This document shows, piece by piece, positions 1 to 64,000 of a stretch of 64,000 nt of DNA; the first letter of the stretch is position 1; each line of letters starts with the position of its first letter. The notes under the pieces are model-generated. The model did no database searches. It saw nothing but the letters and a program-made list of their open reading frames with translations, and was not told where the DNA came from. Source of the stretch: Spirosoma profusum (GTDB taxonomy: Bacteria; Bacteroidota; Bacteroidia; Cytophagales; Spirosomataceae); assembly GCF_014699005.1 (NCBI RefSeq), contig NZ_JACWZY010000037.1:1-64000 (forward strand), written 5' to 3'. Both the position numbers and the translations under genes were made by a program.

Positions 1-69
1 AAGGCGCTGCATTTTATGGCCTTCTTTATCATTTTCTTTCGCAAGATCCCTAAAAAGAAGAAACCCTAA
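1..69 (+). CDS. C-terminal end of a membrane protein (partial)
   Basis: Frame 1 is open from the first base to a TAA at 67-69 and encodes a hydrophobic stretch rich in Phe and Ile followed by a lysine-rich tail (KKKKP). That pattern fits the last transmembrane segment and cytoplasmic tail of an inner-membrane protein whose gene lies mostly outside the window. A strong hairpin terminator follows 13 bases later, which supports a real gene end. The family cannot be named from 22 residues. Confidence 0.55.
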   Translation, partial: KALHFMAFFIIFFRKIPKKKKP

Positions 70-82
70 ACAGGTTCTATAT

Positions 83-119
83 AAAAAAGCCGCTCTGGAA
101 TTTCTAGGGCGGCTTTTTT
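83..119. terminator. Bidirectional intrinsic terminator
   Basis: An A-run plus GCCGC stem pairs with GGCGGC plus a T-run around a short loop. Runs of A and T flank both sides, so it can serve the rightward gene ending at 69 and the leftward gpmI ending at 158. Confidence 0.8.
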
Positions 120-157
120 ATACCTAATAGTGAGGGCAGATGTTAACATCTAAATGA

Positions 158-1735
158 CTACTTCTTAATCAAACTCACACCACCCATTTCGGCCGGTTGT
201 GGAATACCCATGAGCTCTAAAATGGTTGGCGCTATGTCGGCCAGTTTTCCATTGTTTAGAGTTGGGTGGTAATCTTTATCGACCAGTATACAGGGAACCA
301 GGTTCGTCGTGTGAGCCGTATTTGGCGTTCCATCGTCGTTAATCATGTATTCTGCATTACCATGATCGGCGATAATAATTGTTGAATAACCATGTTTGAG
401 CGCCGTTTCCGTTACGTCTCTTGCACAAATGTCGGCGGCTTCGGCGGCTTTGACTACGGCTTCGAATACACCCGTATGCCCGACCATATCCGTGTTGGCG
501 AAGTTTAGACAAACAAAATCTACCTCTTCCTTTTCCAGTTCCGGTATGATGGTATTACGTATGTAGTATGCCGACATTTCGGGAATCTGGTCGTACGTTT
601 TTACGGGTACGGTCATTTCGAAGCCTTTTTCGTCACGTATCACCATTTCTTTCGGCGACGGACAAAGAAGTCGTTTTTCGCCCGCGAACGGCTCTTCACG
701 ACCGCCCGAAAAGAAGAACGTAACGTGCGGATATTTTTCAGTTTCAGCAATGCGAATCTGTTTCCGTCCTACGCTGGCTACAACCTCGCCCAAGGTATTA
801 ACCAGATTATCTTTATCGAAAATGACATTTACACCGACGAAATCATTGTCGTAATTGGTCATAGTGATATAGTTGAGCGAGAGTTTTTTCATGCCCTGCT
901 CCGGGAAATCTTTCTGCGTCAGTGCTTGGGTGATTTCGCGCCCCCGGTCGGTGCGGAAGTTGAAACACAGCACTACGTCATCGTCTTCAATAACAGCCAC
1001 AGGCGAACCGTCCGGATTTTCGACAATGATGGGCTGGATAAATTCGTCTGTTACGTTGGCGTCATAAGAATCTTGTAGCGCTTTTGTTACGTCGGTAGCT
1101 GCCACTTTTTTGCCCATACCGTGTACCATGGCATCATAAGCCACTTTAACACGCTCCCAACGATTGTCGCGATCCATAGCGTAGTACCGGCCTACAACGC
1201 TGGCAATCTGCCCGGTAGTAGCCGCCATATGTGTCTGTAAATCGGTAATATAGCCAACTCCACCTTTAGGATCGGTATCACGGCCGTCGGTAAAAGCGTG
1301 TACAAAAACGTTCGTTAACCCATGAGCATGTGCAATGGAAAGCAATCCTTTCACGTGGTCGATATGCGCATGAACGCCACCATCGGAAACCAGTCCGATG
1401 AAGTGAACTTTCTTCTTGTTGTCCTTGGCGTAATTCAGTGCATCGACCAGTACGGGTTCTTTATCAAGTGTGTGTTCCTCAACAGCTTTATTGACTTTCA
1501 CCAGATCCTGATACACTACCCGACCAGCACCCAGATTCATGTGACCCACTTCAGAATTGCCCATCTGTCCTTTTGGCAATCCAACCGCCAACCCCGACGC
1601 TTCCAACGTGCTGTGCGGGTATTTCGGATACAGCGAATCCATGAAAGGCGTATTAGCCGCATTTAAAGCCGACACTTCCGGCTTGAGTGGAATACCCCAA
1701 CCGTCGAGAATAATGAGGATTACTTTTTTATTCAT
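158..1735 (-). CDS. gpmI: 2,3-bisphosphoglycerate-independent phosphoglycerate mutase
   Basis: This cytoplasmic glycolytic enzyme interconverts 3- and 2-phosphoglycerate using two metal ions and a phosphoserine intermediate. The 525 residues are close to the family's usual length of about 510. The N-terminus ILDGWG provides metal ligands, the segment GQMGNSEVGHMNLGAGR carries the catalytic serine near residue 62, and IADHGNAEYM near residue 445 is the C-terminal metal site. The start ATG at 1735 opens directly into the conserved N-terminus. It shares a strand with the phosphatase, DivIC-like gene and eno upstream, although palindromic repeats separate them. Together with eno it covers two consecutive steps of lower glycolysis. 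No Shine-Dalgarno motif precedes it, as usual in this phylum. Confidence 0.97.
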   Translation of the reverse strand: MNKKVILIILDGWGIPLKPEVSALNAANTPFMDSLYPKYPHSTLEASGLAVGLPKGQMGNSEVGHMNLGAGRVVYQDLVKVNKAVEEHTLDKEPVLVDALNYAKDNKKKVHFIGLVSDGGVHAHIDHVKGLLSIAHAHGLTNVFVHAFTDGRDTDPKGGVGYITDLQTHMAATTGQIASVVGRYYAMDRDNRWERVKVAYDAMVHGMGKKVAATDVTKALQDSYDANVTDEFIQPIIVENPDGSPVAVIEDDDVVLCFNFRTDRGREITQALTQKDFPEQGMKKLSLNYITMTNYDNDFVGVNVIFDKDNLVNTLGEVVASVGRKQIRIAETEKYPHVTFFFSGGREEPFAGEKRLLCPSPKEMVIRDEKGFEMTVPVKTYDQIPEMSAYYIRNTIIPELEKEEVDFVCLNFANTDMVGHTGVFEAVVKAAEAADICARDVTETALKHGYSTIIIADHGNAEYMINDDGTPNTAHTTNLVPCILVDKDYHPTLNNGKLADIAPTILELMGIPQPAEMGGVSLIKK

Positions 1736-1756
1736 GTTGTAGAGGAGTTAAAGCGC

Positions 1757-1838
1757 GAAAGAGCAAAAGATTGAAAGAGCGAAATGCTGACACAGGCTAT
1801 TTTTCACTCATTCACTCTTTCATCCTTTCGCTCTTTAT
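1757..1838. repeat. Intergenic inverted repeat, family B (GAAAGAGCGAAAG type)
   Basis: The left arm (about 1758-1786) reads AAAGAGC-AAAAGATT-GAAAGAGCG and the right arm (about 1809-1837) is its imperfect reverse complement. Related arms occur at 9581-9666 and 13676-13715. The right arm runs into the phosphatase gene ending at 1812 and encodes that protein's last residues. Confidence 0.75.
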
Positions 1839-2321
1839 GACATGCTGTTGAACTAAATAGGTTAGTAATTGTCGGCAGCAACGTAACGAAATCTGATAGA
1901 CTTCTTCAAATACGTCGGGGCCTTCATAATAAGGATCTGGTACGTCGGGTTGATCGCTGATGTCCGGGTCGAATTCACGTAGCAGAAAAATCGTGTCGTT
2001 TGTATATAAGCCTGTACTTCGGTAGTTCAGTTTTTCGATGGCCTCAAGATTTTGTTCATCCATCGCCACGAAATAATCGAACTGAGCCAGGTCGTCGCCC
2101 GTAACGCGTCGGGCGCGGTGTGTGAGCGTTAATCCATGCTCCAGCGCATTAGCACGCGTACGATGATCAGGAAGCTGCCCGATGTGATACGACGACGTAC
2201 CGGCTGAATCGCACTGGATTTGTTTCTCCAGCCCTGCTTCGGCAATTAGTTGTCGGAATACGCCCTCTGCTACTGGCGACCGACATATATTTCCCAAACA
2301 AACGAAGAGAACGTGTAGCAT
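1812..2321 (-). CDS. Low-molecular-weight protein-tyrosine-phosphatase
   Basis: A small cytoplasmic phosphatase of 169 residues, like the family's usual 150-160. The N-terminal P-loop C-LGNIC-R-S (Cys9 to Arg15) is the CX5R nucleophile loop, and the DPYY motif near residue 129 supplies the general-acid aspartate. Such enzymes dephosphorylate protein tyrosines, and in many bacteria regulate exopolysaccharide kinases. A large polysaccharide operon lies 13 kb away, but it has no visible BY-kinase, so any link is speculative. The start ATG at 2321 is the last codon of a palindromic repeat (2318-2400). The C-terminal residues KSERMKE are encoded by a family B repeat arm, so the tail is probably not functional. 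Confidence 0.9.
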   Translation of the reverse strand: MLHVLFVCLGNICRSPVAEGVFRQLIAEAGLEKQIQCDSAGTSSYHIGQLPDHRTRANALEHGLTLTHRARRVTGDDLAQFDYFVAMDEQNLEAIEKLNYRSTGLYTNDTIFLLREFDPDISDQPDVPDPYYEGPDVFEEVYQISLRCCRQLLTYLVQQHVIKSERMKE

Positions 2322-2400
2322 AGGGGCATAGGGGTAAGGGCATAGGGCAGAAGGATTGGGACAGGTTTTACCCTATGCCCAAAACCCTCTGCCCTATGCT
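2318..2400. repeat. Intergenic inverted repeat, family C (GGGCATAGGG type)
   Basis: A G-rich left arm (2318-2354, repeating CATAGGGG/CATAGGGC) faces a C-rich right arm (2366-2400, CCCTATGCCC and GCCCTATGCT). The ends contain the start codon of the phosphatase and abut the stop codon of the DivIC-like gene. Copies lie at 2706-2790 and, more diverged, at 34227-34331. Confidence 0.8.
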
Positions 2401-2710
2401 ACTTCTCCAGAGGCTCGTTATTTTCGTCGACAATCACGAAGACGTCTTCGTCGGCCTTCTTCATCAGGTACTTCTCCCTGGCGAATTTTTCACGAAGTTG
2501 GGCGTTGCCAAAAACTTCCCGTCTTTCTTTCTGAATCAACTGAATTTTCTCCTTATAAAACCGAATATCGCTTTCCAGTTTATGCAGTTTCCACCAATTC
2601 CGAACTTGGGTTGGCAGATCGTTGGCATCAAAAAAGGTCATCCAGGCCAATAGGCACAGCCCCGAGGCCACATAAAAATTCTGACAGTAACGAAGCAGTT
2701 TTTGTAGCAT
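2399..2710 (-). CDS. Septum formation initiator family protein (DivIC/FtsB-like)
   Basis: A small single-pass membrane protein of 103 residues. After a short N-terminus comes a transmembrane segment (about residues 12-30, GLCLLAWMTFF) and a charged coiled-coil rich in Lys, Glu and Gln (about 42-85), then the motif REKYLMKKADEDVFVI, which is characteristic of Bacteroidota FtsB/DivIC homologues. In the family this protein bridges FtsQ/DivIB and FtsL at the division septum. It lies directly downstream of eno on the same strand, a common bacterial arrangement. The start ATG (2708-2710) sits inside a family C palindrome and the stop codon abuts another, so this gene is framed by repeats. Confidence 0.85.
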   Translation of the reverse strand: MLQKLLRYCQNFYVASGLCLLAWMTFFDANDLPTQVRNWWKLHKLESDIRFYKEKIQLIQKERREVFGNAQLREKFAREKYLMKKADEDVFVIVDENNEPLEK

Positions 2711-2789
2711 AGGGCAGGGGCATAGGGCATAGGGTTCAGGGCATAGGGGAAATCTTTAGCCCTTTGCCCTTACCCCTCTGCCCTGTGCA

Positions 2790-2790
<1 letters not shown>
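2706..2790. repeat. Intergenic inverted repeat, family C
   Basis: Left arm 2706-2750 (AGCATAGGGCAGGGG and CATAGGG units), right arm 2760-2790 (GCCCTTACCCCTCTGCCC). It fills the whole eno/DivIC-like spacer, contains the downstream start codon, and its last base is the first base of the eno stop codon (complement strand). Confidence 0.8.
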
Positions 2791-4109
<1,319 letters not shown>

Positions 4110-4324
4110 TTATCAGGTTTGACAACCAAGCGCTTAGGTTAAGCGCCATTCGGGCGCAAAGTAACGAAATTGGGGGCAAACTTTAGAACAGGAACTCGAA
4201 AAGTGAGTTTCTACAAGGGTGACGAACGTATTAAATTAAAGTCTACCTATTGCTGAAATCGAACGTATTCAAAAAATTTTGTCTATTTGCGTGCGTCTAA
4301 GCCGCAACTAAACCAACCATACCC

Positions 4325-4822
4325 ATGCGAGCACTACTCTATTTTCTATTGTTTCTATTAATCATCTTCGGGGTCTTATATGCGCTGACGGGCTGGAGCT
4401 ACAGCGATGGCGAACGAGCCGGGACTGTCTCAAAATTCAGCCGTCGGGGCTTTGTTTTCAAAACGTACGAGGGTGTATTGAACGTGGGCGGCTTTTCGGG
4501 AGAAACCGGTTCGCTGACGCCCCAATATTTCGACTTTTCGGTGAAAGACGAGAACGTAGCAAAACAAATTACGGATGCCGTTAAAACCGGTCAGCGCGTA
4601 ACACTACACTACGAAGAAAAAATTGTTAAATTTCCCTGGAACGGGGAAACAAAATACTACATCACCGCTGTCGAAATCGTTGGTCCGCCTAATCGTCCGT
4701 ATGGTGATACGTCCGCTTATCCGGGCAACCAGACAGCCCAGCCACAGTCAGGTCAGGCATCGCCACCAGCTTCCCAATCGACCCCAATTCCACAGCCAGC
4801 AGTTCCCGATTCGACACGGTAA
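4325..4822 (+). CDS. Conserved membrane-anchored protein of unknown function
   Basis: A 165-residue protein with one N-terminal hydrophobic helix (about residues 4-24) followed by a compact beta-rich domain (about 28-120) and a low-complexity tail rich in Pro, Gln and Ser (about 122-165). The domain region (RRGFVFKTYEGVLNVGGF, and YYITAVEIVG at its end) resembles a small conserved Bacteroidota family without an assigned role. The N-in topology with an exported domain and flexible tail would suit an envelope-located protein. It is monocistronic, between eno (divergent) and recA (same strand). Confidence 0.7.
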   Translation: MRALLYFLLFLLIIFGVLYALTGWSYSDGERAGTVSKFSRRGFVFKTYEGVLNVGGFSGETGSLTPQYFDFSVKDENVAKQITDAVKTGQRVTLHYEEKIVKFPWNGETKYYITAVEIVGPPNRPYGDTSAYPGNQTAQPQSGQASPPASQSTPIPQPAVPDSTR

Positions 4823-4999
4823 AGTAGATGTGAAAATATCGAAAATAATCACTTGATTATCAATATGTTATCTATAGATTGAGGCAGTTGTTTTTTCGGT
4901 AGAAAATCAGCGTTAAAAACCCCTAACTATTTTGCAAAACTGTTTGGTAATCCGGTCATTTTTGGGTAATTTTATATGCTTATAAACAACCATCCTAAC

Positions 5000-6094
5000 A
5001 TGGCAAAAACAGATACGGCGCAAGCCACAGCATCTGCTAATGACAGTAAATTAAAAGCCCTCCAAACCACCATTGAGAAATTGGACAAAGCGTTCGGCAA
5101 AGGTACCGTAATGCGTCTGAGCGAAAGCAAAGTTGTCGACGTTCCGGTTATCTCGACTGGCTCATTGGGTTTGGATTTAGCCCTCGGTATTGGCGGTATG
5201 CCCCGGGGTCGTGTCGTTGAAATCTACGGTCCTGAATCGTCTGGTAAAACCACGCTCACGATGCACTGCATCGCTGAAGCGCAGAAAGCGGGTGGTCTGG
5301 CGGCTTTCATCGACGCTGAACACGCTTTCGACCGCGTTTATGCTGAAAAGCTTGGTATTGACACGAAAAATCTGCTTATCTCCCAGCCTGACAATGGTGA
5401 ACAGGCTCTTGAAATCGCCGAACACCTAATTAGCTCCGGCGCTATCGACATCTGCGTTATTGACTCCGTAGCTGCCCTTGTTCCAAAAGCCGAGATCGAA
5501 GGTGAAATGGGCGAAAGCAAAATGGGCTTGCAGGCGCGGCTTATGTCGCAGGCACTACGTAAGCTGACTGGTACCATCAACAAAACCGGTTGCTGCTGCA
5601 TTTTCATTAACCAGTTGCGGGAGAAAATTGGTGTGATGTTCGGTAACCCCGAAACGACCACCGGTGGTAATGCACTGAAATTCTACGCATCGGTACGTCT
5701 GGATATCCGACGTATCGGTCAGATCAAAGAAGGTGCCGACAACGTAGTAGGTAACCGGACTAAAGTGAAAGTGGTGAAGAACAAACTGGCGGCTCCGTTC
5801 AAAGTCGTTGAGTTCGACATCATGTACGGTCAGGGTATTTCGAAAGTTGGCGAAGTACTTGACTTAGCTGTTGAGATGGAAATCGTGAAAAAATCAGGTT
5901 CCTGGTTCTCATATGGTACAAGTCGCTTAGCTCAAGGTCGTGACGCCGTTAAAGAATTATTGCTCGATAACCCTGAGTTAATGGGCGAGATAGAAGGCAA
6001 AATTCGTGCGAAAATTGCCGAAGACGAAAACGCCCTGCTCGACCCTGTTCTCGAAGGCACTGCTGCTGACGACGAGGGCTTGCTCGATGACTAA
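5000..6094 (+). CDS. recA: Recombinase RecA
   Basis: DNA-dependent ATPase that forms filaments on single-stranded DNA for homologous recombination and induces the SOS response. The 364 residues from ATG 5000 match the family. The Walker A loop GPESSGKTT lies near residue 66, the mobile loop motif [14 protein letters not shown] near 150, and [16 protein letters not shown] near 215. An upstream in-frame ATG at 4976 would add eight residues (MLINNHPN) that are not typical of RecA, so 5000 is preferred. A possible promoter, TTTG (4943-4946)-N20-TAATTTTA (4967-4974), would overlap the 4976 codon and supports the later start. No LexA-like palindrome was recognised. The acidic tail (DEGLLDD) is normal for the family. 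Confidence 0.97.
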
Positions 6095-6132
6095 GGCAGA
6101 CGGATTTATTTGGAATGTAACAAATGTTGATT

Positions 6133-6166
6133 AAAAGCGGTGCTGGTGAAAACTGGCCCCGCTTTT
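6133..6166 (+). terminator. recA terminator
   Basis: AAAAGCGG (6133-6140) pairs with CCGCTTTT (6159-6166) followed by more T. It lies 39 bases past the recA stop. Confidence 0.7.
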
Positions 6167-6215
6167 TTATTTGTGATTAGCATGAAAAAAATACCAGCTG
6201 TTGAAACCGGCTTAC

Positions 6216-7256
6216 TTATTTTATGGCCTTGATCCATTCACGAATCAGTTCAAGGCTTTCAGCATGAACTGTTTTACGACCAACTTCCGGCATCATTTCA
6301 CCAGGATCTGTTGACTCTAATCGATATGTTAGAATGGATTCTTCCGGTTTGCCTGGTACAATGTCGAAAGGGCGCCCTCCAGATCCACGTCCAGCAGCAA
6401 CAGGTGTTTTCCGAATGCCGAGAGCTGTTAAATCAGTGGCTGAGATGCTCAGATTCAGGCCAGAAGTCATGGCTGGTCCATTAGGGTTATGGCAATGGGC
6501 GCAGTTGATATCGAGCCAGGCACGTGCCCGGTCGTTGAGGGAGCCGGTTTCAGGTTTGTTCCAAATGGGGGTTTTGGGGCATTTATCCAACGATGGCATT
6601 CCCGAAAGTATTTTTGCTTGCTGCCAATGCATTAACTGATTTTCTGGCTTTCCCGCTACGTTATAAGCCAATTCGCCATTAAGCTGCCGTATGGATGGGC
6701 CGATAGGTACCAATGCCTCGTTTCGGTTATGGCAGCCTTTACATTGATTTAAATTCGGTATAGTGTACTCATGCTGACGACTTTTACCATTTGCATCAAC
6801 GTAGCGTACTGTTTTCGTATCACCCGCAACTTCGAGAAAGGCATCCGTTTGCTCGTCATTCCAAACGTAATCGAACGCTTTCCAACCTTCCGACTGATGA
6901 ATTAGTAACCGCGTTTCCATCAATCGACGGCCTTTCGTTACGTCCCGGAAATCGTTGGGATAGTAAAACGTTTTGATGAGCGTCGTTCCAACCGGAAAAT
7001 TCAAAACCGACGTATCATTGTAGGCGACTGTCTCTCCTTCGGGTAGTTTGACAAAACGTAGTTTTTCGGCGTAATCTGAAAATAAAGGCGTATTGAGGGC
7101 GTATGGAACTACACCAGCGGCTGGTTTCTGTCCGGCAATAGAACCAGTAAAAAAGCCGTAATCGGATAATTTTTCGGGAACGGCTACTGTTCGCCAACTT
7201 CCCAACGTAAGCCAGCCAAACGTCAGTAATGAAGCCCAGAATAACCAGATACGCAT
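6216..7256 (-). CDS. Diheme c-type cytochrome of the TIGR03806 (SO2930/HNE_0200) type
   Basis: A probably secreted protein of about 346 residues from the ATG at 7256. The N-terminus MRIWLFWASLLTFGWLTLG is a signal peptide or anchor. There are two CXXCH haem sites, CKGCH (about residue 202) and CAHCH (about 255), and a Met-rich loop PGEMMPEVG near 320 that could supply a distal ligand. A longer reading from 7346 would overlap the upstream gene by 86 bases and lacks an N-terminal signal, so 7256 is preferred. It starts 4 bases after the beta-helix gene stops, indicating one transcript. From memory, this family and the TIGR03805 beta-helix family form recurrent gene pairs; the function of the pair is not known to me. 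Confidence 0.8.
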   Translation of the reverse strand: MRIWLFWASLLTFGWLTLGSWRTVAVPEKLSDYGFFTGSIAGQKPAAGVVPYALNTPLFSDYAEKLRFVKLPEGETVAYNDTSVLNFPVGTTLIKTFYYPNDFRDVTKGRRLMETRLLIHQSEGWKAFDYVWNDEQTDAFLEVAGDTKTVRYVDANGKSRQHEYTIPNLNQCKGCHNRNEALVPIGPSIRQLNGELAYNVAGKPENQLMHWQQAKILSGMPSLDKCPKTPIWNKPETGSLNDRARAWLDINCAHCHNPNGPAMTSGLNLSISATDLTALGIRKTPVAAGRGSGGRPFDIVPGKPEESILTYRLESTDPGEMMPEVGRKTVHAESLELIREWIKAIK

Positions 7257-7260
7257 TGAA

Positions 7261-8472
7261 TCAGCGAGGAGTAGACACCGTTGTTTTGAGAGGTTCCAAC
7301 TGGCAATCAAACGAGGCCATAGTGAACGATACGTTCTTAAAGCCACGTCCGGCGTCCAGATTGACGACGCTTTGGTTTTTGTTATTACGTATGCAGATGC
7401 GCTTCTCGGGCACGGGCTGGCCGGTCTTGTCTAACGTAGCAGGATCGGCAATGCCATCATAAATGATGTGCGGTACGTCCTGGCCCGGTTTTAAAACCAT
7501 ATCGAAAATTTTGTTGTATCGCCCCCGTTGACTGACAGGCCCTGCGTTACGTTCGTAGACGTTATCATGAATAGAAATGGCTGACGTAAAGGGATAATAC
7601 GCCTTGTCGGTGATAGGCCGTTCGGTGAGTAGGTAACTGATGATACCTGTGCCTAACGTTTGATTTCGGATGAAGCGATTATTAAATACTTCAACACCAT
7701 TAGCTGCCAGAATCATAAGTCCTGTTCCATCCGATACGCTGGCAACAATATTACCAGCCGGTGCGAAATTCGGGAAGTTGTTATCGTGTACGTAATTGTT
7801 GAAAACGCGCACATTTCCACCTTGCTTCTGCACCAAATCGGGTAAGTCGAATACCAGAATGCCACCTGTATTTTCGTAAGCCTCATTATCGAAAACATCA
7901 GCGTTACGTGAATTTTCGATTTCGATGCCTGCTACGTTGTGATATGCCTTGCTGTTCTTCACCACAATCCCGCGCGACTGCCCAACATAAATACCGGCAT
8001 CGGAAGCGCCTATGGCTGTACAGCCATCAATCACTACGTTATCGCACTGCACCGGATAGAGGCCGTAGCCACCATTTTCAGCTTTGGGTTGCCCTGTCCA
8101 TTCTACTTTCACGTTTCGGAACGTAATGCCTTTTACGTTCATAGTCTTGATACCGTCGCCTTTTGAATCCTGAACGGTCAGATTCTCGATAACAATTTCT
8201 TCGGCGTTGGAAACCCGTAGCCCTTCGGCACCATCGGTCTGACCTTTGAAACTCAAAATAGTTTTATCAATCCCTTTGCCACGTATCACGATACGTTTTT
8301 TATCCTGTAATGATAAACTTCCCGTGAAGGTAAACGTCCCCTGATCCAAATCAACCGTACTGCCGTTTTCGGCCATGATTAACTGAGTTTGATAGCGTTT
8401 CTGTACGGCTGGCTGCGCCCAGACCATCTGAGCTAGCAGAAAAATTAGACTGAAGAGGAAAAGGGTTTTCAT
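7261..8472 (-). CDS. Parallel beta-helix repeat protein, TIGR03805 type
   Basis: A secreted protein of 403 residues from ATG 8472. The signal peptide MKTLFLFSLIFLLAQMVWA-QP ends in a typical signal peptidase I site. The body consists of repeated short strands with Asn and Val/Ile ladders (VIDGCTAIGASDAGIYVGQS, VVKNSKAYHNVAGIEIENS and VRVFNNYVHDNNF type units, about residues 70-330), typical of right-handed parallel beta-helices as in pectate-lyase-like folds. An upstream in-frame ATG at 8493 would precede the signal peptide. It is translated with the diheme cytochrome immediately downstream, and both proteins appear to be exported, so they probably act together in the periplasm or outer envelope. 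Confidence 0.82.
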   Translation of the reverse strand: MKTLFLFSLIFLLAQMVWAQPAVQKRYQTQLIMAENGSTVDLDQGTFTFTGSLSLQDKKRIVIRGKGIDKTILSFKGQTDGAEGLRVSNAEEIVIENLTVQDSKGDGIKTMNVKGITFRNVKVEWTGQPKAENGGYGLYPVQCDNVVIDGCTAIGASDAGIYVGQSRGIVVKNSKAYHNVAGIEIENSRNADVFDNEAYENTGGILVFDLPDLVQKQGGNVRVFNNYVHDNNFPNFAPAGNIVASVSDGTGLMILAANGVEVFNNRFIRNQTLGTGIISYLLTERPITDKAYYPFTSAISIHDNVYERNAGPVSQRGRYNKIFDMVLKPGQDVPHIIYDGIADPATLDKTGQPVPEKRICIRNNKNQSVVNLDAGRGFKNVSFTMASFDCQLEPLKTTVSTPR

Positions 8473-8550
8473 AGGAATTAAGGGCGGAATCATACTACGT
8501 AAATTTACGAAATTCGGCGAAATAAACGTATTAATGGGTTGTCATAAATG

Positions 8551-8582
8551 AAAAAGCCCCAGGCTATTGTCTAGACTGGGGC
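8551..8582 (-). terminator. Terminator of the leftward rfbA transcript
   Basis: GCCCCAG (8556-8562) pairs with CTGGGGC (8576-8582). The A-run at 8551-8555 is a T-run on the minus strand, so it acts on leftward transcription. Confidence 0.75.
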
Positions 8583-8597
8583 AGGAAATTATATCAA

Positions 8598-8689
8598 TTT
8601 TTGTCATGCTGAGGCACGAAGCATCTTAAATTATCATGACCCAGAAGTAAGGACACTTTAAGATGCTTCGTGCCTCAGCATGACAAAAA
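8598..8689. repeat. Long palindrome, family A (GTCATGCTGAGG type)
   Basis: A perfect 33-bp inverted repeat: left arm 8598-8630 beginning TTTTTGTCATGCTGAGGC, right arm 8657-8689, with a 26-base loop. Relatives lie at 12867-12958 and 32926-33050. No coding capacity. The family resembles REP-like intergenic palindromes. Confidence 0.9.
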
Positions 8690-8704
8690 AGTATTTAAAT
8701 AGAT

Positions 8705-9565
<861 letters not shown>

Positions 9566-9580
9566 GGTTCTGAATGAGCA

Positions 9581-9666
9581 GTTTCAAAGAGCGAAAGAAT
9601 GAAAGAGCGAATGGGCTGGCGCAAGAATTTCTGCCGGATGGCTTTCATTCTTTCGCTCTTTGAAAC
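9581..9666. repeat. Perfect inverted repeat, family B
   Basis: Left arm 9581-9605 (GTTTCAAAGAGCGAAAGAAT then GAAAG) and right arm 9642-9666 are exact 25-bp reverse complements around a 36-base loop. It fills the rfbA/rfbB spacer. Confidence 0.88.
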
Positions 9667-9674
9667 TTCACAAT

Positions 9675-10727
9675 TTATCGATTCGCGTACATTCCCTGAT
9701 AATAACTCTGGTAAGCGCCCGACGTAACGTTATCGAGCCACTGCTGGTTGTCGAGGAACCAGTCAACGGTTTTTTCGAGACCTTGCTCAAACTGGAGCGA
9801 AGGCTCCCAACCTAGTTCCTTCATGATTTTGTTGGCGTCGATAGCGTAGCGAAGATCGTGGCCTGCGCGGTCGGTAACATACGTAATGAGTTTAGCTGAC
9901 GTTCCTTCTGGACGACCTAGCTTCCGGTCCATGATCTGGCAAAGCAGATGCACGAGGTCGATGTTTTTCCACTCGTTGAAGCCGCCAATGTTATACGTTT
10001 CGCCCAGTTTCCCCTTGTGGAAAACCGTGTCGATAGCGCGGGCGTGGTCAACTACGAACAACCAGTCGCGAACGTTTTCTCCTTTACCATAAACCGGTAA
10101 TGGTTTATTCGTCTGGATGTTGTGAATCATCAACGGAATCAGCTTCTCGGGGAAGTGATTCGGGCCGTAGTTATTGGAGCAGTTTGAGAGCACAACCGGC
10201 AGTTTATATGTATTGCCGTAGGCCCGTACAAAATGGTCTGATGCGGCTTTGGATGCCGAATAAGGTGATTGTGGGTCGTAGTGAGTGTCTTCGGTGAAGA
10301 ATTCTTCCGGATTGTGCAGCGAGCCGTACACTTCGTCGGTCGATACGTGGTAGAACCGTTTGCCTTCAAAGCTACCCACCCAGCTATTTTTCGCAGCATT
10401 TAGCAGATTGACCGTGCCCACTACGTTAGTCATCACGAACGACATTGGGTCGGTAATAGAGCGGTCTACGTGCGACTCAGCCGCGAGGTGAATAACGCCA
10501 TCGAAGCCCACTTCGGCGAACATGTCTTCCAGGAATTTCGCGTCGGTAATGTCGCCTTTGACGAATGTATAATTAGGAGCACTCTCGATGTCGGTCAGGT
10601 TGGCCAGGTTACCGGCATAAGTGAGCGCATCGAGATTATAAATCTGATATTCAGGGTATTTTGTGACAAAGAGCCGGACAACATGCGATCCAATAAATCC
10701 AGCCCCGCCGGTAATAAGAAGTTTCAT
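9675..10727 (-). CDS. rfbB: dTDP-glucose 4,6-dehydratase
   Basis: NAD+-dependent short-chain dehydrogenase/reductase that converts dTDP-glucose to dTDP-4-keto-6-deoxyglucose, the step after rfbA. The Rossmann motif TGGAGFIGSH is at residues 6-15, the catalytic YxxxK is YSASK near 165 after STDEVYG near 133, and NNYGPNHFPEKLIPL near 195 is typical of RmlB. The 350 residues match the family. It lies between galE and rfbA on the same strand; the spacer to rfbA is a palindromic repeat. The tail ends in a short aromatic-rich segment (YQSYYQGMYANR), as in related sequences. Confidence 0.96.
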   Translation of the reverse strand: MKLLITGGAGFIGSHVVRLFVTKYPEYQIYNLDALTYAGNLANLTDIESAPNYTFVKGDITDAKFLEDMFAEVGFDGVIHLAAESHVDRSITDPMSFVMTNVVGTVNLLNAAKNSWVGSFEGKRFYHVSTDEVYGSLHNPEEFFTEDTHYDPQSPYSASKAASDHFVRAYGNTYKLPVVLSNCSNNYGPNHFPEKLIPLMIHNIQTNKPLPVYGKGENVRDWLFVVDHARAIDTVFHKGKLGETYNIGGFNEWKNIDLVHLLCQIMDRKLGRPEGTSAKLITYVTDRAGHDLRYAIDANKIMKELGWEPSLQFEQGLEKTVDWFLDNQQWLDNVTSGAYQSYYQGMYANR

Positions 10728-10798
10728 TTTTTGTATGTTATTAATTTATACTAGTCAAGAGTGCCAAAAAACGTACCAATACGTCTGGCAGCATGACT

Positions 10799-11848
10799 TT
10801 ACGATTCGGAAACTTTTACACTGATTTTCTGCTGCCACTGCCAGGCGTCACGTAGCGATTCGGCCAGCGTACGCTGTGCAGTCCAGCCCAATACGTTCTT
10901 CGATTTTGTTACGTCGGCGTACACCTTTTCTACATCACCAGGACGGCGCGGGCCAATTTGATAGTTCACCTTAACGCCGGTTGTTTGTTCAAAGGTTTTG
11001 ATGACATTGAGTACCGTTTCGCCCCGCCCCGTACCAATATTGATTACATCGTAGCTAGACGTATCGTCCGATTCATTCAGCTTACGTAGCGCTTCTACGT
11101 GCGCGTCGGCCAAATCCATTACGTCGATGTAGTCACGTATACACGTACCGTCGGGAGTATCGTAGTCATCGCCGTAAACCGTCAGATTTGGGCGAATACC
11201 GGCGGCCGTTTGCGTAATGAACGGCACCAGATTGGCGGGAATGCCCAGAGGAAGCTCCCCAATCTCCGCTGATGGATGCGCGCCAATCGGGTTGAAGTAA
11301 CGTAGCGCCAGCGCTTTGACCGGAATTTGTGCCCTCACCGCATCACGAATAATGTCTTCACCAATGGCTTTCGTATTACCGTAGGGCGACTGTGCCGGTA
11401 GCCGGGGCGTTTCTTCCGTAACGGGCAACTGTTCGGGCTGCCCATAAACCGTACAGGACGACGAAAATACCAAATTTCGTACTTTGTATTTCGGCATCAA
11501 CTCCAGCAACAACAGGAGGGAGTCAAGGTTGTTGCGGTAGTACTTGAGAGGTTTCGCCACCGATTCACCAACAGCCTTAAATGCCGCAAAGTGAATGACG
11601 CCAATGGGTTTTTCGCGTTCGAAAACATCGGCCAAGGCAGCGGCATCGTTGCAGTCGATGGCATAACACGTCACGTCACGACCCAGAATTGTTTTTAGAC
11701 CCTGAAGAACCGACCGTTCGGAATTGGAAAAATCGTCGACGATAATTGGTTCAAAACCAGCGTTAATCAGCGAGACAACCGTGTGAGAACCAATGAAACC
11801 AGCTCCACCCGTCACCACGATTTTGGAAGAATTGCCTGAGGAAGTCAA
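10799..11848 (-). CDS. galE: UDP-glucose 4-epimerase
   Basis: Interconverts UDP-glucose and UDP-galactose using bound NAD+, feeding surface-sugar synthesis and galactose metabolism. The 349-residue protein has the Rossmann motif TGGAGFIGSHTV near residue 13, the catalytic region SSSCTVYG near 130 with YGNTK (YxxxK) near 156, and the GalE hallmarks RYFNPIGAHPSAEIGE and CIRDYIDVMDLADAH. The C-terminal RRPGDVEKVYAD is also standard. The promoter at 11905-11935 (minus) fits the phylum consensus. The divergent neighbour is the SirB1-like gene. Confidence 0.95.
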   Translation of the reverse strand: MTSSGNSSKIVVTGGAGFIGSHTVVSLINAGFEPIIVDDFSNSERSVLQGLKTILGRDVTCYAIDCNDAAALADVFEREKPIGVIHFAAFKAVGESVAKPLKYYRNNLDSLLLLLELMPKYKVRNLVFSSSCTVYGQPEQLPVTEETPRLPAQSPYGNTKAIGEDIIRDAVRAQIPVKALALRYFNPIGAHPSAEIGELPLGIPANLVPFITQTAAGIRPNLTVYGDDYDTPDGTCIRDYIDVMDLADAHVEALRKLNESDDTSSYDVINIGTGRGETVLNVIKTFEQTTGVKVNYQIGPRRPGDVEKVYADVTKSKNVLGWTAQRTLAESLRDAWQWQQKISVKVSES

Positions 11849-11904
11849 ACCGTTTTTTATGAAAATTTTGTTGCTACTTTAGCGTAGCAACTCGTAAAAC
11901 CACA

Positions 11905-11935
11905 CAAAAGTAGTATATTCAGGAGGTATCTTCAA
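11905..11935 (-). promoter_or_regulatory. Predicted galE promoter (Bacteroidota type)
   Basis: On the minus strand TTG (complement of 11933-11935) lies 20 bases ahead of TACTTTTG (complement of 11905-11912). This matches the phylum's TTTG/TTG-N19/20-TAnnTTTG pattern. The start codon follows about 57 bases downstream. Confidence 0.65.
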
Positions 11936-11978
11936 CCAGTTTTTATTGTGGGGTTATCTCGTCATGGGGGACAAGTAT

Positions 11979-12854
11979 ATGAATGACAATGAATTGAGAG
12001 CACTTATTTCGCTCTTAGACGACGAGGATCAGGAAGTTGTAGAACATGTTGAACAGCGAATCCGCCAAATGGGCGGGCAAATGATTCCATTATTGGAGTC
12101 GGAATGGGAAGGAAGCTTTAATCCGTCATTGCAAAAACGTATCGAGGAAATTATTCACGATCTTCAATACGAAGCCGTTCTTGAACGCATCCGTGACTGG
12201 AAAAATGGGGGCGCAATGGACCTGCTGGAAGGGCTCTGGATTGTGGCAACGTATCAGTATCCGGATCTGTCACTGCCCAAGCTCCGGCAGGACGTAGAGC
12301 AGTTGTTTTACGATGTGTGGGTTGATTTTAAAACAGACATGCACCCGGATGAGCAAATAAAGGCGATGAACAGCGCCTTTTTTTCAAAGCTGAAGTTTGC
12401 TCCGAATACCAAGCATTTTCATTCGCCAGCCAATTCGATGATCAATCAGGTGCTCGAATCGCGTCGGGGTAATCCGATTACGCTTTGTGTACTGTACATG
12501 CTCATCGCCCGACGATTGAATTTGCCCGTGTACGGGGTTAATCTGCCGAATCTGTTTGTGCTTACCTATAAAAACAACAGTGGCGTTCAGTTTTACATCA
12601 ACGTATTCAATCGTGGCCTGATTTTCACTACCAAAGACATCGATCAATACATCGATCAGTTGAACATCAAGCGTTTAGATACGTTCTACCAGCCCTGCAC
12701 CAACACCGATATTGTTCGGCGGGTGCTACGTAATCTGATGCTTGCCTTCGAAAAAAATGGCGATACGGAGCGGGTAAAAGAAGTTGATAAAATTCTCAAC
12801 GCCATTCGGGAAGACGGCGACGGTTTGCCACTTTCGGATTATACGCAACGATAG
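11979..12854 (+). CDS. SirB1/transglutaminase-like family protein
   Basis: A cytoplasmic protein of 291 residues. The N-terminal part (about 1-90) is acidic and helical, with HEAT-like spacing. The central region around RRGNPITLCVLYMLIARRLNLPVYGVNLPNLFVL (about residues 167-200) is the core of the SirB1 N-terminal (Transglut_core2) family; where relatives often have a PGHF-like motif, this has PNLF, so a transglutaminase-type catalytic histidine is not evident there. Several starts are possible: TTG 11946, ATG 11964 and ATG 11979; the last gives the N-terminus MNDNELRALISLL. Its role is unknown. It is divergent from galE and followed by a family A palindrome and a terminator. Confidence 0.8.
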   Translation: MNDNELRALISLLDDEDQEVVEHVEQRIRQMGGQMIPLLESEWEGSFNPSLQKRIEEIIHDLQYEAVLERIRDWKNGGAMDLLEGLWIVATYQYPDLSLPKLRQDVEQLFYDVWVDFKTDMHPDEQIKAMNSAFFSKLKFAPNTKHFHSPANSMINQVLESRRGNPITLCVLYMLIARRLNLPVYGVNLPNLFVLTYKNNSGVQFYINVFNRGLIFTTKDIDQYIDQLNIKRLDTFYQPCTNTDIVRRVLRNLMLAFEKNGDTERVKEVDKILNAIREDGDGLPLSDYTQR

Positions 12855-12866
12855 GTTTCTTGTCAT

Positions 12867-12958
12867 TTTTTGTCATTCTGAGGAACGAAGAATCTTAATG
12901 TTTCCCAACCTATACGTTTGGGTGCTTTAAGATTCTTCGTTCCTCAGAATGACAAAAA
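12867..12958. repeat. Long palindrome, family A
   Basis: A perfect 32-bp inverted repeat: left arm 12867-12898 beginning TTTTTGTCATTCTGAGGAAC, right arm 12927-12958. Compared with the copy at 8598 it has paired changes in both arms (GCTGAGGCACG versus TCTGAGGAACG), so pairing is kept. Confidence 0.9.
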
Positions 12959-12961
12959 ACT

Positions 12962-12998
12962 AAAAAGCCGCGAAACCAAGGGTCATCGCGGCTTTTTT
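12962..12998. terminator. Bidirectional terminator
   Basis: AAAAAGCCGCG (12962-12972) pairs with CGCGGCTTTTTT (12987-12998). It separates the convergent SirB1-like and DUF5606 genes. Confidence 0.85.
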
Positions 12999-13059
12999 GT
13001 CCTCACTGAAAATGAAATTTTTTTAGTGTTATAGCCTATCTATACTATAACTAACTGAT

Positions 13060-13569
13060 TTATGCCTTTTGTGTTTTCTGTTTTTTAGGTGTTTCAGCTA
13101 CCGGCGCTTCTACTACGCCGGATGTTTCAGCTTCCACAACTTCTTCTGCTTTAGGCTCTTCGGCTACTACGTCGAATACATCTGGAGCGTACTGACGTAG
13201 TATGCCGTACCAGCTTACCAGTTTTTTAATATCGCTCGAACGAACCCGCTCTACGTCGTAATTTGGCACAACGGCTTCCATGAAATCGGCGAGCTCATTG
13301 TTTTCGCTTTTTGAATTAACCGGCAGATTGTCAGCGTATTTCTCTTGAATTGATAGCAATACGTTGCTAAGCGGTATAGACTGCTCATCGTCGTCGGTTA
13401 CGTAGATCGAAATATCGTTCAACACCGATACCCGAGCTGTTGGTCCCATCATGGTTTTGGCCTTTTTATCGTCCAATGATTCGACGATAACACCAGCCCG
13501 ACCGGGTTTCAAAATTCGATAAAGGCCGCTGTAACCGGCAACGTTTGCAATCTGTTTTAATGCTTCCAT
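13060..13569 (-). CDS. DUF5606 domain protein
   Basis: A 169-residue cytoplasmic protein. Residues 1-130 match the Bacteroidota family DUF5606: the opening LKQIANVAGYSGLYRILKPG, then a beta-rich part (RVSVLNDISIYVTDDDEQSIPL), and a helical end with LVSWYGILRQYAPDVF. The last 35 residues are low-complexity, rich in Glu, Ala, Val and Pro with a lysine-rich end, probably disordered. The biochemical role is unknown. It lies upstream of the SirB1-like gene's end (convergent) and downstream of engB on the same strand, 101 bases away. Confidence 0.8.
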   Translation of the reverse strand: MEALKQIANVAGYSGLYRILKPGRAGVIVESLDDKKAKTMMGPTARVSVLNDISIYVTDDDEQSIPLSNVLLSIQEKYADNLPVNSKSENNELADFMEAVVPNYDVERVRSSDIKKLVSWYGILRQYAPDVFDVVAEEPKAEEVVEAETSGVVEAPVAETPKKQKTQKA

Positions 13570-13670
13570 AAAGTGACTTTGTAAATAGGTAACGTGGTTG
13601 TGAGTGGGTGTATTGCCTTTTTTAAAGTTTAATAACTGTTAAAAGAAACGAGTGAATAGACGTCTGGCTC

Positions 13671-14306
13671 TCATTTCCGCCCTTTCGCTCTTTCAGTCTT
13701 TCGCTCTTTCACATAGTCCTCATTGAGAGGTCGGATGAACGAAAGAATGTCTTCACGACCCGCAGCCGTGGTCGCCGACGTAACGAAAAATGGCGGGGCT
13801 TCTTCCCAGCTTTCCAGCAATTTGGCGCGATACGTATCGAGTGTTTGCCCAATTTTCATAGGGCCGAGTTTTTCAGATTTTGTGAAAACAATAACAAATG
13901 GCAGACCCCGTTCGCCCAAATTAGTCATAAAATCGAGGTCAATTTTTTGCGGGGGAATCCGCGAATCGACCAGCACGAAAATACATAGCAAATTCGGGCG
14001 GCTTGTCAGATATCCGTCGATGAGAGCTGCAAATTTCTCACGTTCCGTTTTACTGACCTGTGCGTAGCCATAGCCGGGTAAATCGACCAGGTACCAGGCA
14101 TTATCAATAATGAAATGATTGATTAACTGCGTTTTACCAGGTTTGCCTGATGTTTTGGCCAGCGACGTACGTCCCGTCAGCATATTGATGAGCGACGATT
14201 TTCCTACGTTCGAGCGACCAATAAAGGCGTATTCGGGCCGGTCGGGTGGGGGGCACTTGGCCGGATCGGAGTTGCTGACCAGAAATTCAGCTTGTTTAAC
14301 AGGCAT
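13671..14306 (-). CDS. engB: Ribosome biogenesis GTP-binding protein YihA/YsxC (EngB)
   Basis: A 211-residue cytoplasmic GTPase needed for assembly of the large ribosomal subunit in other bacteria. G1 is GRSNVGKSS near residue 31, G2 lies in KPGKTQLINHF, G3 is DLPGYGYA near 75, G4 is FTKSEKL near 140 (the common form is TKxD; here Glu follows Ser), and G5 is SATTAAG near 175. The ATG at 14306 gives the standard N-terminus, with a Cys-Pro-Pro motif before the G1 domain. The C-terminal residues KERKTERAKGRK are encoded by a family B repeat arm. ACTTTGCGCCCG upstream (complement of 14322-14333) is also found ahead of eno. Confidence 0.93.
   Translation of the reverse strand: MPVKQAEFLVSNSDPAKCPPPDRPEYAFIGRSNVGKSSLINMLTGRTSLAKTSGKPGKTQLINHFIIDNAWYLVDLPGYGYAQVSKTEREKFAALIDGYLTSRPNLLCIFVLVDSRIPPQKIDLDFMTNLGERGLPFVIVFTKSEKLGPMKIGQTLDTYRAKLLESWEEAPPFFVTSATTAAGREDILSFIRPLNEDYVKERKTERAKGRK
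13676..13715. repeat. Single arm of a family B repeat inside the engB 3' end
   Basis: The stretch CCGCCCTTTCGCTCTTTCAG followed by TCTTTCGCTCTTTCACATAG has the same units as the arms at 1757-1838 and 9581-9666, but no facing arm is visible nearby. It is read through as coding sequence. Confidence 0.6.
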
Positions 14307-14487
14307 AATTATCGACTAAATCGGGCGCAAAGTTCGGAAAGATTATGCAGAATGGCACATGATTTGTAATTTGTGACTCTGTTCGGTAACCTGCGGCCAA
14401 ACTAGTGCAGGCACAGGAAACGAAAATAAGGAGTTAGGACGTTATTACCACGAAAAACCTAAAGACCACCGGAATGCCGGTTCGACT

Positions 14488-14970
14488 ATGAAAAAAGTAT
14501 TTTGGCTGATGGCCGTACTGCTCGGATTTTACACTGCATCGACATTAGCGGTTGCTCTTCCCGGCCGAATTCATGGGGGCGGTGATACTAAACCAACCGT
14601 TAAACCCACTGAGGAAGGCATTCAGTTTACCGAAGCGGCCTGGCGTGACATCCTGAAAAAAGCGAAAGCGGAAAAGAAAGTCATCTTTCTGGACGCTTAC
14701 GCGAGTTGGTGCGGCCCCTGCAAAATGTTGCAGAAAAACGTATTCACCAAAAAAGCCGTTGGTGATTTTTACAATGGTAAATTCATCAACGTGAAGATGG
14801 ATATGGAAAAAGGCGAAGGTCCTGCACTGTCGCAGGTGTACCCGCTTGAAGCCTATCCAACCTTGCTTTTCATCGATGGCAACGGCCGTGTCCTGAAGAA
14901 AGTTTTGGGCTACCAGTCGCCAGAAGATTTAATAGCCATTGGTAAAAGCGTAAAGTCAGTAAACATTTAA
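14488..14970 (+). CDS. Exported thioredoxin-family protein
   Basis: A 160-residue protein with an N-terminal signal peptide (MKKVFWLMAVLLGFYTASTLAVALPG, cleavage around residue 24) and a thioredoxin fold. The active-site motif WCGPC is in DAYASWCGPCKM (about residues 70-81), followed by KNVFTKKAVGDFYNGKFINVKMDMEKGEG and the cis-proline segment EAYPTLLFI near 130. This is the DUF255/thioredoxin_7-like form common in Bacteroidota, probably a periplasmic thiol-disulfide reductase. No Shine-Dalgarno motif precedes the ATG. It converges with the exopolysaccharide operon across a strong terminator. Confidence 0.9.
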   Translation: MKKVFWLMAVLLGFYTASTLAVALPGRIHGGGDTKPTVKPTEEGIQFTEAAWRDILKKAKAEKKVIFLDAYASWCGPCKMLQKNVFTKKAVGDFYNGKFINVKMDMEKGEGPALSQVYPLEAYPTLLFIDGNGRVLKKVLGYQSPEDLIAIGKSVKSVNI

Positions 14971-15007
14971 CGCGGGCAAAATGCTGGGACACCAACCCGG
15001 CCGCGTT

Positions 15008-15047
15008 AAAACCGGCGTCGATTTCTCAGAAATCGACGCCGGTTTTT
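15008..15047. terminator. Strong bidirectional terminator
   Basis: A 17-bp perfect stem (AAAACCGGCGTCGATTT at 15008-15024 and its complement from 15030) with loop CTCAG and flanking A/T runs. It ends both the thioredoxin gene and the 17.8-kb leftward polysaccharide operon. Confidence 0.9.
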
Positions 15048-16249
15048 TATGTTTTCTGCGCATTTTCTAACGTAACACGAATAAGTTGCGCCATGGCTTC
15101 GCAGATGGTACGCCGTTGAAATCGCCGGATAAATTCTGGGCGAAACTCGGTGCGATAAGGCGTATTACGTAGTTGGCACACGAGCGATGCTACGTCTCCC
15201 GGCTTGAATAACAGGCTGTTGGGGATATGCTGGTTCATAAACGAGGCCGCATACCCCGTTACGCCAGCCAGAATGGGTTTGTCTGTGGCTCCGTACTCAA
15301 AAAGTTTTGAGGGCAAGACTCGTTTGCAGGTCTCCAGATTATTCAGATGCACAAATAGATAATCGGCTTTTTGGTATTCATCCAACAGCAATTGGCGGCT
15401 GGTCGGCTGGCGAATGTGAACGTTTGTAAGCCGTTCTTTTCGAATGGCTTCTTCCAGCTTTTGCCGCGCTCCTCCATCACCAATAATGACGAATTGATAC
15501 GCTGTTCCCAGTTGGCGGGCGGCCTGGGGAATAATGGTATGCAGGCCCTGACCATCGCCAATGTTGCCGGCATACAGTAATGTCTTCGGTCGATAGATTT
15601 CTGCTGACTCAGAACGACTCGCGGGTAGAGCGAGAAACATATCGTCGATGGCATTCGGATAATAGCTATAGGTCGCTTTTGAAAATGCCCGGAAATAAGA
15701 GCGGAAACCTTCCGAAACCAGATTGATATGGCTGGCTGAGTTGAATGTGTAGCGTTCGACCAGTCGTAAAAGTGGATTTAACGGAAGGCGAATCAGCGGA
15801 TTTTTAATGACTCCCAAAATCGCTTCACGAAATACATCGCGAATGTCCAGAAATAAAGGAATTTGCCCACGCTTCGACAGAATAGCAGCCAGAAAAGCCG
15901 TAAATAAGCGCGACGATGAGGCAACTACCAAGTCGTAAGGTTGTTGATATGTCAACTGGTGAACCGAGCGAAAATAGCCATAAAATGAACGTATCTGATC
16001 TAAAAAACCGCTTTTATGGTTCGAAATTCGAATTCGTTTAATCGTAATTGGACATCCTCGGTCTTGTCTGATTTCCTGATCAAAGGCACCGGGTTTGTAG
16101 GAATCGTAGCGATTTGGAAATGTCGTGATAACATGAATCGAATCATTGGGCGACAATTGACGAGCCAGCTCATGAACAAGCGCTGTGTTCCGGAATGGGC
16201 CGGGGCCAATATCGGGTTCAAAATAAAAGGTTAGATAAAGAATTTTCAT
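15047..16249 (-). CDS. Glycosyltransferase family 4 protein (last gene of the EPS operon)
   Basis: A 400-residue GT-B glycosyltransferase, cytoplasmic and membrane-associated, expected to add one sugar from a nucleotide donor to the growing lipid-linked repeat unit. The N-terminus MKILYLTFYFEPDIGPGPFRN is typical of WcaI/WbuB-like GT4 enzymes. The donor-binding half has YAGNIGDGQGLHTIIPQA near residue 227 and the C-terminal conserved segment RVLPSKLFEYGATDKPILAGV near 315, where the EX7E glutamates would sit (the first is less clear). Its start overlaps the heparinase-like gene by 4 bases, so they are translationally coupled. The terminator follows at once. Donor and acceptor are unknown. Confidence 0.88.
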   Translation of the reverse strand: MKILYLTFYFEPDIGPGPFRNTALVHELARQLSPNDSIHVITTFPNRYDSYKPGAFDQEIRQDRGCPITIKRIRISNHKSGFLDQIRSFYGYFRSVHQLTYQQPYDLVVASSSRLFTAFLAAILSKRGQIPLFLDIRDVFREAILGVIKNPLIRLPLNPLLRLVERYTFNSASHINLVSEGFRSYFRAFSKATYSYYPNAIDDMFLALPASRSESAEIYRPKTLLYAGNIGDGQGLHTIIPQAARQLGTAYQFVIIGDGGARQKLEEAIRKERLTNVHIRQPTSRQLLLDEYQKADYLFVHLNNLETCKRVLPSKLFEYGATDKPILAGVTGYAASFMNQHIPNSLLFKPGDVASLVCQLRNTPYRTEFRPEFIRRFQRRTICEAMAQLIRVTLENAQKT

Positions 16250-17703
16250 TCAGGAATAACGAGCACGGTTTCCAGCTGACCTTTAAATGCAACCTCAAGG
16301 CATTGAGCCGATTGTCGTTGGTTGAAGCTCTGCGCCATGTCATAGCCTATGACGCGAAAATTTGATTTAGTGACATGGTTGAAGGAAATTTTCACGGAAC
16401 CTATTCTTACCACATTTCCCTCTGTTTGAATAGAAACTGACGGGTGTGCATGAAAATGGGCAGTACCCGATTGCCCGTAAGCAACCTCACTGTTTTTAGT
16501 AAGTAAACGATCCACGATACGTATCCGGTTGTCGCCAATTGTCCAGCTTCGTTCGTGGAGAATACCTGATGACTGATAACCAGTATGATAAGCTACTAAA
16601 AAAGTAGGCGTATCGAGTAATACGTTAACCTGCGCCCGACGCCCTACCCGAAAACCAGCCCATACTTCTGACGAATTCATGGCGTTGATACTGACCGTAT
16701 TGTGAGCCATCGTGCTACGTTCCCAATCGCGAGTAGAGCCAATTTGATACGTCGATAATCCGGTATCTACCAATACGGGTTGGTCATGGACGTAGAGAAT
16801 AAAAGAGAACGTATCGGCATGGGCATGACCTGGCTGATGTTCGGGACCAACCGGCCCCACATCAATAAACACTTCGTAAGATGGCCGACGAACCAGACGA
16901 TAGCCGCTATCAATACGGTCTGTATTAATTTCGGATGCTACGTTGTTTTGTTTAGTAACTGGGTCGGTATTGGGCAGATTGAGTTGCGCAGCTTTCCGAC
17001 GGATTTGCGCTGTCGTTGGAGCCATACCGAACGTAGCATCATTGACCATTGGTACGTCACCGTTTCGGAACGTAATGCTATCGAGCCAACTCAGCATCTG
17101 ATTCGCTTTGTCTACCAGAAAATCACTGAGTGACTCGTCACGTTGCCATGTATTGTTATGAACCATCGCCCAGACGGTGAGTAGCTGGTTTAGCAAAAGC
17201 TGGTGATACGTTGGGCTCCGTTCGTTGTGGCTTCCATCTGGCAAAATCTGGCTTGATAACTCATTTCTAAGGAGTTTACTGGCGTAACGATACCAGCTTA
17301 TTTGTCGAAAATACAGCGACGCAATCAATAGGGCGAAACCGTTTTCGAGGAGGTGATTTCCCATCAGGTGATACTCGGGTTGCTGGCGAAGTAAGGTTGC
17401 CTGCGCATACAGATGAGCGTTAATAGCCTCATCCTGAATACGATGTCGGTTCAGAAATTGCACCCAGTTGATGATACGTAGTGAAGTTGGATAAGAGTCG
17501 AGTCCATCGCGTACGACGTTCGTTTGGGCCATAAAATCACGTATCAGCGCAAGACCATCGTCCGGTACTACGTTCGGTTGATTCAGGTAATCAAAATAAT
17601 TGAGATGATACGTCCAGAGTTTGCCGTGAGATGGGTAATTCCAATCGATGGGACCAACAAAACGAACGGATTGATTCAGGAATGTAAAGGTCTGATTGTC
17701 CAC
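16246..17703 (-). CDS. Heparinase II/III-like (alginate-lyase family) protein, main reading frame
   Basis: A 485-residue frame with an alpha/alpha toroid part (FDYLNQ onward, about residues 30-260, including NHLLENGFALLIASLYF and SPTYHQLLLNQ) and a C-terminal heparinase II/III-like beta domain (EHQPGHAHADTFSFILYV near 290, with the conserved HADTFSF). Such proteins are often encoded in polysaccharide operons and are thought to trim or modify the nascent glycan. The frame starts at a GTG inside the sequence, and a TAA blocks it just upstream; relatives carry about 60 more N-terminal residues. Those residues are encoded in another frame (17676-17867), so the intact gene was probably 16246-17867 and has a frameshift, or a base error, near 17680-17715. 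Confidence 0.8.
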   Translation of the reverse strand: MDNQTFTFLNQSVRFVGPIDWNYPSHGKLWTYHLNYFDYLNQPNVVPDDGLALIRDFMAQTNVVRDGLDSYPTSLRIINWVQFLNRHRIQDEAINAHLYAQATLLRQQPEYHLMGNHLLENGFALLIASLYFRQISWYRYASKLLRNELSSQILPDGSHNERSPTYHQLLLNQLLTVWAMVHNNTWQRDESLSDFLVDKANQMLSWLDSITFRNGDVPMVNDATFGMAPTTAQIRRKAAQLNLPNTDPVTKQNNVASEINTDRIDSGYRLVRRPSYEVFIDVGPVGPEHQPGHAHADTFSFILYVHDQPVLVDTGLSTYQIGSTRDWERSTMAHNTVSINAMNSSEVWAGFRVGRRAQVNVLLDTPTFLVAYHTGYQSSGILHERSWTIGDNRIRIVDRLLTKNSEVAYGQSGTAHFHAHPSVSIQTEGNVVRIGSVKISFNHVTKSNFRVIGYDMAQSFNQRQSAQCLEVAFKGQLETVLVIPE

Positions 17704-17867
17704 GATACAGGTTTATCGGCTTCAAGGGTTAGGAGAAAATAGGCCGGTGGAAATGGCCGGGGCAGTTTTAACCGCGCTGGTCTCCGAAGTCGGTGTATCA
17801 CCTGAAATAGAATTTGTCGAAACGTGAGATGTTTTAAGGTACGCCATAACCGGCCCAGATTGTTCAT
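17676..17867 (-). pseudogene. N-terminal fragment of the heparinase-like gene, shifted frame
   Basis: This 63-residue frame begins at an ATG overlapping the upstream gene's stop by 4 bases (ATGA), as expected of a real gene in this coupled operon. Its start, LWRTLKHLTFRQILFQVIHRL, resembles the N-terminal helix of heparinase II/III-family proteins of EPS loci. It ends 28 bases inside the main heparinase frame. The overlap window between the TAA in the main frame and the TGA of this frame is the only place where the two can join. Confidence 0.6.
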
Positions 17868-20032
17868 AGTTGAGTTGAGATTGGTGGAGAAGTCAGGCCA
17901 ACTGTCGCTACGTTGACCCAGCTATTTTCGCGCAAACTCTGTAAAGCGGCCAGTGTGGTTTGGGTGGTATTGATAATATCGGCGAAAGAAATCAGCGGCT
18001 CTTCGCCTAGCTGAATCTGTCGAATGAATTGCCTTATTAATTCGGTATGGCCCTTATTCTGACTCCCCGACATTCGCGAAAAACCGCGAAAACCATAGCC
18101 AGTTAACCGGCGAAAATTGTCCAGCACCAGCGTTAGTTCCTGCGAATATACCTCAATACGTTCCTTCGCATACGCTTTACTGCCATTGCTGAAATAGTTT
18201 ACAACGCCGGTAGAACCATTCTCGTACCGTAGCAGCATCGACGCAGAATCCGTAGTTTCCGTGGGGTACTGGCCCATCGCATTCATACACACACGTGCTA
18301 CGCGACTGCCCGTCAGAAACGTAATCAGGTCGACGAAATGGCAGGCTTCCCCTAAAATACGCCCTCCGCCAATTGCTCGGTCATGCACCCAATTGTCGAC
18401 GGGAATAGCACCTGCATTTACGGTTATCACTACGTTCATAGGTATAGAAACCGTATGATGGCCACTCAGAAGACTCTTCATTTTCTGGACATACGGCGAA
18501 AACCGGCGGTTGAATCCAACTAATACTGTATTTCGTGCAGATTGGAACGTTTGAATCAGCTCTGGAAGCTCATGCTCATAAATGGCAAGGGGTTTTTCAA
18601 CGAAAACATGCTTGCCCGCTCGCAGGGCTTCGATGGTCAGTTGAGCGTGACTGTTATGCCGGGTTGTGATGATGCACAGATCGATTTTGGGATCGTTGAT
18701 GATACGTCGGTAATCGGACGTACTTTGATAAATTCCGTATTTTCTGGCCAGTAACGTAGCATTCAGCCCTTTCGCGCTGGCAATAGTTTTCAGCGTAGCA
18801 CCTGTTTTTTTTAGTGCTGGTAGTAGAATTGCCTGCGTGAAATTGCCGGCACCAATCAGACCTACGGTAGCAAAGCCAAGCTGGTGAGGTGAATTAGAAA
18901 TTTGGATAATTGTCTTTATGTCAGGTTGTTCGGGATAGCACAATAGCGACGCAATCTGATTCGATACGTTCAGATGGTTATATATTTTGCCGAATTCAGC
19001 TAGAAGAACACGCGACGTAATGAGCGATTTCACATCCAGTTGACGGTTCGCTAACAACTGGATAATCGTCTGAAAATTACGGTTTTCAGTCCAGCGCACG
19101 TAGGATAGTGGATAATCGTGTCCTTGTTGTTCGTATGTATCATCGTACCGACCAGGGCCATAGGAACAGGATACCTGAAACGTCAATTCTTTTTTATAGA
19201 AATCGTTGCGGTTCAAATTCAGTCCGACGACGCCAACAAGAACAATACGTCCTTGCATCCGGCTCATCTGAGCAGCCTGAGCAATCAATTCATCGGTTCG
19301 AGCCGACGCCGTAATGATGACACCATCACTGCCTACGCCGTTGGTTAACAGCCCGATACGTTTTACTACGTCTACATCTGTGGTTGGGTTAATGGCCGTA
19401 ATACCCCGTTTTTCGGCAAGTTTACATTTGGCTGTGTCGATGTCCACGCCAATAACCCGACAGCCGTTAATACGTAGTAAATCAGCCGTCAATAGGCCGA
19501 TAAGCCCCAGGCCAATCACCACAACGGTTTCGCCTAATGTTGGATTTAACAGCCGGATACTTTGTAAGGCAATAGCGCCAATAACCGTAAAAACGGCTTC
19601 ATCGTCGGGCACATTGTCAGGTACTGGAACTACTAAATTTCGCGGTACGCAGACGACTTCGGCGTGGGGGCCGTTAGAGGCTACCCGGTCGCCGATACGC
19701 AAGTCGTTGACGCCTTCACCTATAGCCATCACAGTTCCTACGTTGCAGTAACCTAATGGTAATGGTTGATCAAGTTTCCGAAAAACGGCCTCTAACGTAG
19801 GACGCAACCCATCCGATCGCACTTTTTCGAATACCTGTTTTACGCGGTCGGGTTGCTGACGGGCTTTCACAAGCAGATTCGCTTTGCCGAATGCTACCAG
19901 CATCCGCTCCGTCCCGAGCGATACCAGCGACCGATGCGTCTGGATCAGTACCTGACCCCTGCTTACCTGGGGCACCGGTACGTCTTCGAGTCGGGTTTCA
20001 CCGGTATTAAGGTCTTGAATGAGTTGTTTCAT
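17864..20032 (-). CDS. Bi-domain oxidoreductase: zinc-type alcohol dehydrogenase fused to Gfo/Idh/MocA
   Basis: A 722-residue cytoplasmic fusion. Residues 1-350 are a medium-chain dehydrogenase with a GroES-like part (SLGTERMLVAFGK, GYCNVGTVMAIGEGV, GDRVASNGPHAE) and a Rossmann motif VIGLGLIGLL near 175. Residues 385-700 are a Gfo/Idh/MocA oxidoreductase with VGLIGAGNFTQAI near 388 and EKPLA near 480. The family occurs in polysaccharide loci next to heparinase-like and WecB genes, as here, and probably oxidises or epimerises a nucleotide sugar or glycan residue; the exact reaction is unknown. It is 33 bases downstream of wecB and overlaps the heparinase-like fragment by 4 bases. Confidence 0.88.
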   Translation of the reverse strand: MKQLIQDLNTGETRLEDVPVPQVSRGQVLIQTHRSLVSLGTERMLVAFGKANLLVKARQQPDRVKQVFEKVRSDGLRPTLEAVFRKLDQPLPLGYCNVGTVMAIGEGVNDLRIGDRVASNGPHAEVVCVPRNLVVPVPDNVPDDEAVFTVIGAIALQSIRLLNPTLGETVVVIGLGLIGLLTADLLRINGCRVIGVDIDTAKCKLAEKRGITAINPTTDVDVVKRIGLLTNGVGSDGVIITASARTDELIAQAAQMSRMQGRIVLVGVVGLNLNRNDFYKKELTFQVSCSYGPGRYDDTYEQQGHDYPLSYVRWTENRNFQTIIQLLANRQLDVKSLITSRVLLAEFGKIYNHLNVSNQIASLLCYPEQPDIKTIIQISNSPHQLGFATVGLIGAGNFTQAILLPALKKTGATLKTIASAKGLNATLLARKYGIYQSTSDYRRIINDPKIDLCIITTRHNSHAQLTIEALRAGKHVFVEKPLAIYEHELPELIQTFQSARNTVLVGFNRRFSPYVQKMKSLLSGHHTVSIPMNVVITVNAGAIPVDNWVHDRAIGGGRILGEACHFVDLITFLTGSRVARVCMNAMGQYPTETTDSASMLLRYENGSTGVVNYFSNGSKAYAKERIEVYSQELTLVLDNFRRLTGYGFRGFSRMSGSQNKGHTELIRQFIRQIQLGEEPLISFADIINTTQTTLAALQSLRENSWVNVATVGLTSPPISTQL

Positions 20033-20065
20033 ACTACATTGTTCGGGTAAATACGCTGCGTTTGG

Positions 20066-21157
20066 CTAACTGGCTCGAATAATGTCGGCGATACGTTCAG
20101 CCGCTCGACCGTCCCAAAACGGAATACTTGTCCCTCGTGCAGGCTTATTATTCAGCAACTGGATTACTTTTTCGGCTATCAATTCTGGATTTAATTCTGG
20201 TATCAACTGATTGGTACCCAGTTCGATAGTAATCGGACGTTCGGTTGAAGTGCGGAGGGTAAGGCAGGGGATATTCAAATACGTTGTTTCTTCCTGAATG
20301 CCACCCGAATCGGTGAGAACAATAGCCGCTCGTTCTATCAGATTCAGGCTTTCCAGATACCCCTGCGGCTTTAATAGATAGGTATTGGGAATGGAGATAA
20401 GCTGAGGTAAGATGTTGAAATTGACCAGGTTTGCGTGAGTTCGCGGGTGCAGTGAAAAGACAACTGGTAGCTGTTGGGCCACCCTTTCGATAACAGAAAT
20501 AAGCTGCTGGAGACTCGATAACGTATCGACATTGGCAGGTCTGTGCATGGTCATGAACGCGTACGGACGTTGGGAAAGCCCCAACGTATCAACAATATTC
20601 AAAGCCGATGCTTTGGGGCGATGGTGTACCAGCGCGTCAATCATTACGTTACCAACCAGATGAATCCGCTCTTCAGCCACACCTTCCCGTAACAAATTTT
20701 TCCGTCCGGCGGGCTCGGTAACCAACAATAGATCTGACAGGCTATCAGTCACTATCCGATTGATTTCTTCGGGCATTTGCCGGTCTCCTGAGCGCAGGCC
20801 CGCTTCTACGTGAGCCACCCGAATGCCCATACGAACTGCCACCAACGCACAGGCCAGCGTACTTGTTATGTCGCCGACAACCAATACCCAGTCGGGTTTT
20901 TCGTTAGTCAGCACATGCTCAAATTTGAGCATGATATCGGCCATTTGTCGGGTTTGCGAACCGTTTACTACGTCGAGGTAAAAATCTGGCTTCGGCAAAT
21001 CAAGTTGGGCGAAGAAAACGTCGCTCATGGATGCGTCGTAATGCTGGCCAGTATGCACGATTTTCGAGTCGATATCGGGGAATTTCCCGAAAGCACGGTG
21101 GAGAGGAGCGATCTTTATGAAGTTTGGCCGCGCCCCCACTACGTTCAGAATTTTCAT
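20066..21157 (-). CDS. wecB: UDP-N-acetylglucosamine 2-epimerase, non-hydrolysing
   Basis: Interconverts UDP-GlcNAc and UDP-ManNAc. The 363 residues match the family. Landmarks are the N-terminal GARPNFIKIAPLHRA (about 8-22), HTGQHYDASMSDVFF near 36, HVEAGLRSGDRQMPEEINR near 118, and DSGGIQEE near 278. With the dehydrogenase encoded at 28096-29388, it could supply UDP-ManNAcA for the repeat unit; that pairing is inference. It overlaps the upstream Gfo/Idh/MocA gene by 4 bases (ATGA). Confidence 0.94.
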   Translation of the reverse strand: MKILNVVGARPNFIKIAPLHRAFGKFPDIDSKIVHTGQHYDASMSDVFFAQLDLPKPDFYLDVVNGSQTRQMADIMLKFEHVLTNEKPDWVLVVGDITSTLACALVAVRMGIRVAHVEAGLRSGDRQMPEEINRIVTDSLSDLLLVTEPAGRKNLLREGVAEERIHLVGNVMIDALVHHRPKASALNIVDTLGLSQRPYAFMTMHRPANVDTLSSLQQLISVIERVAQQLPVVFSLHPRTHANLVNFNILPQLISIPNTYLLKPQGYLESLNLIERAAIVLTDSGGIQEETTYLNIPCLTLRTSTERPITIELGTNQLIPELNPELIAEKVIQLLNNKPARGTSIPFWDGRAAERIADIIRAS

Positions 21158-22317
21158 GGGTTGATCGTGGATAGGGACGTACTACTTCGTTGACTGTCAG
21201 CTTCTAGATTAGCTACTTGCTGCCGTGTCCAGAAGCGGGAAGCCGACTGACGCTGGCGTATTTTGTCGCAGATAAAGAGCGTTAGCAAAGTCGATAATTC
21301 GACTTCTGCCCATGGCCGGTTCTGTTGGCAGAAAGGTTGTAGAATGGCCCGTTCGTGCCCAACATCTTTCGGCGAAAAGCGCCACGTTTTTCGATGCGCT
21401 CCCTGCCAAACGGTCATCTGCCTGAAATCGTCGATTTGGGCGATAACGTTGTTGTACTGAATATTAATGAATTCGCGGATGCCTTCGAAAGGCTCTGAAC
21501 GAGATGTTAGCTGAATGGAAATGAGGTCGTGTTTGTCGGTCGTGAGCGTTACATTCAGATTATCGTCGAGTTCTGTCGGATTCGCCCAGATTAACTGAAT
21601 ATCAAGCCATTCGGGTAGATTACGCCAGGCTAATATATGTATGGTCAGGTCAATCCAATGGCTAAGATTACCGCAGATACGTGTGCCTTCGTTGGGGTGG
21701 CGATACCAATGATCGGGTGGAATTAGATGCCCATTGATTACGTAATAGAGACTGAACGGGCCCGCCTGAGCGGAATTTGCTACGTAGCGATGTAACAGCT
21801 GGATGGCTCTTGCATACGGTCGGTTATAGCCTGCAAATACGTTTCCCGTTGACTGACGGATCGCTTGTGTAAGTTGCACAAGTTGCTCGCGACTGACCGA
21901 AATTGGCTTTTCGATATAGACGATTTTGTTACGTTTCAGGCCCGCAATAGCGTATGGTGTGTGCGAGGCATGATTAGACGTTACGTATAAAACGGCTAGT
22001 TCGGCATGATTCAAAAGCGCATCTGGAGAGGGGGCTATCTCCCGGAAACCGTAATAGTGAGCCAGTGATTGCGCTTGTTCAACAAGTGGGTCAAAGGCAG
22101 ACAGGAACGTAGTACTTCGCTGTTTTTTTAAATAGAAACAGACCGTACTAAACGCAAATTGTCCGCAGCCAATCAGGCCGACGTTCACTTTGCCAAATTG
22201 ACTGACTGGTACAGGCCACCCACGCAGTCGTGAGCGAGCCATGGCCTTGGTCAATGCCCTCGACCAGCCGTGAATCTCAGCAAAGCGAAAAAACTTTTTT
22301 AAGTAATAAATCAACAT
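21154..22317 (-). CDS. Gfo/Idh/MocA family oxidoreductase
   Basis: A 387-residue NAD(P)-dependent oxidoreductase. About 40 N-terminal residues precede the Rossmann motif VGLIGCGQFAFST (about 46-58); the conserved EKPIS is near residue 136, and WIDLTIHIL near 225 is the catalytic-helix region with its usual His. Its partner in such loci is the bi-domain oxidoreductase, which is two genes downstream. A sugar-modifying step on a nucleotide-activated substrate is likely, but no substrate can be assigned. Start ATG at 22317, 29 bases from the preceding glycosyltransferase. Confidence 0.87.
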   Translation of the reverse strand: MLIYYLKKFFRFAEIHGWSRALTKAMARSRLRGWPVPVSQFGKVNVGLIGCGQFAFSTVCFYLKKQRSTTFLSAFDPLVEQAQSLAHYYGFREIAPSPDALLNHAELAVLYVTSNHASHTPYAIAGLKRNKIVYIEKPISVSREQLVQLTQAIRQSTGNVFAGYNRPYARAIQLLHRYVANSAQAGPFSLYYVINGHLIPPDHWYRHPNEGTRICGNLSHWIDLTIHILAWRNLPEWLDIQLIWANPTELDDNLNVTLTTDKHDLISIQLTSRSEPFEGIREFINIQYNNVIAQIDDFRQMTVWQGAHRKTWRFSPKDVGHERAILQPFCQQNRPWAEVELSTLLTLFICDKIRQRQSASRFWTRQQVANLEADSQRSSTSLSTINP

Positions 22318-22346
22318 TCAGCTCAATAGAAAATTGAGCAACAACA

Positions 22347-23483
22347 TCAGGAAAATAGCAGCCGGTACTTTTCGCCTAATTGTTGCTCATTAACGTACTT
22401 TTCGACGATTGAGCGGGCACCCTCTGAAAGTGTCGTATAGGCGTCATCGCCCATGTCGACAGCTTGTTTCAGTACGGAGAGCCAGTGTTGTTTTTGGAGA
22501 GGAATATCCCAGCCAGCCTGCTGGAGGACTAATTGTTGCCAGGGAGTCTGGTCACTGATGATGACAGGAACTCCCACGGATAATGCTTCGAAAATTGAAT
22601 GCCCAAAGCTCTCACTGTGTGTTGGGAGAATAAAGAAATCATAATTTCTCAACGTAGCATTGACCAAAGGATGCGCCAGAACACCTCGGTACGTTGCGGA
22701 ACAGTTAGGCGTGAGCTTTGCCAGTACGTTCTGACAGCTACGCCAGTACGATTCATTGTCAATAGGCCCGAAAATGTCCAGTTCGATGGAGAGGTCACGG
22801 ATAGAGGCCAGTATCTCGAATAAAAACAAAAGACCTTTTACGGGCGTAATTCGTGCTATAAAAACCAGTTTTACCAATCCAGCCTGCTTCTGATACGTTA
22901 AGCGTGGCTGTAACTGTCTGGGCGTATCAGGCGCCAGCACAACGGGTGCTATACCTATCCGCGAGGCCGGGAAAAGTTGTCGGATGGCTTTTTGTTCAGC
23001 TTCGTTTGTTGCGTGCCAGGTAATTTGCCCACGTGAAATCGCCTTTACAATACGTACAAAGGGATACTTTTTGTAATATTTTAAACGTAATGCCCCCGGT
23101 TGTAATTCACCACGCGGAGCGATAACGATATGTCGACCGGTTAACCACGAAAGAAGTAGTAAACCGTGTGAAAGCTTTCCGAACAAGCTATTTGCGTAAA
23201 CAAAATCGAAGGCCGGAGATCGTGCTAACGTATACACTAAACGTCGAGTAAGCAAATCTGGCGAACAGTACATAATTCGATAGTTTTCTTTAATTAGCCA
23301 TTCATTATTAACGATAGCTGGGTAGGGCTTTACGTCCAGAAAATCCCGGTCACGGGTAACTATGGAAATGTCGTAATGCGGATGCAGAATGCCAATGAGA
23401 TTCGCCACCGACTGAATGGGACCGCCCCATTTATAGCCGGGTAAAAAATATTCGACGAAAATCAGTAAGGTTGGCTTTCTCAT
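22347..23483 (-). CDS. Glycosyltransferase family 4 protein
   Basis: A 378-residue GT-B enzyme. The N-terminal acceptor half contains FVEYFLPGYKWGGPIQSVANL, a common opening in EPS glycosyltransferases. The C-terminal half has FIARITPVKGL near residue 208 and the EX7E-type segment HSESFGHSIFEALSVGVPVI near 285. It probably acts on the cytoplasmic face of the membrane during repeat-unit assembly. It overlaps the preceding glycosyltransferase gene by 4 bases. Sugar specificity is unknown. Confidence 0.9.
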   Translation of the reverse strand: MRKPTLLIFVEYFLPGYKWGGPIQSVANLIGILHPHYDISIVTRDRDFLDVKPYPAIVNNEWLIKENYRIMYCSPDLLTRRLVYTLARSPAFDFVYANSLFGKLSHGLLLLSWLTGRHIVIAPRGELQPGALRLKYYKKYPFVRIVKAISRGQITWHATNEAEQKAIRQLFPASRIGIAPVVLAPDTPRQLQPRLTYQKQAGLVKLVFIARITPVKGLLFLFEILASIRDLSIELDIFGPIDNESYWRSCQNVLAKLTPNCSATYRGVLAHPLVNATLRNYDFFILPTHSESFGHSIFEALSVGVPVIISDQTPWQQLVLQQAGWDIPLQKQHWLSVLKQAVDMGDDAYTTLSEGARSIVEKYVNEQQLGEKYRLLFS

Positions 23484-24484
23484 TGTTGCCTACACAATTC
23501 TCTATAGAGCGCTTTGTATTCTGCTGCGACCGCTTCGGCGGAAAAATTTGCTACGTTCTTCCGGCCTGCCTGAATCAAATTGGTTCGGTACGTTTCGTCC
23601 TGACAAATTTGTTCAATACCCTTCCGAATCGACGTTACGTTGGTTGGGTCGACGTAGCAAGCTCCTGATCCACCGATGTTTGTTAATGGAGTAATTTGGC
23701 TCGCCAAAACGGGCCGCCCAACAGCCTGAGCCTCAAGGATTGGCATTCCGAAACCTTCGTAAAGCGAAACAAAACAGACCATATCACAACGTTGATACAA
23801 ACTCACGATTTCTTCCTGATTCAGGTTTTGGTAGTGTTCGTGAGCTATAGGACGGAGAAGAAGCCGTTTGGTAATGGTATCAGAGAGGGGACCAACCAAA
23901 ATTAATTTTCCAGGGCAATTTTCGAGGGCATCAATCAGACGAAGTACGTTCTTGTGTGGAGCCGTACCGATCTGTAAGAAAGTCGGTTGTTTTTCGCAAA
24001 ACGGGCGCGGTTGGTACGTGAAAGCGGGATGAATGGCATTAGGAATTACTCGTACTTTTTCGGCGCTACGTCCGACTAAACGTAGTAGTTCCTGCCGGGT
24101 TTTTTCGGAAATGGCTGTAACGATGCCTGCCCGGCGGATAGGCCAGTAATACCAGAATAGCCAGAAAAAAGCGTATCGGAAGGGGGATCGGCGATTTTTC
24201 TCAAGTAGAATACAGTCGTGGATAGTCAGAACAGTACGGTTGCAGGGTAAGGCCAGGGCCACGTAATGAATGTCGCCGGTTATATGGAACAGACCGTTAC
24301 GTTGCTGTCGGGCGGCAAAACGAAGGTTTTTCCAGATCGACCGAATCCCTTTGCTGATATGAGGCATTCGGATTTTAGACGTAGTAATATTGGTATGACT
24401 AGCCAACTCCATTTGAAGCGTGTCGAAAACAGTTTCGAGGCTGTGACCCGTTCCCAAACTCCGCAAAAAGAACTGGACGAGCAT
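23480..24484 (-). CDS. Glycosyltransferase family 4 protein
   Basis: A 334-residue GT4 enzyme whose N-terminal half includes HITGDIHYVALALP and ILTIHDCILLEK-like strands, and whose donor half has IPNAIHP near residue 145, FLQIGTAPHKNVLRLIDAL near 165 and YEGFGMPILEAQAVGRPVLAS near 240 (the EX7E motif). This architecture fits mannosyl- or rhamnosyl-type transferases of O-antigen and capsule loci. It starts directly after the polymerase gene stops and overlaps the next glycosyltransferase by 4 bases. Confidence 0.9.
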   Translation of the reverse strand: MLVQFFLRSLGTGHSLETVFDTLQMELASHTNITTSKIRMPHISKGIRSIWKNLRFAARQQRNGLFHITGDIHYVALALPCNRTVLTIHDCILLEKNRRSPFRYAFFWLFWYYWPIRRAGIVTAISEKTRQELLRLVGRSAEKVRVIPNAIHPAFTYQPRPFCEKQPTFLQIGTAPHKNVLRLIDALENCPGKLILVGPLSDTITKRLLLRPIAHEHYQNLNQEEIVSLYQRCDMVCFVSLYEGFGMPILEAQAVGRPVLASQITPLTNIGGSGACYVDPTNVTSIRKGIEQICQDETYRTNLIQAGRKNVANFSAEAVAAEYKALYRELCRQQ

Positions 24485-25816
24485 TTAAAGGAAGATGTTT
24501 ACTTGCCGAAGCGACCAATATAGAAGTGCCACAAACACGCTGGTATTCAATAAACTACCCCAGGCCGATAGAATGTCGGTTTCCATGGTCAGGCAGCCGA
24601 AAAATAAGGCGGGTATCCAGAGCAGAACCGACGGTATTTTGTCGGATAAGCGGATCAGGAACTGGAACACAAACCCAAGCAACGTGCCCCATGCCAGCGA
24701 GAAAAGTATACCTCCATACCCAAAATTGACGTAGCCTTCGCCCAACGGCGATAGATTCATGCTGGTGTTTTCGTTCTGTCGCAGACTTGTGAAGCGTCGG
24801 ATGTTTTCGTAACCACCAGTCTGTGGTTTATCCGCCCAGATAAATCGCGGTACTAATGGATGAAGGAACGATAGCAGTACTTCGCCATTCGCAAAATTCT
24901 CATGTACAGGTACTTTCGCCATTGCACTACCAATGAGCAGACCCTGGTTGAACCGGATAAAGGCGCTGAAAAGGTGCTGAACGTTCATGACTTTCTCTGG
25001 ATTCGCCAGTCGATCGGTAATTAGTTCACCCATCAAATTGGCATTACCGCTTCGTTCATTACGTTGGTGGCCCCAGGTATTCAGACGATATTCAACTTTA
25101 ATGGACTGCATAACCAGTAACGTAGCAAAAGCCAGTACCACGAAACCTGTTTTTTGACGAGCCGTTATCCGATACGTACTACCGGCTGCGACCAGCAGCG
25201 TAAGGAGCATAGTCCACAAAAACAGGTCGCCAAACATGCCTTGCTGAATAGTGTAGGTACTTATAACCAGCAGGGCAGCTACACTTATGAGCAGAAAAAA
25301 TGCACTTTTGGAATAATATGCGTACAAGGCGCTGATAAACAAGCAATTGGAGGGGAGTAGGCTAATAAATGTAGGTGCTGATGGAACGATCATTTTAACA
25401 GTAAATCCGCCCAGACCGATAAAAAACAGTATGAGGCTGGCTTGCTGTTTGTCTTGTAGATACGTAGCAACTGCCTGAATATACACGTAGTGCGGACGTG
25501 TGGAATGACCAGGCTGCGACCAGCTAAGGCCAACAACAAATGCTATGTAGGCTGGTAAGGCGTAGCGAAAATAGGTATCTGATTCGATAGGCATCGATAT
25601 CGGGAATACCCAGTATGTAATGGCGGGAATAAGCAGAATTTCCAGAGCAGCAATAAAACCCATGCATTCAGGCAGGGCAAATCGATCGCCAATACGTTGG
25701 AGAAAAGTGAGAAAACTGTGTGTAGAAAGCCCGACAGCAACGGCTTCCCACAACGTAGCACTCTCGATCAAAACCAGAGCCAGCAAAATTGTAAGGCAAC
25801 TTGTAAGACTCTTCAT
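24485..25816 (-). CDS. Wzy-like polysaccharide polymerase (multi-pass membrane protein)
   Basis: From the ATG at 25816 the protein has 443 residues, with about ten or eleven hydrophobic segments spread along its length and a larger hydrophilic loop around residues 255-370. Low sequence similarity with this topology, between a flippase gene and glycosyltransferases, is the usual basis for calling an O-antigen/EPS polymerase. The ORF can be read back to 25999, but the extra 61 residues overlap the flippase gene and are not hydrophobic; ATG 25816 overlaps the flippase stop as ATGA. It would join repeat units on the periplasmic side. Confidence 0.75.
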   Translation of the reverse strand: MKSLTSCLTILLALVLIESATLWEAVAVGLSTHSFLTFLQRIGDRFALPECMGFIAALEILLIPAITYWVFPISMPIESDTYFRYALPAYIAFVVGLSWSQPGHSTRPHYVYIQAVATYLQDKQQASLILFFIGLGGFTVKMIVPSAPTFISLLPSNCLFISALYAYYSKSAFFLLISVAALLVISTYTIQQGMFGDLFLWTMLLTLLVAAGSTYRITARQKTGFVVLAFATLLVMQSIKVEYRLNTWGHQRNERSGNANLMGELITDRLANPEKVMNVQHLFSAFIRFNQGLLIGSAMAKVPVHENFANGEVLLSFLHPLVPRFIWADKPQTGGYENIRRFTSLRQNENTSMNLSPLGEGYVNFGYGGILFSLAWGTLLGFVFQFLIRLSDKIPSVLLWIPALFFGCLTMETDILSAWGSLLNTSVFVALLYWSLRQVNIFL

Positions 25817-27069
25817 AGCTGCTTCCTGAAAAACAGGTACAGTACAGCCAAAAACTGAATAGCGAACCCCAGCAACGTAGCCAGTGCGGCTCCGACGATA
25901 CCCAAACGAGGAATTAAAACGATGTTTAGCAGTACGTTGACGATGGCACCCACCACCGTATGCCAAAGGATGAAGCGTGTCTGTCCGTAGGCATACCATT
26001 TGATTTCCAGTACCTGAATGCAGGTCAGAAACAGGTAGCCAACGGCCACAATTGGCCCCACCACATAAGCTGATTCATAAGTCGACGAGAGAAACGTAGC
26101 ACCTATCAACCTATGCAACCCCACGAATAGCAGGCATACGCTACCAACTACAGCCGCATACTGTTTGAGATAGGGTACCAGGAACTTATTCACGTGCCCA
26201 TCCGAATAGCCGTCTGATTTAAACCTAAAAACGATCGGAGACAGAAAGGCAATCAGGGGAGCCACCAACAGCAATAGTTTCGAACCGAGGCTGTAGCCCA
26301 TGACGTACTGGCCCACATCTGTATCGGTCATATAGTATTTAATCAACTGACGATCAGCGTAGTTGATGAGCCAGTTCCAAACGGCCAGACTCATTAATGG
26401 CCAGACGTAACGTTGGTATTGACGTAGCAAGTCGGGCGAGTACCTGTTCGAAAGCCTTTGAATTCGAAAGCGAAATGTAGTGTCCGATTGTATAGCTTGC
26501 CTTACCGCCACTATAGCCAACGCTACGTTCAGTAAAGCCAGGTTCAGGAACAATCCCAACGTAGTGGACTGCCCAAAACTAACGACAACGATACCGAATA
26601 AGATCAGGTTGCCAAGCGCATATAGCAGTAGTATTCCCGAATACGCTCGGTAACGACCCATTACGTTCAAATAGTCATTGCTAAAGTTGTAAACTCCCTG
26701 ACCCACAAGGGATAACCAGGCTGCAATCCAAAGAAAACCATTGTGATGAACGCTTGCCACAAAGCCGGCAACGAGCAGAGAAACGGCGTAAATGAGAGCC
26801 AGGATTTGACTGTATGAAGAAACGGCTATCTTTGGGGACGGCCCTGTCAAGGAAGCTTTGAAAGATTGAATTGTTGGCGTAATAACGAACCCGTGCAACA
26901 ACATCACGAACGTCAGCACAAGGCTATAATTGCCCCATTCGGCTGGCGAAATATACAGAGCAGTGAGTTTCCCGTATGCTAGGTTCGCTAGTGCAACCAG
27001 CGCCTGCCCACGTATCAGGACTGCCAGTGGATGATGTCGCGATTTCAGCAAAATACTACCGTTATTCAT
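25813..27069 (-). CDS. Polysaccharide flippase (Wzx/MATE-like)
   Basis: A 418-residue integral membrane protein with about twelve helices, in the style of the polysaccharide biosynthesis/oligosaccharide flippase superfamily. The N-terminus has LIRGQALVALANLAYGKLTALYIS, and the end (NIVLIPRLGIVGAALATLLGFAIQFLAVLYLFF) carries the GxxGAAxAT pattern typical of these proteins. It is expected to move lipid-linked repeat units from the cytoplasmic to the periplasmic face. It is overlapped by 4 bases at each end by the CgeB-like and polymerase genes, so translation is coupled. Confidence 0.88.
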   Translation of the reverse strand: MNNGSILLKSRHHPLAVLIRGQALVALANLAYGKLTALYISPAEWGNYSLVLTFVMLLHGFVITPTIQSFKASLTGPSPKIAVSSYSQILALIYAVSLLVAGFVASVHHNGFLWIAAWLSLVGQGVYNFSNDYLNVMGRYRAYSGILLLYALGNLILFGIVVVSFGQSTTLGLFLNLALLNVALAIVAVRQAIQSDTTFRFRIQRLSNRYSPDLLRQYQRYVWPLMSLAVWNWLINYADRQLIKYYMTDTDVGQYVMGYSLGSKLLLLVAPLIAFLSPIVFRFKSDGYSDGHVNKFLVPYLKQYAAVVGSVCLLFVGLHRLIGATFLSSTYESAYVVGPIVAVGYLFLTCIQVLEIKWYAYGQTRFILWHTVVGAIVNVLLNIVLIPRLGIVGAALATLLGFAIQFLAVLYLFFRKQL

Positions 27070-28082
27070 TGTGCTACGTTAGGGGCTGGCTGTTGGACAA
27101 TACGTAGCATCTCTAGTACACGCTTGTCAAAAGTATGATGTTGCTGAAAATGCTGATATTGTCGGTCAGCCAATTCATGGCGTTCGGTAGAGTGAGCGAG
27201 GTAATAGCGAATTTTATCAACAGCCTCACTTATAGTCTGGTAACTGATGGCTGTTGCGGGCACAGCGGTGTATTCATCCAGCGTTGGCTTATAATCGGAG
27301 AGTTGAAAACCACCTATCCCGTTTATCTCAAAATATTTCTGATTGACCGATGTAACTTCGGCGTAGTGGAAGGTATTGACGACAATGCGTGCGCCAAAAA
27401 GCAGTTGATTTTTCGCGTCTCCAGTGAGGTATTGCTTTCGGAAGGCTGATTGGCTGTACGGTCTTAAGTAAGGACCGGCAGTTCCAAAAATTGCTACGTT
27501 CAGTCCCGCTCGCATTAGCTGCTCAATCATACGTGCCCGGTAAGCGTACAAACTACCGAATATCAGCACATCAATATTGGTCGCCTGTTCCGCTTCGGCT
27601 TTGTCAATAGCGGGTCTTTTATGAATGCGCGGGTTGAAACCTTCGGGCAGATAGTGGGCGTTCAAACCTGCTTTATCGCGCATAAAATGGACGATGTATG
27701 GTTCTTTTGAGAAATAATAATCGAAATCAGCCGCCAGAATCTGTTGTTTTTCCAGGTTCGATAGCGCATCCGGATTGACCTGCACAATCACTACGTCAGG
27801 AAGCTTCTGCTTCAATTCATCGATCAATACCGGGTGCAGATTTCGATATACAATAATCACTACGTTTGGTCGCCAAGCACTTAGTTTCCGCGCTAGCGTC
27901 AAGGCAATAGACCGTTCATAAGATTCGATAAACCGGGATGCCCAATACGTAATTTTTTCTGGAAATACACTGGCATCGGTTACGTCGAGAAGCTGAATTT
28001 CGTGGCCCAGTACACGTAATGAATCGGCCAGATTGTATTCCAGCGAATCGAAAATCTTGCTGCCTATCATCCCAATTTTCAT
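27066..28082 (-). CDS. CgeB-like glycosyltransferase family 1 protein
   Basis: A 338-residue protein with the opening MKIGMIGSKIFDSLEYNLADSL and a C-terminal half characteristic of the CgeB/Glyco_trans_1_2 group (LLFGARIVVNTFHYAEVTSVNQKYFEINGIGGFQLSDY around 225-265, then a conserved RYYLAHSTERHELADRQYQHF). These proteins are probably GT-B transferases. It is 13 bases after the nucleotide-sugar dehydrogenase gene and overlaps the flippase gene by 4 bases. The donor sugar is unknown. Confidence 0.8.
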   Translation of the reverse strand: MKIGMIGSKIFDSLEYNLADSLRVLGHEIQLLDVTDASVFPEKITYWASRFIESYERSIALTLARKLSAWRPNVVIIVYRNLHPVLIDELKQKLPDVVIVQVNPDALSNLEKQQILAADFDYYFSKEPYIVHFMRDKAGLNAHYLPEGFNPRIHKRPAIDKAEAEQATNIDVLIFGSLYAYRARMIEQLMRAGLNVAIFGTAGPYLRPYSQSAFRKQYLTGDAKNQLLFGARIVVNTFHYAEVTSVNQKYFEINGIGGFQLSDYKPTLDEYTAVPATAISYQTISEAVDKIRYYLAHSTERHELADRQYQHFQQHHTFDKRVLEMLRIVQQPAPNVAQ

Positions 28083-28095
28083 TACGTTGTGCTGT

Positions 28096-29388
28096 TTACA
28101 TTCGCCAGTAATCGATGTTGTCGTCAGGTGATACGTTGTACAATCCTTTGATATCCAATAATATAGGACTGTTGTTCATTAACGATTTGAGATAGGCTAC
28201 GTCCAGCGTTCGGTACTCTTCATGACCGACGGCTACGATAATGGCGTCGTAGTGGGAAGACGGCGAATCCATGAGTGTCATGCGATACTCGTGTGCTACT
28301 TCGTTCGGGGATGCGCGCGGGTCGACCAGATGAACGTTGATGGCGTATTTCATCAATTCACCTACTAATTCGACTACTTTCGAATTTCGGATATCTGATA
28401 CGTTTTCCTTGAAAGTCAGCCCCATAACCAGCACTTTGCTTTGTCGCGGGTCTTTGTTCTGCCGGATGAGCATTTGCAGTAATCGGGTCACGATATAAGC
28501 CGGAACACCGTCGTTGATACGTCGGCCAGAGTGAATCACTTGCGGATCATAGCCGAGTTGACGCGCTTTATAGAGCAGGTAATAGGGATCGATTCCAATG
28601 CAGTGACCACCCACCAGACCGGGTGTAAACGGCAGAAAATTCCACTTTGTGCGGGCCGCTTTTAGCACTTCGTGCGTATCGATGCCCATTTTATCGAAAA
28701 TGATGGACAGCTCGTTCATGAGCGAGATATTCAGGTCGCGCTGTACATTCTCAATCACTTTAGCCGCTTCGGCCACCTTGATGGATGGCGCTTCGTAGAC
28801 GCCCGCCCGGATAATAGCCCTATACACCTGCGCAATTTCCTGGCAGGCTTCCGGATCACTGCCCGATACAATCTTCAGAATATCAGCTAGTTTATGTTCC
28901 TTGTCACCAGGGTTGATACGTTCGGGGGAGTAGCCTATTTTGAAACCCTGCCCCAGCTTTATACCCGACGTTTGTTCCAGAATGGGCAGGCAATCGTCTT
29001 CGGTACATCCCGGATAAACCGTTGATTCATAGACAACAAAATCGCCTTTTTTTAGTGCTTTGCCTACTGCTTCGGATGCTCGCTGGAGGTGTTTCAGGTC
29101 AGGGACCTTGTATTCGTCGACGGGCGTCGGAACCGCTATTACAAAGAAATTCGCTTCTTTTAGGTCATCAGCATTGGCCGTGAATCGAATGTCAACCTCC
29201 TCAAAATCAGCGTGAACCATTTCCCGTGACGGGTCTTCACTACGTTGCAACATGGCAATCCTGCCGGGGTTAATGTCGTAGCCGATCACTCGGAATTGCC
29301 GGGCAAAAGCCAGCGCAACCGGGAGGCCAACGTAACCTAGCCCGATAACCGCAATTTGTTTTTTCTTTGTTATAAGTGCGTCGAACAT
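28096..29388 (-). CDS. Nucleotide-sugar dehydrogenase (TviB/WbpA-like)
   Basis: Oxidises C6 of a UDP-N-acetylhexosamine to a uronic acid with two NAD+. The 430 residues contain the Rossmann motif IGLGYVGLPVALAF (about 16-29), the central domain with ESTVYPGCTED and YSPERINPGD, and the catalytic cysteine in GGHCIGIDPYYL near residue 265. The form with KVPDL and NPGDKEH is closest to the UDP-GlcNAc/GalNAc 6-dehydrogenases of Vi-antigen and O-antigen loci. Together with wecB it could instead make UDP-ManNAcA; the substrate cannot be settled from sequence reading alone. Confidence 0.9.
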   Translation of the reverse strand: MFDALITKKKQIAVIGLGYVGLPVALAFARQFRVIGYDINPGRIAMLQRSEDPSREMVHADFEEVDIRFTANADDLKEANFFVIAVPTPVDEYKVPDLKHLQRASEAVGKALKKGDFVVYESTVYPGCTEDDCLPILEQTSGIKLGQGFKIGYSPERINPGDKEHKLADILKIVSGSDPEACQEIAQVYRAIIRAGVYEAPSIKVAEAAKVIENVQRDLNISLMNELSIIFDKMGIDTHEVLKAARTKWNFLPFTPGLVGGHCIGIDPYYLLYKARQLGYDPQVIHSGRRINDGVPAYIVTRLLQMLIRQNKDPRQSKVLVMGLTFKENVSDIRNSKVVELVGELMKYAINVHLVDPRASPNEVAHEYRMTLMDSPSSHYDAIIVAVGHEEYRTLDVAYLKSLMNNSPILLDIKGLYNVSPDDNIDYWRM

Positions 29389-29396
29389 AGGTGTGT

Positions 29397-30485
29397 TTAG
29401 GTTGATGAGGATTGTAACGTAGCACGCAATCTGGGCAAGAAAGCTGCCTGCTGCATCATTAAGCTAGCCAATCCGACCAATAAGCCGGTACCTGTATAAA
29501 CCAACACCAGTACAGTCCGTTTAGGCGAGGTTCGTTTGAGGGGCACTTTGGCTGGTTCAAGTACTTTAAACACGGGGGTTCGTTCCTGTACTTTCAATTT
29601 TGCCTGCTCAAACTGTCTCGATAATTCCGTATAAACCGTCTGTGCAATCGCCAGCTCCGATTCAATACGTTGTTTTTCCATGGTGGCAGCCTGCACTACG
29701 TAGTATTTGTGCTGATCGTTGTATTGAAACGCTACGTATTGAGCAGTCTGAAAACGTCGACGCGCTTCCTGAAGCCGTTGGGTGTAAAACTGTAAATCTT
29801 GCCGGGCCTTTTCTGTCCGGTAACTCGTTACGTAGTTCGTTAGGTATGCCATGGCTAACTGCGCTACGTTGGCCGCCACATTCGCATCGGGCATCTGAGC
29901 CGTGATGGTAATGATTCCCGACCGTGTATCAAGCTTGGCGCTTATCCGTTGGCCGACATCGTCTAGTAAATCCTGTTGTTGTTTGGTTAGCCGTACGGGT
30001 TTTCCAGATACTTGAGTCGGAAATCGGCTATTAGAACTGGTTTCCGAACGAAACCAGTTTAAGAATTGCCAGTTTGTGTGATACGCCAGTAAATTAGCTA
30101 CGGTAGTTGATTGATTTTCCTGCACCGTTACGGACTGGTTGAGTAGGTAAAGTCCAAACGGAGAACTTTGTAATACGTTGGGATATAGGTCTGGACGCAC
30201 GGCATCAACATCGTCGGCGTCCGATAAGTCCAGTCCGGCAAACCCTGCTACCGATGCCAGCCGTTTCACCATATCAGTTGAGCCACCATTCATTTCGGGC
30301 ATAATTCGGGCTTCTGACGTAAATTCAGGTTGAGTTAACAACGCCACTATTACCCCCAATACGCCAAAAAAGGCTGTAATTTTCACCAGTCGGACGCGCC
30401 CCTGCCAGGCCGTTTGGAAGATATTTTCCACCGACAAATCAAGCCAGAGTTTCGGTGGTATTGGATTTGGGGGCGGCATGACCAT
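29397..30485 (-). CDS. Chain-length determinant (Wzz-type) protein without kinase domain
   Basis: A 362-residue inner-membrane protein with a short cytoplasmic N-terminus, a transmembrane helix (about 30-50, LVKITAFFGVLGVIVALL), a long periplasmic region with helical coiled-coil (about 200-300), a conserved proline-containing approach (VFKVLEPAKVPLKRTSPKR) and a second helix (about 325-348). No Walker motifs follow, so it lacks the BY-kinase domain seen in Wzc. It controls polymer length and couples to the Wza-like exporter encoded 4 bases upstream. Two starts, ATG 30485 and ATG 30479, are possible. Confidence 0.87.
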   Translation of the reverse strand: MVMPPPNPIPPKLWLDLSVENIFQTAWQGRVRLVKITAFFGVLGVIVALLTQPEFTSEARIMPEMNGGSTDMVKRLASVAGFAGLDLSDADDVDAVRPDLYPNVLQSSPFGLYLLNQSVTVQENQSTTVANLLAYHTNWQFLNWFRSETSSNSRFPTQVSGKPVRLTKQQQDLLDDVGQRISAKLDTRSGIITITAQMPDANVAANVAQLAMAYLTNYVTSYRTEKARQDLQFYTQRLQEARRRFQTAQYVAFQYNDQHKYYVVQAATMEKQRIESELAIAQTVYTELSRQFEQAKLKVQERTPVFKVLEPAKVPLKRTSPKRTVLVLVYTGTGLLVGLASLMMQQAAFLPRLRATLQSSST

Positions 30486-30489
30486 TGGG

Positions 30490-32802
30490 TTAATTTGTAA
30501 AGATGCGTACGGCGGTGAGAATGACTACTAATCCTGACCCAACTACAGTCAGCAGTGCGGCTCGCTCGGTGGGGGCAAGCCGATTTTGTTCGGCGGGTGG
30601 CTGCGCAGGAATAACGATTTCCATACCTCGTTCGGGTTTCGGAAAACGCCAGAATACCAAAAAAGATTGGCTTGGCTGAATTTTGCCATTAGCCAAAATG
30701 GTGTAAGTTTTCCGACGGATCGCTTTTTTCGTGAATCCGCCCGCTTCGTTTATGTACGCTCGCAATGATTTTCCGGCCTCAAAATCAACAGTAGCTGGAT
30801 TGAGTACTTCGCCCCGAATACGAACAATATCGGGTCGGCGGGGGATGGTTAACGTATCACCATTTTCAAGCAATAGATTTCCTGATACGTCAGGGTTGGT
30901 CATCAGTTTTCCCAGATTGATAGAAATGCCTTCCTGTCGTCGTTGGAAGCGGGCTGCGGGAAGATAAGCGTCTGATTTTAAGCCACCTGCCCGATTGAGT
31001 AAATCAGTAATCCGGTCGGTGGGAGTTCGGATAGCATATGACCCTGGATAGTTCACTTCACCCAGTACAACAACGCTTTTCTGAGGCTCGTAATGTGGCG
31101 ACGTTCGTACAAAAACCTGATCAAAGGGACGTAGCGTTAGTTGGGCATCGGCCGGATTTAAGCGTAGATTCCGGTCAATGGTAAAGGCGAAAAGCTGAAT
31201 GTTCTGTCCGTTTGCCAAGCCTGAAGTATCATACCGCACGCGTCGGGCAATTTCCATTCTTGACGAAATTGCACCTTCCGAAAAGCCGCCCGCCATCACA
31301 ATAAGGTCAGCGACCGTCATGCTGTCAGCAAAATTGAACGTACCGGGATGGTTAACAGCGCCCCGGATAGAAACGCTACGTTGCTGGCGTAACTCACTGA
31401 ACGTAATGATTTGCACTACGTCTTCGCGCTGAAGTATTACGTCTGCAATTTCGCTACGTAGCACTTTGCCGATATCAACCGAAATTAGTTCGGGGTCCAG
31501 GTTTGGGCGTAAGCGGTGAATGATGGCCCGATTCAGAAAAGCGTCTTCCCGAAGGCCCTCGGCACTTTTAACGAGTGTTTTCAGTGTCTGATTTTTCTCC
31601 AACGAAAACTCTCCCGGTCGAAACACGGCTCCCCGTATGATTACTCTATTTTCAACTCGGTCGAGAATGGAACCAATAACGTAACGGTCGCCTGATTTGG
31701 GAATAAACGTAGCGTTTTCGCTTTCAGAAATAGTAACAATTTGTTGTTCTGAGGACGTGTTTCGGTAAAGTGTGATGGAAGCCGAATAGGCCTGTTCGGC
31801 AAATCCACCAGCGAAATTCAGTACGTTACGTAGCGTTTCATTTGGGCGTATCTCATAAATGCCGGGTTGTTTCACCTGACCGATCATTTCGATTCGGGCG
31901 TTGTAGTGGTCAATGAAAATTACGTCCTGGTCGAGCAGACGGATGTTGTCTTTCTGGTCGGCCCGGAGCAGAAAATCGTAGCAATCTATCGTTCGGATAA
32001 GTCGATTACTACGGTATACACGAATGTTGCGAAACGAACCCCGGTTGGTGTCGGGGCCGCCGGCAGCATAGAGCGCATTGAAAACCGTAGCCAGCGACGA
32101 AAGCGTGTATGTTCCCGGACGAACCACCTGGCCCAACAACGTAACGTGTATACTCCGCACACTACCCAGCGTTAATTGAGCGTATATCCCGCTTCCTGCC
32201 GTATTCAATCCCCGAAAAAGCGTTCGGAGCCGATTGACGATACGTTGCTCAGCCTGCTCAATGGTTAATCCATTGACGTAAACAGGGCTCAAGTTTTCAA
32301 TCCGGATGCTGCCTTCCGGGCTCACCTTCGGTCGATACGTTTGCTGAGCGTTACCAAATACGTCGATAATAAGCTCATCATCAGGGCCAATAACGTAGTG
32401 GCGGGGTGTAGCAATACGTAGGTTGGGTTCGAACGATAGGTTCGGACTGGTGAATAACGTAGCACCAAAAACTGCTGGTTTGGCTGGCAACGTAGCACTT
32501 TCAGGCGGTGTAGGTGTGATTGGCTGAGTTCGTGTTACGTTACTTTCAGATGGCTGAGCTGATTGCTTTTGAGTTAATCCTAACTGACTGATTCGCTGAC
32601 GCATCCGACTGAAGTCGGCAGTCGTAAAGCCACGCGATAGTGCAAGCGATTCGATTTGGGCCTCGGTCAAGCCCGACGATTTGGCCTGTTGCACAAACTG
32701 CTGTACCTGTTCGTCGGTCAATTGTTGCACTGCCTGAGCGAAGGCAGGACCACCAATGAACCGAACGAAAAATAAAATCAGGTACGTTAATCGAGCAATC
32801 AC
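30490..32802 (-). CDS. Polysaccharide export outer-membrane protein, multi-SLBB (Wza-like)
   Basis: First gene of the EPS operon, 770 residues from a GTG at 32802. A signal peptide (about 1-22) is followed by a Gln/Pro-rich linker, the Poly_export domain (HYVIGPDDELIIDVFGNAQQTYRPKVSPEG around 130-160) and a series of SLBB domains (VTLLGQVVRPGTYTL near 215, IEMIGQVKQPGIYEI near 315, then further copies to about 700). A C-terminal hydrophobic helix (about 748-768) ends the protein. It is longer than E. coli Wza (about 380 residues) but similar to other Bacteroidota multi-SLBB exporters. It forms the outer-membrane/periplasmic exit channel for the polymer. Confidence 0.92.
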   Translation of the reverse strand: MIARLTYLILFFVRFIGGPAFAQAVQQLTDEQVQQFVQQAKSSGLTEAQIESLALSRGFTTADFSRMRQRISQLGLTQKQSAQPSESNVTRTQPITPTPPESATLPAKPAVFGATLFTSPNLSFEPNLRIATPRHYVIGPDDELIIDVFGNAQQTYRPKVSPEGSIRIENLSPVYVNGLTIEQAEQRIVNRLRTLFRGLNTAGSGIYAQLTLGSVRSIHVTLLGQVVRPGTYTLSSLATVFNALYAAGGPDTNRGSFRNIRVYRSNRLIRTIDCYDFLLRADQKDNIRLLDQDVIFIDHYNARIEMIGQVKQPGIYEIRPNETLRNVLNFAGGFAEQAYSASITLYRNTSSEQQIVTISESENATFIPKSGDRYVIGSILDRVENRVIIRGAVFRPGEFSLEKNQTLKTLVKSAEGLREDAFLNRAIIHRLRPNLDPELISVDIGKVLRSEIADVILQREDVVQIITFSELRQQRSVSIRGAVNHPGTFNFADSMTVADLIVMAGGFSEGAISSRMEIARRVRYDTSGLANGQNIQLFAFTIDRNLRLNPADAQLTLRPFDQVFVRTSPHYEPQKSVVVLGEVNYPGSYAIRTPTDRITDLLNRAGGLKSDAYLPAARFQRRQEGISINLGKLMTNPDVSGNLLLENGDTLTIPRRPDIVRIRGEVLNPATVDFEAGKSLRAYINEAGGFTKKAIRRKTYTILANGKIQPSQSFLVFWRFPKPERGMEIVIPAQPPAEQNRLAPTERAALLTVVGSGLVVILTAVRIFTN

Positions 32803-32925
32803 TACTGTCTCTCTTTAAGCAAGTTACGTTCTGCAGCTAGCCGTCAAGCCAGTCTGGAGAATTATACAACTCAACCTAAGACGGTAAAGAGCGCAAAAAG
32901 TCTCCTGAAAATTTAATTAGTAGCT

Positions 32926-33050
32926 TTTTTTGTCATGCTGACCGGGCCGCCGGAGCGGGCACGAAGCATCTTAAGGTTTCCTCGCTTGATTGTCTGGGTG
33001 CTTTAAAATGCTTCGTGCCCGCTCCGGCGGCCCGGTCAGCATGACAAAAA
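32926..33050. repeat. Long palindrome, family A, enlarged
   Basis: Left arm about 32926-32974, right arm about 33002-33050, with one mismatch at the loop side. It has the family ends (GTCATGCTGA and GCACGAAGCATC) but an extra GC-rich segment, CCGGGCCGCCGGAGCGG, present in both arms as complements. It lies between the EPS operon and tgt; nothing else is visible in this 289-base spacer. Confidence 0.88.
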
Positions 33051-33091
33051 GAAACACTTTGTACTTTTTTTTTATTCGGTACGTTCTTGCC

Positions 33092-34222
33092 TCAAAGCCG
33101 CTGCATCAAACGGACAACCATTTCGGCCTTCCACGACACAAAATCACCTATTTCGATGTGCATACGAGCCTGCCGGACAAGCCACAGATAAAACGTTAAG
33201 TTGTGAAGGCTTGCTACCTGACCGCTCAGCAATTCTTCCGCCTTAAACAGATGGCGGAGATAAGATTTTGAGTAAAACGTACTGGCATAGCCGCCCAGAT
33301 TCGCGTCGATAGGACTGAAATCGCGGCTCCACTTTTCGTTTTTGATGTTAATAATGCCTTCCGTTGTAAACAGAATGCCGTGTCGGGCATTACGTGTCGG
33401 CATCACGCAGTCGAACATATCTACCCCTAATGCGATGGCTTCCAGAATGTTGGCAGGTGTGCCAACTCCCATCAGGTAACGAGGTTTATCGGCGGGTAAT
33501 AGGCCATTAACCAGTTCGATGGTCGTATACATATCTTCGGCGGGTTCGCCTACAGCCAGTCCACCAATGGCATTACCTTCTCGCTCTTTACTGGCGATGT
33601 ATTCGGCCGATTGTCGGCGTAAATCGGGATACGTACTGCCCTGTACAATCGGAAACAACGTTTGCCGATAGCCATAATGCCCCTCAGTTGCATCAAAACG
33701 ATTGATACATCGGTCGAGCCAGCGGTGAGTCATTTCCATCGATTGGCGGGCGTATCCGTATTCGCAGGGGTAAGGCGTGCATTCGTCGAACGCCATTATA
33801 ATATCGGCACCGATAATCCGCTGAATATCCATCACACCTTCAGGTGTAAAGATGTGTTTTGAGCCATCGATATGCGACTTGAACGTAACACCTTCCTCTT
33901 TAATCTTGCGCGTATCTGATAAGGAATAGACCTGATAACCACCTGAATCAGTCAGAATAGGCCGTTTCCATCCGTTAAATGCATGTAGACCACCCGCCTG
34001 ACGTAGCACATCGAGACCCGGCCGCAGATACAGGTGATACGTATTTCCCAGAATAATTTCGGCATTAATGTCGGTTTCGAGCTCGCGCTGGTGAACAGCT
34101 TTCACCGTTCCTGCCGTGCCGACGGGCATGAAGATTGGCGTTTGAATTGTCCCATGATCGGTAGTCAGAATTCCCGTTCGGGCTTTCGACTGCGTATCGT
34201 GGGCAGTAATCGAAAATGTCAT
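33092..34222 (-). CDS. tgt: tRNA-guanine transglycosylase
   Basis: Exchanges guanine-34 of Asp, Asn, His and Tyr tRNAs for preQ1 or queuine. Of 376 residues from the ATG at 34222, key motifs are LTDSGGYQVYSL near 90 (catalytic aspartate), IIMAFDECTPYP near 145, GGLAVGE near 218 and GVDMFDCVMPTRNARHG near 265. The region normally holding the CxCxxC...H zinc site reads DFSPIDANLGGYASTFY, so the cysteines are missing; from memory this is usual among Bacteroidota Tgt proteins. An extension to 34276 would cross the promoter region. The -7-like box ends 4 bases before the ATG, suggesting a leaderless transcript. Confidence 0.94.
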   Translation of the reverse strand: MTFSITAHDTQSKARTGILTTDHGTIQTPIFMPVGTAGTVKAVHQRELETDINAEIILGNTYHLYLRPGLDVLRQAGGLHAFNGWKRPILTDSGGYQVYSLSDTRKIKEEGVTFKSHIDGSKHIFTPEGVMDIQRIIGADIIMAFDECTPYPCEYGYARQSMEMTHRWLDRCINRFDATEGHYGYRQTLFPIVQGSTYPDLRRQSAEYIASKEREGNAIGGLAVGEPAEDMYTTIELVNGLLPADKPRYLMGVGTPANILEAIALGVDMFDCVMPTRNARHGILFTTEGIINIKNEKWSRDFSPIDANLGGYASTFYSKSYLRHLFKAEELLSGQVASLHNLTFYLWLVRQARMHIEIGDFVSWKAEMVVRLMQRL

Positions 34223-34226
34223 ATTG

Positions 34227-34331
34227 CAAAGATAAGGGGTAGGGGGCAGAGGATAGGTGCGTAGAGACTGAATCATGTATGAATGAGGCCAATTTGCCCT
34301 TTGCCCTCTGCTCCATGCACCCTATCTTTGC
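34227..34331. repeat. Palindrome related to family C with outward-facing -7 boxes
   Basis: Left arm from CAAAGATAAGGGGTAGGGGG (34227-), right arm ending GCACCCTATCTTTGC (to 34331). At both ends the arm finishes in TATCTTTGC reading outward, which is a perfect TAnnTTTG box for each of the divergent genes tgt and the GT2 gene. Confidence 0.7.
34300..34330 (+). promoter_or_regulatory. Predicted promoter of the GT2 gene (Bacteroidota type)
   Basis: TTTG at 34300-34303, 19 bases, then TATCTTTG at 34323-34330. This is a complete match to the phylum consensus TTTG-N19-TAnnTTTG. The GTG start follows at 34377. Confidence 0.7.
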
Positions 34332-34376
34332 CGCTTCAGTCAAAATCAGCGCATTAGCGGGTAAACTTTACGCTTT

Positions 34377-35570
34377 GTGATTACTACGTTACTGATCGCC
34401 TGGCTACTTGTGGTCAGTATTCAGCTTATTTATATTCTATTTATATATTCCCGAACGGCTTTCTATCGACAGCCGGAAATTATTGTCTCAGGTAATGAAA
34501 ACGGTACGTTAGCCGCTGGTGCTACGTTAGGAGTAACCATTGTGGTATGTGCCCGCAACGAACTGGAAAATCTAAAAGAGTTATTACCCCTGCTGGATGC
34601 CCAAGAGTACCCGAATTTTGACGTATTGGTGATGGATGATCGCTCTTCGGATGGCACACAGCAGTACCTTGATAGTGTCGTTACGCAGTTCCGATACGTT
34701 CGACACATGCGTATAGAAAAAGAACACGAGCACATTACGCCCAAAAAATATGCGCTGACCATTGCCCTCAAAAAAACAGCGAACCCGGTTGTGCTACTAA
34801 CCGACGCCGACTGTCGCCCAGAAACGAACTGCTGGCTGGCTGGGATGATTGCTCCATTGGCGCGGGCTGAAAAAGCCATTACGTTAGGTTTTTCCCCTTA
34901 TTATTATCAGCCGGGTTTTTTAAATCTGCTTATTCGCTCCGAAACGCTATTTACGGCGGTGCAGTATTTTTCATTGGCGTTGGCAAGCCGACCTTACATG
35001 GGGGTCGGGCGGAATCTGTCCTACCGAACTAACCTTTTTTTCGAAAACAAAGGTTTTTATTCACACATAAACGTAACGGGTGGCGATGATGACCTATTCA
35101 TCAACGAAGTCGCAACTGGACGTAACACCGCGATTTGCCTACATCCCGATACGTTCGTTTGGTCTGCGCCCAAAACAACCTGGTCCGAGTGGCGACAGCA
35201 GAAACATCGACACCTGCATGTAGGGAGGTATTATAAACCCGGAAATAAGATTCGACTGGCTTTTTTGGTAGGATCGCATCTGTTGTCATGGATATTTGCA
35301 CTGGCGGTTGGCGGGGTCGTCCTATATCACGAGTTAGAAGCTGTTGCATTCTCCCCAAATGAATGGCTACTTTTGCAACTTGGCACGGGCGTGTTTGTCT
35401 TCCGACTTCTTACCTTCTGGGGTGTTGTCGGACGTATCAGCTATCGGCTGGCTCATACTGTTCACTGGACATTCATGCCATTTATGGACGTAATACTGGC
35501 AATGTATTATGGACTGGCATCACTGAAAACACTTGTTATTCGCCCGAAAAAGCGGATATACTGGCGATAA
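34377..35570 (+). CDS. Membrane glycosyltransferase family 2
   Basis: A 397-residue protein with an N-terminal transmembrane helix (about 3-25), a GT-A domain and C-terminal helices (about 300-325, 335-355, 360-385). The GT2 signature is visible: VTIVVCARNELENLKELLPLL near 55, DDRSSDG near 90 (metal-binding DXD-like TDADC near 142) and GGDDDLFINEVA near 235, with QQKHRH near 275 in place of the QxxRW motif. It is expected to transfer sugars to a lipid or polymer at the inner membrane. It starts with GTG behind a consensus promoter, and its stop is 54 bases ahead of rsmG. Confidence 0.88.
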   Translation: MITTLLIAWLLVVSIQLIYILFIYSRTAFYRQPEIIVSGNENGTLAAGATLGVTIVVCARNELENLKELLPLLDAQEYPNFDVLVMDDRSSDGTQQYLDSVVTQFRYVRHMRIEKEHEHITPKKYALTIALKKTANPVVLLTDADCRPETNCWLAGMIAPLARAEKAITLGFSPYYYQPGFLNLLIRSETLFTAVQYFSLALASRPYMGVGRNLSYRTNLFFENKGFYSHINVTGGDDDLFINEVATGRNTAICLHPDTFVWSAPKTTWSEWRQQKHRHLHVGRYYKPGNKIRLAFLVGSHLLSWIFALAVGGVVLYHELEAVAFSPNEWLLLQLGTGVFVFRLLTFWGVVGRISYRLAHTVHWTFMPFMDVILAMYYGLASLKTLVIRPKKRIYWR

Positions 35571-35624
35571 ACGATAGGCAGATAATGCTAACTTTCATTT
35601 CATGTCGGGTAATTCTCCGAATTT

Positions 35625-36254
35625 ATGAATATTGACCTTATTTTAAATTATTTCCCAGATTTAACGTCAATTCAGAAAGAGCGTTTTGCCGCCCTCGATG
35701 GCCTCTATCGGGACTGGAATGCGAAAATTAACGTTGTTTCGCGGCAGGATATTGACGCCCTATACGAGAGGCATATTCTGCATTCGCTAGGTATCGCCAA
35801 GATCGTTTCGTTTAAGCCGGGTACCGAAATTCTGGATGTAGGGACGGGGGGCGGTTTTCCGGGAATCCCGCTGGCGATTCTTTTTCCGTTAGCCGATTTT
35901 CATTTGGTCGATAGCATTGGTAAGAAGATTAAAGTAGTACAGGAAGTCGCTGATGCGCTTGGGTTGACTAATGTGAAAGCTGAGCAAATTCGGGTTGAGC
36001 AGTTGAAGACAACGTACGATTTTGTGGTGAGTCGGGCCGTTACACGCCTGAAGCCGTTTTTAGGATGGGTACGTTACAAAATTCATAAAGCGGGCAACAA
36101 CGACCGCCCCAATGGTGTTTTATACCTAAAAGGTGGTGACCTAACTGAAGAGCTGGCCGAAGTACCTGATCGTTACCGTGTTTACGAACTCTCAGACTAT
36201 TTCGACGAGTCTTTTTTTGAAACGAAGAAAGTGATTTATATACCTAAAAAATAA
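35625..36254 (+). CDS. rsmG: 16S rRNA (guanine-527 N7) methyltransferase
   Basis: SAM-dependent methyltransferase for G527 of 16S rRNA. The 209 residues are typical. The N-terminal helical part contains DGLYRDWNAKINVVSRQDIDALYERHILHSL (about 25-56), the SAM-binding motif ILDVGTGGGFPGIPLAILFP is at about 67-86, and VVSRAVTRLKPFLGW near 128 is the conserved catalytic region. It is on the same strand as the GT2 gene. Its stop codon TAA falls at the first bases of the family D palindrome. Confidence 0.94.
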   Translation: MNIDLILNYFPDLTSIQKERFAALDGLYRDWNAKINVVSRQDIDALYERHILHSLGIAKIVSFKPGTEILDVGTGGGFPGIPLAILFPLADFHLVDSIGKKIKVVQEVADALGLTNVKAEQIRVEQLKTTYDFVVSRAVTRLKPFLGWVRYKIHKAGNNDRPNGVLYLKGGDLTEELAEVPDRYRVYELSDYFDESFFETKKVIYIPKK

Positions 36255-36362
36255 CCGGGATTTATCCGATTTATTGATTTTCTGGATTTTGTTAATTGAT
36301 TAAGCCCTTCTTAGAAGCAAAACAAAAATCCAGAAAATCCCTAAATCTACTAAATCCCGGTT
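36253..36362. repeat. Long imperfect palindrome, family D
   Basis: Left arm 36253-36293 (AACCGGGATTTATCC... to TCTGGATTTTGTT) faces right arm 36320-36362 (AACAAAAATCCAGAAAATCC... to TAAATCCCGGTT). It fills the spacer between rsmG and the next small gene. A single copy is seen in the window. Confidence 0.8.
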
Positions 36363-36367
36363 CAGAC

Positions 36368-36670
36368 ATGATGGCAGAAAAATTCCGCAGCAGCAGTTTT
36401 AAAGACCCGATTCGTTACGATGAGGTCATTTTTGATGAGAAAGGAGTTACATTTCGTATCCGTAAACTGATTGGCGGTACAGACAATTTTGTATTTTACT
36501 CTGATATTTCGGGTGTTGAAATAGATAATGGTCTGTTCTTTGCCACGATCCGGGTAATTCCCCGTGCGCGTCCTGAAATCGTTATTCAAAATTTCACGAA
36601 AGGCGATGCACGTCGGATAAAGGAACTGATTTTGCAGAATGTTCCGAGCCACCGTCCTGATGCATTCTAG
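36368..36670 (+). CDS. Small conserved protein of unknown function
   Basis: About 100 residues from the paired ATG codons at 36368 and 36371 (MMAEKFRSSSFKDPIRYDEV). The composition suggests a compact beta-sheet domain, with strands such as VTFRIRKLIGG, NFVFYSDISGVEI and IRVIPRARPEIVIQNF, followed by an amphipathic helix (GDARRIKELILQNV). This is reminiscent of bacterial PH-like domains, but I do not recognise the family. A longer reading from 36296 would run back into the family D palindrome and is not preferred. It ends 115 bases before tRNA-Asn. Confidence 0.65.
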   Translation: MMAEKFRSSSFKDPIRYDEVIFDEKGVTFRIRKLIGGTDNFVFYSDISGVEIDNGLFFATIRVIPRARPEIVIQNFTKGDARRIKELILQNVPSHRPDAF

Positions 36671-36731
36671 ATATTTTCATCGTTGATTACCACGGATTTG
36701 GCAGGTAGGGGCGAAAATTTCACCAAGATTA

Positions 36732-36763
36732 TTTGCGTAGTGGCCCAAAACCCACTACTTTTG
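36732..36763 (+). promoter_or_regulatory. Predicted tRNA-Asn promoter (Bacteroidota type)
   Basis: TTTG at 36732-36735 and TACTTTTG at 36756-36763 with 20 bases between them match the phylum consensus. The tRNA begins 22 bases downstream. Confidence 0.75.
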
Positions 36764-36784
36764 CCCCATGATTAACCGACACAC

Positions 36785-36858
36785 TCCCGAATAGCTCAGT
36801 CGGTTAGAGCATCTGACTGTTAATCAGAGGGTCGCTGGTTCGAGCCCAGCTTCGGGAG
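36785..36858 (+). tRNA. tRNA-Asn (GTT)
   Basis: A full cloverleaf: acceptor TCCCGAA with TTCGGGA, D-arm GCTC...GAGC, anticodon stem TCTGA/TCAGA around loop CTGTTAA with anticodon GTT, and T-arm GCTGG-TTCGAGC-CCAGC. The discriminator is G. CCA is not encoded. It is followed by a terminator hairpin, and mobile-element genes begin 160 bases downstream, so its 3' end is the likely left attachment site. Confidence 0.95.
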
Positions 36859-36868
36859 CCTGATAATC

Positions 36869-36904
36869 AAGCACTTACGAGATAAAACTTGTAAGTGCTT
36901 TTTT
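36869..36904 (+). terminator. tRNA-Asn terminator
   Basis: AAGCACTTAC (36869-36878) pairs with GTAAGTGCTT (36891-36900), followed by TTTT. Confidence 0.85.
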
Positions 36905-36905
36905 G

Positions 36906-36927
36906 TTTGCACAAGATTTGCACAAGA
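36906..36927. repeat. Tandem 11-bp direct repeat at the element's left end
   Basis: TTTGCACAAGA occurs twice in direct succession, 48 bases past the tRNA. Its position, between the tRNA terminator and the first element gene, would suit an integrase or excisionase arm site; that use is inferred. Confidence 0.5.
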
Positions 36928-37017
36928 AATTTAGGTCGGCTCCAAACACGTAGCGTGTAACTCCTGCACTATTTGGGTTCATCGGTAGCAGCATAATCGA
37001 TTTTTCCACGAATATCT

Positions 37018-38454
37018 TTAGCGAGCCTGCTTTTTTACCTTCTGCTGATTGCGCTCTCGGATCGCCCTCTGCTCCTGCATCAGTCGTTGAATTTCGCTTT
37101 CATCCTCGGGTGTTTCTTGACTAGTCATTACCTCATTTTCAAAGAAGTGTTTTGCGTTTGTCTGCTGACGTTGGATGTTTGCTCCTTCTTTTGTAGGCTG
37201 TACTTGCTCAACCAGCTCATCTTCTGAGTGCATAAACTCTTTCAACTTTTCCCGCTGCCGTTTCTTCTCAGGGCTTAGGCTCGGTTGGCTTGTATCCTCT
37301 CTACTGATCGAAAATTCCTCCGCTACCCTTTGTTGTCTCTGTCGGCTCTCGTCACTCTGTGGCTCTGCGCTAATGTCTTGTTTTATTTCTGTTTCATTCT
37401 CAACTGATTGTGGTTCATTTTCATCAGTTGTATTCTGTTCTACTTTGCCGGTTAACTCGTCCGCGTTATTGAAATATTCCCCTGCCCGTATTTTTTTCTT
37501 TTCAAGGCCATTACTTTCTTCGGTTGGCTTCGTCATATCTTGGCTTGAATCAAGAAAGCTTTCAGCCATGTCTTCCATTCTTTTGCGGCTCTGTGCCTCT
37601 GTGCTCTCTACCGTCGTTTCCAGTTTATTATCCCAGAAGACACTAGCCGTTCGTTTCGCCTTCTCCTGATCGCATTGCTGTCCGGCATGACTGGCCTCAC
37701 TGCTCCCTTCCTGCTTTTGCCGCATCAATTCGATGGCCTCTTTTTCAGGGATCAGCTTTTCATGGCGCAAACGCTGGCGAACCTCTTTAATGCGTACTCC
37801 TTTCAGCTGGCGCACGAGGTCAAATGACCGGCCATTTTCGTCTACCACCATGAAGGGATAACGCGGGACGCCTTCGGCCAACAGATAGCCATTGTCGTGA
37901 ACGGCCTTCACAAAGTCTCTGCCGGTTTTGGTCTGGTTCCAAAGGTTTGTGAGGGCTTCTTTCAGTTCAGGACGGTGTTGATTGCGGTGGGGCGTTGGCG
38001 TATGTTCAAAGACGCGCTCCATCTCCTTACGGGCGCGATCCTGCGCCAACCGACTGAAACTATCTGAAATCACCTTGCCCCGTTTATGGTCGTAGCGTTC
38101 CCAGACCACATGCGCGTGTGTCCGCCCCTTCTTGGTGTGGAGGACAATCACGCGCCGTTGCTCCTGCAACCCTAACTCTTTACCCAGAATGTCAGCCGCT
38201 TTCAGCCAGTCTTTTTGTGACATTTTCCGGTCTTCGCTGTAGGCCGGATTAATCTGGGCGTGATACAGCCCCTTCTGGCTTTTAGTCAGTTCGGAGGTCA
38301 GCGACATACTTTGTAGAGTCTGATGCAGGTAATCAGCCTTGGCGTTTAAGCGTCCAGCCACCTCTACGATCTGGACACGTTCATTGGCCTCACCAGACGT
38401 GAGGTACTGCGCTAGTTGCTTGCCATTGCCCCGTGTGCCTCCTCTGATGACCAT
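37018..38454 (-). CDS. MobP-type relaxase/mobilization nuclease
   Basis: A 478-residue relaxase expected to nick the element's oriT and stay bound to the 5' end. The nuclease domain (about 1-160) includes the histidine motif RTHAHVVWERYD (His113 and His115) and a conserved FEH-like helix; the segment DFVKAVHDNGYLLAEGVPRYPFMVVDENGRSFDLVRQLKG (about 185-225) is common in MobP/MobA-like relaxases. From residue 265 the tail is charged and contains about six degenerate repeats of an A-x-x-F plus Thr/Pro/Arg pattern. Its start overlaps the stop of the MobC-like gene by one base. Most similar to plasmid-borne proteobacterial relaxases in style. Confidence 0.85.
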   Translation of the reverse strand: MVIRGGTRGNGKQLAQYLTSGEANERVQIVEVAGRLNAKADYLHQTLQSMSLTSELTKSQKGLYHAQINPAYSEDRKMSQKDWLKAADILGKELGLQEQRRVIVLHTKKGRTHAHVVWERYDHKRGKVISDSFSRLAQDRARKEMERVFEHTPTPHRNQHRPELKEALTNLWNQTKTGRDFVKAVHDNGYLLAEGVPRYPFMVVDENGRSFDLVRQLKGVRIKEVRQRLRHEKLIPEKEAIELMRQKQEGSSEASHAGQQCDQEKAKRTASVFWDNKLETTVESTEAQSRKRMEDMAESFLDSSQDMTKPTEESNGLEKKKIRAGEYFNNADELTGKVEQNTTDENEPQSVENETEIKQDISAEPQSDESRQRQQRVAEEFSISREDTSQPSLSPEKKRQREKLKEFMHSEDELVEQVQPTKEGANIQRQQTNAKHFFENEVMTSQETPEDESEIQRLMQEQRAIRERNQQKVKKQAR

Positions 38455-38816
38455 TAGCTTAGAAGTTTAAGAACCTGAGCTGTCAGCGCATCCAACCCTT
38501 GCATAGCTTGGTTGATGTCCTCAGGATCAATACCGTGCCCTGTCTCATCACGGCTGTTGAGGTGACGAGCAATCTGGTTGACGTTGCTGCCGATCTTGCC
38601 AAGCTCCGCCATGACATTGAGCAGCAATTCACGCTCCGGTGTCGGCACACGGCGCAACGGTTGCGTTGCCGCCATCGTCCGCAAGCGCATGAAGTCGCTA
38701 GGCGTGTAACCGTTATCTGCTGCCATCTGCCAGATACGGAGTTTTTCGGCAGACGTGACACGAACGCGAATGGTCAAATCGCGTTTGTCCGCACCGTCCT
38801 TTTGGGGTCGTGCCAT
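38454..38816 (-). CDS. MobC-like relaxosome accessory protein
   Basis: A 120-residue DNA-binding protein with an N-terminal ribbon-helix-helix-like region (LTIRVRVTSAEKLRIWQMAADNG, about 14-36) and the MobC signature LGKIGSNVNQIARHLN (about 72-87). MobC proteins help open oriT for the relaxase. The gene precedes the relaxase and touches it (the stop and start share a base), forming a mobC-mobP operon. No Shine-Dalgarno motif is evident; the upstream 295-base spacer has the palindromes expected of an oriT. Confidence 0.85.
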   Translation of the reverse strand: MARPQKDGADKRDLTIRVRVTSAEKLRIWQMAADNGYTPSDFMRLRTMAATQPLRRVPTPERELLLNVMAELGKIGSNVNQIARHLNSRDETGHGIDPEDINQAMQGLDALTAQVLKLLS

Positions 38817-39111
38817 ACGCTGTAGCGTTTACAGGGAGGGTTAAGGGAGGGAGCATCCCCACCCTTACAAGAACGGTTTGAGAGCGACAATTACGATAGT
38901 TTTTGTAGCTACAAACCACGTCTTGCAACACTTACCCGCAAGATAAGGAAACCACGGGTTTTAAGCGGACTTCTCTTTTCTTTTTTATAGGCACTGCGTT
39001 TGTGAATGGGCGAAATCCCCGTTGCAGATACGGGAAAAGTCCCGTTGTGATTGGCTGATGTTTTTTCCTTTTTGTGAGCCAATCCACTCTTGTTTTAACC
39101 TGAACTTTTGA
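38817..39111. other. Candidate oriT / divergent control region
   Basis: The spacer between leftward mobC and rightward virD4 has an imperfect stem, TAAGGG-GGG facing CCC-CCCTTA (38842-38867), and two overlapping hairpins in which ACGGG (39030-39034) can pair with CCCGT on either side (39018-39022 or 39041-39045). Palindromes beside mobC are typical oriT features. No nick site is assigned and no gene is evident here. Confidence 0.45.
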
Positions 39112-40911
39112 ATGCCTACTGAATCCGGCAATATGGATGTGAAGCGGCCAGCGACAAACTGGTTTGGCGTCACCTCCGCAGAAATTGACCACCTCTTCCG
39201 CTTCAATTCGAATTCCAGCACGTTCAACAAAGTTATCCTGTATGGGGTCGGCCTCTTACTGACGCCCATAACGTTAGCAGGAGCCTTGCTGGGCTACACC
39301 CGCGCTTACAACCGCTTCATGAAGCCGTTAGAGGAATATCCACGGCTTTATCCCCTGCGGCCCATTGTCCGTTTTGCAATGGTTGTCGGCAGCGTCCTGA
39401 TCTGGATAGCGCTCTTTATCTTGCTGATGAGCATGGCGCAGGTAGCCGTGCTGATGGGCATAACCGGCTATGCCTTCATGATTTACGTTGGTTTTAATAT
39501 GCTTTTTACGCTGGTCTTCTTTGGCATTTTCCGGCGCTGGCAAATCGGCATCAATAACATGCTGATTGAAGGCAATCGGTTTGGCTCAGCGCGATTTGCC
39601 AGACCTGATGAACTCAACCCCTACCGGCAGGGGCCAGGTCTGTATATTGGTGGTGGGTACGTCTTCAAGGATAAAGGCCATGTGCTGACTGTCGCCGGTA
39701 CGCGGGGCGGTAAAGGCACGAACTTGATTATTCCAAACTTGCTGGGCCTCGGCGGTTATACCGGCTCGTGGGTCGTCATCGACCCGAAAGGCGAGAATGC
39801 TGCGATTACGGCGCGGTATCAGCGCGAGAGTGGGCGGCAGGTTGTTATTCTCAATCCGTGGGGCTTGCTTGAAGACCATATCGGCGAAGCAGAAAGCTAT
39901 AACCCGTTAGACATTCTGGCTGATACCAGCAGCATTCACCTTGTCGATGACGCACACATGATCGCCGAAATGCTGGTGCCCGTCGAGCGCGATGACAAGA
40001 ACCGCTTCTTTACCGATACGGCGCGGTCGATTGTGACGGGCCTCATCATGCAGATTGTCACCACGCAAGAAGGTGACGATCGGACACTGAAAACGCTCTG
40101 GCGGTGGGCAAGATTGGCTGGTGATGATTGGGATGAATTAGTCGCGCGAATGCGGCTGAATAATGACCCTGTGAACGGGGAAATCATTCGCAATTCCGGC
40201 AACGAAATCGTCAAATTGATGGAAGCTGGAGAAGAAACGTTTGGGAGTATTATTTCATCGGTGCTGCAAGCAACCGACTTTTTGAAAAGCCCATCGCTAC
40301 AAAAAGCCTTACGCTCCGGCTACGACCCAGCCACTTTATCCGATGGTGATACGGCACTATATATTATTATTCCCGCAGATAAATTGCAAAGCCACGCACG
40401 GTGGTTGCGGCTCATGGCAACAACGACGTTACGAGCAGTCGTGAGAAACCCGAATAAGCGTGTCACATTTTTACTGGATGAATTTGCAGCTCTGGGATAT
40501 TTGCCTGAAATTGAGACCGCGTTGAGTACGTATGCCGGATTTGAGATCACGGTCTGGCCAATCCTGCAATCGCTTATCCAACTTCAAGGGCTGTATGGCG
40601 AGAATTGGGAAACGTTTACAGCCAATACGGCTATTCGACAGTTCTTCACCATCAATGACAACTTTACTGCTAACTATGTGAGTGTGGCCATTGGTCAAAC
40701 CTCTCATGTGATTACAACACGTAACTGGTTTGGTATACAAGATGCAAATGCTAATCAAAGACCATTAGTGACACCCGATGAAGTAAGGCGTGGTTCAGCG
40801 GAAAATATTTTTGCTTTCCTAGATGGTAACCCTCCTACAATATTTGCAAAACAGCCATATTACAAAATGCAAGAGTTAATAGGTAAGTATGTTACTAACC
40901 CCTATTATTGA
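39112..40911 (+). CDS. VirD4/TraG-type coupling protein
   Basis: A 599-residue inner-membrane ATPase that recruits the relaxosome to a type IV secretion channel. Hydrophobic segments lie at about 41-62 and 88-140. The Walker A motif GTRGGKGTN is at residues 196-204, after RFARPDELNPY, and the Walker B region FLLDEFAALGYLP lies near 455. The C-terminus is SENIFAFLDGNPPTIFAKQPYYKMQELIGKY, as in IncP/Ti-type TraG. No T4SS genes accompany it in the window. The AT-rich cargo operon starts 31 bases after its stop, and the base composition changes towards its 3' end. Alternative start: ATG 39133. Confidence 0.9.
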   Translation: MPTESGNMDVKRPATNWFGVTSAEIDHLFRFNSNSSTFNKVILYGVGLLLTPITLAGALLGYTRAYNRFMKPLEEYPRLYPLRPIVRFAMVVGSVLIWIALFILLMSMAQVAVLMGITGYAFMIYVGFNMLFTLVFFGIFRRWQIGINNMLIEGNRFGSARFARPDELNPYRQGPGLYIGGGYVFKDKGHVLTVAGTRGGKGTNLIIPNLLGLGGYTGSWVVIDPKGENAAITARYQRESGRQVVILNPWGLLEDHIGEAESYNPLDILADTSSIHLVDDAHMIAEMLVPVERDDKNRFFTDTARSIVTGLIMQIVTTQEGDDRTLKTLWRWARLAGDDWDELVARMRLNNDPVNGEIIRNSGNEIVKLMEAGEETFGSIISSVLQATDFLKSPSLQKALRSGYDPATLSDGDTALYIIIPADKLQSHARWLRLMATTTLRAVVRNPNKRVTFLLDEFAALGYLPEIETALSTYAGFEITVWPILQSLIQLQGLYGENWETFTANTAIRQFFTINDNFTANYVSVAIGQTSHVITTRNWFGIQDANANQRPLVTPDEVRRGSAENIFAFLDGNPPTIFAKQPYYKMQELIGKYVTNPYY

Positions 40912-40942
40912 ATTTTTTTAATGAAATTAATACTATATTAAG

Positions 40943-41515
40943 ATGTATAATAAAGACGAATTATCATTCTTTGATAGCTTAAAAGAAAAAAATAATGATT
41001 CTTTATTTCTTTGGAATCTTATAAACTTAGGATTCCCACTTTTTACTGTTTCAGTATCAATATTAGTAATATTATTTATTGAAGCTAAAATAGCAGATAA
41101 ATTACAAGATTTACTATTCAATGGTGTACTACCACTGACAGCAGTGAATTTACTTGTCGCCGCCTCAGGCTATCTAATAAAATATAATAAGCAAAAAGAA
41201 GAAAAATTAGGTCTGCCGACTGATAATATACGTACGAAGCTATTAATAAGTATATTATTTATATATTTATTTTCATCATCATTATTTGTAATACAAACAA
41301 TTTACTCTCCTTTTAATAGTTGGTGTAAAAAGTTGATACAAATATTATTATCTATATTCGCAATATATATAGCTTTAGATACATCAAATAAATTATTTTT
41401 ATTACAAGAAGAGATTATTGATAAAACTCATGACGATTTAAACCTTAATAATGAACGTGCAATAATAGAGTCTGTAGTTGACGAACCCCTCTTAATAAAA
41501 AGTAACCCTTCTTAA
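40943..41515 (+). CDS. Four-helix membrane protein, first gene of the AT-rich cargo operon
   Basis: A 190-residue protein with four hydrophobic segments (about 24-47, 53-76, 94-114 and 122-142) and charged ends; the N-terminus is MYNKDELSFFDSLKEKNNDS. No recognised domain. The gene is strongly AT-rich, unlike virD4 just upstream. It is separated from the next gene by a single base, so the two are probably made together. A role as membrane partner of the NTPase is inferred from position only. Confidence 0.7.
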   Translation: MYNKDELSFFDSLKEKNNDSLFLWNLINLGFPLFTVSVSILVILFIEAKIADKLQDLLFNGVLPLTAVNLLVAASGYLIKYNKQKEEKLGLPTDNIRTKLLISILFIYLFSSSLFVIQTIYSPFNSWCKKLIQILLSIFAIYIALDTSNKLFLLQEEIIDKTHDDLNLNNERAIIESVVDEPLLIKSNPS

Positions 41516-41516
41516 A

Positions 41517-44057
41517 ATGAAAGACTCTATTAAAATACTGTCCTTTTCCTCTCCAAAAGGCGGAGTTGGACGAACAATGACTTTATGCAACTGTGCTAAA
41601 TTATATTCTGAAGGTATTATTTGGGCTGGTATAGATCCAACTGTAACAGTATTAATTGATTTTGATTTTACTGCACCAGGAATCCATTACTATGATTTTT
41701 TAAAAGATAAAAATATTAAGGGATATAAAACTTCAAAATCTGTTGAATTAAATTATAAATCCATCCAACACGAATTAGACACAAACGAAATTGGTTTAGT
41801 ATTTTATTTTATACGATTAATAGAAAACGATAGATATAAAAAGAAATGTAGTGAAATTCTAAAATTAATAAAAGTCGATTCAAAAAAAGCTATACAATCT
41901 TTTAGAGAATTCGTTTTCGATATGTTTGAAAATGATTTTTATAACCCTCAAAATCATTTAGTCGAAATAAACAATGCAACATCAGAAACCATTTTCATTT
42001 TAGTGGCGGGTTCTCCAAAAAATAAGCATTTTAATGATTTTGCTCTTAAATTTAATTGGCAGTCCTTTATAAATGAATTTCTAGGTTTGTACTTAATTGA
42101 CTGTGTTCTATTCAACTTAGTTAAATATATAAAAGCCAAAAGACAAATTCAAAATAAACCTATAAGAGTATTTCTTGACCAACAAGCTGGTATATCAATT
42201 CCAGCAGCTATAAATCGGTCACTAGCTGATGCTCATATATTGGTTGGTGGATTTAATGAGCAAAATAAAATAGGTTTAGAGGCTTTAGTTAAAAGCTATT
42301 ATTCCGTATATACTGAAATGCAACCTTGGATAGTTTTAAACCAATATAACCTTAGAGACAAAATATTTCAATTTTCCATAAACAATACCCTTAACCCTCA
42401 TGAGAACTTCTCGCAGTTAGATGAAATAGAAAGAGTAAAATATGTTGAAGTACTAGTTAATAACAATAAAAATTTGGAAAATAGAATTTTCATTACAGAA
42501 TTCATCGAAAATGCAATCCAAAAGGAACATTTCTATGAAAAAGATAATGTTTCTATTAATGTATTAAGTAGATTAATTACACAAATTGAGGAAAGTTTTT
42601 TACCAAAGCAAGAAGTCAGTATTCAATTTTCAAATTTAGAAAAAATCATTTTTCTAGGCGAAAAGATAGAGTTCAATAATACATATTCTGGACCATTTAA
42701 TGCAATTTATAAGTTACTAGTTAGCCATTTCAGTAATACAAAAATCATTTCAATTGCAGCGCTTCATGAAGATATCGCTAAACTAATAAAGCAAAATACT
42801 TTAAAAGTAAAATTTATTAAAAATAAAAAGCAACTAAAAATTGACAGTATATCAGATTTACAATCTGGTATTTACGAAATTATCGAAGATAGAGAAGAAG
42901 GCATAAATTTAAATTTATCTGACTTTGATTACATTTCTTATCCATACTATTTAATAAAAGAGCTTGTAAGTAATAACAGTATCATTAAAAGAAACAGTCA
43001 AGAATTCACACAAAATATACAAGTTATTGATTCTTTAATAGGTACAACACCTGAATATTATAACCACAATATTTTAAGATGGAAAGAATATAGCATATTT
43101 GGTCCCAATAAAGAGGTAGTGGGAGTTCCACTATTTGTTACACCTCAATTGCTAGTGTATAGAAAAGATTATTTTGAAAACTCGGATAATTTATTAAATT
43201 TATTTAGGAAGCATTTTCATCGTGAATTTAATGGGTTCAAAGCTCCTGACGATATATTGAAATATGCAGAACTTGCCTGTAATAATGAAAATGACTTCTT
43301 AAAGAATGTATTGTTATGTGGTAATCCCAATAACATTGCTATGTGGTATGAGTGGCAAACCATTACAAGCATGTTTCACTATAAAGATCATAACAAAATA
43401 AATGAAAATAAAAGCTTGTTGCAATATAAAGAATTTATAATAAGTGAAGAATCTCTAGATGCTACATTGATGTATTTAAGGTTAAGGAACTTAACTGAGA
43501 ATACAAAAAATAAGAATAAATCTAATATATATGATTGGGATGCGTTAATTAGTAATTTTTTTCTTTCACAAGAAAATAGTTTGATATTTATTTGGCCAGA
43601 CTCTATTCCAATTAATGAGAGGGCCAAGGATGAATACATATATGAAGTTCCTCCCTCGTTCCACTACTTCGAAGAATGTTGGTTGTTGTCAGCTATCAAT
43701 AATCATGATTCTAAAGAGAATATAGATACAAAATTCTATTTCCTTAACAAATATTTAACTCCTGGATATCAAATTGATTATATTAATAATGGCGGACTTC
43801 CAGTTCATAATAGCCTTCTATCATCTTTAGACCTTTGGCGTAAATATCCGTTTATTCCATGTATCTGGTCAGTTTATTACAACAAAAGTAGAAGCTTTAT
43901 AAATAAACGAGAAAGTTTTAAAGAGTTATATATTACCGGAATGAAAATTGCCAAAATTCTTGACAATGCTCGTAACAACGATATAATTAGTATGCCATAT
44001 CAGAATGCGATAAAGACCCTTAAAGAAATGCTTGAAATTGAACTTTTTAAAAGCTAA
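41517..44057 (+). CDS. KGGVGR-type ParA/MinD-like NTPase fused to a solute-binding-protein-like domain
   Basis: An 846-residue cytoplasmic protein (no signal peptide). The N-terminal NTPase (about 1-350) has the deviant P-loop SPKGGVGRTM at residues 12-21, with Arg in place of the usual Lys before Thr, then VLIDFDFTAPG near 45-55 and RVFLDQQAGISIPAA near 220. The C-terminal part (about 371-846) reads like a family-1 ABC-transporter solute-binding protein: GVPLFVTPQLLVYRKDYFE near 540, a Trp-rich ALISNFFLSQENSLIFIWPD near 680, and LTPGYQIDYINNGGLPVHNSLL near 760. Such domains are normally extracytoplasmic, so the fusion is notable. From memory, KGGVGR-variant NTPases are known in putative conflict or signalling loci; the fusion's role is not known to me. 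Confidence 0.72.
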   Translation: MKDSIKILSFSSPKGGVGRTMTLCNCAKLYSEGIIWAGIDPTVTVLIDFDFTAPGIHYYDFLKDKNIKGYKTSKSVELNYKSIQHELDTNEIGLVFYFIRLIENDRYKKKCSEILKLIKVDSKKAIQSFREFVFDMFENDFYNPQNHLVEINNATSETIFILVAGSPKNKHFNDFALKFNWQSFINEFLGLYLIDCVLFNLVKYIKAKRQIQNKPIRVFLDQQAGISIPAAINRSLADAHILVGGFNEQNKIGLEALVKSYYSVYTEMQPWIVLNQYNLRDKIFQFSINNTLNPHENFSQLDEIERVKYVEVLVNNNKNLENRIFITEFIENAIQKEHFYEKDNVSINVLSRLITQIEESFLPKQEVSIQFSNLEKIIFLGEKIEFNNTYSGPFNAIYKLLVSHFSNTKIISIAALHEDIAKLIKQNTLKVKFIKNKKQLKIDSISDLQSGIYEIIEDREEGINLNLSDFDYISYPYYLIKELVSNNSIIKRNSQEFTQNIQVIDSLIGTTPEYYNHNILRWKEYSIFGPNKEVVGVPLFVTPQLLVYRKDYFENSDNLLNLFRKHFHREFNGFKAPDDILKYAELACNNENDFLKNVLLCGNPNNIAMWYEWQTITSMFHYKDHNKINENKSLLQYKEFIISEESLDATLMYLRLRNLTENTKNKNKSNIYDWDALISNFFLSQENSLIFIWPDSIPINERAKDEYIYEVPPSFHYFEECWLLSAINNHDSKENIDTKFYFLNKYLTPGYQIDYINNGGLPVHNSLLSSLDLWRKYPFIPCIWSVYYNKSRSFINKRESFKELYITGMKIAKILDNARNNDIISMPYQNAIKTLKEMLEIELFKS

Positions 44058-44066
44058 TAATAATTT

Positions 44067-45515
44067 ATGAAAAGTAATAAAATGCTTGCTGAATTAATAC
44101 CGCAACGCCTTTTGAACAGGGTGCTAGAGCGTTTTGATTTAATGTCGTTATACTTTGCTTTGATATTTGGATCTTACGGAGCAGCACAAATGACTGCCGA
44201 AGGCTGGGCTGGTATACCAATGATGCTTCTGGCGGCACTAACATTCCTATTACCTACAGCTTTAGCATCATATGAGTTAGGAACTTTGTTCCCAGGAGAA
44301 GGAGGAATTTATATATGGTCACAAAAAGCTTTAGGACCAATTCATGGCTTTATATCGGGTTGGTTATCATGGGTGCCAATATTTTTATTACTACCTCTAG
44401 GAGCTTCGACAATTGTAGCGCATATAGGGTTCATTTTCAATACTAAATTTACTTTAGGAGTTAATATTACTTTGCAAGCCATTGTAGTTGTAATCATTAC
44501 TATCATTTCATGTTTTAGATTAGCTCTCTCCCAAAAATATATAAACTTAATGTTTTTTGTTTCATTCGGAACAGCCATAATTATATTTCTTTGCGCTTTA
44601 TTCTCTAATAATCAAGCTACTCCTTTTAGGGAGCCAATAATCAATAGCTTTGATGTTTTTAAACATGGTGCAATGTACTCCGCTGCTATACTGTGGTTAT
44701 TGGGAGTGGAAGTGCCTTTTAACATGGGCGCAGAAATAAAAGATCATAAAAAAAATGCAGGCTTTATGTTCTTATGGGGTACTGTCGCCTTACTAATTGC
44801 TTACATATTAGGCATTTATGGAGTCTTAAAGTTATTACCTGTCGGAAGCATAAATGCAATAACAGGTATCTCAGATGCAGTAAGTACAGTATCCCACAGT
44901 TTAGGTATTATCATAGCTATTATGATATGTTTCGCCGTTTCTTCACAAGATGTTGCTTATATGAATTCTTATTCTAGATTACTTTTCGTATCTGGTATTG
45001 AAAAGCGCTTACCATCTTTAGTCAGTTATATAACGGCTAATAAAGTACCTTTACCTGCTATTTTAATTCAAAGTCTTATTTCTATATTTATAATAATTTT
45101 TTTTACAACGCAACAAAACTTAGCAGCCACTTTTCAATTATATATTGGTTCATTAATAGTAGTATGGGTAGCAGCTTTATTTTATTTATATATTGCTTTG
45201 CCAATTGTAAGAAGTAGATACAGATCTCTCTATCAAAATTTGGATTTAGTTTGGAAGATCCCTGGAAAATCAATTGGTCTTTGGTTAACAATAACTTTTG
45301 GGATATTTTTTAATGTAGTTGCTATATATTTTGTTTTTGCTAATCCTTTTACTACAGATATCCCAGCTAGCGAATGGCGTAAATGGCTCACTATTATATC
45401 TTTATTCTTCATTGTTTCGGGAGCATTAATTTATTTTCTAAGCGAATCTAAAGTAAAAAAAATAAATATTGAAGAAGAAATAAAAAAATATGAAAATCCT
45501 AACTTGGATATATAA
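44067..45515 (+). CDS. APC-superfamily amino-acid permease
   Basis: A 482-residue transporter with about twelve helices. The first segment, LMSLYFALIFGSYGAAQMTAEGWAGIPMMLLAAL, and the following ELGTLFPGEGGIYIWSQKALGP carry the consensus of APC helices 1-3 (the GxG-type unwound helix and the PxxGGxYxW motif), nearest to GadC/YjeM-like antiporters. It probably exchanges or imports an amino acid or amine. The gene starts 9 bases after the NTPase gene and shares its last base with the start of the next gene (45515). The substrate is unknown. Confidence 0.85.
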   Translation: MKSNKMLAELIPQRLLNRVLERFDLMSLYFALIFGSYGAAQMTAEGWAGIPMMLLAALTFLLPTALASYELGTLFPGEGGIYIWSQKALGPIHGFISGWLSWVPIFLLLPLGASTIVAHIGFIFNTKFTLGVNITLQAIVVVIITIISCFRLALSQKYINLMFFVSFGTAIIIFLCALFSNNQATPFREPIINSFDVFKHGAMYSAAILWLLGVEVPFNMGAEIKDHKKNAGFMFLWGTVALLIAYILGIYGVLKLLPVGSINAITGISDAVSTVSHSLGIIIAIMICFAVSSQDVAYMNSYSRLLFVSGIEKRLPSLVSYITANKVPLPAILIQSLISIFIIIFFTTQQNLAATFQLYIGSLIVVWVAALFYLYIALPIVRSRYRSLYQNLDLVWKIPGKSIGLWLTITFGIFFNVVAIYFVFANPFTTDIPASEWRKWLTIISLFFIVSGALIYFLSESKVKKINIEEEIKKYENPNLDI

Positions 45516-46429
45516 TGTATAAAGTATATTTCTATTACCTCTTTAAGTACTACAAATTTAATCAAGGTAAATACTTGGTTTCATTATTATGCTTTTTCAT
45601 TTGTTACCTTTCTATAGAACTAGTATTTTCGTTTAGCTCTATTATTGAAAGTGATGCTCAACAAACATATAATAACTATTTTCAAGGAGCAAATTTTATT
45701 CTTACTTCTCCATTAGGCATAAAATTTGATGACAAAGGGAAGCTAAGTAATACGCCTTACCTAAAACCTTCAATCGTAAATTACTATTTGGCAAATTTAC
45801 AATCTGGCAGTTTTTCTATAATTAATCGGAAATTAAATCCTGATAGGGATTTTGCCTCTGTAAACTATCTCATAATTTTTAGCAAAACAATACCAAAGAA
45901 AATAGTAGATTTTAATAATGAATCAAAAATTCTAAACTTAAACAGCTATATAAATGCAGATTCATCTTATGATGCTATATTATATGATATTAAAGGTACA
46001 AAAAATAGATTTGCTTTTTTTTCATTTGAAAATCAAATTTCCGCCTTCATACTAGGTTCTGAACTATCCTCCGAGTCTGGATTAGTCTCTAGGTTGATGT
46101 TTTTGTTTTCTGTACTGTTTACTCTATATATTTCGGTGCTATATTTTCAAGAAAGACACAACGAATTTTCAATACTTGTCATGCAAGGATATTTAGATGA
46201 AAATATGAAAATTATATTTATTGATTGTATCTTGCAAAATTTAGTTTCTTTTGTAATTTCAATAACTATTTCAATATTATTCCTATTCATTTTTACGAGT
46301 TCAGAAACTGAATTTACTAATTCTCTTGGGGGATTTTTTTATATTATTCCATATTTCCCAATAATAGTAATAATGCAGTTTCTATTACTGTTTTCTAAAG
46401 CGATCGATTATGAATCATATCTTAAATAG
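45515..46429 (+). CDS. FtsX/MacB-like ABC permease subunit with an extracytoplasmic domain
   Basis: A 304-residue membrane protein with MacB-type topology: one N-terminal helix (about 20-42), an exported domain (about 43-188), then three helices (about 190-211, 236-260 and 272-294). The segment after the second helix, ERHNEFSILVMQGYLDENM, matches the FtsX-family coupling helix (an R/E-E-x-x-I-L-x-x-x-G pattern). It starts on the last base of the permease gene and overlaps the next gene by 20 bases. With the ATPase two genes on, it forms an ABC system; such transporters often move lipids, peptides or drive mechanical work. Confidence 0.68.
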   Translation: MYKVYFYYLFKYYKFNQGKYLVSLLCFFICYLSIELVFSFSSIIESDAQQTYNNYFQGANFILTSPLGIKFDDKGKLSNTPYLKPSIVNYYLANLQSGSFSIINRKLNPDRDFASVNYLIIFSKTIPKKIVDFNNESKILNLNSYINADSSYDAILYDIKGTKNRFAFFSFENQISAFILGSELSSESGLVSRLMFLFSVLFTLYISVLYFQERHNEFSILVMQGYLDENMKIIFIDCILQNLVSFVISITISILFLFIFTSSETEFTNSLGGFFYIIPYFPIIVIMQFLLLFSKAIDYESYLK

Positions 46430-46916
46430 TGTATTATTACAACATGCTATTCTTCTTTTCAAAAGAAAGTGGCGAAGCTCTTTGTTTAAACTACTTCCAT
46501 CCATTATGTTCACCTTTTTATTTGCTCAAATATACTCAATTGTCACCAGTTTATCATTTAACAAAACATATATTTGGGTCTATTTTTTTCTTGCGATTTT
46601 TTTTGTTTTGATTATCTCGGCTGTAATTTATTACAGAGAAGCTAATATAGAACTCCGTTCGTTTTCTTATTTAATCGTTGCTGGCTTTAAAAAGCGATAC
46701 TTAGGATTTATCATTTTATTTCGTTGGCTTATTATGTTCATATTAGGCTATTTTATCGGCTTCTCTGTTTTTCTTTTTTTAAACTTTTCAATTTTCAATA
46801 ATATAGATTTGTTACATAAAATAAGATTAATATTAGTACCATATATTTTAAACCTTCTGCTTCTAATAGGGGTGCAAATTGCAATCACTAAATTTGATAC
46901 GCCTTATGTCGAATGA
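46410..46916 (+). CDS. Second, short FtsX-like permease subunit
   Basis: A 168-residue protein with four predicted helices (about 25-46, 54-74, 95-120 and 130-155) and little exported sequence between them. YYREANIELRSFSYLIVAGFKKRYLGFII (about 74-102) resembles an FtsX coupling helix. It overlaps the preceding permease gene by 20 bases and the ATPase gene by 11. Two unequal permeases and one ATPase gene suggest a heteromeric ABC transporter. The family assignment rests on topology and context. Confidence 0.6.
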   Translation: MNHILNSVLLQHAILLFKRKWRSSLFKLLPSIMFTFLFAQIYSIVTSLSFNKTYIWVYFFLAIFFVLIISAVIYYREANIELRSFSYLIVAGFKKRYLGFIILFRWLIMFILGYFIGFSVFLFLNFSIFNNIDLLHKIRLILVPYILNLLLLIGVQIAITKFDTPYVE

Positions 46917-47571
46917 CTCTTTTATAAAAATAGAAAATTTATACAAGTTTTATGGAGATTCTAAGTCTGGATTTTTTGCCTTGTATGATATTTCTGTTGA
47001 ATTTAAAGCGGGATCCTTTGTAGTAATTTTAGGTGAAAGCGGTAGTGGCAAAAGTACGTTATTAAAAACTATTAGTGGCCTTATTAAACCTTCTAAAGGC
47101 AATGTTTTCTTTCGAGATAAAGACCTTTCTCAATTAACTACTGCTCAACTTGCAGAAATTAGACGGAATTATTATGGCTTTGTATTTCAAGACATTGGTC
47201 TTCTTGATCATTTAATGTGTTTTGAAAATATTCAGTTTCCTGATTTAAATTTTGATATAAGTTTAGTTAGGGACCTAGCAAGTTATTTTAATATAAGTCA
47301 TATTATGCATAAGTACCCAAGTAAAATCAGCCTTGGTGAAAAGCAGCGAGTTTCATTGGCTAGGGCATTATATAAACAACCGGAGATCCTTATTGCCGAT
47401 GAGCCTACTGCTAATTTAGATTGGAAAAATGCAAGAATCTCTATTGAACTCATAAAAAAATATACTCAAGACGGTACCACAGTCTTTCTTGCCACCCATG
47501 ATGAACGAATACTTGATTATGCAACGGACACAATAAGATTACAAAAAGGTAATCTTATTAAAACTAAATAA
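46906..47571 (+). CDS. ABC transporter ATP-binding protein (LolD/MacB/FtsE-like)
   Basis: A 221-residue ATPase from the ATG at 46906 (MSNDSFIKIENLYKFYG). Walker A is GESGSGKST (about residues 38-46), the Q-loop lies in GFVFQDIGLLDHLM, the signature is ISLGEKQRVSLARAL rather than the usual LSGGQ, Walker B is ILIADEPTANLD, and the H-loop is ATHDERI. These features fit the FtsE/LolD/MacB subfamily that serves FtsX-type permeases. The ORF can be read from 46879, but that start lies deeper in the permease gene. Confidence 0.88.
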   Translation: MSNDSFIKIENLYKFYGDSKSGFFALYDISVEFKAGSFVVILGESGSGKSTLLKTISGLIKPSKGNVFFRDKDLSQLTTAQLAEIRRNYYGFVFQDIGLLDHLMCFENIQFPDLNFDISLVRDLASYFNISHIMHKYPSKISLGEKQRVSLARALYKQPEILIADEPTANLDWKNARISIELIKKYTQDGTTVFLATHDERILDYATDTIRLQKGNLIKTK

Positions 47572-47575
47572 TATT

Positions 47576-48016
47576 GTGAAAAGAAGTGAAATATTTAGTA
47601 AGCTCAACTCTTTTATAAATGCTTGCAATTATAAAGTATGTTCGTTTGCCTACAACTTACCAAATGGAGATCCTTTAGTATGTCAAATGGGGTTTACATT
47701 CCAAGACAATAAATTTATATTGCATACAAACACTTGGACCCAAAAATGGAATGCTTTATTAGATAATCACAATGTTGCTATTGCTATTGGATTCATCCAT
47801 TTGGAGGATTATGTGCAAGTGCAGGGTTATGTAACTAAAATCAAGACGTCTGAGTCTAAATTTGTGCAATTAGAACAAGTATATTTTTTAGAACATCCTG
47901 ATGCTATCAATTATAAACATGGTGATCAGGAGGGAATAATTATTATTACGCCAACTAGAATTAGATTTGCTAATGTTACAGGGCATAGTGTAAAATTTTC
48001 GGATTTTGACCTTTAG
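47576..48016 (+). CDS. PNPOx-like FMN-binding protein
   Basis: A 146-residue protein beginning with GTG at 47576, resembling the pyridoxamine 5'-phosphate oxidase-like split-barrel family. FTFQDNKFILHTNTWTQKWNALLDNHNVAIAIG (about 42-74) is the FMN-phosphate region, and GIIIITPTRIRFANVTG (about 122-138) is typical of the last strand. A small reductase or flavin-dependent oxidoreductase is likely. It is the last gene of the AT-rich operon, 5 bases after the ATPase gene. What it reduces is not evident. Confidence 0.7.
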   Translation: MKRSEIFSKLNSFINACNYKVCSFAYNLPNGDPLVCQMGFTFQDNKFILHTNTWTQKWNALLDNHNVAIAIGFIHLEDYVQVQGYVTKIKTSESKFVQLEQVYFLEHPDAINYKHGDQEGIIIITPTRIRFANVTGHSVKFSDFDL

Positions 48017-48254
48017 CTTAAAAGTAAGCCTGAAGGTATTTCCTCTGTTCATATGTATTTGTCTGATTCAAAACTATTAGTATCTATATAAGATTATGGA
48101 TAGCTCTTATTAACAATGTTTAGGGAAGATGTCTGACAGGTATTATAACAGGCTGCCTCTCAGTATGTTACTTCCCTATGCTAGTTTGTTCTTTATTTAC
48201 GCACTTTAACAACTCGACTATCTACCCTACCTGAGCCGGTTTGTCCTGTATAAA

Positions 48255-48266
48255 ATCATGCATGAT
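48255..48266. promoter_or_regulatory. Palindrome at the MobF start
   Basis: ATCATGCATGAT is a perfect 12-bp palindrome, and GCATGAT recurs right after it (48270-48276). It overlaps both candidate start codons of the relaxase gene. Site function is inferred; it could be an operator for autoregulation. Confidence 0.4.
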
Positions 48267-48270
48267 ACGC

Positions 48271-51027
48271 ATGATTCAAAGCAGTTCTGCCGGTCAAGCT
48301 AGAGAGTATTTCAACTCCTCTCTGCGTCGATCCGACTATTATTTAAACGGACAGGAACACCCTGGTCTGTTGTGCGGGTGGGTTGCGGCTCGTCTTGGAA
48401 TAGAAGGGCCTGTTACAAAAAACACCTTTCATGCTCTTTGCGAACACATTAATCCTATAACGGGCAAATCCCTTACCCCGCGTAAAAAAGATAATCGCAC
48501 GGTCGGCTACGACATCAATTTCCACAGTCCCAAATCTGTTTCTATCCTTCACGCGCTAACAGACGACAATCATATCCTAGATGCGTTTCAGGCAAGTGTT
48601 CAGGAAACGATGCTGGATATTGAAACTGACGCCCAAACGCGCGTTCGCAAAAACGGTAAAGACGAAGACCGGCCAACGGGTGAACTGCTGTGGGCCGATT
48701 TTATCCACCAAACCGCAAGGCCGGTTGATGGCGCTGTGCCTGACCCTCACCTGCACTGCCACTCCTTTGTTTTTAACGTGACATGGGATGCGGTCGAAAA
48801 TCAATTTAAGGCTGGACAGTTCCGGGCGATCAAACAGGACATGCCGTATTACCAGGCACGGTTTCACAAACGGCTGGCTGATAAGTTGGTCGAACTCGGT
48901 TACCGTATCCGGCGCACCGATAAAGCGTTTGAAATCGCCGGTGTGCCAGAGCATATCATCGATCTGTTTTCCAAACGCACCAATGAAATCGGCCAGATTG
49001 CCAAAGATCTTGGTATTACCACCCCAGCCGAATTAGACCAATTGGGAGCGCGAACCCGCGCCAAGAAGCAAAAAGGTCTGACCATGACCCAGCTCAAGCA
49101 GGCGTGGCGGAAACAGATACATGAATTAGGCATGCGTGATAAAGGCGAAGATGAGCAACCCATCCGCTTTGCTTCTATCAAGCCTATGGCAGCTCCCTCC
49201 TCTAAACAGTGTGTCGATCACGCTTTGTCTATGCGGTTTGAGCGGGTATCAGTTATGCACGATCGGCGCATCCTTGAAGTGGCTTATCGGCAGAGTCTTG
49301 GTCATCCATCTCTGACCGTTGATCAGATTACCGAACGCTTTGCCAGCGACAAGCGCATTATTCGGGTGAAGGATGGCACCAAGACACTTTGCACCACCAA
49401 AGAGGTGTTACGTGAGGAAAAACATATGGTGTCTTTAGCCCAACAAGGCAAAGGTAAACTACCTCCGCTTTATATGGCTGCTCCCACAATCGCATTAGAA
49501 GGCGAACAATATGAAGCCGTATCTCATGTGCTGACCACCCTGCACCGTGTGTCGATTATTCGAGGAAGAGCCGGAACGGGCAAAACCACCCTGATGAAAG
49601 AAGCCGTTCGGTTGATTGCGGAAACAGAGCGTAAGGTCACTGTTGTAGCACCAACGGCTCAAGCCGCACGTGGTGTCTTGCGGGAGGAAGGGTTTAGCGA
49701 GGCTGATACCGTCGCCAAACTGCTCTCCTCAACAGAACTGCAAAATAGGCTGCTGGATGGCGTGTTGTGGGTGGATGAAGCCGGATTGTTGAACACCCAA
49801 GAGATGACAGCCCTGCTCCAACTTGTCATCCAGAAAAAGGCACGGCTGGTTTTAAGCGGGGATACGCGGCAACATGCCAGTGTGATCCGTGGGGATGCGT
49901 TGCGAATTCTCAATACGATTGCGGGGATCAAATCCGCCGAAGTGAGTCGCATCTTCCGGCAACGGAATCTGGACTATCGCAAGGCCGTACAAGCCCTGGC
50001 AGAAAATAAGGTAAGTGAAGCGTTCACTGTACTGGACAGCATGGGAGCGATCAGAACCATTGATCCAGTTAATCCCTCTGCCGTCTTAGCCGATGATTAT
50101 CTATCTGCCTTGAAAAAAGGAAACTCCGCGTTGGTGATTTCACCGACGCATCAGGAAGGCGAACGGGTTACCACAGCCATTCGCGATAAACTGCGCGAAG
50201 CTGGACGGATTGCTGTAGAGGAAACAATGGTTTCGCAATTAGTCAACACTAATATGACCCAAGCCGAAAAAAGCGATCACCGCAATTACCGCGTCGGTCA
50301 AGTGATTCAGTTCAACCAGACTGTAGCCGGCATTGAGCGCGGTTCGCGCTGGTCAGTCCAATCCATGACCAATGGGAGAGTGGATATTCAGGATGCCTAC
50401 GGGAAGAAGGATGCCCTGCCCCTTGAGCGATATGAGCAATTCGACGTGTACCGGAAAACCGAAATCGCGCTGTCCAAAGGCGATAAGGTGCGTATCACCC
50501 GTAATGGGTATGATGCAAATAAAAAGCGATTGACGAACGGGCAAATGCTGGACGTGATCGCTATTGAATCAAACGGGGCTTTGCGCCTACACAACAAGGC
50601 AAGCAAAGCCACCTATAACGTACCGGCCAGTTTCGGTCATATCGCGCATGGCTATTGCCTGACCTCTCATGCCGCACAAGGCAAGACCGTCGATGAGGTG
50701 TTTATCGCACAACCGACCAGCACCTTTGCCGCCACCAATCTGAATCAGTTCTACGTTTCGGTGTCACGAGCGCGAGACGGTGTGCATATCTATACGGATG
50801 ACAAAGCGGCTTTGCTGGCTCATGCTTCCGAATTAGGGGATCGTCTGTCCGCGTTGGAGTTGGTAAAACGCACAAAGCCAAGCCAGAAAGCGGTCGAGCA
50901 TATGATAAGAAATTCTCGTCCTGCGTCGCCAAACGTGAAACCAACCATCAAACGTGTTGAGACACCAAATGAGCCTAAGCCACTTCAGCGAAAGCCGGTT
51001 ATTCATGCACCCCGTCCAACACTTTAG
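48271..51027 (+). CDS. MobF-type relaxase-helicase (TrwC/TraA-like)
   Basis: A 918-residue protein from ATG 48271 (MIQSSSAGQAREYF). The relaxase domain (about 1-300) has the paired catalytic tyrosines in SDYYLNG (Tyr23 and Tyr24) and the three-histidine metal motif DPHLHCHSF (His160, 162 and 164). The C-terminal half is an SF1 (RecD-like) helicase with Walker A GRAGTGKTT near 432, Walker B VLWVDEAGLL near 500, and LTSHAAQGKTVDEVF with YVSVSRARDGVHIYTD near 820-860. It nicks and unwinds DNA for conjugation. The element already encodes a MobP relaxase, so two different relaxases coexist. An upstream ATG at 48262 is possible. Confidence 0.92.
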   Translation: MIQSSSAGQAREYFNSSLRRSDYYLNGQEHPGLLCGWVAARLGIEGPVTKNTFHALCEHINPITGKSLTPRKKDNRTVGYDINFHSPKSVSILHALTDDNHILDAFQASVQETMLDIETDAQTRVRKNGKDEDRPTGELLWADFIHQTARPVDGAVPDPHLHCHSFVFNVTWDAVENQFKAGQFRAIKQDMPYYQARFHKRLADKLVELGYRIRRTDKAFEIAGVPEHIIDLFSKRTNEIGQIAKDLGITTPAELDQLGARTRAKKQKGLTMTQLKQAWRKQIHELGMRDKGEDEQPIRFASIKPMAAPSSKQCVDHALSMRFERVSVMHDRRILEVAYRQSLGHPSLTVDQITERFASDKRIIRVKDGTKTLCTTKEVLREEKHMVSLAQQGKGKLPPLYMAAPTIALEGEQYEAVSHVLTTLHRVSIIRGRAGTGKTTLMKEAVRLIAETERKVTVVAPTAQAARGVLREEGFSEADTVAKLLSSTELQNRLLDGVLWVDEAGLLNTQEMTALLQLVIQKKARLVLSGDTRQHASVIRGDALRILNTIAGIKSAEVSRIFRQRNLDYRKAVQALAENKVSEAFTVLDSMGAIRTIDPVNPSAVLADDYLSALKKGNSALVISPTHQEGERVTTAIRDKLREAGRIAVEETMVSQLVNTNMTQAEKSDHRNYRVGQVIQFNQTVAGIERGSRWSVQSMTNGRVDIQDAYGKKDALPLERYEQFDVYRKTEIALSKGDKVRITRNGYDANKKRLTNGQMLDVIAIESNGALRLHNKASKATYNVPASFGHIAHGYCLTSHAAQGKTVDEVFIAQPTSTFAATNLNQFYVSVSRARDGVHIYTDDKAALLAHASELGDRLSALELVKRTKPSQKAVEHMIRNSRPASPNVKPTIKRVETPNEPKPLQRKPVIHAPRPTL

Positions 51028-51403
51028 AGCGAATTTCACGAATAATGAGGTGACGGATACAGCCAGTAATAGCCTGACAAGCTATGCGGTTGGTAATGTT
51101 GAACTATATGATACCGAAAGTCAGGTGCGGAATCTTTGTCTGGTGTGGGAGGATGGGCGACGGGCTTTTTACAATTATGCCTATCTGGTGTCGGTCGATT
51201 TAGTACTCACCGATAATTTGAACGTGATGATGCTTTATTTCAGTGGACAAATCGTTACGCTGAAAGGCTATCAGTTAAGCTTGCTGTTTGATTTACTAGT
51301 GAACCATGCCCCCAAAACGATCACGGCCGACAATTCGCGTTACTATTCTCCAGATCAAGTAGAGAGAAGTTTCATTACTGAAATTCTGACCAAAAATGAA
51401 TAA
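51005..51403 (+). CDS. Hypothetical element protein
   Basis: 132 residues from ATG 51005, overlapping the relaxase 3' end by 23 bases. The protein seems soluble and beta-rich (YAVGNVELYDTESQVRNLCLVWEDGRRAFYNYAYLVSVDL), with an acidic C-terminus. No family is recognised. The overlap with the relaxase suggests translational coupling and a role in element maintenance or transfer. The ORF can be read from 50954, but the extra residues lie wholly within the relaxase gene in another frame. Confidence 0.6.
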   Translation: MHPVQHFRANFTNNEVTDTASNSLTSYAVGNVELYDTESQVRNLCLVWEDGRRAFYNYAYLVSVDLVLTDNLNVMMLYFSGQIVTLKGYQLSLLFDLLVNHAPKTITADNSRYYSPDQVERSFITEILTKNE

Positions 51404-51500
51404 ATTTTATTACAATAAATAATCATCTCCATCCAAAATTAATCAAACAAAATCGCCTAGTGGGAATTTCATGGAATATTATTTTTTAATTAAATACTTC

Positions 51501-52151
51501 TTACTTAGTTTCCCAAAACAAAGTGACTTCTCTGAGTCCTTCAAGGCATAATTGGAAATGATTGACAAAATAATCAACTCTACTTTCAATCCAATTTTGA
51601 CGAACTTCTACATCACTGCGATTTGAAAATGCTTTTAAATGGTCTCGTTTCAGCTTAGAAGTTATTGTTTCATAATGTACGGTTTGCTTTCTATCATCAT
51701 TCATTGAATTATAATCATTATCCTTAAAATTCTTCAGCCATACAAAATGAGAATTACTATTAACGTTTGGATCTACGTTGATAGCATCAATTACTCTTGC
51801 AAAATCTATATCTCTTGGTTTAAGTTTTGTAATATGTGTCTTAGATAAAGCATCCCCAACCCTACCCCAGAAGTTGTATAGTGCTTGGTAGGCAAATTCA
51901 CAAAATGTGAAATACCTTTCATCATATAGAGTTGCATAACTTGGATATACGTAATGATCATTAAACCAATGACCATGCCACACTGGATTGTCTAATAATG
52001 AATGATATAAAGCTAAGTTGGCTGTACAAAAGCGTACTCGCTGTAAGCAGTAATGGATTTCAAGCCATAAATCAAACGGGTTAACATCTACTGAGAACTT
52101 AGCTTTGAAAAGGGCTTGCCTAAATCGTTCGTCAAGCTTTTCATTATTTAA
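51501..52151 (-). pseudogene. 3' part of a HEPN-like gene interrupted by an IS element
   Basis: The frame is open from the IS edge to the stop at 51501 and encodes about 215 residues. The segment YDERYFTFCEFAYQALYNFWGRVGDALSK and the Rx4H motif in DDRKQTVHYE resemble HEPN domains of the Cthe_2314 type, in which R-x4-H is the usual RNase signature. Fusing it with the fragment at 53123-53607 at the 8-bp duplication gives a continuous frame. The first in-frame start is only a GTG at 51983. The gene is AT-rich, like the cargo operon. Confidence 0.6.
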
Positions 52152-53122
52152 ACTTAAGTTGTGTGGTTAGAAATAGAACAAAATGTTGTGAGCCATCACA
52201 AAGCCCACTACTTTGAGTAGAAAGCCTTTCGCCGTCACCGCATGAATGCGACGGGGCCAATGACTCACTAACTGACTGATATCAGTTTCAACGTGACGTC
52301 GTGCCTGCTTGCGTAACCAATTGGTGCAGTAGTCATTGTCCCCTTGACGGGAGTTAATGCGCCGCATGGGTTCAAATGATATTCCGGCAGCCTGAGCTAG
52401 CAAGTCTTCCTGCATATAGTGGTTATAGGCTTTATCGGCATAGACGACACTGTTGGCAGCTAACTCGAAGTTCAATAAGTCAAAGCCAATCTGGTCATGC
52501 CAACTGCCAGGTGTAAAATCAAACTCGACGATACGCCCATCAGCCGCTGTGATTAGATGCACTTTGTAGCCATAAAAATACTCGCGTTTACTAGCGCTAT
52601 ATCCTCGAAAGGCTTCACCTTGGACTAACTGGCAGCGACTGATGCGGATGTTTTTACAAACTGGTAAGGGACAGGAGTCAATAGCAAACTGCGTATTTTC
52701 CACTTTGGCCCATTGGCTCAGCAGGGCCAAGAGTTCGCACAATCGGTCTTGCAACTTATGGAGTCGGCGGTTGAATTGAGAGCGGCTCAGTTTGTGGCCG
52801 GGCCGCCGGTGCGGTGATGTTGTGTGCACGTTTCATGGCGCGCATGGCTTGCTGGCAGTTACCCCCATGATCTAAGCAGCCGATTACGAAGACGAACAAT
52901 ACCTCGGCATCGGTCAACTTGGGCGGCTGGCCGCTGGCGGAAGCCCCTGTGGAGCGACAGTGGTTGCAAGTCTTGAGATAGTCGTCTATCATTGCGTATA
53001 CGAACACATCGCGTAGGTCGTCGGTGTCGAAGTGGAGCATGGTCGGTAGTTTAAGTTTGGCGACTCAAAACTATTCAAACCATGCTTTTTTAATTACTCC
53101 ACATCATACCACACAACTTAGG
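52152..53122. mobile_element. IS982-like insertion sequence
   Basis: About 971 bp, bounded by terminal inverted repeats that share TAAGTTGTGTGGT (left from 52155, right complement up to 53120) and flanked by the 8-bp direct duplication TTATTTAA (52144-52151 and 53123-53130). The size and the DDE transposase suit the IS982 family. It inserted into the HEPN-like gene. Confidence 0.85.
52167..53040 (-). pseudogene. IS982-family transposase, frameshifted
   Basis: The DDE transposase is split into two frames. The N-terminal part (53040-52756) has PKLTDAEVLFVFVIGCLDHGGNCQQAMRAMKRAH. The main part (52829-52167) has LSRSQFNRRLHKLQDRL, AIDSCPLPVCKNIRISRC (the first catalytic Asp), YGYKVHLITAADGRIVEF and ADKAYNHY (the second Asp). 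They overlap around a GC-rich stretch near 52800-52825, where one base change would join them. Unless ribosomal frameshifting happens, the copy is inactive. Confidence 0.82.
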
Positions 53123-53607
53123 TTATTTAATACAAAGGTATCATCATGTAGTTTTTGGTCTTTATAAAACTGAAAGATATAATCATTATAATCTTTCAAA
53201 AGCTGACGTTTACTATTAAATATTTCTAAAGTTGGGATTGAATCTTCATTATCTAAATCACATTGGTACTCACATCTTAATTCGAAGACATGGGCAATTT
53301 CTATAGGCTCATGCGTTTCAGTATTGTCAAAAAATTTAAGTTTGGCTGATGCTATAAACTGATTTCTATAACAATGTTTTCTAGAGCTCTTTTCAAGTAA
53401 TAAAACCCATTCACCATCGCCGTTCCAGTTAAAATCATGTACTTCAACTTGAGCGAAAAAATCTTTATAGGGTGAAAATTCTACGAGCAGATACCTAAAA
53501 ACAGTATTCCATCTATTCTCATTTCGAAAGTAACTTTCTATTTTCTTTTCGTGTTTTACTCTTTCGGTATCAAAATATAATGGATCAATTAGTTGTTCAG
53601 TATTCAT
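53104..53607 (-). pseudogene. 5' part of the HEPN-like gene
   Basis: Starts with ATG at 53607 (MNTEQLIDPLYFDTERVKHE) and reads in frame to the IS at 53122, then ends after a few IS-encoded residues (LSCVV). The region is acidic and aromatic-rich, without a recognised domain. The residues VLNN before the IS correspond to the duplicated TTATTTAA, and joining to the 3' part continues as NEKLDERFRQ. The full protein would be about 375 residues. Confidence 0.65.
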
Positions 53608-53882
53608 ATCTTAAATATAAAAATTAAAATTCCATCTCTTATTTTAGATACAAATTTCAACATTCCATCTTTAATTATAGTTCGATCTTTGGTAAATCAG
53701 ATAATGAATATCGCTTTCTGCAGTGTGCAACTTGATCTTCCTTGCTTAGCAGGATTATAGTTACAACCAGATACATAAGGACCGCTCGAAATCCTAATTT
53801 TGCACCCAAAAACGTGTTTTAATCAATAATTAAGACACAGCTTAACCCGAATAATATAGGGTTTTTACGCCAATTAAAATGC
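53608..53882. other. AT-rich spacer before the fic control region
   Basis: No gene is visible. It contains two near-direct repeats of ATTCCATCT with T-rich neighbours (about 53628-53680) and otherwise no clear structure. Confidence 0.4.
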
Positions 53883-53911
53883 TTATTCTCCGCATATATC
53901 ACGGAGAATAA
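53883..53911. promoter_or_regulatory. Operator-like palindrome upstream of fic
   Basis: TTATTCTCCG (53883-53892) and CGGAGAATAA (53902-53911) are exact complements around a 9-base centre. A second half-site, CGGAGAATAA (53957-53966), lies 4 bases before the fic start. The promoter lies between them, an arrangement suited to repression by the fic product's C-terminal winged helix. Confidence 0.6.
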
Positions 53912-53913
53912 AC

Positions 53914-53942
53914 TTGACAGTGCGGTGAATAGCTGATATATT
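53914..53942 (+). promoter_or_regulatory. Sigma-70-like promoter of fic
   Basis: TTGACA (53914-53919), a 17-base spacer, then TATATT (53937-53942). This is a near-consensus proteobacterial promoter, unlike the TAnnTTTG promoters of the chromosome. Confidence 0.65.
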
Positions 53943-53970
53943 CGATGCATATATTGCGGAGAATAAACTG

Positions 53971-55086
53971 ATGTATATCTATCAACGACGCGCTTGGCCG
54001 CATTTTCAGTGGGATCAAAACGCTCTTATTACGTTACTGGCGAGTGTTCGGCATAAACAGGGCAAGCTCATAGGCCAGATGACAGGCTTAGGCTTTTCCC
54101 TTCGCTCCGAAGCCATGCTGCAAACGATGACGTTGGAGGTGCTCAAGTCCAACGAAATTGAAGGCGAATTCCTCAATCCCGATCAAGTCCGCTCTTCTAT
54201 TGCCCGTCGCTTAGGCATTGATACGTTTGGCTTGGTGCCAGCCGACCGCAACGTCGAAGGTGTCGTCGATATGCTGGTTGATGCAACCCAATCGTTTGAC
54301 TATCCGCTCACCAAAACCCGATTATTCGACTGGCACGCGGCTTTGTTTCCCACAGGGCGTAGCGGCATGCATAAAATTACGGTTGCTGACTGGCGCACTA
54401 ATGATGCAGGGCCGATGCAAGTCGTTTCGGGTGCTATCGGACGGGAACAGGTGCATTTTCAAGCACCTGATGCTGATACGTTAGAAACCGAAGTGCAAAG
54501 TTTTCTCGACTGGTTCAATAGTGAGATAAACCTTGATCCAGTTATTAAAGCTGCTATCGCCCACTTGTGGTTTGTGACCATCCATCCCTTCGATGATGGG
54601 AATGGGCGTATTGGCCGCACGATTGCCGATATGCAATTAGCTAGAGCCGATGGCAGCGCCCAACGGTTTTACAGCATGTCGGCGCAAATTCGCAAAGAGC
54701 GCAACGCCTATTACGCGATTTTGGAAAAAACGCAAAAAGGCGATTTGAATATCACCGAATGGCTAGACTGGTTTTTAGGTTGTCTGGATCGGGCCGTTGG
54801 AGCCACCCAAGAGATACTCGCTGGCGTCTTACAGAAAGCGCATTATTGGGAATGGTTTGCCACCAAACAGATCAGCGACCGGCAACGCTTAATGCTCAAT
54901 AAACAATTAGATGGATTTGAGGGCAAATTAAACACATCCAAATGGGCCAAGATCGCCAAATGTTCTCAGGATACGGCCTTGCGGGATATTCAGCAATTGA
55001 TTGAGCAAGGTGTATTGATTAAAGATGATTCCGGTGGTCGAAGTACAAGCTACCGTTTGGCTGCTCTTCCGGCCGACACGTCTTAG
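53971..55086 (+). CDS. Fic family protein with DUF4172 and C-terminal winged helix
   Basis: A 371-residue protein. The N-terminal DUF4172 domain (about 5-82) includes the helix SNEIEGE (Ser60 to Gly65), which fits the inhibitory (S/T)xxxE(G/N) motif of class II Fic proteins. The Fic core has HPFDDGNGRIGR (His205 to Arg216), matching HxFx(D/E)GNGRxxR, so AMPylation activity is likely. Residues 320-365 form a winged helix (DTALRDIQQLIEQGVLIKDD). No separate antitoxin gene is visible; the intramolecular helix should serve. The promoter is flanked by palindromic half-sites that suggest autoregulation. It could be a stability or regulatory module of the element. Confidence 0.9.
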   Translation: MYIYQRRAWPHFQWDQNALITLLASVRHKQGKLIGQMTGLGFSLRSEAMLQTMTLEVLKSNEIEGEFLNPDQVRSSIARRLGIDTFGLVPADRNVEGVVDMLVDATQSFDYPLTKTRLFDWHAALFPTGRSGMHKITVADWRTNDAGPMQVVSGAIGREQVHFQAPDADTLETEVQSFLDWFNSEINLDPVIKAAIAHLWFVTIHPFDDGNGRIGRTIADMQLARADGSAQRFYSMSAQIRKERNAYYAILEKTQKGDLNITEWLDWFLGCLDRAVGATQEILAGVLQKAHYWEWFATKQISDRQRLMLNKQLDGFEGKLNTSKWAKIAKCSQDTALRDIQQLIEQGVLIKDDSGGRSTSYRLAALPADTS

Positions 55087-55096
55087 CCAGACAAAA

Positions 55097-55126
55097 AAAG
55101 CCGAGCGGTTTGAGCCGCTCGGCTTT
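55097..55126. terminator. Terminator between fic and the convergent small gene
   Basis: AAAGCCGAGCGG pairs with CCGCTCGGCTTT around TTTGAG, with A and T runs outside. It can act in both directions. Confidence 0.85.
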
Positions 55127-55133
55127 TGGTTGG

Positions 55134-55343
55134 TTAATTAGTCTTAGGTTTGTTCCGGCGGATAATCACCGGAACGTTCTGGCCCAAGATGTTGAGCGAT
55201 AGATTCATTCCGTCTTTATCACCGTGATCCCAGGCAGCCCCTACTTTAATCCAGTCCGATTGTTCGGAGTCAGCTTTCGGTTTGAGAATGTAAGCCGAAT
55301 GGGTAGGTTTTTTCGAAGTGGTTTCGGTTTGGTTAGTCATCAT
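55134..55343 (-). CDS. Small element protein of unknown function
   Basis: 69 residues from the ATG at 55343. An N-terminal Lys/Thr/Ser-rich stretch is followed by HSAYILKPKADSEQSDWIKVGAAWDHGDKDGMNLSLNIL and a basic tail (VIIRRNKPKTN). This layout recalls a small family of plasmid proteins in Proteobacteria that I cannot name. The strong Shine-Dalgarno motif AAAGGAG lies at the usual distance upstream, unlike the host's genes. A longer reading to 55433 would cross that site and is rejected. Confidence 0.65.
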   Translation of the reverse strand: MMTNQTETTSKKPTHSAYILKPKADSEQSDWIKVGAAWDHGDKDGMNLSLNILGQNVPVIIRRNKPKTN

Positions 55344-55605
55344 CAGATCTCCTTTTCTGTTTGGTTGATGATGGAAGCAATCAGACGCAGCTAAGCGGTG
55401 ACAGCTCCCCGTAGGCCAAAAATCGATGTGCAATGTCTATTTTTGGCCGAAGTCGTTAGAGCCTTTGCAAAAGGCGGGATGAGCGCCATCACCAGCGGCT
55501 GCGTTAGGCTGCCATCTCCAATCAAACCACACAGGAAAGCGTGAGCATGAAGGCACCAAACGAAACATAAGAAGCCAACCCGTCCGGCTTTGATGAAACA
55601 CGCCA

Positions 55606-56529
55606 TTACGGGCAAACCAGCTTCTGAATATACTCGGTGGCTTTTTGTGCATGGGATGCGGCTTGGAAGATAAAGCGTTTATCGTCTTTCAACACTTGCA
55701 GCCAGGACTGGATATAAGCCGCGTGATGCGCTTCTGGCATCGGTTCAAACCCCAGATCAGCCGCTAGAAAGCAAGCACCAAGTTCGGCTACCAACTCTTC
55801 TTTGGCGTAACCTTCATCGCCATAGTGCTTGCGGCCCAAATCACGGTTCAAGCGAAGCGGATGTTTCGTCCAGTGGGTCAGTTCATGGGCTAACACCGCG
55901 TAGTAACGTATGGCCGTTTCAAAGCTTTCAAACGGCGGCATCTGAATCCGGTCAGTACTTTGCGTGTAACACGCCTTGGTGCCGGTATAAATATCGGCTT
56001 TGGTTTGGACAAAGAACTGTTCGAGTTCCTGATTACGTTCTTGTTGATTGGCAATAACGGGTTCGGGCGTTTTGTAGAAAGCGTTGGACAATCCGTCAAT
56101 CTGGGAAGCATTGAAGACGGTATAGGTTTTGAGAAAGGGGATTTGGCTAGATTTGCGTTCGCCATTGGCATCTTCCTCTTCTTTGGTGAATTTGTCGGCA
56201 TAGACAATCTGTGTCCCCTTCTCGCCTTTGCGGACATTGGTTTTCATGTCGGTGGCCTGTTTGAAGGTCATCCAGTAGGGCGAGGTAAAGCCTTTGTCGC
56301 TGGCTTCATTCCATAGAATGAGTGTGTTGATGCCGGTGTAGGGAATATCGTTCCAGCGAAGCGGACGCATGACCTGACTGGTCATGTGCTCGGAATGCCA
56401 CGGCTTGCGCCAGGACAGATTGCCTTGTTCTAAATCAGATAGAATCTTGGTGGTAATACGAGTGTAAATATCCTCTTGCGGTTGTCTGGTAGGGATCGCA
56501 GTCGCTTTGCGGGAAATCGGTTTGGTCAT
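55606..56529 (-). CDS. ardC: ArdC-like antirestriction protein
   Basis: A 307-residue cytoplasmic protein. The N-terminal ssDNA-binding region (about 20-150) has ILSDLEQGNLSWRKPW and the ArdC core YTGINTLILWNEASDKGFTSPYWMTFKQA. The C-terminal zincin domain has HELTHW (His215 and His219) and a later glutamate helix (EELVAELGACFLAADLG). ArdC proteins protect incoming single-stranded DNA from host restriction during conjugation. A Shine-Dalgarno-like TGGAG precedes the start. It is on the strand with radC, primase and integrase. Confidence 0.9.
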   Translation of the reverse strand: MTKPISRKATAIPTRQPQEDIYTRITTKILSDLEQGNLSWRKPWHSEHMTSQVMRPLRWNDIPYTGINTLILWNEASDKGFTSPYWMTFKQATDMKTNVRKGEKGTQIVYADKFTKEEEDANGERKSSQIPFLKTYTVFNASQIDGLSNAFYKTPEPVIANQQERNQELEQFFVQTKADIYTGTKACYTQSTDRIQMPPFESFETAIRYYAVLAHELTHWTKHPLRLNRDLGRKHYGDEGYAKEELVAELGACFLAADLGFEPMPEAHHAAYIQSWLQVLKDDKRFIFQAASHAQKATEYIQKLVCP

Positions 56530-56740
56530 GTGTCATGCTCCAGGGGTTAGGGTTATAGGGGATGAACAACACGGCGGCTTAGCGATAGAACCAGCGAACG
56601 TCGCGCGGCCAGAATTTTGGTGGGGCGAGGAATGCGAAGCAGGAGAAAATTGTGGTTGGTGAACGAGTGGCGTCGGTTACAGACCCAAAACAACTCCGAC
56701 CAATGGGGCAAACATGACCTACTGGTTCGCTAGCAAACCT

Positions 56741-57220
56741 TCAGCGCGGCATGCATCCCTCGTCCGCGAAGGAATAGTAATTACGCGGTGTGACGATCAG
56801 GTGATCCAGTATGGCAATGTCCAGCAGTTTGCCACATTCAGAGAGTTTGCGGGTTAGAGCTAAGTCCTGATCGCTTGGTTGGAGATTACCGGAGGGGTGG
56901 TTATGCGCCAAAATAATACCTGCTGCATTGGCCTGTAACGCCGTTACAAAGATGACTTTGGGATCGACAATGCAAGCGGTCATGCCGCCAGTCGCAATGT
57001 CGGAAATCGCCAGACAGTTATTCTTGCGGTCGAGAAGCAGGATTTTAAACTGCTCCAGGAGTTCCAGTTTGTTTTCATCCCAGGCGTGATGCAGGATTTC
57101 GTAAGCAGTGAGCGAGCGGGTGATTTGAATGCGATCCTGATAGGGCGTTTTGTTGCGGTAGCTGATTTCAACTTCGTTAACGGTGAAGAGCGATTGAATA
57201 GCCAATTGTGACACGACCAC
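56741..57220 (-). CDS. radC: RadC-family JAB/MPN protein
   Basis: A 159-residue protein of the short mobile-element RadC type, without the N-terminal helix-hairpin-helix of chromosomal RadC. The metal motif is HNHPSGNLQPSDQD (His106, His108 and Asp117 region), preceded by GGMTACIVDPKVIFVTALQANAAGIILA. It is thought to act as a metalloprotease-like or DNA-processing factor in element biology; its exact role is unsettled. It starts with GTG at 57220, four bases after the primase stop codon. Confidence 0.85.
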   Translation of the reverse strand: MVVSQLAIQSLFTVNEVEISYRNKTPYQDRIQITRSLTAYEILHHAWDENKLELLEQFKILLLDRKNNCLAISDIATGGMTACIVDPKVIFVTALQANAAGIILAHNHPSGNLQPSDQDLALTRKLSECGKLLDIAILDHLIVTPRNYYSFADEGCMPR

Positions 57221-57223
57221 ACC

Positions 57224-58138
57224 TCACAACGTCAGTTTAAGCTGATGCATGTGCCACGCATTGACATCCTTGTGCGGGGTGTAGACTTTGTTCATCGGCG
57301 TATGACGCAAATCGGCTTGCGTCTGGCAAAATTCGGTCAAGAGGGTGGTGGCTTTGGCTCCGGCCTCGTCGTTGTCCATCCAGCTATAGGCAACGCGATA
57401 GCCGTAATTCTGCATATAAGCGATGGCTTGTTTGAGGCAGGACAATGAATTAAGAATGATCGCATCATCAGCCAAACCATTGCCGCGTAACTGCGTGATG
57501 GCCGACAGGTAATCCATGAAGCCTTCAAAAAGGTGAATGCCTTCCGGCTTCGGTATCTTGCCCCGAATAAAGCTGATGGCTTTAGGCCGTAAACAGCCTT
57601 TAAAGAAAGGATTCCGCAGTTCAAAGCCGCCCTCTTCGTTGGGAAAGCCAAGCGCGGTGAAGTATTTGTTTGTCCGCGTGTTGTGAACGCGAAGCTCTTT
57701 GAGATGACGACGGGCGATGTTGTGGGGAATACCGCGCTTATCGAGATAATGGATGAGGCCTACATGCTGAATTTGCTTTTTCGATTTCAGCATTAATGGG
57801 CTGTCGTTATTGATGAGCTGATCATGGGGTCTGTGGACGGGCGCAATGTCATGAGATGCGACACCCATATTGCCAATCCAGCGTAATGCATCTGAAATCG
57901 TGTGGGATTCCCGTGTGAATTGCAAATAAGCGGATGCGAAATCAACCGGATCACCACCCCGCCCGTCGCCGTAATCGTGCCAGCGATTGGTTTTGGTATA
58001 CACCCAAAAGCTGGGCGTTTTTTCCTTCCGTACGGGTGACAGATAGAGCAATTTGTCGGCTGCAGTACGTTTAGGATGAATACCCAGTCGGGCCAAAATT
58101 TCGACAATAGCTATCGCTTTCGCCTGATCGATGTTCAT
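57224..58138 (-). CDS. Toprim-domain DNA primase
   Basis: A 304-residue primase-like protein. The N-terminal region (about 1-100) matches a CHC2-type domain in overall form (LLYLSPVRKEKTPSFWVYTKTNRWHDYGDGRGGD), though the zinc cysteines are not obvious. The toprim core shows FEGFMDYLSAI near 213 and SWMDNDEAGAKA near 255. Proteins of this type prime replication of mobile elements in Bacteroidota. A Shine-Dalgarno GGAG precedes the start. It is in the integrase-proximal minus-strand group. Confidence 0.85.
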   Translation of the reverse strand: MNIDQAKAIAIVEILARLGIHPKRTAADKLLYLSPVRKEKTPSFWVYTKTNRWHDYGDGRGGDPVDFASAYLQFTRESHTISDALRWIGNMGVASHDIAPVHRPHDQLINNDSPLMLKSKKQIQHVGLIHYLDKRGIPHNIARRHLKELRVHNTRTNKYFTALGFPNEEGGFELRNPFFKGCLRPKAISFIRGKIPKPEGIHLFEGFMDYLSAITQLRGNGLADDAIILNSLSCLKQAIAYMQNYGYRVAYSWMDNDEAGAKATTLLTEFCQTQADLRHTPMNKVYTPHKDVNAWHMHQLKLTL

Positions 58139-58178
58139 GGGCGATCTCCAAAAAATGATGAGAATGAGGGAGAGTTAC

Positions 58179-58367
58179 TTACCGTTGAAGTTGTCGCTCA
58201 ATGAATTTATCGAGTTCGGAACGGCGATAACGCACCGACCGCCCAACTTTTAGCGGTTTCAAGTCATAGCGTTTCGTGCAGTCCCATACCGCTAAGGTTC
58301 CAGGTGAAATACGGAGGTATTTAGCTGCGCTTTTTCGATCCAGTAGGGATTCATTTTTGTCGTGCAT
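58179..58367 (-). CDS. AlpA-like helix-turn-helix regulator/excisionase
   Basis: A 62-residue MerR-like winged helix protein (LDRKSAAKYLRISPGTLAVWDCTKRYDLKPLKVGRSVRYRRSELDKFIERQ) typical of the AlpA/excisionase group that acts with P4-type integrases. The strong Shine-Dalgarno GGGAG lies upstream. It lies 157 bases from the integrase stop and 40 bases upstream of the primase gene. Confidence 0.8.
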   Translation of the reverse strand: MHDKNESLLDRKSAAKYLRISPGTLAVWDCTKRYDLKPLKVGRSVRYRRSELDKFIERQLQR

Positions 58368-58524
58368 CGCTTACTCCCTTCTAGTATGAATAATTCCTAG
58401 AAAGACGGACTTCAATAGGAATATAATCATACTATCGTAAGATCATAGGTTTGGTCAACATAAACTGCATCCCATTAAGAAGTGATAATAAAGCCGCTAG
58501 TTACGCATTTTGATCGGAAGGCAA

Positions 58525-59841
58525 CTAATCTGTTTGAATAGAACGAAAAAGTACTGTTTTTGATGAGGTTGACATCGTATATCCCTCTATCGTAAAAAAT
58601 GCGTGATTTGAGGGGTGATTGGGCATCTTGTCAGTTGGCTTCACCTTTTGCTGTAGCGACTCGATATGAACTCGATCTAAATAATCCGCAAAGCACTGCA
58701 TCATTTCAGTTCGCTGCGGTAAAAACGTTGCCCGATCATACGCGCGGTCGGTGCTACTTTTGGGAGCGTGTGCTAACTGTCGATCTGCGATCTCATGGGA
58801 ATAACCCAGTTTCTCCTTTAAAATTCCAAGTGCCAACGATCGGAAGCCATGTCCAGTCATTCGGTTGCTATACCCCATCCGTTTTAGCGCAACCAAAATG
58901 GCCCCTTTGCTCATCGGTTTTCTGGGTCGTGGAATGCTTGGGAAAATATGCTCTCGGTATTTATTCATCGCTCTTAGTTCAAGGAGGATTTCAATAACTT
59001 GCCTAGAAAGTGGAACCAGATGCGGGCTGCGCATTTTCATACGCTCAGCTGGAATGGTCCATAATTTCTGATCGAAATCGATTTCGGACCATTTGGCTTC
59101 GATTAATTCACTGGTGCGAACAAATGTTAGAAACAATAAATGAATGGCCAGGTAGGTTTGACGGTACAACCTTGTTTTATGATTATATAGAGCCAGTAGG
59201 AACTGGGGTAATTCCTCAAGATCAATTGACGCAAAATGTCCCTTATTATATTTTTTCAAGGCTGTCTCTAAACCAATCGTCAAATCTCTATCTACTCGTC
59301 CGGTTACAATTGCGTAACGGCAGATATGGCTGATGAGTTGTTTCACACGGCGAGCCATCTCCGGGGCTGTTTTTTCAATCTTTTGTAAACAGGCCAAAAT
59401 GACAATAGGCTTGAGTGTTGTTAGGGGAAATTGACCAATCTCAGAAAAGGTATATTTCTCTAAGCGATGTAAAATAGTTTGTGCATACCGTGGATTCCAA
59501 GTAGTAAGCCCTTTAGAATGCCACTCGCGCGCCACGGCCTGGAAGGTTTGTTGGCTGTTGAACACAGCTGTATGCTTGCGTTCTAACTTGGCAAAAAGTG
59601 GGTCTACCCCGCCTTTTAGTTCACCTTTGATTCGCTCTCGCTCTTTTCTGGCTTCCAAGAGGGAAATCTTAGGATAGCCCCCGATGGCAATCCGTTTCTC
59701 TTTACCATGGATGCGATATTTCAAACGCCAATTCTTCCGTCCGGATGACCTCACTTCCAAGTAGAGCCCTTCCCCATCAAAAAGTTTAAAGGTTTTTGCC
59801 TTTGGTTTGGCTGTTCGACACTGCATATCAGTCAATGGCAT
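58525..59841 (-). CDS. int: P4-type tyrosine integrase
   Basis: A 438-residue recombinase: DUF4102 N-terminal DNA-binding domain (about 3-85), core-binding domain (about 95-190) and catalytic domain (about 210-385). Likely catalytic residues are Arg242 (FVRTSELIEAKW), His331-x-x-Arg334 (GHGFRS), His358 (LAHAP) and Tyr368 (RAYDR). These integrases usually target the 3' end of a tRNA gene. Here the tRNA-Asn is 22 kb away at the other end of the element. Its weak Shine-Dalgarno and style suggest a proteobacterial lineage. Confidence 0.92.
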   Translation of the reverse strand: MPLTDMQCRTAKPKAKTFKLFDGEGLYLEVRSSGRKNWRLKYRIHGKEKRIAIGGYPKISLLEARKERERIKGELKGGVDPLFAKLERKHTAVFNSQQTFQAVAREWHSKGLTTWNPRYAQTILHRLEKYTFSEIGQFPLTTLKPIVILACLQKIEKTAPEMARRVKQLISHICRYAIVTGRVDRDLTIGLETALKKYNKGHFASIDLEELPQFLLALYNHKTRLYRQTYLAIHLLFLTFVRTSELIEAKWSEIDFDQKLWTIPAERMKMRSPHLVPLSRQVIEILLELRAMNKYREHIFPSIPRPRKPMSKGAILVALKRMGYSNRMTGHGFRSLALGILKEKLGYSHEIADRQLAHAPKSSTDRAYDRATFLPQRTEMMQCFADYLDRVHIESLQQKVKPTDKMPNHPSNHAFFTIEGYTMSTSSKTVLFRSIQTD

Positions 59842-60515
59842 GCTATTCCATCCTTTCGGTTGCTGGGGATTTTATTATGGCTAAAGGGTGGGGACCCAAA
59901 CCTCATAATTGGCAAAAGTCTCCCCTAAAGGTCCCCCACATTGCATGAATGTGGGGTAATGTTGGTAATCGTCCGTAAATGACAGCATACGCCGAAAGCC
60001 TTGAAAAACCGGTGTTTTTTCAAGTCGGTTAAGAACAAATAATGTGGGTAAAAGAGAGTTTTGGCTCCTCGAGCAGGATACCATTTTGATCACCTATGTA
60101 CTTAAGAAAACTATATTCTTGATATCAGATTTTTATTTGGGACCCCTATCAAGTCCCCGGTGATAGGTATATAAATGGGGAACCTTGCTCTAGTATATTG
60201 AATTTCTTCATTATTGCAAGAGCAATCTACGGATAGGCCATTGCAGTTGGTTTGTTTAATTAGACTGAGCAAAGGTGTTTCCGCTCACAAATATCGGTTT
60301 ATTGCTTTACTTTGTTTGCTATCTTGTTCCAAATCAATATATAAGTTGCTGGAGTGGTGGACCTTGTTAGATAAGCGATCTTATTGGGTGATCTTATACA
60401 AACATATTCTTCAGCAAAAATTGGTTTTGCTGAATAGATACGAAGCTTGACTTGAATTTAGAAATTGCAGCTATCAACTACTTAATAAGTATCATGTAAA
60501 GCTAAATTTTATGCT
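59842..60515. other. Hairpin-rich non-coding region upstream of the integrase
   Basis: Three clear hairpins are present: CCCCACATT/AATGTGGGG (59934-59956), CTTGAAAAA/TTTTTCAAG (60000-60024) and CCTATCA/TGATAGG (60145-60167). Such a cluster between int and the element end suits att-arm or replication control. The short frames here overlap the hairpins and are not believable genes. No copy of the tRNA 3' end is found. Confidence 0.5.
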
Positions 60516-61799
60516 ATGAGATTAACGTTTTTCTTTCTCACCGTTATAATTTTAACCTTACAAAGTTGTAAAAAAACAGAGGCAGACGTTGACTTAGTAC
60601 CTAAAGGCAGCGCACTGTTTTCTTACCAAGTTACCCCAGAGGGCGACGGTAAGGTTGTTTTCATGGCCGATTCAAGCCAAAAAGTGCGCGAGTTTATTTG
60701 GGATTTTGGTGATGGGACTACTGCATCAGTCGTTACCGCCAAAACCACTCATATTTTCAAGAAAAATAAATTATTTCAGGTTAGACTGGTTGCTAAAAAC
60801 AACGCGAGTCAACTCACAGATACGAAAACGATTGATGTTACTACGCGCTTCGCCAGAACCTTTGAGGATTTACCCGCTTCTCAACGGGATACCATCCGCG
60901 TACTCTATGTGATAACCTCTTTTGATAAAAGATCGGGATACCGAGATATAGCTGAGAATCCTAATCAGCCCATTTATAATGCGTACCTGAATCAGGTTTT
61001 TATTAAATTCCTGGAAAGACGCATACCGAATCACCCCAAAGAACTGGATAACCTGGTCTTTAAAGGCATCCCGTATGTCCTCTCCCCGGAAGACACCTTG
61101 AAATTTTATAATAACGGAGATTCTGATAGCTATTCTAAGGCATTATTTAAAGATCCCCAGGATGCTTTGTATCAGAAGATTCTGGCCAAAAAACGGCAGG
61201 TAGGTGCATCAAGACTGTTTTTTTGTATGCTTGACCCAGGTAAGCCAGGTCTCGATCACTATCAAAATACGTTTGATTATGTTGGCTATGCGCCAATAGG
61301 TGGCGGTTATGTTGCTGCATTCACTATCCCTGTTATTGTTCATGAAATGGGGCATTCGCTGGGATTTGCACACGATAACGAGCGCGACAGCCGTCGTATG
61401 CCCTTAATGAATGCTGGGACTACCCTAGTTTTTGGCAATGAACCAGCTATATGGTCATCGTTGCGAGAGTTGCAGTATAAGGACTATGAACATCAATTGG
61501 TTAAAATAAAACTATTACCACCTCTCTCCGGTGAAGAAGTGGTCCCCTGGTATTGGCGGCCTATCCTCTATCCCAACAACACAGTCCTTGACATTATTAC
61601 GTTGAAAGATAGGGCGACGACGCCCTTTTATGGATCCGACAGTAATTTAGTGACTACCCTCTCTCAAGCGTTAATCGATCAATACAACATTAAGGTTTCG
61701 CCCAATATATGTACCAGTATAACAGTCAATGCGCAGCCACAGCCCAACGGGAGAATCGGAGTAAGCTCTGAAAAATTACCGGTGGCTTTTTGTAAATGA
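60516..61799 (+). CDS. Lipoprotein with PKD domain and metzincin-type metalloprotease
   Basis: A 427-residue surface or periplasmic lipoprotein. The signal ends in LQSC, with Cys17 as the lipidation site. Residues 30-108 form a PKD-type beta domain (FIWDFGDGTT). The protease region has HEMGHSLGFAH (HExxHxxGxxH) near 277, typical of metzincins. The likely function is degradation or processing of extracellular protein. It is just beyond the integrase, not clearly part of the element. Base usage lacks the ACGT excess of the host chromosome. Confidence 0.82.
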   Translation: MRLTFFFLTVIILTLQSCKKTEADVDLVPKGSALFSYQVTPEGDGKVVFMADSSQKVREFIWDFGDGTTASVVTAKTTHIFKKNKLFQVRLVAKNNASQLTDTKTIDVTTRFARTFEDLPASQRDTIRVLYVITSFDKRSGYRDIAENPNQPIYNAYLNQVFIKFLERRIPNHPKELDNLVFKGIPYVLSPEDTLKFYNNGDSDSYSKALFKDPQDALYQKILAKKRQVGASRLFFCMLDPGKPGLDHYQNTFDYVGYAPIGGGYVAAFTIPVIVHEMGHSLGFAHDNERDSRRMPLMNAGTTLVFGNEPAIWSSLRELQYKDYEHQLVKIKLLPPLSGEEVVPWYWRPILYPNNTVLDIITLKDRATTPFYGSDSNLVTTLSQALIDQYNIKVSPNICTSITVNAQPQPNGRIGVSSEKLPVAFCK

Positions 61800-62804
61800 T
61801 GTAATAGCTGAAAATTCGCTCAGAAGTAAAGCCTAGACCATCATACTGATAGCCCATCGCAGTGTAAGGGAGAACTATCTTTGCCTATTGCTTTCCAGGT
61901 AAGTAAATTACCGTCAGAGCCAATTTTCAACTATATCCGTGTGATTAGCAGCTTTACAAGCTCAATGAGGTATCTGGATTCGAACCGCTCCTAATTAATC
62001 TTCCTGTTATACGGTATAGACCGCATCCTCTACTTAATTACGGCTCATATTGACCTTTGTTGATTTGCACACTTGTCCGTGCAGAACAGGCCGATCTGAT
62101 TTGCTGAGGATGTTAAAGCTTTACCTCGTTCCTACAAAGACGCTACTACCCCCATAAAAGCGGGTACCACCATTCCTGATAAGGCATAGATTGACAAGCT
62201 GTCAAGCTTGCTCAATTTGTGCCATCTGTGACACACATGGCTCGCTAAATCTATTTCTGGCTTGCAGCCATGAAATGAGCTGTTTTACTCTCCGGTAGAC
62301 CCAGCCTTAAAAGTCACCATAAATTAGGTGTATAGTATCGTAATTCAACCTACTAATCTACACTCACAAAAGCCCTAACTCTTTAGTAAAGAAGATGGAT
62401 TTCGTTTTAAGCGTCTTTCTAGCATCTTTTTTGCGGGGATAAATTCATGGGCTTTTTCTTGCAAAATATATGCGGCAAAAATCATACCTTAAAAATAGAG
62501 TACTTTTTTAATATATATTTAACTATTGGTATGTAAAATATAATTATTAATATTTTAATTTATACCATAATGCTAAATTAGTTAACTAATAGTAAGATAT
62601 TGTGGTGAAAAATAATAAAATGTCTACTAATCAATATGTTACGGAATGTCTAAAGGCTAGCCAAATGCAGACGCTCATCGGCATCCCATTCGAACTAGCC
62701 GCTTAGTAAATATGGGGTTTTTCCCCTAAAGGTAATAGCTGGCATACGCTTTGCAAGTACCCGTCACTGTCTATTCGGTTACTTGACCCTAGCTATGCCA
62801 TTTT
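61800..62804. other. One-kilobase region without a recognisable gene
   Basis: No believable frame. It holds an AT-rich stretch (about 62480-62620), a tRNA-like T-loop fragment on the minus strand (around 61980), and TTTGCACA at 62065, shared with the left-end repeat. It may be a decayed gene remnant. Confidence 0.4.
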
Positions 62805-64000
62805 ATGAAACAAATTTTACAGATTGTTTGTTTAATCTGCCTCTTTTTTTCAGCCGACGCTAATCCAGCCAAACCCATCAAGGCCAATCCGATTAAAACT
62901 TCCAAGGGAAGCCGTTCGCTATCGGGTAGACTTAGCGCATTAGCTCATCGTCTCCAAAACGCTGTCCGAGTTCATGACGAACCACAAAGCCTATGGAAAA
63001 GTACCCGATTTGCCTTGGGGGATCACATTGATGACCCACGGAGCCTGTCTGCAATTGCTCCCCTACCATTCCCTAAACCACTGCCTATCAAAAAACCACT
63101 AGGACCCGATCCTATTCGGTTTTTGATGCAGGCGAATAAAGCAAGCATTGCCATTGGTGAGGAAGTTGAAATCACCATTACTGCCGAATTGATGCCCATC
63201 CTGCCAAGCCAGATGTTCTTTTTCGAGGCTCAGCGAAGCTACCGGCTAAAAGTCCTGTTGCCCAAGAATTTTGTACAAACGGGAGGCACTTATTACGATT
63301 ATGTTGGTGGATCGCTGTCAACGAATGGCAACAAAAAAGAACAATACACCATAAAGGGGTATTTTATCGAAGCGATTGTAGAGCCGTTCATTCTCTTGCG
63401 AGGCGGGAAAGATCCGGGTGTTTCGGATTTGTTTGAGAAGAAACAACAGTTATTCATTCAACTAGCCACCAAGGATCCAATCACCCAGCCCAGAGCAAGA
63501 CAAACAGCAGCTTGTTTATTAAAGACTATGCCGGTTGGGGTTAGTTATAAAACCAAAACCACTACGGTAAAAGGCCAGCCGAAAGTCGATTCTTCGTTTA
63601 TCATCTTAAGGATCCCAGATTCCGCTCGCTATGAATTTAGCCGCGATAGCATCCAGTTTCAAAATAGCCCTCAGGTATTTTTACCCGATACAGCTGGCTC
63701 TATCATCATTCGGGATAAAGTAGATAAGACGTGTACTATTAAGATAAAATACCATTATAAAAAGCCATCAAACAGCACAACGAATATTTTTACCCCCTGT
63801 GGTGAAGCTCACTTAGAAAGTGAGACCCCACTTTTATGTGATGATTCAGAAGGTGGGAATACGGCAGGAATTGTAGAGCTTAAAAATTGTACTGGGGGAA
63901 GTACAAGATGGGCCATAAACGGTCAATATGATAATACTTATGATAATTCCATTAACATTCAGAATGCCCACTTAGGGAAAATTTATTCCGCTACCTGTGT
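62805..64000 (+). CDS. Secreted protein, 3' end outside the window
   Basis: The frame from ATG 62805 is open to the end of the window (398 codons). The N-terminus MKQILQIVCLICLFFSADA is a typical signal peptide. After a Lys/Pro-rich linker (about 20-110) come beta-rich segments with paired short repeats (IAIGEEVEITITAELM and similar), and Cys-containing segments near the end. It resembles Ig-like or adhesin domains of Bacteroidota surface proteins, but the family is not recognised. Confidence 0.65.
   Translation, partial: MKQILQIVCLICLFFSADANPAKPIKANPIKTSKGSRSLSGRLSALAHRLQNAVRVHDEPQSLWKSTRFALGDHIDDPRSLSAIAPLPFPKPLPIKKPLGPDPIRFLMQANKASIAIGEEVEITITAELMPILPSQMFFFEAQRSYRLKVLLPKNFVQTGGTYYDYVGGSLSTNGNKKEQYTIKGYFIEAIVEPFILLRGGKDPGVSDLFEKKQQLFIQLATKDPITQPRARQTAACLLKTMPVGVSYKTKTTTVKGQPKVDSSFIILRIPDSARYEFSRDSIQFQNSPQVFLPDTAGSIIIRDKVDKTCTIKIKYHYKKPSNSTTNIFTPCGEAHLESETPLLCDDSEGGNTAGIVELKNCTGGSTRWAINGQYDNTYDNSINIQNAHLGKIYSATC

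Follow-up and report, generated by a model that had tools for sequence, protein, structure and literature searches.

Divergent promoter boxes bound a species-variable, partly palindromic spacer next to a predicted leaderless tgt gene in Spirosoma

Introduction

Promoters of the primary sigma factor of Bacteroidota (sigma-ABfr/sigma-A) carry the box TAnnTTTG at -7. This box has been refined to TAHHTTTG, with no G at the two inner places (PMC6847099). In F. johnsoniae, a distance of 4 or 5 nt from the box to the transcription start is common, and boxes so placed were taken as the probable promoters (PMC6847099); in F. psychrophilum, the box was placed at -12 to -5 (PMC9723704). Published studies put leaderless messengers at 5.5% in F. 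psychrophilum (PMC9723704), 5' UTRs of <10 nt at 3.7% in B. thetaiotaomicron (PMC7366714), and leaders of >10 nt at 87% in F. johnsoniae (PMC6847099). One large survey of leaderless genes sought only Pribnow-like boxes, i.e., a promoter box other than that of Bacteroidota; it considered an undercount in Bacteroidetes possible and doubted that a high percentage had been missed (PMC3160421).

The locus described here, between tgt and a family 2 glycosyltransferase (GT2) gene of Spirosoma profusum, has the same box as the Bacteroidota primary-sigma promoter, with 4 nt to the inferred start. It differs in that TTTG at -33 is rare and that the upstream DNA is pyrimidine-rich, unlike that of 56 promoters from four congeners. 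As in leaderless bacterial messengers, the start codon of tgt would stand at the 5' end, which is predicted from the position of the box. The palindromes at such loci are dispersed and extragenic, as are REP sequences, GTAG-tagged palindromes, and REPINs. However, the palindrome in S. profusum has longer arms (GTAG stems measure 6-13 bp; PMC3733652), a loop of tens of nucleotides, and no GTAG tag: neither GTAG nor CGTC occurs at its ends, which are GCAAAGATA and TATCTTTGC. Its own genome holds no near-identical copy, the next-best BLAST match having an E-value of 0.07 over 25 query letters. In the titles and abstract openings of the open-licence literature searched, there was no report of tgt as a leaderless gene or of these Spirosoma palindromes.

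Results

An imperfect palindrome with an outward-reading box at either end

The window (the whole 64,000-nt stretch of DNA that was analysed) comes from a genome of 8.73 Mb in 81 contigs. Based on the list of open reading frames and Pfam matches, tgt and the GT2 gene are divergently oriented. The first encodes a queuine tRNA-ribosyltransferase of 376 aa (33092-34222, minus strand; PF01702, 515 bits), and the second begins with GTG (34377-35570, plus strand; PF00535, 60 bits, and PF13641, 38 bits). No known RNA family was found in 33000-36000 up to an E-value of 1.

Between the genes, TATCTTTGC reads outward at 34226-34234 (minus) and at 34323-34331 (plus). The window has three copies where 0.69 are expected, and 4 of 100 shuffles reach three. 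The -7 boxes themselves, TATCTTTG, lie at 34227-34234 on the minus strand (tgt) and 34323-34330 on the plus strand (GT2), and both agree with TAnnTTTG/TAHHTTTG. The original prediction of divergent -7 boxes is borne out among congeners: the tgt box is present at all 34 loci, and the GT2 box (TANNTTTG) at 30 of the 31 loci with an adjoining GT2 gene, the remaining one (L045) having TATCTTTA, which we accepted as a box.

The inverted repeat that ends in these boxes (left arm 34226-34252, right arm 34305-34331) is imperfect, with 27-nt arms that are 81% complementary and 52 nt between them. As a single strand it folds with -19.6 kcal/mol (z -2.4), and 2 of 200 shuffles fold equally well. The 88-nt spacer between the boxes (34235-34322) has a purine-rich left half and a pyrimidine-rich right half, contains CCCTNTG words, and varies by species. 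Taken without the boxes, it does not exceed its dinucleotide shuffles in palindrome strength (p 0.14 and 0.16 in two runs), so much of the strength of the palindrome is that of the two boxes themselves. The predicted palindrome is thus present in the window, but it does not hold up as a conserved regulatory object, because its sequence varies from species to species while the boxes stay.

The tgt start and a predicted leaderless messenger

In the window, 4 nt separate the tgt box from the ATG at 34222-34220 (minus strand). We compared tgt loci from 34 of 36 genomes of the genus, leaving out G180, which gave no match, and G015, in which tgt is in three pieces (overlapping matches at C1 4139231-4140356, the gene being broken by frameshifts or sequencing errors). 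TAHHTTTG precedes the tgt ATG at all 34 loci, and the number of nucleotides between box and ATG (k) is 4 in 29, 3 in three, and 5 in two; these counts are not independent, given that congeners share kinship. The start codon is ATG in all 34.

An in-frame ATG at 34276 gives a longer tgt reading frame, which automatic annotation may pick. This extension (34223-34276) is not conserved: homology among congeners begins at 34222, with MTFSI, and the DNA that precedes it varies among them, which makes 34222 the likely start of tgt. Given a box 4 nt from the ATG and the published distance of 4-5 nt from box to start, the first transcribed base of tgt would be the A of its AUG (34222). The prediction, from sequence, that the tgt messenger is leaderless or nearly so is well supported. 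The original prediction had raised this as a possibility, which gains support from a box that is kept close to the ATG in 34 of 34 congeners, from the recurrence of the short spacing in the family, and from the box-to-start distance in F. johnsoniae. A promoter box at a short, near-fixed distance from the start codon is kept not only among these relatives but also in a second clade.

Outside the genus, we sampled 36 sequences of the family from 30 genera, chosen for spread from 150 genomes. The box is at k=4 in seven of them (6 of 30 genera) and, with one changed base, in two more; 27 of the 36 thus have no exact or one-change box at this distance. The others have a box at k 17-33 (12 sequences), at k 62-118 (three), or none within 120 nt (12), and none has one at k 5-16. 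In a Tgt protein tree of 70 rows, the predicted leaderless cases fall in two places. The first comprises the genus rows and g32; rows from g17, g22, and g43 that have a leader or lack the box are placed there too, and the forks are weakly resolved. The second is a clade of its own with support of 99/82, made up of seven rows, of which two have a changed box. Short spacing may have been gained twice or lost several times.

A sample of 80 named Bacteroidota records, from which records very close to the window may be missing, has k=4 in two cases, i.e., Emticicia agri and a Spirosoma record that is not independent, because the 40 nt shown for it are those of L044. A further 18 records have no box within 120 nt, and five have no ATG near the aligned start. 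The best Tgt match among the 80 is a Spirosoma MAG, with 90% identity. In eight records (L213, L221, L231, L232, L235, L251, L256, and L257; Tenacibaculum, Lutibacter, Polaribacter, and one Flavobacteriaceae MAG) the box lies at k=6, for which a tgt leader of 1-2 nt is predicted.

We also asked how common such spacing is in the genus at large, counting boxes outside other genes and before an in-frame ATG over 1.18 Mb of sequence from four congeners, with a crude gene caller that found 227 genes in 400 kb and extends starts. Ten boxes have k 3-5 (four of them tgt), two have k 6-15, and 41 have k 16-44. Six of the eight non-tgt boxes in k 3-15 fall at k 3-5 (p 0.003 under uniform spread), but four scrambled motifs likewise lean to k 3-5, with 3, 2, 2, and 2 of 15, 8, 15, and 21 matches. 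The unfiltered genome-wide pattern TATCTTTGN{0,30}ATG has no overall excess (103 matches, and 99 with the control pattern reversed). Support for a general leaderless class across the genus is therefore weak, and the case for tgt rests on its own conservation.

The GT2 promoter and the -33 element

The interval from the GT2 box to the start codon (34331-34376, plus strand) holds the predicted transcription start, at 34335 or 34336, which would leave a leader of 41-42 nt. The original prediction called this promoter perfect, on the grounds of a TTTG lying 19 nt ahead of the box. That TTTG is there (34300-34303, plus strand), inside a CCCTTTG word of which it is probably a mere part. As a conserved -33 element of GT2 we rejected it, since only 2 of 22 congeneric promoters, the window included, have TTTG at 19 nt, and the count is the same over 19-21 nt. 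For tgt, TTTG at 19-21 nt occurs in 2 of 24 congeneric promoters and not in the window, in agreement with the earlier remark that no -33 element was seen for tgt. A looser motif, TTG at 19-21 nt, is somewhat commoner here than elsewhere (6 of 22 for GT2 and 6 of 24 for tgt vs. 6 of 56 among the promoters of called genes), so that some species may have a weak -33 element. The -33 motif is likewise weak in F. johnsoniae (PMC6847099).

The feature that the locus has in common across species is a pyrimidine-rich stretch ahead of each box. The 30 nt upstream of the box have a pyrimidine fraction of 0.77 for tgt (24 loci) and 0.79 for GT2 (22 loci), against 0.54 for the 56 comparison promoters, which are those of called genes of the four congeners and may include the GT2 genes of those genomes. 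The excess over these 56 is significant for both genes (p ~3e-8 for tgt and ~3e-9 for GT2).

About half of the spacers pair within species, and some are replaced between near relatives

In 31 of the 34 congeners (L047, L051, and L148 were left out) the GT2 gene adjoins tgt, and the spacers of these loci range from 28 to 312 nt. Their arms pair better with their own partners (mean 27.3) than with the arms of other species (14.6), a difference that none of 20,000 permutations reached; a smaller run with 22 loci gave 25.5 and 14.6, with none of 5000 permutations reaching the observed value. Against shuffles that keep the dinucleotides of each half, 15 of the 31 spacers are significantly palindromic at p<=0.01 and 17 at 0.05, leaving 16 short of p 0.01.

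In 20 congener pairs we compared the identity of the GT2 leader with that of the spacer, using a shuffled control. The interval from the GT2 box to the start is 96-100% identical in six of these pairs and falls to 41% in others. The spacer may be mostly or partly kept along with the leader (leader 100% and spacer 85% in L039/L143, 96% and 87% in L042/L043, and 98% and 68% in L038/L041). In other pairs it is not: L039/L049 combine a 98% leader with a 52% spacer (45% for shuffled sequence), L036/L146 have 96% and 39% (shuffled 43%), and L141/L146 have 92% and 38% (shuffled 44%). Between some near relatives, then, the spacer has been replaced as a block, with the boxes and the GT2 leader staying in place.

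Possible relatives of the spacers in intergenic DNA

In the sampled genomes, 11 of the 31 spacers (L036, L038, L041, L045, L046, L048, L049, L141, L142, L144, and L147) match intergenic DNA elsewhere with scores above 36, the highest shuffled-query control, and the other 20 have nothing above this control in the sampled intergenic DNA. A single palindromic tandem site, G013:292650, is matched by four of them (L144 with a score of 94, L147 with 69, L046 with 59, and L142 with 54). Other matches lead from L036 to another such site, G013:92973 (95), from L048 to G016:107168 (43), and from L049 to position 2298 of the window (40).

The spacer of the window is a weaker case. Its best non-self match in the sampled intergenic DNA is a palindrome of CCCTNTG/CANAGGG words at 2319-2401, a possible relative that does not belong to the promoter, with a score of 29, and the shuffled spacer scores 30 and 25. 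The link to this palindrome and to a similar intergenic one at 2708-2790 (limits of both by eye) thus rests on the common CCCTNTG word. CCCTTTGCCCTCTGC with <=3 mismatches matches nine times in the window, twice inside the spacer, where 1.06 matches are expected, and none of 100 shuffles has as many. The word family is degenerate, as the strict pattern CCCTNTGCCCTNTGCCC has just two matches genome-wide (control 0). The window spacer is perhaps an eroded copy of such a repeat, although the sequence evidence for this is weak.

Gene ends in four sampled genomes are rich in long palindromes. When each gene start is padded by 90 nt, because the caller extends starts, these palindromes occur in 45 of 76 convergent, 108 of 452 tandem, and seven of 97 divergent non-tgt intergenic regions, and shuffles have none. 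Of the 31 tgt-GT2 regions, 16 carry a long palindrome, far more often than the seven of 97 other divergent regions (Fisher 3e-7).

Discussion

We consider the following explanation, taken as a whole, to be probable: tgt and the GT2 gene have divergent primary-sigma promoters, tgt is leaderless, and the spacer between the two boxes is replaced between species, partly by palindromic repeats. RNA polymerase carrying the primary sigma factor would start tgt at its own start codon, the ribosome would translate the leaderless AUG, and the rightward promoter would give GT2 its leader of 41-42 nt. The spacer would need a loose composition only, so that repeats could land and decay there. It would be swapped in part for members of a dispersed pool of intergenic palindromic repeats (in the window, with a purine-rich left and a pyrimidine-rich right arm), which may move by insertion or by one palindrome being copied into another, the former spacer being lost. 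The boxes would then stand at the ends of the palindrome because they stay in place while the DNA between them is exchanged. On this view, the palindrome is an exchangeable repeat, in the window perhaps an eroded one, rather than a conserved regulatory palindrome. That the spacer is cassette-like, with palindromic-repeat families from a genus-wide pool replacing one another and the promoter boxes as exact edges, we propose only tentatively, as a possibility rather than an expectation. In that case, a changeable repeat would be framed by two promoters, that of a leaderless housekeeping gene and that of the gene next to it.

If the box next to the ATG were coincidental or otherwise used, tgt would have a normal leader from a promoter farther upstream, and this would suit the minority standing of leaderless messengers in the phylum (F. 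psychrophilum, B. thetaiotaomicron, and F. johnsoniae), the missing TTTG at -33 of the window tgt, and the want of a clear leaderless class across the genus. We nonetheless find it quite unlikely, as the box is kept at 3-5 nt in 34 of 34 congeners while the DNA upstream changes by species, and the 36 other family sequences have a distance of exactly 4 or of at least 17. That the palindrome is an operator, with a single dimeric regulator on both arms that co-regulates tgt and GT2, appears highly improbable. Its symmetry around two promoters and the recurrence of palindromes at the tgt-GT2 locus (16 of 31) would be natural for such a site, but the arms are unlike between species (27.3 own vs. 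14.6 cross), spacers of 28-312 nt are unrelated in some near relatives, and at p 0.01 the palindrome is missing from 16 of 31 spacers. We rejected a conserved-operator palindrome because the arms are not common to different species.

Arms that match within a species and differ between species are also what is seen in quasipalindromes corrected by replication template switching, a process that has been proposed to build and keep hairpins (PMC8794818) and by which the two arms would change together. Sister species, however, do not bear this out: in six of seven close pairs there was no sign of one lineage having matching changes in its two arms, and arms pair about equally across and within species (e.g., 34/32 within vs. 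32/34 across, and 42/58 vs. 58/43). The lone exception, L144/L147, pairs somewhat better within (35/58) than across (30/48). Pairing across as well as within sister species argues against upkeep by template switching, which went unsupported in six of the seven pairs and which we consider unlikely, and for replacement. There might also be no repeat at all, if opposed promoters each favour a pyrimidine tract and the inverted tracts merely look palindromic. The half-wise dinucleotide shuffles, which 15 of 31 spacers beat, speak against pyrimidine tracts as a full account; moreover, the L146 spacer is palindromic without being pyrimidine-rich (0.50/0.47), and 11 spacers closely match other intergenic sites. 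On the other side are the pyrimidine fractions of 0.77/0.79 (vs. 0.54), high even in species without a palindrome, and the spacer of the window itself, which is within its shuffles; pyrimidine tracts alone may suffice for that species, though in general we find the idea rather doubtful.

For a phylum without Shine-Dalgarno sequences, tgt offers a clear comparative case of a gene predicted to be leaderless. The replacement of a promoter spacer as a block, partly by palindromic repeats, with the boxes and even the next leader nearly identical, opens the spread of abundant intergenic palindromes to direct study.

Other palindromes and neighbouring genes

Several observations were made along the way. 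Purine/pyrimidine palindromes also precede tgt in the neighbour genera g22 and g32 (L087, L101, and L102, with scores of 63, 45, and 45); L087, from g22, has no box within 120 nt of the tgt ATG. In the window, the palindromes at 2319-2401 and 2708-2790 lie in the gaps between an enolase-like gene (by eye), a small open reading frame that Pfam does not match, and the gene of a low-molecular-weight phosphatase; both palindromes follow GTAG and touch a start codon. REP and GTAG-tagged repeats have a Y1 transposase (RAYT) as partner; the genome has five Y1_Tnp matches on four contigs, not tied to the palindromes described here, that may include such a RAYT.

A different family consists of long, near-perfect TTTTTGTCATNCTGA...GAAGNATCTTAA palindromes at gene ends (8598-8689, 12866-12959, and 32927-33050 in the window, and many sites in G000:C11). 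These have paired changes inside each arm, and their half-sites number six in the window against 0.08 expected. Several further word families, such as GGATTTAACGG, CAGAGATGCACGG, AAAGAGTGAAAG, and CTTCGACAAGCTCAGGGTGAC, occur in the same manner. Another divergent palindrome, at 165246-165429 of G000:C11, is bounded on either side by TACGTTTG and has a TTTG ~20 nt inside on the right; the inner G of TACGTTTG is disfavoured in the refined box consensus. Finally, ~1.4 kb past the GT2 gene, a MobA/VirD2-type relaxase gene and NikA/MobC-like mobilisation genes (37018-38816) suggest a mobile element.
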